Shown in pieces: positions 1-46,094 of a stretch of 46,094 bases of DNA (position 1 is the stretch's first letter; every line of letters begins with the position of its first letter). The stretch comes from a virus, in the IMG/VR virus record IMGVR_UViG_3300028597_000024, positions 1 through 46,094 of that record. One strand, written 5' to 3'. The notes below the pieces were generated by a model. That model ran no database searches and was not told the DNA's origin. It saw only the letters and a program-made list of their open reading frames with translations. The position numbers and the translations under genes were made by a program.

Positions 1-705
1 GGCGACAAGTCGCTGGGTTCGCAAGCCCGTATGCACGCAGCCAACCTGCCGCGTGTGAAAGGCGCAATGCGTTCCAAGCGTATCATCGTGCTGGGTATCA
101 ACCAGCTCCGTGATATTCCGATGGCGATGTATGGCCCGAGCGAGCAAGAGCCTGGCGGTAAAGCGCTGCGCTTCTACTCTGACTGCCGTCTGCGCATGAC
201 TTCCGTTAGCGTTCCCCACGCTAAAGGCCAGTTCGAGGAAGAAGACACCATCAGCGGTGATGGCGTTGACAAGTACCGCTACCTCAAGTGCAAGGCGATC
301 AAGAACAAGCTGGGTGGTCCGCAGGCTGCTGAAATCTCGCTGCGCATTTGCGTGAGCGACGAAGACGGTAACGCCAAGGGCTTCTGCCGAGTCTGGGATG
401 CGTACCAGTATCTCAAGATGACTGGCCAGCTCGGCGGCAACCGCAAGAAGATCAAGTTCCTGACTGGCCCTCTCGAAGGCAAGGCAGTGAGTTGGGTCGA
501 GTTCAAGGCGTTGATCGACGGCGACGTTGCGATCATCAAGAAAGGCTGCACCAAGCTCAAGGTCAAACCATTCAGGCTGTACGAGTGGTGCCGGAAGCAA
601 GTGCGTTCCGGTGAAGCCTACAAGATGCTCAAGGCCGCGATCAAGTTGGAGAGCACCACCAGCCGTAAGGGTGCTGCCATCAGCGAAGACGCCGACGAAG
701 AGTGA
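1..705 (+). CDS. RecA/UvsX-family recombinase, C-terminal part (5' truncated by window)
   Basis: The frame is open from base 1, so the gene begins upstream; the first ATG at 31 is internal. The visible 234 residues begin GDKSLGSQAR, which matches the RecA segment GDSxxGLQAR. About 20 residues on, RIIVLGINQLRDIP followed by EPGGKALRFYSDCRLRM matches the RecA core strand and L2-loop region (INQIR ... GGxALKFYxSxRL). The rest is a basic C-terminal region ending in an acidic EDADEE tail, a common feature of RecA proteins. The Walker A part is outside the window. By family it would catalyse strand exchange for recombination-dependent replication or repair. It precedes a new promoter, so it probably ends its transcription unit. 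Confidence 0.85.
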   Translation, partial: GDKSLGSQARMHAANLPRVKGAMRSKRIIVLGINQLRDIPMAMYGPSEQEPGGKALRFYSDCRLRMTSVSVPHAKGQFEEEDTISGDGVDKYRYLKCKAIKNKLGGPQAAEISLRICVSDEDGNAKGFCRVWDAYQYLKMTGQLGGNRKKIKFLTGPLEGKAVSWVEFKALIDGDVAIIKKGCTKLKVKPFRLYEWCRKQVRSGEAYKMLKAAIKLESTTSRKGAAISEDADEE

Positions 706-712
706 TCGTCAT

Positions 713-735
713 AGCTGGTCATTTTTTGACCAGCT
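713..735. promoter_or_regulatory. Perfect 9-bp palindrome abutting a promoter (operator or hairpin)
   Basis: AGCTGGTCA, a TTTTT loop, then TGACCAGCT form a perfect inverted repeat just after the recombinase stop. Its last base is the first base of the -35 box of the next promoter. As RNA it would be a stable hairpin, but the T-run lies in the loop and not after the stem, so it is a poor intrinsic terminator. The position suits a repressor operator. Both readings are inference. Confidence 0.45.
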
Positions 736-763
736 TGACTTGTACAAACTGACGTGCTACAAT
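735..763 (+). promoter_or_regulatory. Sigma70-type promoter
   Basis: TTGACT (735-740), a 17-nt spacer, then TACAAT (758-763): each box differs from consensus at one position and the spacing is ideal. A start near 770 would give a leader of about 180 nt ahead of the gene at 953. This is the best host-type promoter in the window, so the replication/packaging operon is probably transcribed by unmodified host RNA polymerase. Confidence 0.75.
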
Positions 764-841
764 GTCGCAGATTCAACGACTTGCGTGTGATCTAATGGTT
801 ACGCAAATAGTTGAGGTAAGCGCAGCGTGCAATTAGTTTGC

Positions 842-877
842 GCATTCCAGGGCATCTTCGGGTGCCCTGCATTCCAG
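842..877 (+). other. Leader hairpin with UUCG loop between 9-bp direct repeats
   Basis: Within the 247-bp gap 706-952, CAGGGCATC (848-856), TTCG, GGTGCCCTG (861-869) form a 9-bp stem closed by a C(UUCG)G tetraloop, among the most stable RNA hairpins. The 9-mer GCATTCCAG occurs at 842-850 and again at 869-877, directly bracketing it. No U-tract follows, so it is not a simple terminator. It may stabilise or regulate the leader. I see no convincing small gene in the gap. Confidence 0.5.
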
Positions 878-912
878 TGGCCGGTTGGCTGCTGCAACCT
901 GATGGCTGGGTA

Positions 913-920
913 GTAATTTA
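913..920 (+). promoter_or_regulatory. GTAATTTA motif (candidate phage promoter)
   Basis: GTAATTTA lies 33 bases upstream of the ATG at 953, downstream of the sigma70-type promoter. It is one copy of the recurrent intergenic TAATTT motif also seen at 11557, 13256, 17777, 20828, 28210 and 34736. It has no recognisable -35 box. Its proposed role as a second, later promoter for the same operon rests on recurrence and position only. Confidence 0.35.
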
Positions 921-952
921 TCCATCTGTCACTGTGGTAATAGGGGAAGACC

Positions 953-1990
953 ATGCAGAAGTACATTGCGCAATACGAAGGCAATGCCGAATCAGAACTG
1001 CCACGCACGCTGGTGGAACTGTACAAAGATGCCGCGGCGCTCGATGACCTGATCAAGAGCATTCCGCAAAAGAAAGAGGCCAACATCAAAGCTGGCCAGA
1101 AGAAAGCACCCCTCTCTATGAGCCAGCTCCGGCTGACGCTCACCAATCTCCTTAATGCCCTGCAGAATTCTCAGTTCGCGCTGAAACAACTGCGGGTAGG
1201 TACTGACACTCGGCACCAAGTGCCTGAGGGTATCGGCAAGCTCGTTACGAGAATGCTGCGGGTCACTACCGATCTGGCAAACGCCACGATCTATGCAGAC
1301 AAGGAAGACCGCCTCTCTGTTAACGAACTGGTCGAGAGTTACAACACCTCGTCGCCGTTCGCAGATTTCACCGAGAAGCTCGAATCGCACATCGCTCAGG
1401 TTAAGGCACGTCGTGCCAGCGAACATTCGCATGAGACCAAAGCCGATCCGAAGGTTCAGAAGCTCGCAGCCTCCTACTCCAAGTACATCAAAAATCTGCC
1501 CACGTCGACCAAGGGTCTGCCGTTCGTAGCTTTCCGCATGCCGGTGAGCGTACTGTTCGCAGACCTTGGTGCGCATATTGAGCCGCAGAAACTGGAGCGG
1601 GCTGGCTTCGACGTAACGCTCGTCGGTGACAACTACACCATCCTTGAAAACCAATACCTGCTCGCGTTCGACTGGAAAGAACTCGGGATGGACAGCGGCT
1701 ATCGTCGCCTTCCAGGTGGCGGCATCAAGATCGCCCGCAAGACTGGGCCAAAGCAGAACCAGCATGACGTTGAAGCCAACGACAAGATCATGGAGCTGCT
1801 GGAAGGTGTAAACAAGAAGAGTGGCGTCAAGTTTGCAATGGCGTCCGGACGCTTCGTACCAAATCCTCGCAATCCCAAGCTGTGGCTTGCATGGATCGTA
1901 ACGGAAGGGCAGCGTGGTCAGCTGGCGAGAGCCTTCCGTACAACCGAAGTAACATGGGGTCTGCCATTCAACGCGAAAGACGATGAATGA
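953..1990 (+). CDS. Hypothetical protein, 345 aa
   Basis: I do not recognise the family. The ATG has a good Shine-Dalgarno site (AGGGGA, about 6 nt upstream). The N-terminal half is predicted largely helical and charged, with many Lys, Gln and Leu. The C-terminal part from about residue 195 is more mixed and ends acidic (KDDE). No signal peptide, membrane segment or Cys cluster is visible. It is the first gene after the strong promoter and overlaps the HNH gene by 4 nt (ATGA), so the two are probably translationally coupled. Its place in a replication/packaging operon suggests a DNA-related or early function, but nothing in the sequence proves that. Confidence 0.7.
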   Translation: MQKYIAQYEGNAESELPRTLVELYKDAAALDDLIKSIPQKKEANIKAGQKKAPLSMSQLRLTLTNLLNALQNSQFALKQLRVGTDTRHQVPEGIGKLVTRMLRVTTDLANATIYADKEDRLSVNELVESYNTSSPFADFTEKLESHIAQVKARRASEHSHETKADPKVQKLAASYSKYIKNLPTSTKGLPFVAFRMPVSVLFADLGAHIEPQKLERAGFDVTLVGDNYTILENQYLLAFDWKELGMDSGYRRLPGGGIKIARKTGPKQNQHDVEANDKIMELLEGVNKKSGVKFAMASGRFVPNPRNPKLWLAWIVTEGQRGQLARAFRTTEVTWGLPFNAKDDE

Positions 1991-2502
1991 GTAAGGCCAA
2001 GGCGAAGTCGGGTGCATGTACCATATGCACCCAGCACTTTCAACTACTGCATTGGCACCACACGATTCCGCAAGCTCTTGGCGGTAAGAACAGTTTGCAG
2101 ATTCCTCTGTGCGCTCAATGCCACAACCAGCTACACGCATATGCTGAGGCGATAGTAGCTCAACGTCGAACAGGAAGGAAGATACGGACCAGCTATTGGG
2201 CCAATGAAACGGAAGAACTTAACGCGCAACCCTTCGTGAAGTTACTCGTGGACTCCATCAGTGCCGCGGTCGAGAATTCGGTCGAGGGTAAGCTGTGGAT
2301 GCTGAGTTCGCGCATTCCAGATAACGTGCATAAGGCACTGCATCTGTTCAAGATTGATTCAGGGCTCCGGAATTTGGACCAGGCCCTGCTGCTCTGTCTC
2401 GCAGAGACACTCAAGAAAAAGGGTTACCTTAATGGAAATGACAACTCGGACACGCAAAAAAACCAAAGCGGCGCTAAAGAGCCTCCAACCCCGCTGTGGT
2501 GA
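1987..2502 (+). CDS. HNH endonuclease-like protein
   Basis: This 171-aa protein carries a classic HNH/beta-beta-alpha-metal signature near its N-terminus. It has C11xxC14, then WHHTIPQALGG (His 24 and 25), an Asn at 35, and LCAQCHNQLH (C42, C45, H46, H50). The two Cys pairs should bind a structural zinc and the His residues form the metal-dependent nuclease centre. The remaining 120 residues are helical and unassigned. It starts inside the stop of the previous gene (ATGA). It could be a free-standing homing nuclease or a working phage nuclease. Being embedded in a coupled operon, without interrupting another gene, slightly favours the latter. Confidence 0.75.
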   Translation: MSKAKAKSGACTICTQHFQLLHWHHTIPQALGGKNSLQIPLCAQCHNQLHAYAEAIVAQRRTGRKIRTSYWANETEELNAQPFVKLLVDSISAAVENSVEGKLWMLSSRIPDNVHKALHLFKIDSGLRNLDQALLLCLAETLKKKGYLNGNDNSDTQKNQSGAKEPPTPLW

Positions 2503-3253
2503 TTGCGTAGGATTCAAGTGTGAAAAGTTGATTCCGGATAGCAAGGAAGTGTGCAGTAAAGCTGACAAGACCATGACGTCCAGCACCTGTCCGCATTTCA
2601 TCGCTGACGTGGAACCACTCAAGCCCCTGATGAAGCGTGACGCATTCGACGCTTTGATTGCCATCCTTCAAGAAGTCCCGACGGAAGGTTTGCGCAATCT
2701 GGCATCGCTGCTGTACAACGAGAAGAAGACCCGGAAGGCCGGCTTTCATTTTGGCCAGAAGGTTTACGTGCGGTACCGTGGTTCGGCAAGTGCCAACTAC
2801 CTCAGCAACTTTATGATCGCACGTATCATGTCCGTTACAAAGGAAGCGATTCGCCTGACGTCCCAAGACGGCAAGTGCAATCTGACGTTCTTCCGCGAAA
2901 CCAATGAACAGCACATCCTCTCCGTGGACGAGTTCAACGAACTGCGGGTGAAGATGGTGCGCAAAGGCCGCTTGGTTGATCCCGACGCCGAGCGCCTGCT
3001 CAGTAAGAAACTCCGTTGCGAGGAGGAGTATGAGCTGGGCATGACCAACGAGTCGTCTGGTGGACAGATCACCACGATCGACACGGTGTTCAAAGAGAAC
3101 AAGCTCCCCCGGAAGAAGGGCAAGAAAGAGGTCGATCTGGTCGATCTGGTCAACGGCGTCATGGCTGGCCAGAACGTGGAGAAGCAAGCGCGTAGTTACC
3201 GTCCGCGCAAAGACTCCGGTGCCGACTTCAAGATTGACGTTTCGGGAGAGTAG
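2432..3253 (+). CDS. Cys-rich hypothetical protein, 273 aa
   Basis: The start at 2432 (MEMTTRTRKK) is chosen because AAGGG sits 8 nt upstream; the frame is open further back, but only over the HNH gene. The gene overlaps the HNH gene by 71 nt. Residues 20-60 hold a Cys cluster (CGDCVGFKC, then VC, then TCPHF) that looks like a zinc or metal site. The middle has a beta-rich stretch beginning FGQKVYVRYRG, compatible with an SH3/Tudor-like fold, and the C-terminus is strongly basic (PRKKGKKE). A nucleic-acid-binding role is plausible but unproven. Confidence 0.65.
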   Translation: MEMTTRTRKKTKAALKSLQPRCGDCVGFKCEKLIPDSKEVCSKADKTMTSSTCPHFIADVEPLKPLMKRDAFDALIAILQEVPTEGLRNLASLLYNEKKTRKAGFHFGQKVYVRYRGSASANYLSNFMIARIMSVTKEAIRLTSQDGKCNLTFFRETNEQHILSVDEFNELRVKMVRKGRLVDPDAERLLSKKLRCEEEYELGMTNESSGGQITTIDTVFKENKLPRKKGKKEVDLVDLVNGVMAGQNVEKQARSYRPRKDSGADFKIDVSGE

Positions 3254-3255
3254 TC

Positions 3256-4389
3256 ATGGAAAGTTTGTGCGCAGCCTTGCGTGATGACCTCAAGTTGGAC
3301 CTTGAATCGGATCGTGCCATTTTGGTAGCACAAGCGACTGTTTTGTATTTGTGCCAAGTCACGGATGCTTATCAGTACCAGCACTTCCTCAAGGACAACG
3401 TCAGGTTCCGAGACCTCGCGATCAGTGCCAAAGACTTCCGTCTGGCGCTCATTGAGAAGTCCTACTTCACCCTGAACCTGAAGTTCTTCGCGCTCAACCT
3501 CTGTAAAGATTCGTTGTCACAAGCGAATCTCCATCACTACGCCCACGCCTTCGACATTGTGCGGAACGACGTGGTGATGTTGCGACGGGCCTTTGAGGTC
3601 AGACGGTTCCGTCGAGAAATGCGCAAGTCGGAAAGGGTCAAGTCCGTCAAGATGGACGATATTTGCGAAGGCAGCGTCGAGAAGGCGCAGCGTGACTTCA
3701 ACGATATGTACCCTGACCTGATGAAGCACATTCGGCAAAAGACCTTCCGGAAGTTGCGCTTCCTGGTCAAAGCCGAGAACACCGAGTTTTCCGATTTCAA
3801 CGGTGAGTTGCTGTACAAGGCAATCAAGACGTACTACCTGATGGTCCCGACAATCAAAACGCAGGCGCACGTCCTCAACTACCTGCGTTCGTCGTGTACC
3901 AATCATGCGCTCAACATCATCGGTTCCAAAACCAGTGCTGGGCGCCGTCGATTGAGCAACGCGGGCAAGGATGGCTTTGGCGGTCAGAACTACGCGCTCA
4001 CATGCGTCTCCGAAAATCAACTCGCCGTGGCCGATGGTGAGGATGCTTTCAGCTACGAGGCTACACTTAACGACGCCAACGCGCACGACAGCTCCAAGCT
4101 GATATCGGAGCTAAACTTCGAGCGTGTGGTTATGCTGTACGGATCGTCCAACAAGCGGCGCCGTGCCATCATGATCGTTAGTGAGCAAGACGATTCACGG
4201 TTCACTCGTTACCTGAGAGCGCGTGATTTAATTCGGCACGACGAAGACTGCACCGACTATGTCGGGCGGGTCAAACATGAGAACGTCGTTGTGGCACTCG
4301 CCGATCACCTCGGTGTACGCCAAGATCGACTGCACAAGTTCCTGCAAAAGGTAGGAACCGAACTGATTAAACACAGGAGCGTTGCATAA
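3256..4389 (+). CDS. Possible divergent phage sigma-like factor
   Basis: This 377-aa protein has two segments that recall sigma70-family proteins. Residues 178-222 (FNGELLYKAIKTYYLM, later VLNYLRSSCTNHALN) have the spacing of the region 2 pattern E(L/V)xxxAxxx(Y/F) ... Y(L/I)RxxxxNxxL. Residues 343-372 (VVVALADHLGVRQDRLHKFL, continuing QKVGTEL) read as a C-terminal helix-turn-helix like region 4. No region 1.1 is visible, and residues 1-150 are helical and basic. By analogy with T4 gp55 it could direct late transcription from the TAATTT motifs. The similarity is weak and by eye; another HTH protein cannot be excluded. It overlaps the next gene by one base (TAATG). Confidence 0.4.
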   Translation: MESLCAALRDDLKLDLESDRAILVAQATVLYLCQVTDAYQYQHFLKDNVRFRDLAISAKDFRLALIEKSYFTLNLKFFALNLCKDSLSQANLHHYAHAFDIVRNDVVMLRRAFEVRRFRREMRKSERVKSVKMDDICEGSVEKAQRDFNDMYPDLMKHIRQKTFRKLRFLVKAENTEFSDFNGELLYKAIKTYYLMVPTIKTQAHVLNYLRSSCTNHALNIIGSKTSAGRRRLSNAGKDGFGGQNYALTCVSENQLAVADGEDAFSYEATLNDANAHDSSKLISELNFERVVMLYGSSNKRRRAIMIVSEQDDSRFTRYLRARDLIRHDEDCTDYVGRVKHENVVVALADHLGVRQDRLHKFLQKVGTELIKHRSVA

Positions 4390-4775
4390 TGATCGACGCT
4401 TGGACTCTTGAGAAGGCTGCGTTTGCCGTCTTCCGTACGAAGCTGGAAGACAGCTACAAGCGCCTGTTGTTCCTCAACATCAACAAGCTGGTTGAGGATA
4501 ATCCAAACATCACGTCCTTCCAATGTTACCTTCTGCTGACGAAGGTGATGGAGGTAGAGCGTGCAGACTTTGATGTTGCTGTGCGTGCGTTGGAGACGCC
4601 GTTCAAGTCCGTCAAGATCAACCGCTACACCCGCAAGAACAAGGGCAATGAAAAGCCTTCCAACGAATATGTTGTCGCACACCTCAACCCAGTCGAGTCT
4701 CCGGAGTGGCAGAGTTGGGTCGCGGCAGTCGAACAGAAATACCCGGAGTTGATGATCTGGGTCAAGAACGAGTGA
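4389..4775 (+). CDS. Hypothetical protein, 128 aa
   Basis: A small, mostly helical, Lys- and Glu-rich protein with a Trp-containing C-terminal segment (EWQSWVAAVEQKYPEL). Its start codon shares a base with the stop of the sigma-like gene, and the helicase gene begins 6 nt after its stop, so it is co-translated with both. The family is not recognised. Its position directly before the replicative helicase makes a helicase partner (loader or replication accessory) a reasonable guess, with no motif to support it. Confidence 0.65.
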   Translation: MIDAWTLEKAAFAVFRTKLEDSYKRLLFLNINKLVEDNPNITSFQCYLLLTKVMEVERADFDVAVRALETPFKSVKINRYTRKNKGNEKPSNEYVVAHLNPVESPEWQSWVAAVEQKYPELMIWVKNE

Positions 4776-4781
4776 TAAGCA

Positions 4782-6215
4782 ATGGCGCTGCTATTCGATC
4801 AGGACACCGAGATTCGGTGCATCAAGACTCTCACTGACGAGTCCATTCCTGCAGGCATTCGCAGCACTCTCCTTGGTAAGTTGACGAAAGAGCACTTCTA
4901 CCACGCTCCAACAGAAGCTGCCTTTCGTCGTATCGACACGTTGGCCAAAAAGCGTTTTGAGATTATCGACCTCAACTCGCTCGCGGCCGATCCGACCATC
5001 GACGAAGACCTGCGAGACGTCCTCAAGAAGAACGTCCGAAAAGCGAAAGCGTGCAAGAACAAGAAACAGATTGGCAACCTGATTGAAATTCTTGAACGCT
5101 ACCGCAAAATCCGTGCGCTGTATGGGCTGAGCAAGGCAACGTTCGACGAACTGGACAAGCCAGAAGTTGATATTGATGCTTTGCTCTCGAAGGTGACGGA
5201 GACTGTGGCTCGCGCCAACGCCAGTCTCGCCGACGATCAGTTCTTCCTGAACTTCGGTACCAACGACACCAGTGCGAAGATTGTAGACAACGTGATTAAC
5301 CGCGTTGTCAGTCCGCGTATCAAAACAGGCTATGTCGTGTACGACAAGCGAAACGGTGGGTTGCCAGAACACGGTGTGTTCATTATCTCGGCAACTACGT
5401 CTGGTGGTAAGTCGGTTGTTGCGATGAACCTCAGCGTGAGCCTGTATCGCAAAGCCAAGAAGTCGGTCTGCCGTATCAGTCTGGAAATGGACGACGAGCA
5501 GGAAACCCGGCGACTTGCCTCGCACCTGACAGGCATATCGTTCAACAAATTCAAGGAGAACAAGCTCTCCAACAACGACAAGATCAAGGTCAAGGAAGCG
5601 TTCGAGAAGTTTACCGCCTTCGGCAAGAAACACGGCATCGTCTACACCACCGTGTCTCCGTCGCGTGCAGTGAGCATCCACGACGTCTTCCGCATGATTA
5701 AGCCGTTCGCCTACCAGATCGTGATGATCGACTACATCGGTCTCCTTGCTGGTATGGACCACGAGTCTCAGTGGTTCCAGTTGAGCGAAATCGCGGCAAT
5801 CTCCAAGCGCTTCTCCCGTGAAGGTAGCAAGTGCTTGGTGGTGATCTTGGCTCAGTTGGATGACACGACTGACAAGCTGCGCTACTCGAAGGGTATCAAA
5901 GAGCACGCCGACACCATGTGGCAGTGGAACTACACCAAGCAGGAACAGCGCGAACTGCGCATCCTTCCAATTCGCGTCGAGAAGGATCGTGACGGCGAGG
6001 TGTTTAACTTTGAACTGGCAGAGCGGTACGATGTGATGACCGCAGAGAACATGCCAGACTCCCAAGCTGAATACAGCTCCGAAGATGAGGATGACGATGA
6101 CAAGCCCAAGAAGTCCAAAAAGGACAAGGGCGCCAAGTCAGACAAGAAAGCCGGGAAAAAGAAACGACGCCGAGACGTTGAAGAGGATGAGCCAGCAGAG
6201 TACGCTCTCGCTTAG
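4782..6215 (+). CDS. DnaB-type replicative DNA helicase
   Basis: This 477-aa protein has a helical N-terminal domain (1-150) and a RecA-fold ATPase domain (about 160-420). Walker A is ATTSGGKS (204-211), with Ala replacing the usual first Gly. CRISLEMD (230-237) carries the Glu typical of DnaB LFSLEMS. Walker B is IVMIDYIGLL (313-322), and AQLDD (357-361) supplies the sensor Gln. The family is a hexameric 5'-3' helicase at the replication fork. The tail is unusual: an acidic block (EDEDDDD), a Lys-rich block (KKSKKDKGAKSDKKAGKKKR), then another acidic stretch, giving a flexible zwitterionic C-terminus. Confidence 0.9.
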   Translation: MALLFDQDTEIRCIKTLTDESIPAGIRSTLLGKLTKEHFYHAPTEAAFRRIDTLAKKRFEIIDLNSLAADPTIDEDLRDVLKKNVRKAKACKNKKQIGNLIEILERYRKIRALYGLSKATFDELDKPEVDIDALLSKVTETVARANASLADDQFFLNFGTNDTSAKIVDNVINRVVSPRIKTGYVVYDKRNGGLPEHGVFIISATTSGGKSVVAMNLSVSLYRKAKKSVCRISLEMDDEQETRRLASHLTGISFNKFKENKLSNNDKIKVKEAFEKFTAFGKKHGIVYTTVSPSRAVSIHDVFRMIKPFAYQIVMIDYIGLLAGMDHESQWFQLSEIAAISKRFSREGSKCLVVILAQLDDTTDKLRYSKGIKEHADTMWQWNYTKQEQRELRILPIRVEKDRDGEVFNFELAERYDVMTAENMPDSQAEYSSEDEDDDDKPKKSKKDKGAKSDKKAGKKKRRRDVEEDEPAEYALA

Positions 6216-6969
6216 CCTATTCGGTATCCTGGGAAGCGATGAATCGGACGTTCAACCGACCATCGCTTTCACAGGCGTGCATCGTTCCTCTGCCCCAATC
6301 CCAACGACAGTTCGCCGCGAGAAGGTGCCAAAAGTGCCTACTCTCGGCACTGTCGTTTTTTCGTCTGTGCGGCCTCCAGAAGACGCAGCGCCCGAAGTCG
6401 ATCCAGACGACGGGAAGATCGAAGTTGATTTCCCTGATGATCCTGGTCAGGTGGACGAAGACGTTGATGGTATCAACTACAACCGCAGCGAGTACAACGT
6501 TCGCGGTGACAACGAAATCGACGTACCCGAAGACCTGCTAATCTCCATCCAGTCTAGTACCGAAGCGCATTCGAAGGCCTTGCGTGACGTGATGTTTGAG
6601 TCAGCGTCACTCCTTTTCGCGCACGACGATGCTTCTAATTTTGTAGAAGCAGCAATGCGTGATTGCCTGGGCCTCGATCTTGAACTGGATGACTCCGTCC
6701 AAGAGGCGTTCCCGTCGCTCGCTCGCCTGACCGTGATTGCCCGGTTGGTTGAGCTACAGACGGCACTGCCTGAGAATGTTCGCCGCGTGCTATTGAATCG
6801 CCTGACCGCAAGGACAGCCGACGAGATGGTGCTTGCGATGAACAAGAAAGTGCCTATCCCGCTTGCTGCACTTCACAAACAGTACGCGGCCACAGTTACC
6901 AAAGCAGGCATTGAGCCTGACATGGAGGTGCCGCAGAATCCTGTGGGTGTTCGTGCATCCAGGAGATAG
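6187..6969 (+). CDS. Hypothetical protein upstream of terminase, 260 aa
   Basis: The frame is open from 6085, but that stretch is the shadow of the helicase tail, so the first credible start is ATG 6187 (MSQQSTLSLS), inside the helicase gene. Residues about 55-110 are acidic and low in complexity (VDPDDGKIEVDFPDDPG, then VDEDVDG). The C-terminal 150 residues are helical. It ends 3 nt before the terminase start, with AGGAG near its own stop serving the terminase. Small terminase subunits often sit here and this helical protein is a candidate by position, but no HTH is evident. Confidence 0.6.
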   Translation: MSQQSTLSLSLFGILGSDESDVQPTIAFTGVHRSSAPIPTTVRREKVPKVPTLGTVVFSSVRPPEDAAPEVDPDDGKIEVDFPDDPGQVDEDVDGINYNRSEYNVRGDNEIDVPEDLLISIQSSTEAHSKALRDVMFESASLLFAHDDASNFVEAAMRDCLGLDLELDDSVQEAFPSLARLTVIARLVELQTALPENVRRVLLNRLTARTADEMVLAMNKKVPIPLAALHKQYAATVTKAGIEPDMEVPQNPVGVRASRR

Positions 6970-6972
6970 GCC

Positions 6973-9147
6973 ATGCGTATTAAGAAGGGTAGCGGCAAAA
7001 TCCTCGTACCAGAGGAGAGTGTCTATGACATTGCACTGCGCGACCCGTTCGACTTCCTCGGGAACCTTCGTGGTAACAGTGCGGGTATCATCACCGACAA
7101 CTTTGATCCCGAGAACATGAACCAAGCGGCCCACCACGTGGCCGCTGGTCTCATTGATGAGGCCGAAATCGACATTGCCCGCACAATCCGTGAGGTTGTC
7201 GATTCCAAGATTCTCGTACCACGCGATATGAAGATCGACGACTCGGGTATCCCAGTCGCCAAGAACCTCTACGAGTGGTGCACCACAGATCGCTTCTCCA
7301 TGATTAATGGTGAGCGACCTTACATCGAGCAGATTTGCTGGGGCATCATTGCCTTCAACGAGTATTGTCCGAACTGCTCGGACGTGGAGTATCTGTTCGA
7401 TACACACAAGCCAAGCGACTCCTACCGCAAGTTTGAGCGGAAGGTAGCGTTCCTTGAGCACGGCGTTTGCCCTCACTGTGGATGGGGCCGCTCGAAGCTC
7501 ATTCGCAAGGGGCGCATGAAGTGGATTCAGGAGCTGGCCGTATGTGCTGGTCAGCGTTCTGGTAAGTCGCTCTCCATTGCGGGCTACTTCGCACCTTACC
7601 TGACTCACCGCCTCCTCAAGTTGCAGAACCCGAACGCCTACTATGGGCTCAAGACGGGTACCATGCTTCACTGCACCTTCGTCGCCCTCACCTACGCGCA
7701 AGCGAAGGATACCCTCTGGCAAAACTTCTATGCGACCCTCACCGAGTCGCAGTGGTTCCGTGAATACCACGGGATGTTGAAGCATTACGAGGAGCGGTAC
7801 GGCGAGAAACTCCTAAAGTTCAACGACACCTACGTGGCTTACCCAAGTCGTGGTCTCATGGCATACCCAGCCGGACCAGACAAGCGGGTGCTTCGTGGTC
7901 GTACACGTTACTTCACCGCAATCGACGAAATCGGCTACTTCGACGCGAACCGTGACACCAAGAAGGTCAAGGACAACGCCCACGAAGTTGCCGGCGCATT
8001 GGACCGTTCGCTGCTGACCGTACGCGGTGCGGCTGAACGCCTGCTCAAGAACCGTCACGATGACGTGTACCCAGGATACGCCATGAACGTGTCCTCGCCT
8101 TCGCACCGTAACGATATGATTATGACGTTGGTGCGTCGTGCTGAAAACTCCGATACCATGTATGGCGTTGTGCGCCCGACATGGGCCGTGAACCCAACAC
8201 TGCCGCGTGATGGCGCTACCATCAAGCAGGCGTTCAAAGATGACCCGGTTAACGCGGAGCGAGACTACGGTGCAGTGCCACCACTCGCGGCCAACGCGTT
8301 CCTCACCAACCAGACTGAAATCGAAGATGCTCAAGGCTCGAAATCTAACCCTGTCACTGTCACTCGCAACGTTGTGCATTCTAAAAAGCGAGGCGAATCC
8401 TTCACTTGGGCTAAGCTCAAGAAAGCAAAGCGCGGCAAGTACCCGACCATCATGGCAATCGACGCCGGTCTTACCAACAACTCCTTTGCTTGCGCAATTG
8501 GACGGCTTGATGGGCTCACCGTCAAGTGCGAGGCCCTGATTGAGGTCATCCCAGAGCGTGGCGCGCCGTTGAACCACAGCCGCATCTACGATGAACTCCT
8601 TCTGCCGTTGATGGACGCGCGTAACGTTCGCATCCTCCTCGCCGACCGATGGAACTCTGTAAAGCTCTTGCAAGATGCGAAGGAAGATCGGCCTGAGTTG
8701 GAGCTGGCTGAGCAGCACAGCCTGAAGTACACCGAAATCTACATGATTAAAACGATGCTCCAACAAGGCACGCTCAAGGTCCCACTGACCGAACGCGACA
8801 CCTTCAAGGACTGTATCGAGTTTGACGACGAACACTACCCAATGTGCTTCAACAACCAACCAGCCGCTCACTTGCTGATGCAGATGGCAACGGTGAAGGA
8901 CACTGGGAAGATGATCGACAAGGCTGACGGGTACACCGATGACCTGTTCCGTGCTATGGCTCTGATGAACTGGGGCTTGCACAACGAGGAAATGCAGATC
9001 ATCCTGCAAGAAGCTCCAAACGACGTGGCCGCAACTCGTCCTATCGCTATCGCTGCATCCCGCCTGTACTCCGGTGGTGGTCGCCAGCTTGGTTCTGGTG
9101 CTCAATCCGTTTCCGTCATTGGCGCGAAGTCAGCATTCCGCAGGTAA
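6973..9147 (+). CDS. terL: Terminase large subunit
   Basis: This 724-aa protein is the DNA-packaging motor and headful nuclease. ATPase domain: Walker A AGQRSGKS (192-199), Walker B YFTAIDE (313-319), coupling motif MNVSSPS (371-377). RNase H-like nuclease domain: acidic residues in IMAIDAGL (D497), LLADRW (D557) and DGYTDDL (D655/D656). The residues before Walker A include two Cys pairs, CPNC (132-135) and CPHC (166-169), which look like a zinc ribbon and are not part of the core fold. A strong AGGAG ribosome site precedes ATG 6973. The portal follows one gene later, the usual packaging layout. Confidence 0.95.
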   Translation: MRIKKGSGKILVPEESVYDIALRDPFDFLGNLRGNSAGIITDNFDPENMNQAAHHVAAGLIDEAEIDIARTIREVVDSKILVPRDMKIDDSGIPVAKNLYEWCTTDRFSMINGERPYIEQICWGIIAFNEYCPNCSDVEYLFDTHKPSDSYRKFERKVAFLEHGVCPHCGWGRSKLIRKGRMKWIQELAVCAGQRSGKSLSIAGYFAPYLTHRLLKLQNPNAYYGLKTGTMLHCTFVALTYAQAKDTLWQNFYATLTESQWFREYHGMLKHYEERYGEKLLKFNDTYVAYPSRGLMAYPAGPDKRVLRGRTRYFTAIDEIGYFDANRDTKKVKDNAHEVAGALDRSLLTVRGAAERLLKNRHDDVYPGYAMNVSSPSHRNDMIMTLVRRAENSDTMYGVVRPTWAVNPTLPRDGATIKQAFKDDPVNAERDYGAVPPLAANAFLTNQTEIEDAQGSKSNPVTVTRNVVHSKKRGESFTWAKLKKAKRGKYPTIMAIDAGLTNNSFACAIGRLDGLTVKCEALIEVIPERGAPLNHSRIYDELLLPLMDARNVRILLADRWNSVKLLQDAKEDRPELELAEQHSLKYTEIYMIKTMLQQGTLKVPLTERDTFKDCIEFDDEHYPMCFNNQPAAHLLMQMATVKDTGKMIDKADGYTDDLFRAMALMNWGLHNEEMQIILQEAPNDVAATRPIAIAASRLYSGGGRQLGSGAQSVSVIGAKSAFRR

Positions 9148-9153
9148 TCGAAC

Positions 9154-9666
9154 ATGATCGACATTACAAAGTACAAGTGGTTCCTGTATCAAGGGCGACC
9201 GATCCATCTGGTGACCGATCATCCAGAGTTCGACCTTGAAATGGAAGAGGGCAACAAGTTTGCCTACCGCAAGATCGGCGCCAATCACTATCTGGTGAGC
9301 CGTGGCGATCTGGACATCCGCTTCAAGATCAAAGAGAAGGACGCCAAGCGCGTGATCGCCAACAGCCGCGGCTGGAAGGGTACGATTCGTGGCGTCAAGG
9401 TCGTCAACGGAGCCGGTGGTTTGGACAAGCCAAAGAAGTCTGATGATCCGAACATCTTCACCTTGCACATCGACTCGTCCAACCTCGCACAGGCGTGGCT
9501 GGAGAAGAAGGAGAAGCTCCTTCACGTCGTCTTCCACAGTGGTGTGCATTGGGCATACGAAAATGTCTCGCTCGCTCTGGCTAAGCAGCTGGAGAGCGCC
9601 GAGAGTCAGGGCCAATTCTTCATCTATCGCATCCGCGAAGTGAAGAAGGCCTACAAAGTCAACTGA
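9154..9666 (+). CDS. KTSC-domain protein between terminase and portal
   Basis: Residues about 120-168 of this 170-aa protein (LLHVVFHSGVHWAYENV, then ESAESQGQFF and RIREVKKAYKV) match the KTSC pattern: a strand with F-x-S-G-x-x-Y, a helix, then A-x-S-x-G-x-(F/Y)-(F/N), then I-R-x-x-Y. The domain is short, common in phages and bacteria, and its biochemical role is not well established. The N-terminal 110 residues are basic and beta-rich, possibly DNA- or protein-binding. The gene lies 6 nt after terminase and 8 nt before portal, so it is probably made with the packaging apparatus. Confidence 0.6.
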   Translation: MIDITKYKWFLYQGRPIHLVTDHPEFDLEMEEGNKFAYRKIGANHYLVSRGDLDIRFKIKEKDAKRVIANSRGWKGTIRGVKVVNGAGGLDKPKKSDDPNIFTLHIDSSNLAQAWLEKKEKLLHVVFHSGVHWAYENVSLALAKQLESAESQGQFFIYRIREVKKAYKVN

Positions 9667-9674
9667 GGTGACCC

Positions 9675-11555
9675 ATGCGTATCAAGCGCCAAAAGAGCTT
9701 CGTCAACCAAGGGGCACCCAACTCCCGTGGCAACGCAGACGTAGGCACCGCCACCAAGAACCCGAAACGTACAGCTACCGATTCGGCACGCGGCTTCGAG
9801 GCAACAGCGAACACTGGTGGGCGCGGCACTGCGTCTGTCAGCAACCTGCCAATCGAAATCGACATTGAGCCGCTACTCAAGGATATCGTCTTTGGCGAGG
9901 ACCTTGAGCAGAAGAAGCTGGTCATGCGCATCTACAAGGACATTTACTACAACGACCCAATCGGCGGTTCGTGCGTAGACTTGACCTCGACGCTGCCATT
10001 CAGTGACTTCAACATCGGTGGCATCCAGAACTCGAAAGTGGCCGACAGCTTCAACGAGGTGATCGAGCGCCTGAACATCCGTACCCTGCTGCCTGAAATG
10101 TCGATCGACCATCAGGTGACTGGTGCGTTCTGCGCCAACATGCTGTACAACCCGAAGAAGAACACCTTCGTTGACCTGATCTGTCACCCGTACGAGAACT
10201 GCAAGGTCGACCAGCTGCCGTTCTACTCGCAGGACCCGCTGATTACCGTGGCGTTTCCTGAGAGCCACAAGACGATCATGCAGTCGGACAGTCCACGGAT
10301 CAAGCGCCTGCGCGAGTATCTGGGTCCGGAAGTCGTCAAGCAACTGAGCAACGACGCGCTGGAGCTCGACCCACTCAGCACCATCTACATTCCACGCAAG
10401 TCGTTCACTGACTCGACCGGCGTGTCGTACTACCGCCGCATCCTGCCAATCTGGCTGCTGGAGAAGAACCTCTTCCGTGGCACGCTCGTGGAATCTGCAC
10501 GTAGGCAGCGTGGTATCCTGCACCTGACTCTGGGTGATGGTGACCAGTGGGAACCAACAGTGGCGGATATGAACTTCGCCATGCAGTTGTTCCAAGACGC
10601 GGATGCTGACCCGTTGGGTGCTGTGATCGCGACTCGTATGGGTATCAGCTCCGAGGAGATTCGTCAGGGTGGCGACTTCTGGAAGGTGACCGATATCTGG
10701 GACCAGACGATGGCGATGAAGCTGCGTGCTCTCGGCATCAGTGAGTCCTTCCTGTCAGGTGAAGCAACCTACTCCAACGCTGACACCAGCCTGACCGTGT
10801 TCATTGAATCGCTGCGTGCGTACCGTGACACTATCACCACCAAGCTGTTCTACAACAAGATTTTCCCGCTGGTGAGTGCGCTGCACGGTTACACGGTCAA
10901 CTCCCGTGGTAAGTTGGTTACCAAAGGCAACATGCTCGATAAGTTTGATGCCATGAGCAATCACGAGATTCTGCAGGACGGTTCGCGCCTGCTGATCCCG
11001 AGCGTTCACTGGGCCAAGCAACTCAAGCCCGAAGGCGATCAGGCGTACATGGATATGCTGCAAGCAATGTCCGACAAAGGCATCCCTGTGCCAATGCGGG
11101 CAATGGCAGCAGCAGGCGGCTTCAACCTCGATGCCCTCCTTGCAGACCAGGAAGACGACTTCGAGTTGCTCAAGCGTATCGGTGAGTACCAGAAGAAACT
11201 GGCTGGCGTCAAGAAGGAGTTCTTCCCAGAGGCGGATGACGCAGGTGGTGGTGAAGCACTGGCATCCTCGCTGGCCCATCAGGCCCTCATGCTGGAAGCC
11301 CAAGCGCGTGGTGTACGCAGCACCGTGTTGCGTGATGGTGGCATGAACCGTATGCAGGCTCTGGCCCAGCGTAACTTCGGTGAAGCCTCCGAGGTTGCGG
11401 GTGAGACGCACGATGGCAAACGCCGCTGGCTGACCGACCAGAACAAGGCGAACGAACGGGTTAACCGTAAGATCGCTCGCCAGTTGAGTGAAATCGCCAA
11501 GCAGGATAACACGGCGCTCACCCGTATGACGGTTAGCCGTCGTATGCCGGTCTAA
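9675..11555 (+). CDS. Portal protein
   Basis: This 626-aa protein is placed and built as a myovirus portal. It has an extended Gly/Thr/Asn-rich N-terminus (1-65), an alpha/beta core starting near IYKDIYYNDPIGGSCVDL, a wing-like middle with IYIPRKSFTDSTGVSYYRRI, and a helical stem/crown region (ESLRAYRDTITTKLFYNKIF) common to portal families. The C-terminal 120 residues are charged and helical. The ring forms the DNA channel at one capsid vertex and docks the terminase encoded upstream. The ribosome site is GAGGTGA. Function is inferred from fold-like features and synteny; no catalytic motif exists to check. Confidence 0.8.
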   Translation: MRIKRQKSFVNQGAPNSRGNADVGTATKNPKRTATDSARGFEATANTGGRGTASVSNLPIEIDIEPLLKDIVFGEDLEQKKLVMRIYKDIYYNDPIGGSCVDLTSTLPFSDFNIGGIQNSKVADSFNEVIERLNIRTLLPEMSIDHQVTGAFCANMLYNPKKNTFVDLICHPYENCKVDQLPFYSQDPLITVAFPESHKTIMQSDSPRIKRLREYLGPEVVKQLSNDALELDPLSTIYIPRKSFTDSTGVSYYRRILPIWLLEKNLFRGTLVESARRQRGILHLTLGDGDQWEPTVADMNFAMQLFQDADADPLGAVIATRMGISSEEIRQGGDFWKVTDIWDQTMAMKLRALGISESFLSGEATYSNADTSLTVFIESLRAYRDTITTKLFYNKIFPLVSALHGYTVNSRGKLVTKGNMLDKFDAMSNHEILQDGSRLLIPSVHWAKQLKPEGDQAYMDMLQAMSDKGIPVPMRAMAAAGGFNLDALLADQEDDFELLKRIGEYQKKLAGVKKEFFPEADDAGGGEALASSLAHQALMLEAQARGVRSTVLRDGGMNRMQALAQRNFGEASEVAGETHDGKRRWLTDQNKANERVNRKIARQLSEIAKQDNTALTRMTVSRRMPV

Positions 11556-11556
11556 C

Positions 11557-11566
11557 GTAATTTACT
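11557..11566 (+). promoter_or_regulatory. GTAATTTACT motif (candidate promoter of the small RNA)
   Basis: One base after the portal stop codon, GTAATTTACT matches the recurrent intergenic motif; the ACT ending is shared with the copy at 17777. A start 5-8 bases downstream would begin the transcript almost exactly at the closing stem of the structured RNA at 11571. Confidence 0.4.
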
Positions 11567-11569
11567 AGG

Positions 11570-11713
11570 TAGCGAACGAGCCAGCTCTCGGCAAACATGT
11601 GGTTACTGCGAGCCACCTGAATGTAGTGTCGTCTCCCGGCGACACAGTTGGTGAGTTCGCTGGGAAGTTACCGTGGTTCATGGGCAGTTCGCTTCGGCGG
11701 CTGCCCTTTTTTT
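11570..11713 (+). ncRNA. Candidate structured small RNA
   Basis: This non-coding gap folds by eye into a branched structure. The closing stem is AGCGAAC (11571-11577) with GTTCGCT (11655-11661), 7 perfect pairs. Inside are the hairpins GTGGTT/AGCCAC (11599-11604, 11611-11616) and GTGTCG/CGACAC (11626-11631, 11640-11645). The latter has loop TCTCCCGG, and the first six bases TCTCCC could pair with GGGAGA-type ribosome sites. An intrinsic terminator ends it. It resembles no RNA I know. The 7-bp end stem recalls a tRNA acceptor, but a T-arm at the right place and a usable anticodon arm are missing. Confidence 0.45.
11682..11713 (+). terminator. Intrinsic terminator after portal/small RNA
   Basis: GGGCAG (11682-11687) pairs with CTGCCC (11701-11706). 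The stem extends with CGC/GCG around a TTCG loop and one bulged base, and seven T residues follow (11707-11713). This is the longest T-tract of the terminators here. It would end both portal read-through and the small RNA. Confidence 0.85.
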
Positions 11714-11715
11714 GG

Positions 11716-11755
11716 CCTCCGAAACTGTAAACCGATACAAACAGGCAAACGGAGG
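11716..11755 (+). promoter_or_regulatory. Hairpin sequestering the ribosome binding site of the next gene
   Basis: CCTCCG (11716-11721) is the exact complement of CGGAGG (11750-11755), the Shine-Dalgarno site of the gene at 11761. A second stem, CTGT (11725-11728) with ACAG (11741-11744), lies inside. RNA starting upstream of 11716 would hide the ribosome site; RNA starting inside would not. This suggests control of translation by read-through or by a trans factor. A weak sigma70-like pair (TTGGCC, 18 nt, TACAAA) overlaps the region. Confidence 0.45.
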
Positions 11756-11760
11756 TACTT

Positions 11761-12051
11761 ATGGTTATGTCCTATGTCACGGTCACGGAGGAGCAAGCTA
11801 CCAAAATCCGTCCGTACTTGAACACGCCAGTGCCTGAAGGAAGACATGAGCGCCTGCAACACCACGCGACACTTGCTTGCATCTTGGCCCGTGAGATTCC
11901 ATACCAGATCACTACTGCTCAGGTGCAGGCAGTCGCACTCGGCGTGCTGCGCATCACCCTCAACGTCGTAGACCCGGAGACCTTAGCGTGGCCAAAGACA
12001 AACGACCCGTCATTTACTTCAATTCGCAAATCCCCCAATTTGCTTGGCTGA
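11761..12051 (+). CDS. Hypothetical protein, 96 aa
   Basis: A small protein with a strong CGGAGG ribosome site that may be hidden in a hairpin. The N-terminal 75 residues look like a compact helical unit (VTEEQATKIRPYL, then HATLACILAREIPYQI, then VQAVALGVLRITL). The last 20 residues are read in an alternative frame over the start of the NADAR gene (64-nt overlap), so the tail may be under little selection. Family not recognised. Its coupling to NADAR and its separately controlled start suggest that the two act together. Confidence 0.6.
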   Translation: MVMSYVTVTEEQATKIRPYLNTPVPEGRHERLQHHATLACILAREIPYQITTAQVQAVALGVLRITLNVVDPETLAWPKTNDPSFTSIRKSPNLLG

Positions 12052-12536
12052 GCGCGTTCGCCCCGTTCAGCTTCATCGCTCCTTGGAACGGCGGGTTCAT
12101 GCTGTTCCGCAGCCGTGAGCACTACTACCAGATGCACAAGACGAAGGACAAGAACTTCCGTGCCAAGATCGCCAACGCATCCGACGGCGGTCAGGCCAAG
12201 TACTGGGGTTCCGCCAAGTCTGGTTGCCCGATCGTGGAAGACTTCGACCCCAAGCGCGAGAAGATCATGCGTCGAGCCATGCGTTATCAGTATGCCCAGA
12301 ACCCAATGCTGGTGCGGCTGCTGCGCGACACGGAGAACGCCAAGCTCGTTGAGCAAGCGCCGTGGGACGACTACTTCGGCAACGGTCGTGATGGTAAAGG
12401 CAAGAACGTTCATGGCAAGCTCCATGAGGAGTATCGGGATAATCCGATGACCAAAGAGGAGCTCGTCAAGTATCGTCCTGACGTGCGCCTGTCCGACCTG
12501 AGCTACTATCCATTCATCAAGGGCAAAATTGAATGA
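11988..12536 (+). CDS. NADAR-family protein (ADP-ribose-linked N-glycosidase/hydrolase fold)
   Basis: The 182-aa sequence follows the YbiA/NADAR pattern. It has IYFNSQ (9-14), WNGGFMLFRSREHYYQMHK (33-51, equivalent to WPTSEHYFQAQK), a helix KIANASDGGQAKYWG, then KIMRRAM(R)YQYAQNPML (92-108), and W126 followed by FGNGRDGKGKNVHGKL. Family members act on N-glycosidic or ADP-ribose adducts; some bacterial NADARs remove ADP-ribose from guanine in DNA and act as antitoxins to DarT-type toxins. In a phage this suggests counter-defence against ADP-ribosylation or handling of NAD-linked nucleotides. The start is GTG with GGAG 9 nt upstream. Confidence 0.85.
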   Translation: MAKDKRPVIYFNSQIPQFAWLSAFAPFSFIAPWNGGFMLFRSREHYYQMHKTKDKNFRAKIANASDGGQAKYWGSAKSGCPIVEDFDPKREKIMRRAMRYQYAQNPMLVRLLRDTENAKLVEQAPWDDYFGNGRDGKGKNVHGKLHEEYRDNPMTKEELVKYRPDVRLSDLSYYPFIKGKIE

Positions 12537-12904
12537 CCTCAACCTCACATCTGGACGAATGGCCGATCACTGAAATCCGCCGCCGTGCAGAGTTCGGCGA
12601 ATTCGATTGGGAAGATATTCCGATCTTCATTCCAACCGATAACAACGAATACGGCGTTGGTGTGCTGTTCAAAATGGACTTCGCGACTGACGCTGCATCC
12701 GCGTTCGACGTGGAGCTCTGCGTCGTCCATCAGCATCCAAACGGTCGTTACCGTACCAGTCTCGAACAGGTATCTCGGGAGTACGGGGTCCTGCAAATGT
12801 ATGCGAATGTTGGCACTGCCACCATGCGCTTCAAGCAGAACCTTACTACCTGGGGTGAATACAAACTGGCATTAGCCACATTCAGCGGCGTGGAGATTCC
12901 GTAA
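12533..12904 (+). CDS. Hypothetical protein, 123 aa
   Basis: Coupled to NADAR by an ATGA overlap and to the next gene by TAATG. A mixed alpha/beta protein rich in aromatic and acidic residues, with a beta-rich centre (VGVLFKMDFATD, then FDVELCVVHQHPNGRYRT). No motif, membrane segment or Cys cluster. Not recognised. The strict coupling suggests stoichiometric production with its neighbours. Confidence 0.65.
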   Translation: MTSTSHLDEWPITEIRRRAEFGEFDWEDIPIFIPTDNNEYGVGVLFKMDFATDAASAFDVELCVVHQHPNGRYRTSLEQVSREYGVLQMYANVGTATMRFKQNLTTWGEYKLALATFSGVEIP

Positions 12905-13236
12905 TGCACATTCCTCAATGGCATGAGTACATGGACGAAGAGAAGGTAGCGTGGTTGTTGACTCACGTTATCAAAGACCTGACTCCCTCAGCCCAACCCA
13001 CCCGGTACGATATGAACTTGGTGGCCCGTTGCGAGCAGCTTCTGACGCCGCCGCAGAAAAAGCTGTACATCCAGTACATGAGCAGCGAGATTGCGAAGAT
13101 CACCTACGCCGGTATGACCGACGAAGAGTGCCAACTGCCTGCAACCGCTGACCAGTTCTACTGGAACTTCATCACAGCACCCGTAGACTTACGTGGTCGC
13201 TGCATCTGGCACGTTGTAGCCGACTTCGCACCTTGA
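12904..13236 (+). CDS. Hypothetical protein, 110 aa
   Basis: Starts on the last base of the previous stop. A small helical protein with many aromatics (HIPQWHEYMDEEKVAWLL, then FYWNFITAP). Not recognised. It ends the coupled block 11761-13236; a 58-bp gap with a TAATTT motif follows. Confidence 0.65.
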   Translation: MHIPQWHEYMDEEKVAWLLTHVIKDLTPSAQPTRYDMNLVARCEQLLTPPQKKLYIQYMSSEIAKITYAGMTDEECQLPATADQFYWNFITAPVDLRGRCIWHVVADFAP

Positions 13237-13255
13237 TGTTACTTGGCCTGCACAA

Positions 13256-13265
13256 GTAATTTTCT
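13256..13265 (+). promoter_or_regulatory. GTAATTTTCT motif (candidate phage promoter)
   Basis: A copy of the recurrent motif in the 58-bp gap before the gene at 13295, 39 nt from the ATG. Between motif and gene lies the palindrome CACCGGTG and the ribosome site GGGAGAA. Confidence 0.4.
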
Positions 13266-13294
13266 CCGTGTGAACACCGGTGGGAGAATCGAAC

Positions 13295-13930
13295 ATGCAG
13301 GTCAAAATCCTTTGTGAGCCGATAGCGCCGGCCGACATATTCCAAGACGCCGATGTTCTGGTGTTGCCAATTTTCGTGGACAAGGACACCTACAGTTCTG
13401 TCTACTTCGATCCTGAGGAGCGTCGCAAGGTAATCTTCGACTACCTCAACAAACGAAACGTCACCTTCATCTGCCTTCCTGACAACCTCGCAGTCATGTT
13501 TCTTGCCGTTCGTGCCAAGCACAACAAGCGGAAGATTCTCAAGCATGCCGAGCGTCTGTACATGAGCACGGTGACAGAAGACTACAGCGACTTCGATCTG
13601 AGCCTACCTGGCCTGAGGAACGTCCATGTTACACCAGCAAACGGGGAACCGCTGTCTTGCTACATGCAGCTGCCAAGTTCCCGCAACCAAATCATCATCT
13701 ACACAGGTGATATCAGGCTGGACAAGTTCTACCGCAGCAAAGTTAGAACCGGTGAGTTTGGGAAGTACACCCCAGACAGTCTCGCCCATCCAACTGTCCG
13801 CTGCGCCTTCGAGCGAATCCTGATGACGCTTGGCCGTGACATGGGCTTTGATGTGGAAATCGCCAACATCGTCCGTCACCGCCATAAAGCCCTGATCACC
13901 TGCGACGCAATGGAGTTGGAAGCGATATGA
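13295..13930 (+). CDS. Hypothetical protein, 211 aa
   Basis: The ATG at 13295 is preferred over GTG 13280 because GGGAGAA lies 6 nt upstream of it. The protein is mixed alpha/beta with a hydrophobic strand near the N-terminus (DVLVLPIFVDKDTY) and another, VTFICLPDNLAVMFLAV. The C-terminal third has TVRCAFERILMTLGRDMGF. Not recognised. It leads a coupled run (ATGA to 13927, then TAATG to the spike at 14142), so it may belong to baseplate assembly. Confidence 0.65.
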   Translation: MQVKILCEPIAPADIFQDADVLVLPIFVDKDTYSSVYFDPEERRKVIFDYLNKRNVTFICLPDNLAVMFLAVRAKHNKRKILKHAERLYMSTVTEDYSDFDLSLPGLRNVHVTPANGEPLSCYMQLPSSRNQIIIYTGDIRLDKFYRSKVRTGEFGKYTPDSLAHPTVRCAFERILMTLGRDMGFDVEIANIVRHRHKALITCDAMELEAI

Positions 13931-14142
13931 GCGCTGAAATCGCAACAGTCACGATGGAGAAGACGCGCCACGTTGCCAACCTGATGCAGCAAGGCCAGTT
14001 CTCCCTTTCAGTTTCGTCGTTGGTGGAAGTTGCCAAGGCGGACCCAAACCTTTACAAGGCTGTCCTGAAGAATCTGGAAAACTACGTGCTGCGTAGCGAC
14101 CTCCAAGACCTGGAAGCCACAGTCGATATGGTGGTAGGCTAA
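13927..14142 (+). CDS. Small hypothetical protein, 71 aa
   Basis: A 71-residue helical protein between two coupled genes: ATGA overlap upstream and TAATG overlap into the spike gene. The composition (VANLMQQGQFSLSVSSLVEV, then NLYKAVLKNLENYVLR) suggests two or three amphipathic helices. Not recognised; a small assembly factor is possible from its location. Confidence 0.6.
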   Translation: MSAEIATVTMEKTRHVANLMQQGQFSLSVSSLVEVAKADPNLYKAVLKNLENYVLRSDLQDLEATVDMVVG

Positions 14143-14951
14143 TGTCTGGCGGACCGTTAAACATCACGCAGTACATGACCAAGCAGGGCCTCGATCCGAA
14201 AATGACGTATGAGGCCCACGTCGTCAACAACAACGACCCGCGCAAGCTCGGGCGTCTGCAAGCGCGCATCGACGGCATCTTCGACGGTATCCCTGACGAT
14301 CATCTGCCGTGGGCTGTGCCGATGTACCATCACGCTGACGGTGCGTACAACCCAGGTGGTGACGCCCTCGACCGTGCGGGTTCGTTCATGGTTGCAAAGA
14401 ACAAGCACAAGGTAGGCCTGCGCTTCCCAACTGCTGACCCGCACCGTTGCGTCTGGGGTCCGTACACTGTCGATGACCAAGTGGCGTTGCCTGAGAAGGA
14501 CAAGAACTATCCGAACCGGGCAGTGTTCAAGTTCTCCAATGGTACGTACTGCATCCTCGACACGACTACCAACGAAATCTTCTTCAACAACCCGGGTGAC
14601 ATGGATATCACGATCCTCGGTGACGTGAACCAGTACATCGTCGGCAACCAGCAGCTGGTCGTCTCTGATACCAAGGGCCTGATCCCAAGCTATCTGCTCA
14701 ACGCACCCGACACTGTGCTCAGCCGCCTGTCGCCGAAGCCTGCGAAAGAGATTCCTTTCCTGGGTCTGCTGGGTGACGCACAAGCAGGCAACCGCCACAT
14801 TCACGTCACTGGTGACCAGACGATGCTTGTCGAAGGTAACCGTAAGACGGTCATCAACGGTCAGGACGTTCTCGTTGTCGGCAAGAACCGCTTCGAGAAG
14901 ATCGGCCAAATCCACCGTATCGAGTGCGCACGCTCCGAAACGAACGGGTGA
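14142..14951 (+). CDS. gp5-like baseplate central spike protein
   Basis: Residues 20-125 of this 269-aa protein match the OB-fold region of T4 gp5/gpV-type spikes: AHVVNNNDPRKLGRLQARI, DDHLPWAVPMYHH, GSFMVAKNKHKVGLRFP, and WGPYTVDD. Residues about 140-255 contain repeated short Val/Ile/Gly strands (DMDITILGDVNQYIVGNQQL, GDQTMLVEGNRKTVING), typical of a trimeric beta-helix. There is no lysozyme domain between them, unlike T4 gp5; a lysozyme-like domain is instead present in the tape-measure protein at 39256. The protein would form the membrane-piercing centre of the baseplate. Confidence 0.8.
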   Translation: MSGGPLNITQYMTKQGLDPKMTYEAHVVNNNDPRKLGRLQARIDGIFDGIPDDHLPWAVPMYHHADGAYNPGGDALDRAGSFMVAKNKHKVGLRFPTADPHRCVWGPYTVDDQVALPEKDKNYPNRAVFKFSNGTYCILDTTTNEIFFNNPGDMDITILGDVNQYIVGNQQLVVSDTKGLIPSYLLNAPDTVLSRLSPKPAKEIPFLGLLGDAQAGNRHIHVTGDQTMLVEGNRKTVINGQDVLVVGKNRFEKIGQIHRIECARSETNG

Positions 14952-14954
14952 CGT

Positions 14955-15314
14955 ATGGATTTGAACAGACGGTATCACGCGATCCTCTGGAAGGACGGTG
15001 AACCTATCGAGGTGCATCACTTCACGATGGAACCAACTGTCGAGCATAGTCGCACCCGTGCCGTATCGTCGATGAACTGGTTCAATGATCGTGAAGCCAA
15101 GATATTCTGTGACCGTAAGAAGCAGCACCGCTTTCACACGAATATCAAGTGCGACTCGGACTGGGAAATGGACCGCCGCTTTGAGCGACGTGCCTATGCA
15201 CCAGATAAGGCACTGACCGACACGCTTCCCGAGTTCACCCACACCTCGCTTTGGGATTTCTACAAGGCGATCGGGTACGACTACAAGGCCAAGAAGTACG
15301 TAAGGAGCGATTGA
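14955..15314 (+). CDS. Tandem-family protein A, 119 aa
   Basis: First of four consecutive proteins sharing one design. An N-terminal strand pair (YHAILWKDGEPIEVHHFTM) is followed by a charged helical middle and a C-terminal signature LWDFYKAIGYDYKAKKY (99-115), ending four residues later. It follows the spike gene by 3 nt and overlaps family member B by one base (TGATG). Function unknown. The location right after the spike suggests a baseplate or virion part, but an accessory role is equally possible. Confidence 0.65.
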   Translation: MDLNRRYHAILWKDGEPIEVHHFTMEPTVEHSRTRAVSSMNWFNDREAKIFCDRKKQHRFHTNIKCDSDWEMDRRFERRAYAPDKALTDTLPEFTHTSLWDFYKAIGYDYKAKKYVRSD

Positions 15315-16006
15315 TGGAACAAGGACCTCATATCTGGATTGCTGAACTCCAGAATGCAAAAGGGGAGGTGATGGCTTACCACTCCTTCGAGTTAGACCCA
15401 AAGCACTACGAAACCCGCAAGCAGTGGAATGAAGCCCACCGCAGCTGGTCAGCATTCCGCCAGCGCGAGCGCAAGAACCTGCTGTGCAACCGCGAGCCCA
15501 AGTGTAAAGCTGAATACGCCTGCGCTTGGTTGCAGCCGGACCACATCCAGTTCATGCTTGAAACGCCAGAGGTCACGCACCACAAGACCATCTGGGACGT
15601 GTACTACGCGCTCGGTTACGACTACAAGGCTAAGGTGTACCACAGGCCGATGCACCCATCACGCCAAACGCTGCTGTCAGACACTGGCACGTTCATGGCT
15701 AAAGTCCCATGGACGGCAAACGACCCGGATATCGTCAAGGTGTTGAAGTGCCTACTTGAAGTAGGCATGGACCACAACACACCAGAAGGCTTCTTGCGCG
15801 TGGTGTTGCACGACGATGAAATGCGCTACAACCTGGCGTTCTTCGATATGACTGGCGTGCACGGCTCCGAAATGTTTACCGACGTTCGCCTTGCGATCCA
15901 CGCATGGTTGGAACGTAGCAAGAGCGACAACATACGCCGCTTCTCCTTCTTAGGCAAACGCACTGCGATGCGCGGTGAGAAGTACGGCCCTCAACTCAGG
16001 ATGTAA
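15314..16006 (+). CDS. Tandem-family protein B, 230 aa
   Basis: ATG 15314 is taken because it overlaps the stop of A; the frame is open upstream only as a shadow. Residues 1-110 repeat the family plan: IWIAELQNAKGEVMAYHSFE at the N-terminus and IWDVYYALGYDYKAKVY at 93-109, which shares GYDYKAK with A. Unlike the others it carries a further 120 residues, including DDEMRYNLAFFDMTGVHG and IHAWLERSKSDNIRRF, not recognised. It looks like a family member fused to a second domain. Confidence 0.65.
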   Translation: MEQGPHIWIAELQNAKGEVMAYHSFELDPKHYETRKQWNEAHRSWSAFRQRERKNLLCNREPKCKAEYACAWLQPDHIQFMLETPEVTHHKTIWDVYYALGYDYKAKVYHRPMHPSRQTLLSDTGTFMAKVPWTANDPDIVKVLKCLLEVGMDHNTPEGFLRVVLHDDEMRYNLAFFDMTGVHGSEMFTDVRLAIHAWLERSKSDNIRRFSFLGKRTAMRGEKYGPQLRM

Positions 16007-16010
16007 GCCA

Positions 16011-16382
16011 ATGAAACTCGTGACGTTGTTCCTCAATGGTGAAATGAATTCGTTCTACCTGTTCGACCTTCCAGCGGAGGAAGACGCTGCTCGCCGTGAG
16101 GAGCGCGTCGCCTACTTCGCATATATTCAGGACGTCGAGGAGTGGATTCGCTGCCAGCGTATCAAGCGTGCAGTGTTGCCGCGCTACGCCTACATCCGTG
16201 ATCTGGAAATCTACCTGACCCAGCTGCAAGCAACTGCGGCGTCGCAAGGACTCGACGTGGAAACTCCAATCAGCCTGGAAGAGGCGTTCCCAGACGTTCC
16301 GCAATTCCACTGCGACAACATCTTCCAGGTCTTCGAGAAGATCGGCTTCGACCACACAACGCAAACATTTGGTGGCGTATGA
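16011..16382 (+). CDS. Tandem-family protein C, 123 aa
   Basis: The start at 16011 lies 4 nt after the stop of B. The N-terminus KLVTLFLNGEMNSFYLFDLP aligns with the strand pair of A, B and D, and the C-terminus has IFQVFEKIGFDHTTQTF (104-120), a diverged copy of the family signature, ending three residues later. The middle is helical and Arg/Glu-rich. It overlaps D by 4 nt (ATGA). Function unknown. Confidence 0.6.
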   Translation: MKLVTLFLNGEMNSFYLFDLPAEEDAARREERVAYFAYIQDVEEWIRCQRIKRAVLPRYAYIRDLEIYLTQLQATAASQGLDVETPISLEEAFPDVPQFHCDNIFQVFEKIGFDHTTQTFGGV

Positions 16383-16852
16383 ATGGATGTGTAGCCGTGT
16401 TGTACCACAACGGAGAGCTGCACTCATTGCATCAATTTAAGCTACCAAATAACCTGGAACGTTATATGGAGCAAGTGATTGCCCTCACGGATTTTCAGCA
16501 GAACGAGGCAACGCGCTTCTTCTCCCTCTTCGACACCAAGTTCGAGTTGGATTGGCGTGCAACCGTGACTCGCAACACCACACGGCTTGCCAGCGCGTAT
16601 GCGATTGATCTGCAAACCTTCCACTCCAACCTGCCCTGCTTCGAGCACCAAGACCTGTGGGAATTCTTCCACAACATTGGTTACGACAGCGCACAGCGCA
16701 AATACATGGGTATCCCGAATGACACACCTGAACCTCGACGAATTGGACGCCTCGGTTGGGATCAAGACTCGCACGGGTCTGAACTCCGAAGCGGAGAAGC
16801 GCCGCCAAGAGAAGCGCCGCAAGCGCAGCTCCAAGCGCCTCAAGGAAACTGA
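16379..16852 (+). CDS. Tandem-family protein D, 157 aa, with overprinted tail
   Basis: N-terminal CVAVLYHNGELHSLHQFKLP and the signature LWEFFHNIGYDSAQRKY (93-109) place it in the family. The relatives A and C end 3-4 residues after this motif, but D runs on for 48 residues (PNDTPEPRRIGRLG ... QAQLQAPQGN), a Pro-rich tail read over the next gene in another frame. The tail looks like accidental read-through: either a stop was lost or the frame slipped near 16719, where ATGA occurs in other frames. Confidence 0.55.
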   Translation: MNGCVAVLYHNGELHSLHQFKLPNNLERYMEQVIALTDFQQNEATRFFSLFDTKFELDWRATVTRNTTRLASAYAIDLQTFHSNLPCFEHQDLWEFFHNIGYDSAQRKYMGIPNDTPEPRRIGRLGWDQDSHGSELRSGEAPPREAPQAQLQAPQGN

Positions 16853-16889
16853 CAAGCTGCTCGCAGCAGGTGGTGATGACAATGCGTAG
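16719..16889 (+). CDS. Small charged protein, 56 aa (overlapping gene)
   Basis: A 56-residue frame beginning MTHLNLDELD inside the end of family gene D. It is highly charged (EAEKRRQEKRRKRSSKRLKE) and ends GGDDNA. The overlap with D is 134 nt. Codon choice looks more natural in this frame than in D's tail. It could be a small nucleic-acid-binding protein. No convincing Shine-Dalgarno site was seen, so it may depend on re-initiation after D. The family is unknown. Confidence 0.45.
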   Translation: MTHLNLDELDASVGIKTRTGLNSEAEKRRQEKRRKRSSKRLKETDKLLAAGGDDNA

Positions 16890-17064
16890 CGAACATTCCT
16901 CGCGCAGCTTTCTCTCTGGTGATCTGATCTGGGGCGTCAAGGCGAGCGATCCACTGGGTACCGTGTTCTTCCGCCGTGACAGTCTGCCCGTGCAGTCGCG
17001 TCCGTTGCTGACCAAGCCACGCTCGCGCTTCCTGTCGGAATCGCCTTCTACTTACCTGAGGTAA
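16876..17064 (+). CDS. Small hypothetical protein, 62 aa
   Basis: ATG 16876 follows AGG at 5-nt spacing and overlaps the end of the 56-aa gene; GTG 16870 and ATG 16882 are alternatives. The protein is Ser/Arg-rich with a middle LIWGVKASDPLGTVFFRRDS and ends 2 nt before the next start. Not recognised. It is short, so confidence is modest. Confidence 0.45.
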   Translation: MTMRSEHSSRSFLSGDLIWGVKASDPLGTVFFRRDSLPVQSRPLLTKPRSRFLSESPSTYLR

Positions 17065-17066
17065 AT

Positions 17067-17432
17067 ATGCGCATCGTCTACAAGGACATTACCAAAGAGT
17101 TTCGTCAACTCCTGCAAGGGTGCCAGAACCAAAAGGACTCGATTGCTTGCATTCAAGTGACCCAGTCCGAGCTGACGCAAATCTTGAAGCATCTGGACGG
17201 TCCGCAATTGCTGCCTGACTACTTCCAGCGCCGTCAGGTACGCCTTGACGAAATCGCCCGTGAGCGGCTGCAACTCAAGCACGATCTGGAGCGCGCCGTA
17301 GGCGATGCAGCACGGGAAGCCATCTACAACAAAGACTCCGACCTGGAGTTGGAAGCTCACAACATCACCGAGAAGGTGCCACGGGAAATCACCCAGAACG
17401 GCGTCCTGATCAAGGTGGTCATGAAGGCGTAA
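17067..17432 (+). CDS. Hypothetical helical protein, 121 aa
   Basis: GAGGTAAAT precedes the ATG. Residues 1-95 form long charged helices, with a probable coiled-coil segment (VRLDEIARERLQLKHDLERA), and a beta-like C-terminus (GVLIKVVMKA). Not recognised. It is followed 2 nt later by another small gene and then a terminator, so it belongs to the last part of the 14142-17731 unit. Confidence 0.6.
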   Translation: MRIVYKDITKEFRQLLQGCQNQKDSIACIQVTQSELTQILKHLDGPQLLPDYFQRRQVRLDEIARERLQLKHDLERAVGDAAREAIYNKDSDLELEAHNITEKVPREITQNGVLIKVVMKA

Positions 17433-17434
17433 CT

Positions 17435-17731
17435 ATGGACTACATCACGAACGGCCTGTACGTTGTGTACAACAACAAGCAAGACCATGTTGAGGCTGCA
17501 ACGCACTTTGTAGAAAACGAAGGCCAGCAACGCTACGTGGATTTCGACGGTGTGCCTACTCCTGTGATAAAGTGCATGGCTGCGGACAACGTCAACTACG
17601 GTAGCGATACCGAGCAGAAGTATTTCCCACGGCTTGTGAAGTTCCGTGTGGCTAAAGACGACGTTGGCGATTATGCTGAGGTGGTGTTCTCAATACCGAC
17701 CGATGACCTCGACCACTTCGTTCCTGCGTAA
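17435..17731 (+). CDS. Hypothetical protein, 98 aa
   Basis: A beta-rich small protein (LYVVYNNKQDHVEAATHFV, then YFPRLVKFRVAKDDVGDYAE, then VVFSIP). No motif is recognised. Last gene of its unit: an intrinsic terminator begins 6 nt after its stop. Confidence 0.6.
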   Translation: MDYITNGLYVVYNNKQDHVEAATHFVENEGQQRYVDFDGVPTPVIKCMAADNVNYGSDTEQKYFPRLVKFRVAKDDVGDYAEVVFSIPTDDLDHFVPA

Positions 17732-17737
17732 CCCCAC

Positions 17738-17764
17738 AAAGACCTGGCTTCGGCCGGGTCTTTT
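17738..17764 (+). terminator. Intrinsic terminator
   Basis: AAAGACCTGGC, loop TTCG, GCCGGGTCTTT: an 11-pair stem with one G-T pair and a T-run on the 3' side. It separates the baseplate-type genes from the Ig-like protein unit. Confidence 0.9.
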
Positions 17765-17776
17765 CGTTTCTCCACG

Positions 17777-17786
17777 TTAATTTACT
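17777..17786 (+). promoter_or_regulatory. TTAATTTACT motif (candidate phage promoter)
   Basis: Lies 13 nt after an intrinsic terminator and 38 nt before the GTG start at 17824. A gene following directly on a terminator needs a promoter, and no sigma70-like pair is evident here, which makes this one of the stronger copies. Confidence 0.45.
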
Positions 17787-17823
17787 GTCCGTAGTACCAT
17801 CACTACGCATAGGAGTAACCCAC

Positions 17824-19440
17824 GTGGGCGAAATTCACAACCCCCGGGTAATCGGTGACTTGGAGCTTACCCAAGCCCCATCCGACCCCAAACATGCTGT
17901 ACGTCTACAAGACCTCGACGCTCGCGTTCAGCCACTGAAAGCCTTTGTCTCCGATATCACGACCAGTAACGGTATCGTGGCATCGAAGGTATACGCGCCT
18001 ACCGTGCCTGCAAACAAGGTCCTCCAGTCTGCTGTGACGGACACCGAGAACGTGCGCGTGCATGTTCTCGCACAAGGTGGTCTGTTTGAAGTGCCTGAAG
18101 TCACTGTCAACGGTACCGCTGCTGGCAACTGGACGCCAAGCTCAGACAACCTGTTTGCCGGCTACGCCGACATTTCCGTGGAAGAAAGCGGCACCATCAC
18201 CGTTCAGTCGAGCACTGGCTACACCTCGACCGTGAACCTCACCGTTGCGACCGAAGGCCCTGCGATTTCGCAAGCCACCATCGGTGCACTGCCAGGTACC
18301 CAGACCGAAGCCAAACAAGGCGACGTGGTTGCAGTCACTGGTATCGTGGCAAACGACGCGGTATCCATCGCTGTCAAAGTCGCTGGCGCTGCGCAGTCTG
18401 GCACTGTCACTGGCTTCGGTGCAAGCGATAGCGCTGGTGCGGGCTTCAAGACCTTCACCGGTACGTTCACCGTTGGCTCCGGCACTGGCGCTCAAGCCGT
18501 CACTGTCATTGCCAAGAACGCGCTGGGTACCGAGGGTGCAGAAACTGCCTCGCTCAACACCATCGTCCTCAACCAGACCAAGCCTACCATCGGTGCGATC
18601 AGCGTCAACTACCCGAATGGGCAGAGCGCGCTGCGTAACGGCGATGTGGCCCAGGCATCCAGCACCATCACCGATGCCGACGTGGTCAACTACGCCTTCT
18701 CGGCTGCTGGCCAGACCGTTGCGATCCAAGACCCGGACTCGTACACTGTCAGCAAGGACATTACCCTCACCTCGGGTACCTACAGCGTCGCCAACAACTA
18801 CACCATCACGGCTACCAAGTCGTCGAACGGTGCAGTCTCGACGCGCACTGGCAGCATCAAGATCGCCAACAGCGAAGCAACCGCAGCGATCAGCGTGCAA
18901 GGTAACCCTACCAAGCTGCGCACCGACGCAGACGGTGAGACCTACACCCTGGTGGTCACTCCAAGTCAGACCCTCAACGCAGCTCCAAACCTCACTCTCG
19001 CAGTGGGTGCCTGGGTCGGCTCGTGGACACAAGCAGGCAACAACTGGACTCGCACCTTCAAGGTTGCGGACAGCGATGCGCGAGGTGCAGCAGCCGTCAC
19101 CGGCAAGGTTACCAACCTGTCGAACCTGCAGAGCGACGTCACCGGCTCGTTCACCATTGGCGGCCTGATCGAACGTACCATCACGTTCCCAGCCTTCGCA
19201 CGCTTCGCAGCCATCGGCGCAGCGGTCAGCGATATCACCAAGACCCGCGCTCGCTACAACGGGCAGTCGACCGACCTGGCACGTCGTGGCGACACTACTG
19301 ACGTGGCTGCATCGTTCACCATCGTCAACGAGAATGGCCTGTACGATCCGAATGGCGGCTACCTGTTCCTGAGCGATGCAGCGTTCGCCGGCGCCAACAC
19401 CTCGGGTACCCTGCAAGTTCTGTTTGAGGAGACCCTGTAA
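17824..19440 (+). CDS. Ig-like multi-domain virion protein
   Basis: A 538-aa protein with a GTG start and AGGAG 8 nt upstream. After a short N-terminus it is a string of beta-sandwich-like units rich in Thr, Ala, Val and Gly (VPEVTVNGTAAGNWTPSSD, then GTITVQSSTGYTSTVNLTV, then SVANNYTITATKSSNGAVST), four or five by eye. The pattern is that of bacterial Ig-like domains on phage tail fibres, decoration or baseplate proteins. The last 90 residues differ and may be the mounting domain. It probably sits on the outside of the particle and helps weak surface binding. It is coupled to the next gene by TAATG. Confidence 0.7.
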   Translation: MGEIHNPRVIGDLELTQAPSDPKHAVRLQDLDARVQPLKAFVSDITTSNGIVASKVYAPTVPANKVLQSAVTDTENVRVHVLAQGGLFEVPEVTVNGTAAGNWTPSSDNLFAGYADISVEESGTITVQSSTGYTSTVNLTVATEGPAISQATIGALPGTQTEAKQGDVVAVTGIVANDAVSIAVKVAGAAQSGTVTGFGASDSAGAGFKTFTGTFTVGSGTGAQAVTVIAKNALGTEGAETASLNTIVLNQTKPTIGAISVNYPNGQSALRNGDVAQASSTITDADVVNYAFSAAGQTVAIQDPDSYTVSKDITLTSGTYSVANNYTITATKSSNGAVSTRTGSIKIANSEATAAISVQGNPTKLRTDADGETYTLVVTPSQTLNAAPNLTLAVGAWVGSWTQAGNNWTRTFKVADSDARGAAAVTGKVTNLSNLQSDVTGSFTIGGLIERTITFPAFARFAAIGAAVSDITKTRARYNGQSTDLARRGDTTDVAASFTIVNENGLYDPNGGYLFLSDAAFAGANTSGTLQVLFEETL

Positions 19441-19850
19441 TGGCAAACCCATTCGAAGATTTCATCCAGACCGAGTTGCCCAAGCGGCCCTTCCTCGCGT
19501 CCGATGTTGATGAAGAATCCATCATCGTGCGTCGTGGTCAGGGTGCGCGTGCTCTCGCAGGCGTAAAGCTCTCCGAAGGCCAAGTGCTCGGCATGAAAGA
19601 CGGTCAGCTCCAGGGCGTTGCGCAAACTGGCGGTGGCGGTAGTGCCGTTGACGCACTCCCCTACGTGCAGGAAGAAGAAGCTGTCCAATGGGTCATCACC
19701 CACAACCGCAATAATGTAAACGTCGTATTGAACCTGTACGGTGCAGACGGCAAAGCATTTGAAGCGGACGAAGTGGAAGTTGCAGCCAACACTGTGACGA
19801 TCACCCTGCTGGAAGCTGCTGCTGGTCGCGCCATCCTGATCTTCGTGTAA
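19440..19850 (+). CDS. Small virion/fibre-associated protein, 136 aa
   Basis: Residues 80-136 (VQWVITHNRNNVNVVLNLYG, then VTITLLEAAAGRAILIFV) match the beta-domain often found at the end of phage fibre or head proteins: W-x-I-x-H-N, a strand, D-G, a strand, and a G-x-A-x-I/V finish. A Gly-rich hinge (GGGGS) separates it from the N-terminal part. The overlap with the Ig-like gene suggests the two proteins assemble together. Confidence 0.55.
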   Translation: MANPFEDFIQTELPKRPFLASDVDEESIIVRRGQGARALAGVKLSEGQVLGMKDGQLQGVAQTGGGGSAVDALPYVQEEEAVQWVITHNRNNVNVVLNLYGADGKAFEADEVEVAANTVTITLLEAAAGRAILIFV

Positions 19851-19876
19851 TCGAAGACGGCACGGAGTATTAGCCA

Positions 19877-20314
19877 GTGTACCACTTATCACAACTCGCG
19901 CCTATCGTTCAAGCGACAGTCCTCGCGTCGTCCCTCAAGGACTACCAGAAGATCGCGTATCGAGCCATGGCATCTGCCCTGTTCAAGGACGTCTCCATCG
20001 ACGGGAAGCTCGCGCAGCAGCCCGTCGTGGTGATTGATACGTCGGAGTCGAACCCTGCCATGGTTATCGTGGTGCGGTTCGTCACTCCAAAGCTTGACGA
20101 TGGAGTCTACACCTTTCAGTTTGAGGCGTGGCCAAATGCTCAGATCAGGCGGGTCCGAGCACCTTGGCTCAGGGACGGCGAGATAGCAATTCCTGATTAC
20201 CGAATGAAGGTCAGCTTCTTGGCTGAACGGAACTCGGTTGCGTACTACTCACACGCCTCGGAAGGCAGTCCAAAGCATTGCCTTCGTGAGACAGCACAGG
20301 TGCTCGGACGATGA
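19877..20314 (+). CDS. Hypothetical protein, 145 aa
   Basis: GTG start with GGAG 9 nt upstream. An alpha/beta protein with a strand-rich middle (PVVVIDTSESNPAMVIVVRF, then DGVYTFQFEAWP). Not recognised. It overlaps the HAD gene by ATGA, so the unit that begins with a structural protein runs without a break into an enzyme gene. Confidence 0.6.
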   Translation: MYHLSQLAPIVQATVLASSLKDYQKIAYRAMASALFKDVSIDGKLAQQPVVVIDTSESNPAMVIVVRFVTPKLDDGVYTFQFEAWPNAQIRRVRAPWLRDGEIAIPDYRMKVSFLAERNSVAYYSHASEGSPKHCLRETAQVLGR

Positions 20315-20775
20315 TCGTATTTCTCGATAAGGACGGCGTGCTGGAAACAACACGCGGTTATTTGGCAGGTATGAGCTATGACCCGTTGTGTGCAAAGCTG
20401 CTCAACGGGCTGTTCCGACGACCAGATGTTCGGGTCGTTATCAGTGCCACGGTGCGAATCGGGCTAAAGACACCAGAAGCTGCCCATGAGCACTTCGGCC
20501 ACAGAGGCGTCACCTTCTCGCTGCATCCAGATTGGAGAACGGGCCCAACGCTCGCCAATCGCAGCTTGGAGATCGGTGCGTGGTTGGAGGCTCATGGGAA
20601 TCCAACAGACTATCTGGTCATTGACGACGAGCACTGCGATTACCCAGTCGATCCAACCAAATGGATCAAATGCTGCCCAGCTAACGGCATCAGCCTTCAC
20701 GGTGCTGCCTTGATCGACGATCTGGCTGGTAAGTATGCAGCGTCCAAAGTCGAGAAGCGCGAACGCGCGTTCTAA
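20311..20775 (+). CDS. HAD-superfamily phosphatase-like protein
   Basis: This 154-aa protein has HAD motif I VFLDKDGVL (nucleophile D6, acid D8), motif II VVISATVR (42-49), and motif IV YLVIDDEHCD (D105/D106). The order and short length fit the HAD type linked with nucleic-acid end repair, where WR-type motif II and an EIxxWL helix (here LEIGAWLEAHG) are usual. Likely substrates are nucleotides or DNA/RNA ends, inferred from that resemblance and from the DNA-repair-like genes that follow. It is the last gene before a terminator. Confidence 0.7.
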   Translation: MIVFLDKDGVLETTRGYLAGMSYDPLCAKLLNGLFRRPDVRVVISATVRIGLKTPEAAHEHFGHRGVTFSLHPDWRTGPTLANRSLEIGAWLEAHGNPTDYLVIDDEHCDYPVDPTKWIKCCPANGISLHGAALIDDLAGKYAASKVEKRERAF

Positions 20776-20784
20776 CCACAAAAG

Positions 20785-20807
20785 AGGCGGCCTTCGGGTC
20801 GCCTTTT
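20785..20807 (+). terminator. Intrinsic terminator
   Basis: AGGCGGCC, TTCG, GGTCGCCT with five T residues. The core GGCGGCCTTCGGGTCGCC is identical to the terminator at 32657, although the flanks differ. It lies 9 nt after the HAD gene. Confidence 0.85.
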
Positions 20808-20827
20808 TCATTTCCCCTACGCCTAAA

Positions 20828-20836
20828 GTAATTTCT
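20828..20836 (+). promoter_or_regulatory. GTAATTTCT motif (candidate phage promoter)
   Basis: Found 20 nt after an intrinsic terminator and 23 nt before the ATG at 20860. GTAATTTCT is identical to the copy at 42727. No sigma70-type pair is obvious nearby. Confidence 0.45.
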
Positions 20837-20859
20837 ACGCATGTTCATGGAGACCTGCT

Positions 20860-22200
20860 ATGGAAACTGCTTTGGCTGCCAACGGCTTCGTCCGTTACAC
20901 GTATAACGGTAAGGCCACCATAGTCCTTGATAAACACCACAAAACCTACGAGGTTGACTTCGAGACAGGCGAAGAATTCCAAGTCAAGGTCGTCGGTAAC
21001 GAGGCTACGATCATCCACTCGGGCACTCCGAAGTTGCGATTCGTGGCCAACATCACGGACAAAAAGTACACCAAGCTCATGCGGAACTCTACCGCAGAAG
21101 AGTTTGTCTTCGTACCCCATCCCAAATACCCATGCTACCCGTTCATCCCGAACCTGACGTTCGAGATGGTCGAGCAAGTCTACGCCTACTTCAACGACCT
21201 GTACTTCAACAACAAGTGCCCGAAGCGCATCCTGTTCAAGAAGACCACGTCGTCGAAGATGCTTGGCCTCGCGCAGTACAACTCCAGTGTTAACGGGCGT
21301 CCGCTTTATCGCATGTCGGTCAACGTCAAGTCGATCGGTAAGGACACCATCCTGTTCTGCGATACGCTGCTCCACGAAATGGTTCACCTGTACTGGTACA
21401 ACCGTGGGCACGATGAAGGCAACAACTCCTACATCAAAGCGTCGCACGGGCCGCTGTTCGTTCAGGAAATGAAACGCCTGAACAAGCTCGGATTCAATAT
21501 CTCGCCGATTCTCGACTGGGAAGAACGCGACGTTACCGACACGGAATTGTACGCGCTTGTCGCCACATCGCCAGACCACAAAGACCTGTTCAAGTGCTTC
21601 TGGAGCACTCGCAACCTCGAGGCTGAGTTTGAATCCCTCGTCACCCAGTTGCGCACAGGCGACCCCGCCTACAAACTGCACATCGACCTCATGGTCACCA
21701 GTGATTTGGCCGTTCGTGGTTTCCCTCAGATTTCTGACAAGGGTGTCATCCCGCGCAGCAAGCTCAAGCTCTGGTACGATCTGCACCCATTCAAAGGTCG
21801 CTCGATCAAGTCCTACGTTAGTGAGACTGATCCGCGGCCTGTCGTGCTTAAGGACGTCAAAGTCTCCAAGCAGGACGCGCCGTTCTATGCGCAGTCGTTC
21901 AACCTATTCAGCGCGTGGTTCAAGCGGCAAGATCGCACGGCCACAGAAGCCTACATGCGCACGCTCTGGACACGCTTCCCAGTGAAGCAAGTCCTACCGT
22001 TCGCAGAAACGGAGCTGGAAGAAGCTAACGACTTCTTGGAGTCTGGCATGAATGAGGCGGACATTATCCGCAAGCTCAACAACGTCTTCGCCCGTTTCGA
22101 TGGGCGTGCAACACCGTCGGAGTATCGGTCTGCAATCCGCACAATCATTGAGAAGCATAAGCTGGATGCTTTGCTTCGATTCAGACAGCTAGGTCTGTGA
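20860..22200 (+). CDS. SprT-like zinc metalloprotease
   Basis: In this 446-aa protein, residues 100-200 carry the SprT/Spartan pattern: YFNDLYFNNKCPKRILFKK, the strand GLAQYN, then LLHEMVHLYW with the zinc site HEMVH (172-176), and a third ligand His in ASHGPLF (196). Spartan-type enzymes cut DNA-protein crosslinks and bacterial relatives are poorly known. An N-terminal 95-residue beta-rich domain and a C-terminal 240-residue helical region flank it; neither is recognised. It opens the unit with the MmcB-like nuclease and dTMP kinase, which supports a DNA-metabolism role. The ribosome site is GGAG. Confidence 0.8.
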   Translation: METALAANGFVRYTYNGKATIVLDKHHKTYEVDFETGEEFQVKVVGNEATIIHSGTPKLRFVANITDKKYTKLMRNSTAEEFVFVPHPKYPCYPFIPNLTFEMVEQVYAYFNDLYFNNKCPKRILFKKTTSSKMLGLAQYNSSVNGRPLYRMSVNVKSIGKDTILFCDTLLHEMVHLYWYNRGHDEGNNSYIKASHGPLFVQEMKRLNKLGFNISPILDWEERDVTDTELYALVATSPDHKDLFKCFWSTRNLEAEFESLVTQLRTGDPAYKLHIDLMVTSDLAVRGFPQISDKGVIPRSKLKLWYDLHPFKGRSIKSYVSETDPRPVVLKDVKVSKQDAPFYAQSFNLFSAWFKRQDRTATEAYMRTLWTRFPVKQVLPFAETELEEANDFLESGMNEADIIRKLNNVFARFDGRATPSEYRSAIRTIIEKHKLDALLRFRQLGL

Positions 22201-22201
22201 T

Positions 22202-22681
22202 ATGGGTCGCAAGGAAGTCACAAGGGTGCTGACTCAGGCAGCATCCCACTATTTTATTCACAAACTCTACGCTGCGTATTTCGAGTTTGGCGTTGGCTAT
22301 CGTGGCGAACGCCGACTTGATCTACTCTGCCTAAATACCAAGCTCAACCTCGTCGGCATCGAGGTGAAGTCGTGCAAGGCGGACTACACCTCTGACTCAA
22401 AGTGGATGGAGTATCTTCCGTACACCAACAAGCTCTACCTGATGCTTCCGCCGAAGATGATTGAGTCGAAATTCTACCAGCAAATCCTTGCAGACATTAA
22501 GCCACACGGCATCGGAGTGATGACGCTGGGAGCTAACGGTTACGTCAAGGTCGTCAAGCCTGCCAAGCGACGTGACGTCGCGGATAAGGTGATGATGAAG
22601 CTGCTGGTGAAGATGGCATGGCGATCTGGAGCCAATCGCTCCACCGTCAAACGTAGACAACGGTTTTACATTGAGGATTGA
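22202..22681 (+). CDS. MmcB/PD-(D/E)XK-like DNA repair nuclease
   Basis: This 159-aa protein has RRLDLLCLN (D40) followed by VGIEVKSCKADY (E54, K56), the PD-(D/E)XK core in the form typical of MmcB-type proteins. WMEYLPYTNKLYLMLPP follows, as in that family. The N-terminal helix and basic C-terminus (NRSTVKRRQRF) fit DNA contact. It begins 1 nt after the SprT-like stop and ends 3 nt before the kinase start. Nuclease activity is inferred from the motif only. Confidence 0.75.
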   Translation: MGRKEVTRVLTQAASHYFIHKLYAAYFEFGVGYRGERRLDLLCLNTKLNLVGIEVKSCKADYTSDSKWMEYLPYTNKLYLMLPPKMIESKFYQQILADIKPHGIGVMTLGANGYVKVVKPAKRRDVADKVMMKLLVKMAWRSGANRSTVKRRQRFYIED

Positions 22682-22684
22682 TTG

Positions 22685-23341
22685 ATGGCAAAGGCTAAGC
22701 GCAGTGGTGCGTTCATTGCAATTGAAGGTCTTGACGGGGCAGGAAAATCGTCGAATCTGCGGAATCTGGAGAATTGGTTGTCGCACACCGACACCAAGCA
22801 CTTCGTCGCGGATGAATACAAGGACTTGGTATTCAGCAACACCTTGCGGACCATGCTTAACGAGCAGAATCCACGAGTTGACCCAGTCACTGAGACGTTC
22901 ATGTTCTACTCCGCCAGGATCGAGCACACCCAACGCATCCTTGCGCCATATCTGGACAGCGGCTACCACGTGCTCACCGATCGCTACTCGGATAGCACCC
23001 GCGCTTACCAATCAGTCAAACTCGGTTTGGAGCGTGTGGAAGCAATTCATGCTCAAGCTGCGCATAGCCTGCGCGAGCCCGATCTGGTACTGTTCTACGA
23101 CATTCCCGTTGAGGTCTACAAGCAACGTGTAATTCTGCGTGGCAAAGGCCTCGACGCAATCGAAAGCCGCGGGATCGAGTTCTTTACTCAGGTCCGGGCT
23201 AATTACCTGCAGTTAGCCGAGCGCAATCCGCGCTTTGTCGTCATTGACGCATCGCAGCCGCTGGACGCGGTACTTGCCGAGTCTCTGCGCCAAGTGGATT
23301 CGTTCCTAGGGAAGTTCAATGAAAATCACGTTCAGCCTTAA
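22685..23341 (+). CDS. tmk: Thymidylate kinase
   Basis: The 218-aa protein has the P-loop EGLDGAGKS (14-22), the TMP-binding DRYSDST motif (99-105) and a LID-like stretch (RVILRGKGLDAIE). It phosphorylates dTMP to dTDP in the dTTP pathway and presumably raises nucleotide supply during infection. ATG 22685 is used in place of TTG 22682. It overlaps the next gene by 23 nt. Confidence 0.9.
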   Translation: MAKAKRSGAFIAIEGLDGAGKSSNLRNLENWLSHTDTKHFVADEYKDLVFSNTLRTMLNEQNPRVDPVTETFMFYSARIEHTQRILAPYLDSGYHVLTDRYSDSTRAYQSVKLGLERVEAIHAQAAHSLREPDLVLFYDIPVEVYKQRVILRGKGLDAIESRGIEFFTQVRANYLQLAERNPRFVVIDASQPLDAVLAESLRQVDSFLGKFNENHVQP

Positions 23342-23780
23342 GTATGAAGCTCTGGCAATGTCGACCAACCGACTGCCAGACCCGATTATCGAAGCCCTCA
23401 CCTCGAAGCGCAAGTTTTGGCGCGATCTAGGCCAACGTCTCGCGTTCCTGCCTGTTGTTCATAAGGCGCGGTACATTGGTACCATGCCAGAAGAAAGCCC
23501 ACACGAAAATGCCGTGCAGTACGCGAAGCAGAACGGCCTGCAGTTGTGTGTTGGTTACATCGTGTGGCAGGAAGCTCCGAACGAACCCTGGAAGATCGAC
23601 GTGTACAGCTTCTGTGTTCGCCCAGAGGATGAGCGCGTCATTGATCCAACGAAGGGACACGACTGGTCGAAGATGCGTGTCTACTACCTGGGCTTCAAAG
23701 TCCCAGCGAAGGACATTGCTGGCATGAAGTACCTGCACTACTTTGAAAGGATGAACTACCTCGTCGACCATGTAGCCTGA
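23319..23780 (+). CDS. Hypothetical protein, 153 aa
   Basis: It starts inside the end of tmk with a GGGAAG ribosome site. A segment with a Cys and a strand (LQLCVGYIVWQEA), then VYSFCVRPEDERVIDPTKG and VYYLGFKVPAKD, recalls small phage proteins with a pattern of Cys, a hydrophobic strand, V-I-D-P-T, then Y-x-G; these have no defined function known to me. I assign none. Confidence 0.65.
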   Translation: MKITFSLKYEALAMSTNRLPDPIIEALTSKRKFWRDLGQRLAFLPVVHKARYIGTMPEESPHENAVQYAKQNGLQLCVGYIVWQEAPNEPWKIDVYSFCVRPEDERVIDPTKGHDWSKMRVYYLGFKVPAKDIAGMKYLHYFERMNYLVDHVA

Positions 23781-23790
23781 GGCCACAACC

Positions 23791-24750
23791 ATGTCTTTCG
23801 CGACCGATGTACCAGTTTCAATTGCATTGAACAGGGATGTGATGCTCACGGTTGAAACCCAACGACTGCTGGAGGGTCTTGGGATCAACCCCAAAGACGC
23901 TGCGCAGTACGAGTTGGTAGGAAGTGTACTGGCGCATAGGCAGATTGTTCGTTCCTTCATTGTCTTGAAGATGCGCATTACCGCCATCCTCAAGTCGGGC
24001 ATGCCATTCGCGGGCTTAGACGACGTGATGGCTATAACAATCAACAACATCTGCCCAGTGCAAACCATCCGCGCTTCTCCGGAGTACGACGAGGAAATCT
24101 ATCGCGTCCGTGAGCCTGTGTTGACCAACAACATTGGCTTGATGCCGAACGAGGAACTTGTCGTCAGGCGCTCTGGTGACTTGTTGACGCTCGCCCATGA
24201 GCAGTTTGAGATACAGGTCACCGAGCAGGACTTGGAGAAGATCACGTCCAAGAGTGCTCACAAGGCGCGCTACGCAGTGCTTTCACCTGACGCTACCATG
24301 TGGCGCGTTGTCAGTGTGCGGAGCTACAGTATCAAGGAACTGATAGACCAAGTCAAGCTCTCACCCGACTCCATGTTTTGCAAGGTTGACCTCGACACCG
24401 GCTACTACTCTACCAGCGCGCTACTCAACATCAGCCGCAGGGTATTCGACAGCAGCGCCAAGCCCACACGGGTTCTCGACTGGCTGCGCGAGTTTTACGA
24501 GTATGGCGAGTTCCCGCCAGACGCGAATCTGCAACACCCCATTGTGCTCCGCTGGAAGTCAATGGTTCAAGCGCCCGAGTTCGACACCAACGAGTTCAGC
24601 CAGTTCGCTGCATTCCACGTGTGTCGCTATCGTGGCCTCACTTCACCTGTGCGAGTTGAAAACCAGATGGTGGTAACCGACAACGGTACCATGCGTCTGC
24701 GCGACTACTTTGCCCAATTTGACGAGATAGCCCATGCACATCAGTCTTAG
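23791..24750 (+). CDS. Hypothetical protein, 319 aa
   Basis: GAGG lies upstream of the ATG. An alpha/beta protein of ordinary composition; segments such as YAVLSPDATMWRVVSV and VLDWLREFYEYGEFPPD are not recognised. Its end overlaps the topoisomerase start by 17 nt, so the two are coupled. It sits between the dTMP kinase and the topoisomerase, which suggests but does not prove a DNA-metabolism role. Confidence 0.65.
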   Translation: MSFATDVPVSIALNRDVMLTVETQRLLEGLGINPKDAAQYELVGSVLAHRQIVRSFIVLKMRITAILKSGMPFAGLDDVMAITINNICPVQTIRASPEYDEEIYRVREPVLTNNIGLMPNEELVVRRSGDLLTLAHEQFEIQVTEQDLEKITSKSAHKARYAVLSPDATMWRVVSVRSYSIKELIDQVKLSPDSMFCKVDLDTGYYSTSALLNISRRVFDSSAKPTRVLDWLREFYEYGEFPPDANLQHPIVLRWKSMVQAPEFDTNEFSQFAAFHVCRYRGLTSPVRVENQMVVTDNGTMRLRDYFAQFDEIAHAHQS

Positions 24751-26419
24751 CGCAGTCCAGAAGGAAGCGGTGACCTCCTTCCTGAAACTGCTTGCGACTC
24801 TGTACGTCACCTACGACACCAAACTCAACCCTGAGCAGCGCCGCCGCATGAACCTGTGGCGCCAGCAAGCCGAAGAGTTCGTCACCAAGTTCAAGATGGC
24901 CAAGCTCATGGATAAAGCCGTGAAGCTGGTCGTCGCGGGTAATGAGCCAGGCAACGACGACGAAACCGACGATGCGATCACCGATCTGCTGGATTCCCTG
25001 AAGGCCAAGCACCCGCTGTTCGAGAAGGAGACGGATATCTCCCGTGTCCAGCTGAACCTGATCAAGGACTTCCGCCTTGCGCACTTCGGCAGCGAATCTG
25101 CATCCAAGCGCCTGCTGCGCGGCGTAGCGTCGATTGGCGATCCGATGGTCACCCAGTTCTACACGCACGACACTGACGGTGTTGATTTCTCCGAGACCTA
25201 CGACAAGCTCAAGGCGTTGGTGAAGAAGTACGGCAAGGTCAACGGCTACATCATGCCGACCGAAGTGCTTGAGCAATGGCAAGCCACCAACAAAGCCAAG
25301 GGCCAGAAGACTGCCGGTCACGCTGAATACCTGCAGCTCCGCCGTGAAGTCAACGACATTTTCAAGAAGTCGCTGGCGAACATGGTACGGGCGTCCGGTA
25401 AGCCATATCTCCCACTGCGCGACGTGATCGCTACCATGAAGGCCGAGGGCATCGTCAACAACTTGCCAGCTGGCTTCGTGGGTAACGTCGATGACCTGAA
25501 CAACTTCTACACCACTGCAGGTAAGAAGCTGGTCCAGACGCCAAGCGGCGACGTGAAGATGAACCCGAAGTACAACGCAGAAGAGGACAACGCCTACGTC
25601 TGCGAGTTCACCCCACCGTTTGCCCAGAAGGCCTCGCGTGCTTACACCGAGAGCTATCGCACTGGTGCCAAGGCCGAGAAATTCGACGTGGTCGCCCAAG
25701 TGCTGCCCAAACTGGCCGCACTTACCAAGAAGTGGCTGCCTGATCTGCGCAAGGTGGGCAAGTCGAAGGAAGGTACGCTGGCCACGCTGTGCGAGTTCAT
25801 CTATGACACCAGCGCCCGTGTAGGTAACAAGAACGCGGCTACTGGCGGTGAGAAGACCTACGGCGCTACCCAGCTGCTCGCCAAGCACTTCAAGATGGCC
25901 CCATCGGGTACCACTGCAACCGTGACCTACATCGGTAAGTCTGGCGGTAAGCAGCAACACAAGCTCAAGTTTACCACCGTCCGTGGTAAGCAACTGGGCG
26001 ACGCACTGCGCAAACTGCTGGAAGGTAAGAGCCCAGAAGACCACGTGTTCACGTTCAAGAACGCACAGGTCACTGGTGCCATGATCAACCGCTACCTGCA
26101 CGGTCTTGGCTTCCCTAAAGCCTTCACCATCCACAAGCTGCGCACTGCACGCGGTAGTGAGATGGCCATGGAGATTCTCAAGAACAGCCCGTTCAAGAAA
26201 GGCGGTAGCTGGAAGGATCGTGACGTCCACAAGTGGCTGGAGACCGAGCTGCTCAAGATTGGTGAAGAACTCGGCCATATGAGCGGCGAGAAGGTCACCT
26301 CCAACACGGCCATCCAGAACTACATCAGCCCAGAGATTCTCGGCGAGTTCTATGCCAAACTCGGCATTCGCCCAAGCCCGAAAGTCCAGAAGGCTATCGA
26401 CAGCGCGAATAAGGAGTAG
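24734..26419 (+). CDS. Type IB DNA topoisomerase
   Basis: The C-terminal half of this 561-aa protein is a poxvirus/bacterial-type topoisomerase IB. DTSARVGNKN holds Arg362, YIGKSGGKQQHKL holds Lys402, HKLRTARG holds Arg470, LGHMSGEK holds His515, and TAIQNYISPEIL holds the nucleophile Tyr530, so the full catalytic set appears present. It would relax supercoils through a 3'-phosphotyrosine intermediate. The first 300 residues are far longer than in compact viral enzymes (about 310-350 aa in total); they are helical and unassigned. A catalytic-domain relative among recombinases is less likely, given the ARVGN and GKSGG motifs. Confidence 0.85.
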   Translation: MHISLSAVQKEAVTSFLKLLATLYVTYDTKLNPEQRRRMNLWRQQAEEFVTKFKMAKLMDKAVKLVVAGNEPGNDDETDDAITDLLDSLKAKHPLFEKETDISRVQLNLIKDFRLAHFGSESASKRLLRGVASIGDPMVTQFYTHDTDGVDFSETYDKLKALVKKYGKVNGYIMPTEVLEQWQATNKAKGQKTAGHAEYLQLRREVNDIFKKSLANMVRASGKPYLPLRDVIATMKAEGIVNNLPAGFVGNVDDLNNFYTTAGKKLVQTPSGDVKMNPKYNAEEDNAYVCEFTPPFAQKASRAYTESYRTGAKAEKFDVVAQVLPKLAALTKKWLPDLRKVGKSKEGTLATLCEFIYDTSARVGNKNAATGGEKTYGATQLLAKHFKMAPSGTTATVTYIGKSGGKQQHKLKFTTVRGKQLGDALRKLLEGKSPEDHVFTFKNAQVTGAMINRYLHGLGFPKAFTIHKLRTARGSEMAMEILKNSPFKKGGSWKDRDVHKWLETELLKIGEELGHMSGEKVTSNTAIQNYISPEILGEFYAKLGIRPSPKVQKAIDSANKE

Positions 26420-26422
26420 ACC

Positions 26423-26665
26423 ATGAACCAGATCAAGTGGAAAGCAGAAGCAACATCCACCCAGGGCCGACCATTCCATCGTATCTATCGTGGCGTCAAC
26501 CCGTACAAGGAGAACGGCGTCCATCTGGATAAAGGCAGCCCATTCGCTCTCCGTATGGATAACACTGGCTGTGTGCTGATCGCCGGCGGCCAAGAGTTCG
26601 CCATCAGCCAAGCTGAATACTACAACCTGATGCGCGCATCCCTACCCAATAAGGAACACCAATGA
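26423..26665 (+). CDS. Small protein with IKWKAEA N-terminus, 80 aa
   Basis: AAGGAG at ideal spacing precedes the ATG, 3 nt after the topoisomerase stop. The N-terminus MNQIKWKAEA is nearly the same as that of the next protein (MTIQWKAEA), although the rest differs. The body is beta-like (ALRMDNTGCVLIAGGQEFAI). It overlaps the next gene by ATGA. Not recognised. Confidence 0.65.
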   Translation: MNQIKWKAEATSTQGRPFHRIYRGVNPYKENGVHLDKGSPFALRMDNTGCVLIAGGQEFAISQAEYYNLMRASLPNKEHQ

Positions 26666-27828
26666 CTATCCAATGGAAGGCAGAAGCTGCCGCAGTACCC
26701 AACGTCGCTAAGGGTGACCTGATCAGCTTCCAGATCAGCCCCACCAAGTACCGCATCGGCCGTGTCATTGGCAACACCAAGAAGGTACTCACCCTTGATT
26801 CGGGTGGCGAACACTTCGAGATTGACCCTGAGGACTTCGATGAAATCGCCCAGAAGGTGACCATCAGCTACATGAAGCCCAACCATCTCGCCAGTGCCAT
26901 GAAGGAAGAGTACACACTGGCCAAGCTGCGTAAGCTCGTTAACCCAGATGGTGATGTACGTCCAACCAGCGGCCCGAGTAAAGCCAACGTAGACAAAGAA
27001 CCAGCCACTGCATCCATAGCACCTGCCCAAGTGTACGATGCCCTCAAGTCGTATAAGGGCGTCATTGCAGAGAAGATCACCCAGATGCCTGATGGGGCTC
27101 TCCATGTGACTCTTGCCCACGCTGGCACGTCCATGGCGTCTGCTATGTTCACGCTGCGCACTACTGGCACTAAGGTCCGTGTGGTCAACGCAGAAGTCTC
27201 GGCCATCCCGGCAGGCGATCCAGTGGGTTCTGGGCGCTGGACTAAGGTACGTACTCCAGACGAGGGTACGCTGGCCAACGTGCTCCGTCCGGTTATTACT
27301 GCCATCCAGAAGAAGGCACAGCAGAAGGTCAAGTCGTCCATTCATACGCCTACCGCCCGCGCTCCACAGCCTGCAGTTAAGCCGGCTACTGCACCCACCT
27401 CCGAAAAGGCCATCCTACAGGCCATTAAGGAGCTGGAATCGCAACGGGATACCGCCGTCAAGGGCTTCAACGACAAGATTAACGCACTTCGTGACAGCCT
27501 GCCTTCCCGCAGCTCCATGCCGAGCGGTCCGAGCGGTTCTACCAGCCTGTACGGTTTGGGCAAGGGTTCCGTCGGTGCTGCCGCCTATAAGAAGCTGTTC
27601 GGTAACGCCTCCTTCCGTCCAACTGCAGGCAAGACCTACCCGATCACGGTAGACGGTGCGCCGTACACGATGGAAGTGACCCACATCATCAGCAACAACA
27701 TGCAGCTGGTCAGTGTAGGTCCGAAAGGTTCCCGTAACCGCGACAACACCATGTTGGCCGTTAAGGGTGAGGGTATCTGGAACGAGAACGATATGAACCT
27801 CCCTGCCCAGTACCGCCGTCACCTGTGA
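26662..27828 (+). CDS. Hypothetical protein with IQWKAEA N-terminus, 388 aa
   Basis: Residues 1-75 contain the shared MTIQWKAEA and a small beta-barrel-like unit (GDLISFQISPTKYRIGRVIG, then LDSGGEHFEIDPEDF), possibly SH3- or KOW-like. The middle (120-215) is alpha/beta. Residues 225-255 are a Pro/Ala-rich linker, then a coiled-coil-like helix (ILQAIKELESQRDTAVKGFN), a Ser/Gly-rich segment, and a C-terminal beta unit. Not recognised. Its multi-part build with linkers and its place before the head genes fit a virion or DNA-associated protein. Confidence 0.6.
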   Translation: MTIQWKAEAAAVPNVAKGDLISFQISPTKYRIGRVIGNTKKVLTLDSGGEHFEIDPEDFDEIAQKVTISYMKPNHLASAMKEEYTLAKLRKLVNPDGDVRPTSGPSKANVDKEPATASIAPAQVYDALKSYKGVIAEKITQMPDGALHVTLAHAGTSMASAMFTLRTTGTKVRVVNAEVSAIPAGDPVGSGRWTKVRTPDEGTLANVLRPVITAIQKKAQQKVKSSIHTPTARAPQPAVKPATAPTSEKAILQAIKELESQRDTAVKGFNDKINALRDSLPSRSSMPSGPSGSTSLYGLGKGSVGAAAYKKLFGNASFRPTAGKTYPITVDGAPYTMEVTHIISNNMQLVSVGPKGSRNRDNTMLAVKGEGIWNENDMNLPAQYRRHL

Positions 27829-27835
27829 GGCAAGT

Positions 27836-28186
27836 ATGCAGATCACCTTTCCAATAGCGGCAACAGCCAACTCACCGCTGGTGCTGTACAACGTGCGCAC
27901 TGCCATCCAGAAGCTTCCTGGGTTGAAGTTGGTTGAAGACACCCTATTGCCCGGCTCTTCGGTTAAGCTGGAACTCCAGTTCACCAAGAACAAGCGCAAG
28001 GTGGAGGCGGAGGTAGTATTGACCCGTGGGTCGACCACAACCGATGTACACACCAAGAGCGCCCAGTACCGTGTCAATGGCGGTGAATGGAGCTGGGACC
28101 GCCGTAAGGCACCATTCGGCCGGTTGGATGAAGTGCTCCGTGTGGTGTACGATTCCATGACTGCGAGAGCTGGTGTCGGTTTGTAG
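27836..28186 (+). CDS. Hypothetical protein, 116 aa
   Basis: GAGGCAAGT precedes the ATG. A beta-rich protein (MQITFPIAATANSPLVLYNV, then SSVKLELQFTKNKRKVEAEV). Not recognised. It is the last gene before the gap and promoter-like sequences that lead into the head genes. Confidence 0.6.
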   Translation: MQITFPIAATANSPLVLYNVRTAIQKLPGLKLVEDTLLPGSSVKLELQFTKNKRKVEAEVVLTRGSTTTDVHTKSAQYRVNGGEWSWDRRKAPFGRLDEVLRVVYDSMTARAGVGL

Positions 28187-28209
28187 ATTGGAGCGTGTTT
28201 TTGCAAGTT

Positions 28210-28245
28210 CTAATTTTTTGACTATCGCAGCAACTTAGCTGTGAT
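28210..28245 (+). promoter_or_regulatory. Head-operon promoter region (TAATTT motif plus sigma70-like pair)
   Basis: In the 99-bp gap before the head genes, CTAATTTTTT (28210-28219) matches the recurrent motif. It overlaps TTGACT (28218-28223), which stands 16 nt before TGTGAT (28240-28245), a weak -10. Either or both could drive the capsid genes. The gap is otherwise AT-rich, with a GGAG site for ATG 28286. Confidence 0.4.
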
Positions 28246-28285
28246 CGAGAGTCGTGGAGTAATCCACATATTCCTGGAGACAACA

Positions 28286-30214
28286 ATGGACCCAATCATC
28301 CGTGGTATCGTTGTTGCCGGCAATACCCTGGAAGAAGCTCAGGCACTCTACCGCGCTGTGGCCACTGGCCAAGACGCCCAAGCACTGCATGACGAAGGTG
28401 AAAACTTCGTAGTGCTGGCGTCTGTCAGTTCCGATATCAACCTGCTCAACCCGCTGACTGGCGCGGATGATCTGAAGGTTGGTGACGGTATGACCGATCG
28501 CATGGAGTTCCTGTCTTCGGACAGCCAAGCCGTCAACGTCAACTACACCATCTGCACCGCCGGCTGCAACGCCCACATCCTGGCCGATGACAGCGAGCTG
28601 ATGCAACACTGCCCGGCCTGCGCCAGCGTTCTCGAAGACCTGACCGAGGAGCAAATTGCTTCCCTGTCCGGTGGCGAAGAAGACGGTGAGTGCGAAGGCT
28701 GCCAAGTGCAGGAAAGCGTGCTGGCTTCGGGTAATACCCTGGAAGAAGCCGTTGCCAACTACAACGCCCTGGTGCGTGGTGAAGTTGCCGACTACAGCAC
28801 CATGCAATGCGGCGATACCCTGGTGGCCACTGCTGGCGCCGCGTCGTTCGACGTGTACAAGGGTTGCGAAGCCAAGATCGTCGAGAATCAGGAAGCCGGC
28901 CTGCTGGAATCCCTGAGCTCCTCCGCCGATGAAATCGAAGCTCACAACTTCGTATGCGCATCCGCCGCCTGCGGTGTGCATGTTGTATCCAGCGACGACA
29001 TGCCTGTGTTCTGCCCAGCCTGCGCCTCCGGCCTGCTGGACCCAGAAGACGCTCTGGGCGAAGAAGCCAACGCATCCGACGATGACGTTGGTGCAGTCGA
29101 AGACGATCATCACACTTCCCTGTCCTCCGATGAGGATGACGAGGAAGAGGAAGACGAAGACGACCTCGAGGAAGAAGAGGACGACGACGATTCCGACGAG
29201 GATGACGACGAAGACGAAGACGATGACTCCGATGAGGACGATGACGAAGAAGACGACGAAGAAGAAGAGGATGAGGACGACGATGACGACGCCCTGACCC
29301 TTTCCGTATCGTCCGTCCAGCCTTCGAACAAGCGCGCTCGCAAGGTTCAGCGTCAGGAAGCCGTCGCCGGTGCCCACGAAGAAGAGGAAGAGGAAGAAGG
29401 CGAGCACGTCTCGGTATCTGCCAGCTTCCTGGCCTGTGCTTCGGCACAAGGTGAACTCGACGTCTCCAAGCTGGACGTAGCGCATGCCGCTGCCCTGCAA
29501 GGCGTGAGCACCTGGGTCGCCTTCTACGATGGCATGCCGATCGCCAAGGCTACCGAAGCTACCGCCAACAACGCTCACTTCAACAGCGAAGTGTTCGGCC
29601 GTACCTTCAAGGCCATCGCTGCTGAGCAAGGCATCCCTGCGGCCATGTCGCAGATGGGCTTCAACGAAATCAAGTCGGATATCCAAGTTGCTGACTTCGT
29701 TCAGTCGGAAATCCAGACCCAGGTTGAGCAGAAGACCCAGGAAGTTGTTGCTGCCGCTGAGCAGGACAAGGCTGAACTGGTTGACCGCTTCCAAGCGGCC
29801 ATGGCCATGGCAGCCCAGGGTATCACCAACGGCTTCTTCAAAGGCAAGTCGAACCCTGTGCAACAAACCCTGATCGAAGCCCTGTCGTCCGTCGGTCTCG
29901 ACAACGCCAGCGCCCTGGTCAAGCAGGCCTTCCTGCAATCTGGCGAGGACTACAACAAGCTCCTCATCAGCCAGGCCTCGTACATCATGGGCAAATCCCT
30001 CGATGTGCAGAACGAACTCGGCGAAGCTATCGCTGGCTGCAACACCAACGCCAACGAAACCGCTACCGCCGCTACTGCTCCGGTGCCGCTCGGCCGTCCG
30101 GTGCAGGTCGAGAAGAAAGGTGAAGTACGCCAAGAGGCCACTGCATCTTCCGCTGCCCCTGCTGACTTCCAGGCCCGTGCGACTCACGCCATGCGTGGCC
30201 TCGGCCGTCGTTAA
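28286..30214 (+). CDS. Acidic head-region protein with duplicated Cys module and Asp/Glu tract (possible scaffold/core)
   Basis: ATG 28286 has GGAG upstream; GTG 28241 is ignored. The 642-aa protein starts with two related modules. Residues 10-116 begin VAGNTLEEAQALYRA and end CTAGC ... CPACASVL (C90, C94, C109, C112). Residues 147-250 begin ASGNTLEEAVANYNA and end CASAAC ... CPACASGL (C224, C229, C243, C246). Each could bind zinc. Residues 282-335 are 54 positions of which 51 are Asp or Glu. The C-terminal 300 residues are helical and Ala/Gln-rich. Acidity, helicity and location before the capsid gene fit a scaffold or prohead core, but no protease motif was found, and an internal head protein is an alternative. 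Confidence 0.65.
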   Translation: MDPIIRGIVVAGNTLEEAQALYRAVATGQDAQALHDEGENFVVLASVSSDINLLNPLTGADDLKVGDGMTDRMEFLSSDSQAVNVNYTICTAGCNAHILADDSELMQHCPACASVLEDLTEEQIASLSGGEEDGECEGCQVQESVLASGNTLEEAVANYNALVRGEVADYSTMQCGDTLVATAGAASFDVYKGCEAKIVENQEAGLLESLSSSADEIEAHNFVCASAACGVHVVSSDDMPVFCPACASGLLDPEDALGEEANASDDDVGAVEDDHHTSLSSDEDDEEEEDEDDLEEEEDDDDSDEDDDEDEDDDSDEDDDEEDDEEEEDEDDDDDALTLSVSSVQPSNKRARKVQRQEAVAGAHEEEEEEEGEHVSVSASFLACASAQGELDVSKLDVAHAAALQGVSTWVAFYDGMPIAKATEATANNAHFNSEVFGRTFKAIAAEQGIPAAMSQMGFNEIKSDIQVADFVQSEIQTQVEQKTQEVVAAAEQDKAELVDRFQAAMAMAAQGITNGFFKGKSNPVQQTLIEALSSVGLDNASALVKQAFLQSGEDYNKLLISQASYIMGKSLDVQNELGEAIAGCNTNANETATAATAPVPLGRPVQVEKKGEVRQEATASSAAPADFQARATHAMRGLGRR

Positions 30215-30232
30215 TCATCTTCGGAGATCACC

Positions 30233-30922
30233 ATGATCAACCAAAAATACACTCGCCTGTTCCTGACCGAGCACCGCAAAGTCGAAACTGCTGCGCAACT
30301 GCTCGATGAAGGCCAGGCCCTGGTCAACGTCAAAGAAGGCCAAGAAACCGTAGTGCGTCCGTCGACCGGCGCCAACGGTGAAATCTTCGCTGGTATCAGC
30401 CTGATGCGCAACAGCCCTCCTACCGTGCTGAACTGGGTAGGTGAAGGTGTCATCCCGTCGAGCGGTTCCATCGAACTGCCACGCGTTCCACGCAACGGCC
30501 AGATCCTGATCAAGGTCGGCGGCGAGAAGCGTGACATTGTTGCTGGCGTGCCTGCCGAAGACCAAGCGCAACTGACCGGTCCAACCGTTACCTTCTTCGC
30601 TGACGACGTTGCTGCTGGCTCGGCCTACACCGTGCAAATGAGCTACGACGCTTCGCTGAACGAAGCTCGCCAGCTGCTGGGCGATGCCCCGATCGGTGGC
30701 CTGGCTGCCATCACCCAAGACGTCGTTGGTGTTATCACCCGTGGCGAAGTGGGCACCAGCTTCTACGACGCATCGGCTGACTTCGCCGGCGCCATCCAGG
30801 TTCGCCTGGGCGCTGATGGTCGCTTCACCACCAACGGCCAAGGCACTCTGCTGCCGAACGTCACCGTGATCACTGCACCGAGCAGCGAGAATAGCGCTCT
30901 CGTTCTGCGCGTGAACGTGTAA
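30233..30922 (+). CDS. Candidate capsid decoration/head protein, 229 aa
   Basis: Beta-rich, Gly/Ala/Val-rich protein with a GGAG site. It includes LVNVKEGQETVVRPSTGANG and later VVGVITRGEVGTSF, a pattern resembling head-stabilisation proteins (E-G-x-E-x-V, then strands with G-A-x-x-G). It lies between the acidic protein and the capsid gene and shares their strongly biased codon use, which suggests abundant expression. A decoration role is inferred from position and style only. Confidence 0.5.
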   Translation: MINQKYTRLFLTEHRKVETAAQLLDEGQALVNVKEGQETVVRPSTGANGEIFAGISLMRNSPPTVLNWVGEGVIPSSGSIELPRVPRNGQILIKVGGEKRDIVAGVPAEDQAQLTGPTVTFFADDVAAGSAYTVQMSYDASLNEARQLLGDAPIGGLAAITQDVVGVITRGEVGTSFYDASADFAGAIQVRLGADGRFTTNGQGTLLPNVTVITAPSSENSALVLRVNV

Positions 30923-30965
30923 CCCGCGGCCTCACCGCATTTCGAGAACTCCTGGAGAATCAAAC

Positions 30966-32075
30966 ATGACTCACGCATTCCAAGGCGCCAAGCTGGTCCT
31001 GAAGGACGGCAGCCCTATCGAAGACCTGCGCCTCGGCCGTGGCCGCGAGCTGGCACTGTCCGCCTCCACCGGTGAAATCAACGCCGGTTCCACCAAAGAA
31101 GCAATGCAGATCATCAACCAGATGATGACCGCCTTCGCTTCGGGCCAGATCGTTCAGCCTGAAAAAGCGCTGTCGGCCCGTGAAGAAGCCATGGCTGCTT
31201 CCGTCGAGCGTAAAGAAATGCTGCGCGAAGCCATGGACGACCACACCGGTCAGAAGTGGGCAGCACTGGGCGCTTCCCTGGCTCAGGCCATCGAAGAGCA
31301 GACCGACCGTGAAGGTTTCGTGCGGAAGCTGATGGTTGGCAACGTACTGCGTCAGGGCGACATTGCTCGTATCCCGATGCCAGTTCACGATGCCGTTGCC
31401 GTCGTGGCGACCAGCCAAGCGTCCACCGGTTACCAGACCATCCGTAACCGTCTGTTCACCCCTGACGAGTTCGAGATTCAGGCCAACGTTCGCGTTGAAA
31501 ACCTGGACATCCAACAAGTCAACGGTGACCTGCTGGACCACGCCTACAACGAAGGCCTGCAGTCCATCATGGTTGCAGAAGACCGTCTGTGGAAGAAGGC
31601 TGCTGACCAGACCGTTGGCGTCGTCAACAACCTGGAACTGATCGCTGGCGAACTGACTCCGAAGAACCTGGGTCGTCTGCGTCAGACCATCGCTCGCTGG
31701 GGCCTGCCTGCTACCCACGTGCTGCTGGCCAACGACTACTGGGCCGACGTGATCGGTTCCAACGACTTCGCCACCTTCTTCGATCCGATCACCAAATACG
31801 ATCTGATCCTGAACGGCGAAATCGGTACCCTGGTCGGCATGAACATCATCACCGATGCCTTCCGTCAGCCGAACCAGAAGGTTCTGAACCCGGGCGAAAT
31901 CTACGTCGTCTCCGACGCGCGTAACCACGGTGCCTACACCACTCGTGGCGGCATCCAGTCCTCGCCAACCAACGGCGCTGACGCTGGTAACAGCACCCGC
32001 GGCTGGTTCATGACCGAGCCGTTCTCGCTGACCCTGGCGAACGTGCGTTCTGTCGTAAAAGCTCGCCGTATCTAA
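30966..32075 (+). CDS. Major capsid protein (HK97-like fold)
   Basis: 369 aa. An N-terminal helical, charged region (about 1-120) precedes the core, which includes IARIPMPVHDAVAVVATSQA, VRVENLDIQQVNGDLLDHA, LLANDYWADVIGSNDFATFF, GEIGTLVGMNIITDAF and a C-terminal P-domain-like FSLTLANVRSVVKARRI. This arrangement is that of SPO1/T4-type HK97-fold capsid proteins. Codon use is highly biased toward GC-ending codons, consistent with very high expression. The ribosome site is GGAG. Whether the N-terminus is cleaved cannot be told from sequence. Confidence 0.85.
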   Translation: MTHAFQGAKLVLKDGSPIEDLRLGRGRELALSASTGEINAGSTKEAMQIINQMMTAFASGQIVQPEKALSAREEAMAASVERKEMLREAMDDHTGQKWAALGASLAQAIEEQTDREGFVRKLMVGNVLRQGDIARIPMPVHDAVAVVATSQASTGYQTIRNRLFTPDEFEIQANVRVENLDIQQVNGDLLDHAYNEGLQSIMVAEDRLWKKAADQTVGVVNNLELIAGELTPKNLGRLRQTIARWGLPATHVLLANDYWADVIGSNDFATFFDPITKYDLILNGEIGTLVGMNIITDAFRQPNQKVLNPGEIYVVSDARNHGAYTTRGGIQSSPTNGADAGNSTRGWFMTEPFSLTLANVRSVVKARRI

Positions 32076-32103
32076 TACGGTTGGTTGTCTGATACGATCC
32101 AAT

Positions 32104-32149
32104 AGCCTAGCGAGTGGATGGAGAGCGCCCTCCTGAAGCAGACTAGGCT
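32104..32149. other. Nested inverted repeat after the capsid gene
   Basis: AGCCTAG (32104-32110) pairs with CTAGGCT (32143-32149). Inside, GGAG and CTCC could form a short inner stem. It lies in the 109-bp gap between capsid and the next gene. No T-tract follows, so it is not a clear terminator; it could stabilise or process the capsid mRNA, or be a weak brake. Confidence 0.4.
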
Positions 32150-32184
32150 GTTGGTTACTTGAGGACTTACCTGGAGCAACGACC

Positions 32185-32652
32185 ATGAGCGGCAAACTGA
32201 ATCTCGCGCTTGCCGTTCTCGCATTTCGTGATGGTAACTCGGCTGATTGCCTACAGTATCTGGCGAAGGCTAATGGGGAGTTCGGCGACGACCTCACCAA
32301 CTTCGTCTCTGAGGTGATGAAACCGGCGCCAACCGCAGTGCGGAATGATGGCTCAACGCCACAAGCGGAAAACACGATTGCACCGTCTCTTGCTTCTGAG
32401 GCGTCTGCGTCTGACTTCATTACCCTGACGCGTCGGGTATCTCGCCAAATCGCTACCGCGTCCTTCTTGGACGATGGTGACGAGCTGGATGAGGACTTCC
32501 CGGATGAATCGCTTGAGGACGATCTGTTCCTCGACGAGGAGCCGGAGGGTGTTGACGACGACCTCGAAGAAGAGGACGACGAAGACGAACTGGAAGAAGA
32601 AGCTGTGGCAACCACTGTCAAAGGTGTGGGCCCAGTGCGGTACAAGAGTTGA
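32185..32652 (+). CDS. Acidic hypothetical protein, 155 aa
   Basis: The ATG has a GGAG site. Residues 1-45 are a helical hairpin-like unit (LNLALAVLAFRDGNSADCLQ). Residues 95-140 are dominated by Asp/Glu (DDGDELDEDFPDESLEDDL, then DDDLEEEDDEDELEEE), and the tail is basic (VGPVRYKS). It resembles in style the acidic protein at 28286 and stands just after the capsid gene. It may be a minor head assembly or core protein; no family is recognised. Confidence 0.6.
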   Translation: MSGKLNLALAVLAFRDGNSADCLQYLAKANGEFGDDLTNFVSEVMKPAPTAVRNDGSTPQAENTIAPSLASEASASDFITLTRRVSRQIATASFLDDGDELDEDFPDESLEDDLFLDEEPEGVDDDLEEEDDEDELEEEAVATTVKGVGPVRYKS

Positions 32653-32656
32653 ACTG

Positions 32657-32680
32657 TGGCGGCCTTCGGGTCGCCATTTT
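32657..32680 (+). terminator. Intrinsic terminator after head genes
   Basis: TGGCGGCC, TTCG, GGTCGCCA, TTTT. It shares an 18-base core with the terminator at 20785 and closes the head unit 4 nt after the acidic gene. It also rules out the GTG at 32656 as the start of the next gene. Confidence 0.8.
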
Positions 32681-32697
32681 CATTTGGGTGGAAGACA

Positions 32698-33354
32698 ATG
32701 AAGCTCACCGATAACCTTGATCGCATACTGGATAAGAACAGTGCCGCGTACCTAACGCTGTACTCGTTTCGGGAGAGCCTAAAACGCTTCTTCCAGCTGG
32801 ATGAAATCCCTCTTGTACAGTCGCAGGACGTCAAGCGGGAAATGAAAAAGGGTGTGGACGACCCCAACCGTGCCGTAGCAACCAAGTACCCGTACGCCTA
32901 TTTCTCCCTCTCCTCCATTGGGCTCGTCAAAGACCAGCAGGGCATCAAGCAGATCGCCCGTAACAGCCTCGGTATGACGCTCGATGACCTTGCCAATGCC
33001 TCCATTGGTAAAGCCTATCTGTTCCCTGCGAAGATCGCTGTGGAATTTCACTACGTGACCAACGACTTGGTTAGCGCTATCGACTTCTCCACAAAGGCCC
33101 TGATCGTCACGCACAGCGGCAAGCTGAACCTGCGTGTAGAACTCGATGGTACATCCTCCATCGTGGGTGTCACGGCGTCCAGTGAAGAGGTGTCCATGCC
33201 TCGCTCCGATAAGGAAGCTGAGGGTGATCCAGAAGGCTTCGACCTCGCCATCAGTTTCGATATCCAGTGCAAACTGGGCGTCGTTAAACAGGTGCCCAAG
33301 GTCAACAACCGTGGCACTGTCACTCAATCTGTAGACGTGAGGCCCAAAGCATGA
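32698..33354 (+). CDS. Putative neck/tail-completion protein, 218 aa
   Basis: ATG 32698 is chosen over GTG 32656, which lies on the terminator stem; GGGTGGAAG supplies the ribosome site. The protein is mixed, with an N-terminal helix and a beta-rich C-terminal half (AIDFSTKALIVTHSGKLNLR, then FDLAISFDIQCKLGV). It is coupled to the next gene (ATGA) in the interval between capsid and sheath, where neck and completion proteins usually lie. Family not recognised; the role is positional inference. Confidence 0.5.
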   Translation: MKLTDNLDRILDKNSAAYLTLYSFRESLKRFFQLDEIPLVQSQDVKREMKKGVDDPNRAVATKYPYAYFSLSSIGLVKDQQGIKQIARNSLGMTLDDLANASIGKAYLFPAKIAVEFHYVTNDLVSAIDFSTKALIVTHSGKLNLRVELDGTSSIVGVTASSEEVSMPRSDKEAEGDPEGFDLAISFDIQCKLGVVKQVPKVNNRGTVTQSVDVRPKA

Positions 33355-34739
33355 GCGATAAACTGCGTGGTACTACCACGATCGTCACGGAGGCCCGTAC
33401 GTTCCTTGTGGACTCGGTCTCCAAGAAGGCTGTCGCTCGCGCTGCGGTGAGTGCACGGTCTCCAACGATTGAAACCCGTGACGTTGAGGTGACCCAGACA
33501 CAGGGCTACACCATTGCACGTCACGCCAACAAGCACCTGACCATTTCGACCACGTTCCCAGTGATCGCGACGTTCATCCCAGGCACGCCAGAAGATGGTA
33601 ACACGGGGCTCCCTCCAGAGACTTCGTACACCACTGGTATCGTCTATGCTGATCCCACTGTGGACGTCAACGGTACTCTGGAGCTGGCTGTCTGGGACCC
33701 TGATGTGGCTGCACCGAGCGTCCGTGTCACAGTGTTCAACATGACCACTGGCGAGACCGAGTACGTCACCCTCAAGATGGCTGACAATGGCATGTATCGT
33801 GGCAGCATCCGTGTGGAGCTCAAGCGCACGCGTGGTGACGACTTCGATGCCATCATGAATGCCAGTGCTGGCGATAAGCTGCGCGTGATCTATCAGGATG
33901 GGCGTGGTACTTCTGGCGAGCCTGAGACTGTTACCCAAGAGGTGGCTGTCACCAGTTCGTTCGTCCATCCGAAGTTGATCTGCCGTCGCAACACACCCAT
34001 TGCTGGTATCCTGGGTGTCGCCCTGTTGAATGCTCAGCAGTACGCACCTATCGTCATGCTCACCAACATGCGCTCTGGCGAGTCGTCCATCGTTACCTTG
34101 AATCGCCCTGCAGACAGCGTGGTTGATCAGGCCCAGTTGCAACTCGCCACCCTCGTTGGTCTTGAGGTGGACGATATCGTGGCTGTCGAGTATCGCTACT
34201 CGGACGAATACGGCACCTCCATCAGCCTGCGTACACAGACAGTCATCGTGGACGCACTGGACGAAACTGATGGTCGCCTGCTGGCACCTGCTGTGATCCA
34301 TCCTGCGTTGATGATTGACGTAGGGTTGGACGATCCAGACATGGCTGTGGAGTACGTTGACCTCGTGCTCTCTGGTGATGCGTCGAACAAGTTTGTGCGC
34401 ATTCGTTGCACCCAGCTGGCGCCCTACACCGGCATCTACCAAGGCCAGTACATGCTGGAGCAGCGCTTCGACAACGACCAGATGCTCACGCTCACCTACG
34501 CTGACAGTAGCAACGCAGTGCCCAAGCTGATTCGCCAACAAATCTTGGTAGAGCGCCTGCCAGCTGCGGCAATCGCGGCGACAGCGTTGGTACTCACCCA
34601 GGAAGTTGCCGTGCAGCAGATGGCACTCCAGATGGAAATCAACGGGCTGTTCATTCTCAACGGTCAGTTCAGCGGCATTATCAAGTTGAAAGCCAAGGAG
34701 AACGAGACGGTACGGTGCTCCATTGTGCAGGCAAGCTAA
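33351..34739 (+). CDS. Beta-rich structural protein, 462 aa
   Basis: After about 70 residues, repeating Ig/beta-sandwich-like units appear: TLELAVWDPDVAAPSVRVTV with TGETEYVTLKMADNGMYRGS, and later VDLVLSGDASN with IRCTQLAPYTGIYQGQ, so at least two units share a strand, T-G-E, V-T-L, G-x-Y-x-G pattern. No enzyme motif. It lies directly before the tail sheath. A neck, head-tail joining or decoration role is likely, unproven. Its stop overlaps a TAATTT motif. Confidence 0.55.
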   Translation: MSDKLRGTTTIVTEARTFLVDSVSKKAVARAAVSARSPTIETRDVEVTQTQGYTIARHANKHLTISTTFPVIATFIPGTPEDGNTGLPPETSYTTGIVYADPTVDVNGTLELAVWDPDVAAPSVRVTVFNMTTGETEYVTLKMADNGMYRGSIRVELKRTRGDDFDAIMNASAGDKLRVIYQDGRGTSGEPETVTQEVAVTSSFVHPKLICRRNTPIAGILGVALLNAQQYAPIVMLTNMRSGESSIVTLNRPADSVVDQAQLQLATLVGLEVDDIVAVEYRYSDEYGTSISLRTQTVIVDALDETDGRLLAPAVIHPALMIDVGLDDPDMAVEYVDLVLSGDASNKFVRIRCTQLAPYTGIYQGQYMLEQRFDNDQMLTLTYADSSNAVPKLIRQQILVERLPAAAIAATALVLTQEVAVQQMALQMEINGLFILNGQFSGIIKLKAKENETVRCSIVQAS

Positions 34740-34745
34740 TTTACA
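34736..34745 (+). promoter_or_regulatory. CTAATTTACA motif (candidate phage promoter for tail genes)
   Basis: The TAA of the motif is the stop codon of the preceding gene; the sheath ATG is 45 nt further. It is one of the recurrent TAATTT copies with the ACT/ACA-type continuation. No sigma70 pair is evident in the 51-bp gap. Confidence 0.4.
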
Positions 34746-34790
34746 TGCAGGTATGAAAACAATGCCTATTCCACCCATGGAGACCATTTC

Positions 34791-36374
34791 ATGTTGAACA
34801 ACGGCAGCAGCACAAGCGCCGGCGTTTACGGGGCCATCGACGACCAAAGCGTCCGTGGCACTGCCGTTTCGTCGTCGATTGCGGCTATGGTGGGACCTTC
34901 CCGCCGTGGGCCCGTCGGCGTTCCAACGCTGAACGTCGATAAGAAAGGCTTCCGGGCGAAGTTCGGTACTCCAGATGCTTCCCTGACTTATGCGCACTTC
35001 TGCGCCGAGCACTTCCTCGAGGAAGGGGATCAACTGTACTTCAACCGGGTTGCAAAGAACGCGCTGTACGGCTCTGTCCGTATCGCAACGGTCGGCAGTT
35101 ACGCTACCATCGACCTGAGCGTCGAAGGTTTCGCGGACCCTGAGGACTATGCGTTCAACGAGCAGGACGTCCTGTTCCTGTACGGCATCGACCCAGGCAA
35201 CTGGAACAACGACCTGCGCATCGTGGCGTATCCCAACACCACTGATCGCACTGGCGAACAGTTCGTCCTCGAGGTGTACGAAGGGGCGGGTACCGTTGCA
35301 GTAGAGGTGTATCGCGCTACCCTGCGTGAGCAACTCGATGGCTACGGGCGCCAGCTGGGTATCGTCGAGCAGCTTTCCCAGAAGTCCACGCGTATTCGTG
35401 CGCGGCTCAACGAGAACCATCCGAAGTTTGTGGCTAACCCAGCCAACAACCTCGTGAACGCAGTAATCTCGGGTGACTTCACCTACGGGTCTGATGGCGA
35501 CAAGATCGACATGGACGATATCATCGACGGTTGGGACGCTTACGCGGACGTCGAGGAAATCACCGTGACGTTGCTTATCAACGGTGGCTATACTTCTCCT
35601 GCTGTGCATTTGAAGATGGCCGACGTGGCAGAGCAGCGTGGCGATGCGTTCGCCATTCTCGATATGCCAAGCGACTCGCAGACCTCGCAGCTGGCCGTGC
35701 AGTATCGCCGTAACGCGCTGAACCTGAATAGCTCGTTCGCTGGTATCTACACGCCTGACCTGAACATCCTGAACGACGACAATATCTCCATCTGGTGCCC
35801 ACCATCTGGCTATGTGGCAGCGTGCTATGCGCGTACTGACCGTGTGGCTGCCGAGTGGTTCGCTCCTGCTGGTGTGACGCGTGGTAAAATCCTCGCGAAC
35901 GGCGTGCGTCAGGTGTACAAGCAAGGCGATCGGGATATGCTCGATCAGAACCAGGTCAACTTCGTCCACAAGATGCCGAGCTACGGCCTGGTACTGTGGT
36001 CGCAAGAGACCCTGCAGAGCATTGCGTCGGCGCTGTCGAACATTCACGTTCGCCGCCTGATGAACTCCCTGCAGGCCAGCTTGAAGAACGCTGCGCTCGC
36101 TGGTGTGTACGAGCCCAACGACAAGGAACTGCGCCTGACCTTGACCCGTATCTCGGACGATATCCTCGGCCCGATCAAGCGTGGACGTGGTCTGTACGGC
36201 TATGAAATCATCTGCGACGACACCAACAACACGCCTGAACTGATCGCCTCTGGTGACGTGATCCTCGACGTGTACGTTGATCCGATGATGATTGCCAAGC
36301 GTATTCACCTCAACGCCATCGTGACTCGTACTGGTCAGTTGACCGCGTCGATCACGACCAGTGACCGCACCTAA
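34791..36374 (+). CDS. Contractile tail sheath protein
   Basis: 527 aa. The C-terminal third has the conserved sheath pattern: IWCPPSGYVAACYARTDR, then EWFAPAGVTRGKIL, then QVNFVHKMPSYGLVLWSQET, NIHVRRLMNSLQASLKNAAL and a final strand region (VILDVYVDPMMIAKRIHLN). This matches P-S-G-x-x-A-G/C-x-x-A-R-x-D and W-x-A-P-A-G of sheath proteins. The variable N-terminal part forms the outer domains. It surrounds the tail tube encoded next and contracts during DNA delivery. Confidence 0.92.
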   Translation: MLNNGSSTSAGVYGAIDDQSVRGTAVSSSIAAMVGPSRRGPVGVPTLNVDKKGFRAKFGTPDASLTYAHFCAEHFLEEGDQLYFNRVAKNALYGSVRIATVGSYATIDLSVEGFADPEDYAFNEQDVLFLYGIDPGNWNNDLRIVAYPNTTDRTGEQFVLEVYEGAGTVAVEVYRATLREQLDGYGRQLGIVEQLSQKSTRIRARLNENHPKFVANPANNLVNAVISGDFTYGSDGDKIDMDDIIDGWDAYADVEEITVTLLINGGYTSPAVHLKMADVAEQRGDAFAILDMPSDSQTSQLAVQYRRNALNLNSSFAGIYTPDLNILNDDNISIWCPPSGYVAACYARTDRVAAEWFAPAGVTRGKILANGVRQVYKQGDRDMLDQNQVNFVHKMPSYGLVLWSQETLQSIASALSNIHVRRLMNSLQASLKNAALAGVYEPNDKELRLTLTRISDDILGPIKRGRGLYGYEIICDDTNNTPELIASGDVILDVYVDPMMIAKRIHLNAIVTRTGQLTASITTSDRT

Positions 36375-36386
36375 GGAGCCGGCATC

Positions 36387-36893
36387 ATGCCAAAACCAAG
36401 TCTTGACGACGTACTCAACGTCGGCGACCCGATGCTCAACGACAACTTCGACATTACCTTCACCCGGGTTCCTGGTGGCGGCGATGGGCGTGCGTTGCGC
36501 ATCCAGTGCAAGTCCGGCGTTAAGCCAGGCATGTCGGTTGCCCAGGCGGAAATGGAGCTGTTCGGCCACAAGACCGTACACGCTGCACGGAAGACGTTCA
36601 GCAACTCCATGTCGATTTCCTTCCACGAGTCCTACGACGGTATCATCAATACCACGTTGGAAGACTGGTCGGAAGTCTGCCGTGCCACGGACAGCCAGTC
36701 CGGTAGCTTCAAGTCCGAATACGCGACCAGTGCGCGTCTGACGATCTACGACCAGGAAGGTAGCGAGTCCCTGAACTACGATATCTTCAACATCTGGCCG
36801 ACCGAAGTTCCTGACGCCTCGTTCGACGGCGCCGGTGGTACCGCGATGACGGTTGATGCGACCTTCGCATACGACTACTACAAGCGCGTGTAA
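36387..36893 (+). CDS. Tail tube protein
   Basis: This 168-aa protein follows the sheath with a strong AAGGAG site. N-terminal LNDNFDITFTRVPGGGDGRA, GMSVAQAEMELFGHKTVHAA and a C-terminal beta part (YDIFNIWPTEVPDASFDG) are as expected for a T4 gp19-type tube subunit. A terminator follows directly, which probably reduces read-through to lower-copy genes downstream. Confidence 0.85.
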   Translation: MPKPSLDDVLNVGDPMLNDNFDITFTRVPGGGDGRALRIQCKSGVKPGMSVAQAEMELFGHKTVHAARKTFSNSMSISFHESYDGIINTTLEDWSEVCRATDSQSGSFKSEYATSARLTIYDQEGSESLNYDIFNIWPTEVPDASFDGAGGTAMTVDATFAYDYYKRV

Positions 36894-36897
36894 CTCC

Positions 36898-36934
36898 AAA
36901 GGGCCCTAGCTCGGCAACGGGCTCAGGGCCTTTT
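36898..36934 (+). terminator. Intrinsic terminator after tail tube
   Basis: AAAGGGCCCT pairs with AGGGCC plus TTTT (36925-36934), with further GCTCG/CGGGC pairing inside and a GCAA-type loop. It would separate the abundant sheath/tube message from the genes downstream. Confidence 0.8.
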
Positions 36935-36954
36935 CCATTTCTACGGAGTACACA

Positions 36955-37458
36955 ATGAGCCGCTTCGACATTGAAGAATTCGTCACCAAGCGGGAAGGTA
37001 AAGCAGGGCCTGTGCATGACTGGAAGTGGCACTGCACCAGCTTGCCCCTGGGTATGCAGTCTGACTTCTGTGAGTCGGTCAGTATCCCATTCCCATCGTT
37101 CAACATCAAGCCGCTGTTCGGTGCCGGTACGTTCACGTTCTACCCAGGCTTCGAGGAAATCCAAGCCTTTGACTGCCAGTTCCACCTTGATGAGGCAATG
37201 ACCACGATCAAGTGGCTGACAGCGTGGAAGGAGAAGATTCGCGATCCAGAGAATGGCGCGTTCTACCTTCCAACGAACTACAAGTTTGACATTGAGTTCC
37301 AGCTGCTCGGTACCAAGAACGACGTGCTCCTGACTGTCGTGTGCAAGAACTGCTGGCCAAGCACCAAGTCGAACTGGGATTTGAACTACACGTCCACGAA
37401 CGGACTGCTCAAGGTTCACCAAAACTTCTCCTGCGACGGCATCAAGCTGAACATCTGA
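36955..37458 (+). CDS. Second tube-like or baseplate protein, 167 aa
   Basis: Similar in length to the tail tube. CESVSIPFPSFNIKPL, then TFTFYPGFEEIQAFDCQFHL, DEAMTTIKWLTAWKEKI and NCWPSTKSNWDLNYTS fit the gp19/gp54 tube-fold pattern (P-G-F, D-x-x-F, W-x-x-W). It may be a tube initiator, a terminator, or a baseplate tube-fold protein. It stands alone between a terminator and a 55-bp gap in which I saw no clear signal. Confidence 0.55.
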   Translation: MSRFDIEEFVTKREGKAGPVHDWKWHCTSLPLGMQSDFCESVSIPFPSFNIKPLFGAGTFTFYPGFEEIQAFDCQFHLDEAMTTIKWLTAWKEKIRDPENGAFYLPTNYKFDIEFQLLGTKNDVLLTVVCKNCWPSTKSNWDLNYTSTNGLLKVHQNFSCDGIKLNI

Positions 37459-37513
37459 TTGCGCTAGGATGCGCTCTCCAATCTAAAGGGAATCTCCACA
37501 GAAGGGTCTCGCC

Positions 37514-38299
37514 ATGATTTTCGACCACACTAACCTGCCATCGCGTACTCGCCCTTACCCTGTGAAGGCGATTGAAATGCGCCTGTTCCGTCCGAAAGAA
37601 CTCGGGCTCATGGGCAAGGCTGTCGCATTCGACGATATGCAGCCAGCTATCGACGCCATCGGTAACTGCCTGAGTAACCTGGACGTCAACCAACTGACCG
37701 TGGGTGACTTCTACTACCTGCTGACGTACCAGCGCATCCACTCGCTGCGTCGTAACCCTGCGATGGCTCGCTGGGAGTGCGAGGGCGCGATGTTCCGTGG
37801 GCGCGAGAACGGCGTCGCGTACACACCCAAGTCCATCAAGATCATGGTCGATAACTGGGAAGCGGCTGACGCTGAAACCCGGAAGAACATGGTTGACCCA
37901 GAGAGCGTGCAGTTGGACGGGTATCGCTGCTCGCATGGGAACTACCAAGAGACCACGATGGAGGACTTCTCCCTCATCTATCTGGAAGACGACGTGGTGC
38001 TCGACCCACGCCTCGACTTCCCACGCTGCGACACACTGGCCGAGTACATCAAGCTCCTGCGTGACCCTGACTACAGCGCGCTGGCAGATGCTGGTCGCTG
38101 GATCAAAGGCAGTGGCCCGCTGATTAAGCGCCTGATTGACCTCGTGCAGGGTGAAGACAACGACCTGTTTGAAGCCGCGTGTGAAGCAGAGCGCGACATT
38201 CAGCACGGCATCCGTCGCACCGTCCTCAAGGCCTGCAGCCACTGCGATCACAAGCAGTCGCTGATCTTCGTGATTGATCCGAAGGCGTTCCTGCTATGA
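37514..38299 (+). CDS. gp26/gp51-like baseplate hub or tape-measure chaperone, paralog 1
   Basis: The 261-aa protein starts with a short-tailed N-terminus (LPSRTRPYPVKAIEMRLFRP) and a helical block (IDAIGNCLSNLDVNQLTVGD, then YYLLTYQRIHSL), which is the style of T4 gp26 and similar hub-assembly proteins. The C-terminus has a Cys pair, KACSHCDHKQS. The next protein has the same plan, and the two overlap (ATGA). The position directly before the tape measure is where tail-assembly chaperones occur. Confidence 0.5.
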   Translation: MIFDHTNLPSRTRPYPVKAIEMRLFRPKELGLMGKAVAFDDMQPAIDAIGNCLSNLDVNQLTVGDFYYLLTYQRIHSLRRNPAMARWECEGAMFRGRENGVAYTPKSIKIMVDNWEAADAETRKNMVDPESVQLDGYRCSHGNYQETTMEDFSLIYLEDDVVLDPRLDFPRCDTLAEYIKLLRDPDYSALADAGRWIKGSGPLIKRLIDLVQGEDNDLFEAACEAERDIQHGIRRTVLKACSHCDHKQSLIFVIDPKAFLL

Positions 38300-39243
38300 C
38301 AATGGACCAGTACGAAAAGGATCCCCGCTTTCAAGACATTGGTGACTTGCCCACTGGGTACACGCCATATGACTTCAAGGAAATGTACGTCCGGGAGTTC
38401 AGCCTAGCCGAACTCAAGCTGGTGTATGTGGGTATGCACAGCCGTACGAAGCCAGTGCACCATCTGATTCGTGCGGTCCAAATGTGCTGCTCCGTTGACG
38501 TGAAGCAACTCACGGACGGTGACTTTGAATTCGTCATGGCGTGGCTGCGTATGCACAGCTACCCGAAAGCTCCACTGCAGGTCAACTGGAGCTGTCGCCA
38601 TGAGAACTTCGTCTACAAGGACGACAGGACGTTCTACCGAGGTGCTCCACTGACCTATGCTGAGCGCGCTGTCAAAGGCATCGTCCCAGAAGTCTGCAAC
38701 ACCAACAACGTGGAGATTGTCCACAAGTACAAGACGAAGGTGGAAAGCCTTGATGACGACAACCTGTACATCAAGGACGAGGACATTGACTTCCCTCGTG
38801 TAGCGACCCTCCCAGACTTCCATGAGCACATCCTGGAGTTCCCGGAAGATCGTCACATGGCAGAGTGTGCGCGCTGGGTGAAGAAAGGCAGCACGTTCAA
38901 GGCGAAGTTCATCTACCTCAACTCCCGCAAGGACAACGACCTGTACGAGCGCATCCTTGACGCCCGTAAGGAGTACCACCACGGGATCATCGAAGTCATG
39001 CACCTGCGCTGCCGTGTTTGCGATCACGAATGGAGTCACACAACTGCACCGCGGTTGCTCTCCTTCTTCGCAGACAACACGGAAGAGGACATCTTCAAGA
39101 TCAAGTACACCATGCTCAACGCCTTCGGTTGGGCTGCCGATGCCAACATCCCTGCGAAAGAGTTTCTGTTCAACTACTCGTCGCTGGCGAAAGATCGTCA
39201 GGACGCAGCGGAACGTCGCGGCGGCTACAAACCTTTGGGCTAA
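38296..39243 (+). CDS. gp26/gp51-like baseplate hub or tape-measure chaperone, paralog 2
   Basis: A 315-aa relative of the previous protein. LIRAVQMCCSVDVKQLTDGD aligns with IDAIGNCLSNLDVNQLTVGD, FVMAWLRMHSYPKAP aligns with YLLTYQRIHSLRRNP, and LRCRVCDHEWSH aligns with KACSHCDHKQS. Cys and His near VNWSCRHENF and the C-terminal CxxC suggest a zinc site in both. It adds a 65-residue C-terminal tail. Role as for paralog 1; the duplicates may form a heteromer, like paired tail chaperones. Confidence 0.5.
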   Translation: MTMDQYEKDPRFQDIGDLPTGYTPYDFKEMYVREFSLAELKLVYVGMHSRTKPVHHLIRAVQMCCSVDVKQLTDGDFEFVMAWLRMHSYPKAPLQVNWSCRHENFVYKDDRTFYRGAPLTYAERAVKGIVPEVCNTNNVEIVHKYKTKVESLDDDNLYIKDEDIDFPRVATLPDFHEHILEFPEDRHMAECARWVKKGSTFKAKFIYLNSRKDNDLYERILDARKEYHHGIIEVMHLRCRVCDHEWSHTTAPRLLSFFADNTEEDIFKIKYTMLNAFGWAADANIPAKEFLFNYSSLAKDRQDAAERRGGYKPLG

Positions 39244-39255
39244 CAGGGTAATCAT

Positions 39256-42200
39256 ATGGCCACTGCTGCGGAAAACCAATCGCCGCTGGAGCGCATGAAG
39301 GCTACTGCCTCGAAGTATCAGAAGTCCTCTGACCTGATGCAAGACGCAGCGAATCAGGCGAACACAGCGGTTGAAGTGAAAGAGCTGCCTGGGAAGAAAC
39401 GCCCACAGCCTCAGACGTTCCAATCCCGCTCTAAGCAGCAAGCTCAGGCGGTGAAGAACTACAACACCAATCACCACCAGACGATCAACAAGAACTACGC
39501 CGCGGCGAATGACACCCAAGTCGAGCGCCAGGACAAGCAGATCAAGTTGGCCGCACAGCAAGCGCACACCCTACGTGACGTCTCGAACACCATGAACGAG
39601 ATTCTCACCGAGTTGCGCAAGCAGAACAAGATTCAACCGAAGTACCAGCAGTACGCATCGAACAAGGCCTTCAAAGATCAGCACGGCGACGACAAGAAGC
39701 CAGGCGAAGACGGCATGATTTCCAAGCTCGGCGGCTTGCTGGGTGACCTGCTCGATATGGGTGGTGGCGGTAAAGAAGGTAAGCGCAAAGGTCGTCGCGG
39801 TAATCGTGGTGGGCGCAGTGCTGGCGCAGGTGGCGGTGGCGGCGGAGGTGGTGCAGCACGTGGCGGTCTCGGTGGTATGTGGGATCGTGCCAAGAGTGCG
39901 ATGAAAGGCGCTGCTCATGGTGGCGGTGGCGGACGTGCTGGTACCATTGCCAAGGTAGCTGCAGGCGTTGCTGGCGCTGTCGGTGTGTACGAAGCCTCCG
40001 ACTGGGTTGGCAAGAAGCTGGGCAGCGTCTCTGCCAGTGAAGAATCTGGTCGTGGTGGTGTTGGCACTGTCTCTACTGGTAAGGGTGACAACGGTGGTGT
40101 GAGTTACGGTACCCACCAGCTGTCGTCCAAGTCTGGTACCATGGCTCGCTTCCTGCAATCTGCTGATGGTCAGAAGTACGCCAACGAATTCCAGGGTATG
40201 ACTCCGGGCTCGGCTGCATTCAACCAGAAGTACAAAGAGGTAGCGGGCAGGGACGGTGCAGGCTTTGCTGAGGCTCAAGAGAACTACATCAAGCGCACGC
40301 ACTACGCGCCGATGCTCAACAACATCAGCAAGGACACGGGTACCGACTTCTCCAAGCGTGGCAAAGCCGTGCAGGAAATGCTGTACTCGACAGGCGTGCA
40401 ATACGGCCCTGGCTCCAGTGTGGTACGCAATGCACTCAAGGGCAAGAACGTTGCGGGCATGAGCGACAAGGAGCTGGTCGACACTGTGCAGGACTACAAG
40501 TCTGCAACGGTAGGGACCTACTTCAAGAAGTCCAGTGCCGCCACTCAGGCGTCGATTGCTCAGCGTGCCCAACGTGAGAAAGGCAAGCTGCATGCCGTGC
40601 GTCAAGGTGAAGGTGCTGACAAGGCAACTGGTGTTTCGCCAGAAGCCAACGCTACCAACATCGCAACCTCTGGCAAGTCGATGGCCGAAGTCGCAGCGTC
40701 CCCATCGCTCGCGGCGGCAACCGGTAAGCCTGTGTCGCAAGGTGGTACTGTCTCGGGTGCTGCGCTAATGAGCGTGTCGCCTAAGCAGACTGGCATGATC
40801 TCCACTACCGAGGAGAACATTCCTGCCAACAGTGACCCAGATGGTGAAGCGGAAGACCAGAGCGAGGCTCAAGCGCCGACTGTGACCTCTGCACAGCCAC
40901 AGGTTCCGTCGATGCTCGCACCGATGAAGCCGCAAGATGGTAGTGAGTCTGGTGTCGGTGCAACTGCTCTGATCCCAGGTGCTGCGCTCGTTGGTGCTGG
41001 TGCTATTGATGCTGCCCAGATCGGTAAGGGTGCAATCGACAGCGGCAAAGGTGCAGTCTCTGCTGTCCGTGCTGGTGAGCAAGGTTTGGTGCGTGCTGGC
41101 GTTGGTGCTACTGCTCGCGCCACAGGTAAAGCGTTGATCCCAGGTGCCAACATCGCCATCGGTGCCTACGACGCTTATGACGTAATCACAGACGACGAGA
41201 AGACCCGTGCAGAAAAAGAACGTGCTCTATCGGGTGTTGGTGGCGGGATGGCAGGCGCGGCTGCAGGTGCTTCTGCTGGTGGCGCCGCTGGTACTGCGCT
41301 TGGTGCTGGTATTGGTAGTCTGTTCTTTGGTGTCGGGGCTGCCCCAGGTGCCGTGATCGGCGGTGGTCTTGGCTTAGTCGGTGGTGCAGTTGGCGGTTAC
41401 TTCGGTTACAACTACGGGCAAGAAGGTGGTGAAGCTGCCTACGATGCACTTGCTGGTAGTCCTGAAGAGCAAGCTGCCAAAGATGCTGCTAAGGAGAATC
41501 GTCCAGTAGCTGGCTCGACCAACCTGCTGATGATGGCGAACAACAAGGCAGCCTCTGGTGATACCAACGCAGCCGCAGCTGCCAAGCAGTTGACGATGGT
41601 TGACCAGCTGGTGAAGTCGCAGACCTCGCTGATCGCTGCAACGACCAAAGAAGACGTGAAGAAGGCGACGGAGAAGACTGTCGATCAAGCAACCGCAGAG
41701 GCGAAGAAGGAAGAGCCCAAGACAGAAACCAAGGCAGGGGACAAACCTGCTGACGGCAAGCCTGTCGAGCTTCCTGCAAACGATACTCCGCAAACCGTTG
41801 ATTTGACCGCACAGCAATCCGCTGGCCCGATTGCGTCCGCCACTCCGCAGACACAAGCGGATGCCAACACGCTGACCGCTGCTGCAACGCCCACTGGTTC
41901 GGGTACTGCAACAACCGCTGGCGCTAACGCTCTGGCTGCTGGGCTCGGTGTACCTGCTGCATGGGGTGCTGAACTTAGTGGTTCGCTTGCTGGCGCGATG
42001 GCTATGCAACAAGCTGCCGCAAACGGCGTCGCACCTCCTGTGTCTGCACCTGTGATGAACGCTGCTCCGCATCTGGCTTCGACTCGTCACCTCGGTGGGC
42101 CGAACAGCCCTGGTGCTGCTGTCACCAAGCCTGCATACGCACTTGCCCATGAAGCTCAAAAGGCAGTCGATGCAGCAATGTCGATCCCTACTGGCTTGGC

Positions 42201-42774
42201 ATCTGGTGTTGCATCTGCGGCTAACGACGTAGCGGGCAAGCTGGCGAATCCGTTCGCAACCCTTGGCAGTCCTGGCTTCAACCCTGGACTCTCGTTGCCG
42301 GGTAACCCGTTTGCCAATCTGGAGAAGCCAAACTTCGGCGCTATGGCTGCTAGTGCGACGAACCCGTTCAAGGCTTTCGAGTCGATGCAGAACCCGTCGT
42401 CGCCTACGTCGAGCAGCTTCTACAGTGCCAACGACGTTTCGCCAAGCGCGTCCGTAGTTGCGTCCCAGCAGGCAGCGCCAAGCGCTTCGCTCACTTCGTC
42501 CGTGGCTTCGACCTCGACGGCGTCTCCAACTGTGAGTTCGGCAGCGAGCTACGCAGAGCCTGTTGAGCGCCAGCAGTACGAACCAGTGAAGACGGTCATG
42601 GCGTTGGAGCCTAAGCAGCAAGACACAATGATGCCGCAGCGCTTCAAGCCTGAGGGTGATCGTATCCCATCCAAAGGTATCAGTGAGGGTAACAGTTCGC
42701 GTCAAACGCTGGACGACTGCCCTGCGGTAATTTCTGACAACGGGCTTGTAATGCTCCAGACGGGGTTCATCTAA
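39256..42774 (+). CDS. Tape-measure protein with embedded VgrG3-like lysozyme domain
   Basis: 1172 aa, the longest protein of the tail region. Residues 1-140 are helical and Gln-rich; 165-225 are Gly/Arg-rich. Residues 259-447 form a peptidoglycan hydrolase unit: ASEESGRGGVGTVSTGKGD with a presumed catalytic Glu (262 or 263), then GVSYGTHQLSSKSGTMARF, as in the C-terminal lysozyme of VgrG3-type spikes. Residues about 660-720 are a Gly/Ala zipper likely to insert in or cross a membrane. The rest is low-complexity Ala/Thr/Pro/Ser. Length and location before baseplate genes define a tape measure, and the lysozyme unit would thin the cell wall on injection. Confidence 0.75.
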   Translation: MATAAENQSPLERMKATASKYQKSSDLMQDAANQANTAVEVKELPGKKRPQPQTFQSRSKQQAQAVKNYNTNHHQTINKNYAAANDTQVERQDKQIKLAAQQAHTLRDVSNTMNEILTELRKQNKIQPKYQQYASNKAFKDQHGDDKKPGEDGMISKLGGLLGDLLDMGGGGKEGKRKGRRGNRGGRSAGAGGGGGGGGAARGGLGGMWDRAKSAMKGAAHGGGGGRAGTIAKVAAGVAGAVGVYEASDWVGKKLGSVSASEESGRGGVGTVSTGKGDNGGVSYGTHQLSSKSGTMARFLQSADGQKYANEFQGMTPGSAAFNQKYKEVAGRDGAGFAEAQENYIKRTHYAPMLNNISKDTGTDFSKRGKAVQEMLYSTGVQYGPGSSVVRNALKGKNVAGMSDKELVDTVQDYKSATVGTYFKKSSAATQASIAQRAQREKGKLHAVRQGEGADKATGVSPEANATNIATSGKSMAEVAASPSLAAATGKPVSQGGTVSGAALMSVSPKQTGMISTTEENIPANSDPDGEAEDQSEAQAPTVTSAQPQVPSMLAPMKPQDGSESGVGATALIPGAALVGAGAIDAAQIGKGAIDSGKGAVSAVRAGEQGLVRAGVGATARATGKALIPGANIAIGAYDAYDVITDDEKTRAEKERALSGVGGGMAGAAAGASAGGAAGTALGAGIGSLFFGVGAAPGAVIGGGLGLVGGAVGGYFGYNYGQEGGEAAYDALAGSPEEQAAKDAAKENRPVAGSTNLLMMANNKAASGDTNAAAAAKQLTMVDQLVKSQTSLIAATTKEDVKKATEKTVDQATAEAKKEEPKTETKAGDKPADGKPVELPANDTPQTVDLTAQQSAGPIASATPQTQADANTLTAAATPTGSGTATTAGANALAAGLGVPAAWGAELSGSLAGAMAMQQAAANGVAPPVSAPVMNAAPHLASTRHLGGPNSPGAAVTKPAYALAHEAQKAVDAAMSIPTGLASGVASAANDVAGKLANPFATLGSPGFNPGLSLPGNPFANLEKPNFGAMAASATNPFKAFESMQNPSSPTSSSFYSANDVSPSASVVASQQAAPSASLTSSVASTSTASPTVSSAASYAEPVERQQYEPVKTVMALEPKQQDTMMPQRFKPEGDRIPSKGISEGNSSRQTLDDCPAVISDNGLVMLQTGFI
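42727..42736 (+). promoter_or_regulatory. GTAATTTCTG motif inside the end of the tape-measure gene
   Basis: The same GTAATTTCT as at 20828, but inside coding sequence 39 nt before the ATG at 42775, which has no intergenic gap. The distance to the start codon is the same as for the intergenic copies, so it may be a working promoter for the baseplate genes. Confidence 0.35.
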
Positions 42775-43494
42775 ATGGCAAGCATCGGAAGTATGTACGC
42801 ACCTGCCGCACTGTTCGTCAATAACCCTGCTGGGCGAGCAGACGCGGTGAAACCAAACGTCCCGGATATCTACCGAGCCGAGCTGATCGTGAAGCGTGAC
42901 GGTGCAGAGTTTCTGCGCATCGACACACCACTTCCCGAGAACTACATGCTCAGCCTTGCGACGTCCTGGGACAACCCGTTCAACCAACCGCTGTCCAACT
43001 TCGCAACTGGCGCTGGCGGCGCACCGGGTAAAGCGCTCGACGTGGCGTCTACTGGTGTGACCGCAGCAACCGGCTTCACCACTCTGAACAAGTGGCTGTC
43101 GGGTGGTGTCTGGACCGGTGGCTCGATGATGAAGCTGGATATCCCATTCGTCATTCAAGCCTACGAGAACCCAAAGCTCGAGGTCGTTACGCTCATGCGC
43201 GACCTCATGAAGCTGGTAGCGCCGAGTGAGTACATGGGGCAGTTCCTGCGTGCCCCAGGTCCTTACATGAAAGCGCCGAACGCTGGCGGTGTAGCGGGTG
43301 ATGAAATCACGGTGAACATCGGTAAGTTCTTCACCATGAGCCCGTGCATCATCGACAGCGTGACAGAGACGTTCGACACCCAGCTGGACCACAACGGTGA
43401 TCCAATTGGTGTGACGATCAACGTGTCCGTCATCAGCTTCTTCACCACAACACAGGAAGACCTCGATCGGTTCTTTGCGCCGTCGCTGGGTTAA
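42775..43494 (+). CDS. Putative tail-tube/baseplate junction protein
   Basis: This 239-aa protein abuts the tape-measure stop with no gap. The C-terminal half is tube-fold-like: LDIPFVIQAYENPKLEVVTL, MRDLMKLVAPSE, then ITVNIGKFFTMSPCIIDSV, then FDTQLDHNGDPIGVTINVSV, a pattern seen in gp48/gp54-type proteins that start tube assembly on the baseplate. No enzyme motif. The ribosome site is weak (ACGGGG upstream). Confidence 0.6.
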   Translation: MASIGSMYAPAALFVNNPAGRADAVKPNVPDIYRAELIVKRDGAEFLRIDTPLPENYMLSLATSWDNPFNQPLSNFATGAGGAPGKALDVASTGVTAATGFTTLNKWLSGGVWTGGSMMKLDIPFVIQAYENPKLEVVTLMRDLMKLVAPSEYMGQFLRAPGPYMKAPNAGGVAGDEITVNIGKFFTMSPCIIDSVTETFDTQLDHNGDPIGVTINVSVISFFTTTQEDLDRFFAPSLG

Positions 43495-43503
43495 GGAGAC
43501 AGC

Positions 43504-43839
43504 ATGGCCGATATCACCAAAGCCAAGACCTTCGCAGTGATCGACGAACTTGGGATCGACCCGTTGCGTGACAAGTCCTTTGACGCGATCATGGGCATCA
43601 CCAACTACAAGTTCCACGTCATCGCTCCTGAGGAGGAGCACAACATGCCACTCGTTGCCTACAATGAGTACATGAATGAGGAATACTGGAGAGTCCTCAT
43701 GATTTTCAATGGAATTGCCGATATGTTCGCGCTGAAGGCGGGCAACAGGATACGAATCCCAGCGCTTGCCCTCATTACCACCGCGCTGAACAACGTGCTA
43801 ACCGAGCAGCCTTCGGGTTCTGCCACAGTGAGTATTTGA
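43504..43839 (+). CDS. gp53/LysM-like baseplate wedge protein
   Basis: This 111-aa protein has a strong AAGGAG site. The C-terminal part EYWRVLMIFNGIADMFALKA followed by GNRIRIPALA is the LysM-like pattern of tail X/gp53-type proteins (W-x-I-x-x-x-N-G-I-x-D-x-x-x-L-x-x-G-x-x-L-x-I-P). It probably joins baseplate hub and wedge. It follows the junction protein and precedes the hub, as expected in this class of phage. Confidence 0.7.
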   Translation: MADITKAKTFAVIDELGIDPLRDKSFDAIMGITNYKFHVIAPEEEHNMPLVAYNEYMNEEYWRVLMIFNGIADMFALKAGNRIRIPALALITTALNNVLTEQPSGSATVSI

Positions 43840-43841
43840 CA

Positions 43842-46094
43842 ATGGAAGCAACGCTAGACGTCCAGAACATTGCGTATGCGACCCTCGACATTGAGGGTTC
43901 GCGTGTGCCACCCACGATGAACTTCGTGGACTCTATCATGCTGCAGGAGGGATTTGCAATTGCGATCCCTGTCCTGCAACTGATCCTTAACGACCAACGT
44001 GGCACGCTCAGTGCGGACATGAACATTCAAGACGGGACACTGGTGACGATCAAACTCGCCAAGACCCGCGAGAACGTGAAGACCCGCAAGTTCCGTATCT
44101 GGGGTTTCCGCAAGGAGACTACAGCAGCAGGACCCAAGCTGATCGTGACGTGCATCCTCGACGTTCCCAAGTGGAGCGCGGGTGTCTTCACGGAGTCGAT
44201 TCGTGGATCGTCTAGCTCTGTGATCCAACAGATGGCGAGTCGTGCTGGTCTCCAGTTCGATGGGCCTGCTGGCACTGACGACGTGCAGACGTGGCTCAAT
44301 GTCAACAAGACCCGCAGCGCCTTCTGCGAAGACGTGGCGATGCGCGGCTACGCCTCTGGTCAGTCGTGCATGTACCGCCTGCTCAACCTCGACGCCGAGG
44401 TGCGCTACAAGGACCTGTTCGACGTCCTGAAGAACGAACCCAAGTGGAGCTTCCTCCAGAACACGCCAGAGGGTAGCGCGAAAGCCACGCCTGTCGTGAT
44501 TCGTGAGACGCAGGACGGCAGCTCCTCGGGCTTCGCCACGCACATGATGAACTACGGGCAGAAGCAATACGAGCACAGCCTGAACGTCGCTGGGCAGTTG
44601 TCCACGCTGACGCTCGACGCTCCTCTGTTCGGTGCTGCACTCCCAATCAACGAGGACGTGCGTGGGCAGATCGCTGATCGCGGAGCCAAGGTGAACTACA
44701 CTGGCTTCGATACTGGCACTGAGCCTGCGCCAGCGTCTAACCTCCACATGTTCTACGAGAAGGCGTTCTACCAGAACTTCCGCTACCTGGGTTTGCTCAG
44801 TGAGCGGATCAACTTGCTCTCGGATGAATACACCGAGGTCAAGACCTTCGACTGCTGCGAGTACCAGCACTCCGATCAGGACAACCACGAGTTCAAGCCC
44901 TCGAAAGCTCTCGGCGGTAAGTGGCTGATCGGCGGCAAGACAATGTGGATCAAGGCTGGTCACAAGTACAGCGAAATCTACTACCTGTACCGTCCCGCTG
45001 TCATGGAGACTGGTGCAAGCTCCGCCGCTGGCAGTCCGAAGTCAGGCAGCGAGCAGAACGCGAAGGCGAACAACGGTCCAATCGACATTGCAGCCGCACA
45101 AGCCGATGCAGGTCCAACTGCACAGCAAGCAGCCGCAGTTGACTCGACCACAACCGTATCGAACACGGCAGCCAGCGCGACAAAAGCAGCGCCAGCAGCA
45201 ACAGGTGCAACCAACACGCTGAACGCCTTGAAGTCCTACGGCGCAAGCAACCCGCTCGTACCGAGCACGCCAATCGGGGCGAATGGACTTACGACTCCGC
45301 AGCTAGCCCAACAGGATTCGCTGCGCAATGCCGTTTCCCAGTTCAAGGCGTCCTCGGGTCCGCTGCGCGATCAGCTTGTCACCACAGGCAGCGGCACAAG
45401 CGCACTGGGCTCGCTCACTGGCTACAAGGCTCTGGTCAAGTACCCAGCCGATATCATCAAGGTGTTGGCGAATGGGCAGACCGATCCTCGCTATATTGCC
45501 CGTGAGATTGACCGTGCACGGAACGATAGCTCGTACCTGAAGAACAGCGCCATCCAACGTCTGACTCGCGCAGGTTCAGACATTACTGGCGTGCGCTTGC
45601 ACAACATCGTCTCCGCAGCTACTGGTAACCGCGTGAATACGCAGGGCATCATTGGTGACGTGGTAGGCGGTGGCTTCTGGGGCAAGGACTTGCGCGAAGC
45701 TGGCATCACGCCTAGCCAGATCAAGCTCCCGATCCCAGATGTGCTCAGCGAAATCAACGACGCAACTGGCAAGCTCGGTGGTACGTTCCTGCGCAACGCG
45801 ACAGGCATCGGCCTGACCACTGACAACGTCCTGATCAACCCTTACCAGACTGCTCGCAACATCGAGAAGTGGAGTAAGGAAACCAACCCTGAACGCCTGC
45901 TGGTTGAACAAGGTGCACGCGCCTACATCAGCACGTTCGGACACGTCAGCCCGTCAGAGGCAGCTACCACCATGACCGATGTTGGTAAGCTGGCAGCTGA
46001 GGTTGCCCTGATGTACAGCCGCAACGAAGTAATCGCGGATGGTCATCTGACTGACAACCAACAACGCAGCCTGTTGAAAGACACCCTGTTCACC
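43842..46094 (+). CDS. gp27/gpD-like baseplate hub protein (3' truncated by window)
   Basis: The frame starts at ATG 43842 (MEATLDVQNI) and is open for 751 codons to the last base, so the end lies outside. Residues 1-240 resemble hub proteins of the gp27/gpD type (SSSSVIQQMASRAGLQFDG, then DDVQTWLNVNKTRSAFCED, then GQSCMYRLLNLDAEVRYKDL). A beta-rich part ends near residue 385 (IGGKTMWIKAGHKYSEIYYL). An Ala/Ser/Thr linker (about 387-465) and a helical C-terminal domain (about 470 onward) follow; gp27 itself has no such extension. The hub would hold the spike encoded at 14142. Confidence 0.65.
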   Translation, partial: MEATLDVQNIAYATLDIEGSRVPPTMNFVDSIMLQEGFAIAIPVLQLILNDQRGTLSADMNIQDGTLVTIKLAKTRENVKTRKFRIWGFRKETTAAGPKLIVTCILDVPKWSAGVFTESIRGSSSSVIQQMASRAGLQFDGPAGTDDVQTWLNVNKTRSAFCEDVAMRGYASGQSCMYRLLNLDAEVRYKDLFDVLKNEPKWSFLQNTPEGSAKATPVVIRETQDGSSSGFATHMMNYGQKQYEHSLNVAGQLSTLTLDAPLFGAALPINEDVRGQIADRGAKVNYTGFDTGTEPAPASNLHMFYEKAFYQNFRYLGLLSERINLLSDEYTEVKTFDCCEYQHSDQDNHEFKPSKALGGKWLIGGKTMWIKAGHKYSEIYYLYRPAVMETGASSAAGSPKSGSEQNAKANNGPIDIAAAQADAGPTAQQAAAVDSTTTVSNTAASATKAAPAATGATNTLNALKSYGASNPLVPSTPIGANGLTTPQLAQQDSLRNAVSQFKASSGPLRDQLVTTGSGTSALGSLTGYKALVKYPADIIKVLANGQTDPRYIAREIDRARNDSSYLKNSAIQRLTRAGSDITGVRLHNIVSAATGNRVNTQGIIGDVVGGGFWGKDLREAGITPSQIKLPIPDVLSEINDATGKLGGTFLRNATGIGLTTDNVLINPYQTARNIEKWSKETNPERLLVEQGARAYISTFGHVSPSEAATTMTDVGKLAAEVALMYSRNEVIADGHLTDNQQRSLLKDTLFT

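Follow-up and report, generated by a model that had tools for sequence, protein, structure and literature searches.

A predicted small structured RNA gene behind the portal gene of PaBG-like jumbo phages

Background

Does the gap behind the portal gene of a PaBG-like jumbo phage hold an RNA gene of its own and, if so, what would the RNA do? The question was raised by a sequence-only reading of the window, that is, the whole stretch of 46,094 nucleotides analyzed here (IMG/VR record IMGVR_UViG_3300028597_000024), a piece of the genome of a PaBG-like (Baikalvirus) jumbo phage. That reading proposed a stand-alone structured small RNA gene between the portal gene and the next unit. Few small RNAs have been described in lytic jumbo phages, and the Grad-seq study of phiKZ counted 21 phage non-coding RNAs in all (PMC8545117). 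Here, we describe the locus and its counterparts in related phages, and weigh the explanations that it admits.

Results

Layout of the gap

Between the end of the portal stop codon at 11555 and the start of the next gene at 11761 lies a gap, 11556-11760. It contains TAATTTA, a phage promoter box, then a three-way-junction RNA that is compact (~93 nt) and an intrinsic terminator; the promoter motif, stems, hairpins and terminator of the sequence-only reading were all found in place. The features are as follows.

6973-9147: large terminase gene, a clear call
9675-11555, plus strand: portal protein gene, the upstream neighbor of the RNA (PHROG 16240, E 2.7e-268; PaBG portal 79% identical)
11558-11564, plus strand: TAATTTA, -10-like phage promoter box ahead of the RNA; transcription would start ~5-7 nt further downstream, where the closing helix begins
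11571-11586, plus strand: P1 5' arm, AGCGAAC-GA-GCCAGCT, from the fold; helix of 14-16 bp in 5/5 members
11599-11616, plus strand: P2 apical hairpin, GUGGUU-ACUGCG-AGCCAC (DNA GTGGTT/AGCCAC), loop and flank URCUGCGAG common to all members
11626-11645, plus strand: P3 hairpin, GUGUCG-UCUCCCGG-CGACAC (DNA GTGTCG/CGACAC), loop CUCC in all members
11646-11661, plus strand: P1 3' arm, AGTTGGT-GA-GTTCGCT, pairing with the P1 5' arm
11682-11713, plus strand: intrinsic terminator, GGGCAG...CTGCCC followed by T7, from sequence and fold
11723-11731, plus strand: AACTGTAAA, second phage promoter class, which would drive ORF 11761 separately from the RNA

The transcript would thus be ~140 nt long, from ~11570 to ~11712.

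Fold of the window RNA

The closing stem had been put at 7 bp. That pairing, AGCGAAC at 11571-11577 with GTTCGCT at 11655-11661, is present, but the helix (P1) is longer: a tandem G.A/A.G step (11578-79 with 11653-54) follows, then GCCAGCT/AGTTGGT, for a total of 16 positions. P1 then opens into a three-way junction holding the hairpins P2 (loop ACUGCG) and P3 (loop UCUCCCGG). The segment 11570-11664 folds at -44 kcal/mol (z -4.75), as good a fold being obtained in 0/200 shuffles; a repeat with 300 shuffles gave z -4.3, so that the RNA scores between -4.3 and -4.8. Because a few other plus-strand places in the window score equally, this value is not exceptional by itself, and the case for the RNA is carried by comparative evidence rather than by the z-score. 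The best two of these places, 36861-36955 and 647-741, hold terminator-like hairpins. The strongest local fold of the window scan (36861-36993, z -5.6) is a long terminator-like hairpin, GGGCCCTAGCTC.../GGGCTCAGGGCC, with a T run, between two ORFs.

The apical loops are mostly unpaired in the folding ensembles. The C/U loop is largely so in the relatives; in the window this holds for UCCC alone, the outer UC and GG of the loop TCTCCCGG being paired in the fold model. A pseudoknot of UCCC with the GGGA right after P1 in the window was considered and rejected, as inspection found it absent from the relatives.

Relatives and covariation

Relatives were gathered by scanning IMG/VR with the portal protein, and the post-portal stretch was read in each. 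In four near-identical phages (L002, L003, L007 and L008) the core of the RNA is unchanged; the terminator hairpin of L003 is altered on both sides and still pairs. The same arrangement occupies the same post-portal place in PaBG and in three IMG/VR phages (L004, L006 and L015), all with portals ~80% identical, so the comparison covers five distinct members only, the window copy included. In the four relatives the RNA is ~92-105 nt long with a closing helix of 14-16 bp; the PaBG and L006 records, where this was tested, have one copy each. In the PaBG record the stretch behind the portal gene that corresponds to it is at ~70190-70350, minus strand.

Compensatory changes in the closing stem, which had been proposed as a test, were looked for and found. 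Across the four relatives, 98% of the helix cells are paired and 6 pairs show both-sided change, compared with 27-44% paired cells in slid controls. With the window added and its register set by the junction, 73/76 helix cells are paired and 14/16 columns carry both-sided changes; neither figure was matched in any of 2000 shuffles. The window helix shares just 2-3 of its 14-16 letters with the helix of the other members, yet pairing is kept in every phage, with G.U pairs among the members' helices. All five members fold well below their shuffles (MFE z-scores of -4.2 to -6.9 in the relatives). The unpaired parts stay alike: (U)URCUGCGAG caps P2 and the P3 loop carries CUCC(UUU), so that an apical CTGCGAGC and CUCC are common to the members. 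In the relatives, the P3 loop reads UACUCCUUU, UUCUCCUCCUUU or UUCCUCCUUUU, which we take to be close to the 3' tail of 16S rRNA.

A covariance model of the four relatives recovers all four and misses the window copy even with filters off; what ties the window copy to the others is thus its place, promoter, terminator and architecture, together with both loop motifs, which we consider sufficient for treating it as the same RNA, although not proof. Wider searches added no members. DNA searches among near and distant phages gave matches confined to the PaBG terminator region, pattern scans of IMG/VR for the loops returned the known members and chance matches only, a terminase search yielded no further members, and a portal search in bacterial genomes found none. 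The loop pattern occurred once in bacterial genomes, on a Bacillus contig, which we take as chance. It also picked out a look-alike, likewise attributed to chance, on an unrelated AT-rich phage contig (L157:1919-2030), where a closing stem of 13 bp encloses AACTGCGAGCC and a T run is present.

The earlier statement that the RNA belongs to no known family held when Rfam 15 was searched, with 0 matches at the gathering cut-off; the best match by E-value, sbrA, scored 24 and 21 bits where the cut-off is 45, and lay over the terminator. A coding explanation was also examined, since in one frame the conserved loop block translates as LLRA, all differences being synonymous; it was ruled out on inspection, as no ribosome site is seen ahead by eye, there is no common start codon and the frames soon diverge or stop.

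Promoters and transcription unit

The most likely role of TAATTTA is that of a phage promoter box. It is strongly oriented, occurring 14 times in PaBG against 0 for the reversed pattern, 17 against 1 in the L006 record and 13 against 3 in the L003 record, and 23 of the 42 sites that were read are followed 20-60 nt downstream by a ribosome site and start codon, compared with 10% of random window positions (binomial p ~2e-12). The window holds 4 copies where 0.73 are expected (914, 11558, 17778 and 34737), three of them lying 30-55 nt ahead of a gene start and the fourth ahead of the RNA. The RNA is separated from the portal stop by this box in the window, L004, L006 and L015, and by its variant TAATTTC in PaBG; from box to closing helix the distance is 5-6 nt in the window, L004 and L006, about where transcription would be expected to start. 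No sigma-70-type promoter was found at the RNA gene, where the box is of phage type, and PaBG encodes its own sigma factor (PMC7412058). In three other phage records (L125, L180 and L192), TAATTTA is followed by a conserved leader of ~100 nt (AATGTCAGTCA...CCATACCAACTA...GAAACTGTTGACGGAGACC) ahead of a gene start.

At the other end, the terminator is present in the sequence of the window, L003, PaBG, L006 and L015; a consensus terminator scan did not list the one at 11682-11713, whose hairpin and T7 run can be read directly from the letters. The motif AACTGTAAA sits 3' of the terminator and ahead of the next gene in the window, PaBG, L006 and L015. It too is oriented, with counts against the reversed pattern of 14 to 0 in the L006 record, 25 to 2 in Lu11 and 39 to 0 in HRDY3, and the GenBank record of Lu11 annotates a promoter at its post-portal copy. 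As a AACTGTAAA promoter past the terminator would serve the next gene, the RNA appears to form its own transcription unit. The layout of a stand-alone small RNA gene is thereby borne out, with its own promoter box and terminator and a fold kept by compensatory change, as in an independent phage small-RNA gene.

Just past the terminator, CCTCCG (11717-11722) can pair with CGGAGG (11750-11755), the ribosome site of ORF 11761, and like pairs occur in PaBG and L003. In messages that read through, such pairing may mask the ribosome site; those started at the AACTGTAAA promoter, which lies between the two arms, would lack the first.

Other RNAs in the post-portal slot

Lu11, HRDY3 and their IMG/VR relatives, with portals 51-55% identical, carry a different RNA of ~170 nt behind the portal gene, located as follows.

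L012:6932-7105: ~170-nt RNA
L013:6935-7110: ~170-nt RNA
L014:5550-5726: ~170-nt RNA
L018:4912-5080 (HRDY3): ~170-nt RNA
L017:4845-5005 (Lu11): probably the same RNA

In the first four, 15/50 pairs show compensatory changes and 92.5% of cells are paired, compared with 37-51% in slid controls. This RNA directly follows AACTGTAAAT, and its conserved pieces include CACYAGCCARAC and GGCTTAGCTGGCC. Like the PaBG-type RNA, it occupies the post-portal slot, is flanked by a promoter box and a terminator, and has a closing helix with compensatory changes; it differs in length, inner architecture and conserved letters, and in having the promoter AACTGTAAA directly ahead. In those post-portal regions of relatives that were searched against Rfam, no family scored at its cut-off or above. 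Elsewhere, L009-L011 have promoter boxes and a terminator only behind the portal gene, and the Erwinia and Dickeya relatives have no gap there. Long, structured-looking post-portal gaps that differ from both the ~100-nt and the ~170-nt RNA are seen in L074, L076, L077 and L088.

Possible targets of the loops

The sequence-only reading had singled out gene 13295, on the grounds that the exposed loop complements its ribosome site, GGGAGA. The hexamer is there; it also precedes gene 3256 (2/51 gene starts in the window), and the unpaired part of the loop is limited to UCCC. GGAG precedes ~20/51 starts, so that CUCC fits many Shine-Dalgarno sites, and because both motifs stand ahead of other starts, gene 13295 is not singled out as the target. 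A decoy for a GGA-binding protein of the CsrA/RsmA type had also been suggested; we rejected it, as the apical loops ACUGCG and UCUCCCGG are without GGA, the latter carrying CUCC. In three phages, no enrichment was seen for GCTCGCAG, the CTGCGAG loop in reverse complement. For the C/U loop of PaBG and L006, the complement AAAGGAGTAA occurs once in PaBG apart from the RNA itself (253997) and not at all in the L006 record. No unique mRNA target was found in these searches, longer loop complements not being repeated in the phage genomes.

Discussion

We conclude that the locus very probably holds a real structured RNA gene and that, judged by its sequence and those of its relatives, it is a conserved phage small RNA of a known general kind, absent from Rfam. 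The conservation of two loops on otherwise free stems indicates binding. The best explanation as a whole, which we adopt tentatively, is a stand-alone small RNA acting in trans by presenting these two loops. It would be made in the phase when the TAATTTA promoters are active and be protected by its paired ends and terminator. An anti-Shine-Dalgarno-like loop is plausible because CUCC, complementary to the Shine-Dalgarno sequence, lies in the P3 loop of all five members; as an antisense to such sequences, it would lower translation of selected mRNAs, with specificity or protein binding supplied by the CUGCGAG hairpin. Pairing between the C/U loop and Shine-Dalgarno sequences is the simplest reading and the leading candidate mechanism. 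That it would be the main action of the RNA is possible, though we hold this part with more reserve than the trans-acting RNA as such.

The predicted transcript admits another origin. Since no terminator separates the portal stop from the RNA, portal read-through must also yield it, and the element could mainly be a stable 3' end that protects or matures the message of terminase and portal, with a small RNA freed by processing; a 3'-UTR RNA of ~100 nt was seen by Northern blot in the jumbo phage phiKZ (PMC8545117). We consider this rather unlikely, given the TAATTTA box (TAATTTC in PaBG) between portal stop and RNA, and the conserved apical loops, which point to a binding role beyond mRNA protection. 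The order of promoter, structured RNA, terminator and gene on one strand would also suit a cis-acting leader, an attenuator or antitermination element deciding passage of the 11682-11713 terminator ahead of the tail/baseplate unit, and in the Lu11/HRDY3 type no promoter motif stands between terminator and next gene. In PaBG-like phages, however, that gene has its own promoter, no antiterminator pairing was identified, and the element is single copy, not repeated ahead of other late units; a leader of this kind is unlikely. Still less probable, in our view, is a fixed slot behind the portal gene filled by differing RNA architectures, in which the PaBG-type RNA would mimic the 16S anti-Shine-Dalgarno tail through its CCUCCUU-like loop and tune translation globally during infection, or be tied to portal or packaging.

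The position directly behind the portal gene and near terminase, together with a size and three-way architecture (terminal helix and two hairpins) similar to those of phi29 pRNA, brings to mind a packaging RNA that binds portal or terminase, and several relatives hold a structured RNA, though a different one, in the slot. Such a role is very improbable: L009-L011 have no RNA there and the Erwinia and Dickeya phages no gap, a standard large terminase is present, and loop complementarity, on inspection, comes to only three letters (GAG/CUC) in all members, as against the loop-loop contacts that define pRNA. We give the least credence to an inverted repeat acting as DNA (a pac site, recombination site or protein-binding palindrome), despite the nearby terminase and the long perfect arms in PaBG (16 bp); the arms are free in sequence while the unpaired loops are fixed, G.U pairs occur, and a promoter ahead and a terminator behind lie on the same strand.

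The trans-acting small RNA that we favor belongs to a covarying family absent from Rfam, and its promoter, ends and terminator are predicted in an isolated phage, PaBG, which infects P. aeruginosa PAO1, making it directly testable. The second covarying RNA, in the Lu11- and HRDY3-type slot, marks the post-portal region as a place to look for phage RNAs.

Comparison with known systems

The packaging RNA of phi29 is a viral RNA of ~100-120 nt from a packaging neighborhood, in which a terminal helix closes a three-way junction. The PaBG-type RNA shares all these traits and differs from it in the lack of sequence relation, in inadequate loop-loop complementarity and in its absence from many relatives. 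In phiKZ, Grad-seq found a 100-nt RNA between PHIKZ298 and PHIKZ297, which is likewise small, structured, located behind a gene of a Pseudomonas jumbo phage and probably ended by a Rho-independent terminator; it differs in having two stem-loops, in being judged cut from a 3' UTR with no mapped start site, and in belonging to another jumbo phage with other neighbors (PMC8545117). Bacterial small RNAs offer another parallel to the RNA described here. LhrC and RsaE are small RNAs whose C/U-rich loops block Shine-Dalgarno sequences. They are bacterial chromosomal genes without sequence relation to the phage RNA and have no counterpart of its conserved CUGCGAG hairpin; the likeness lies in an exposed CUCC/UCCC loop complementary to the Shine-Dalgarno sequence and in a compact structure.
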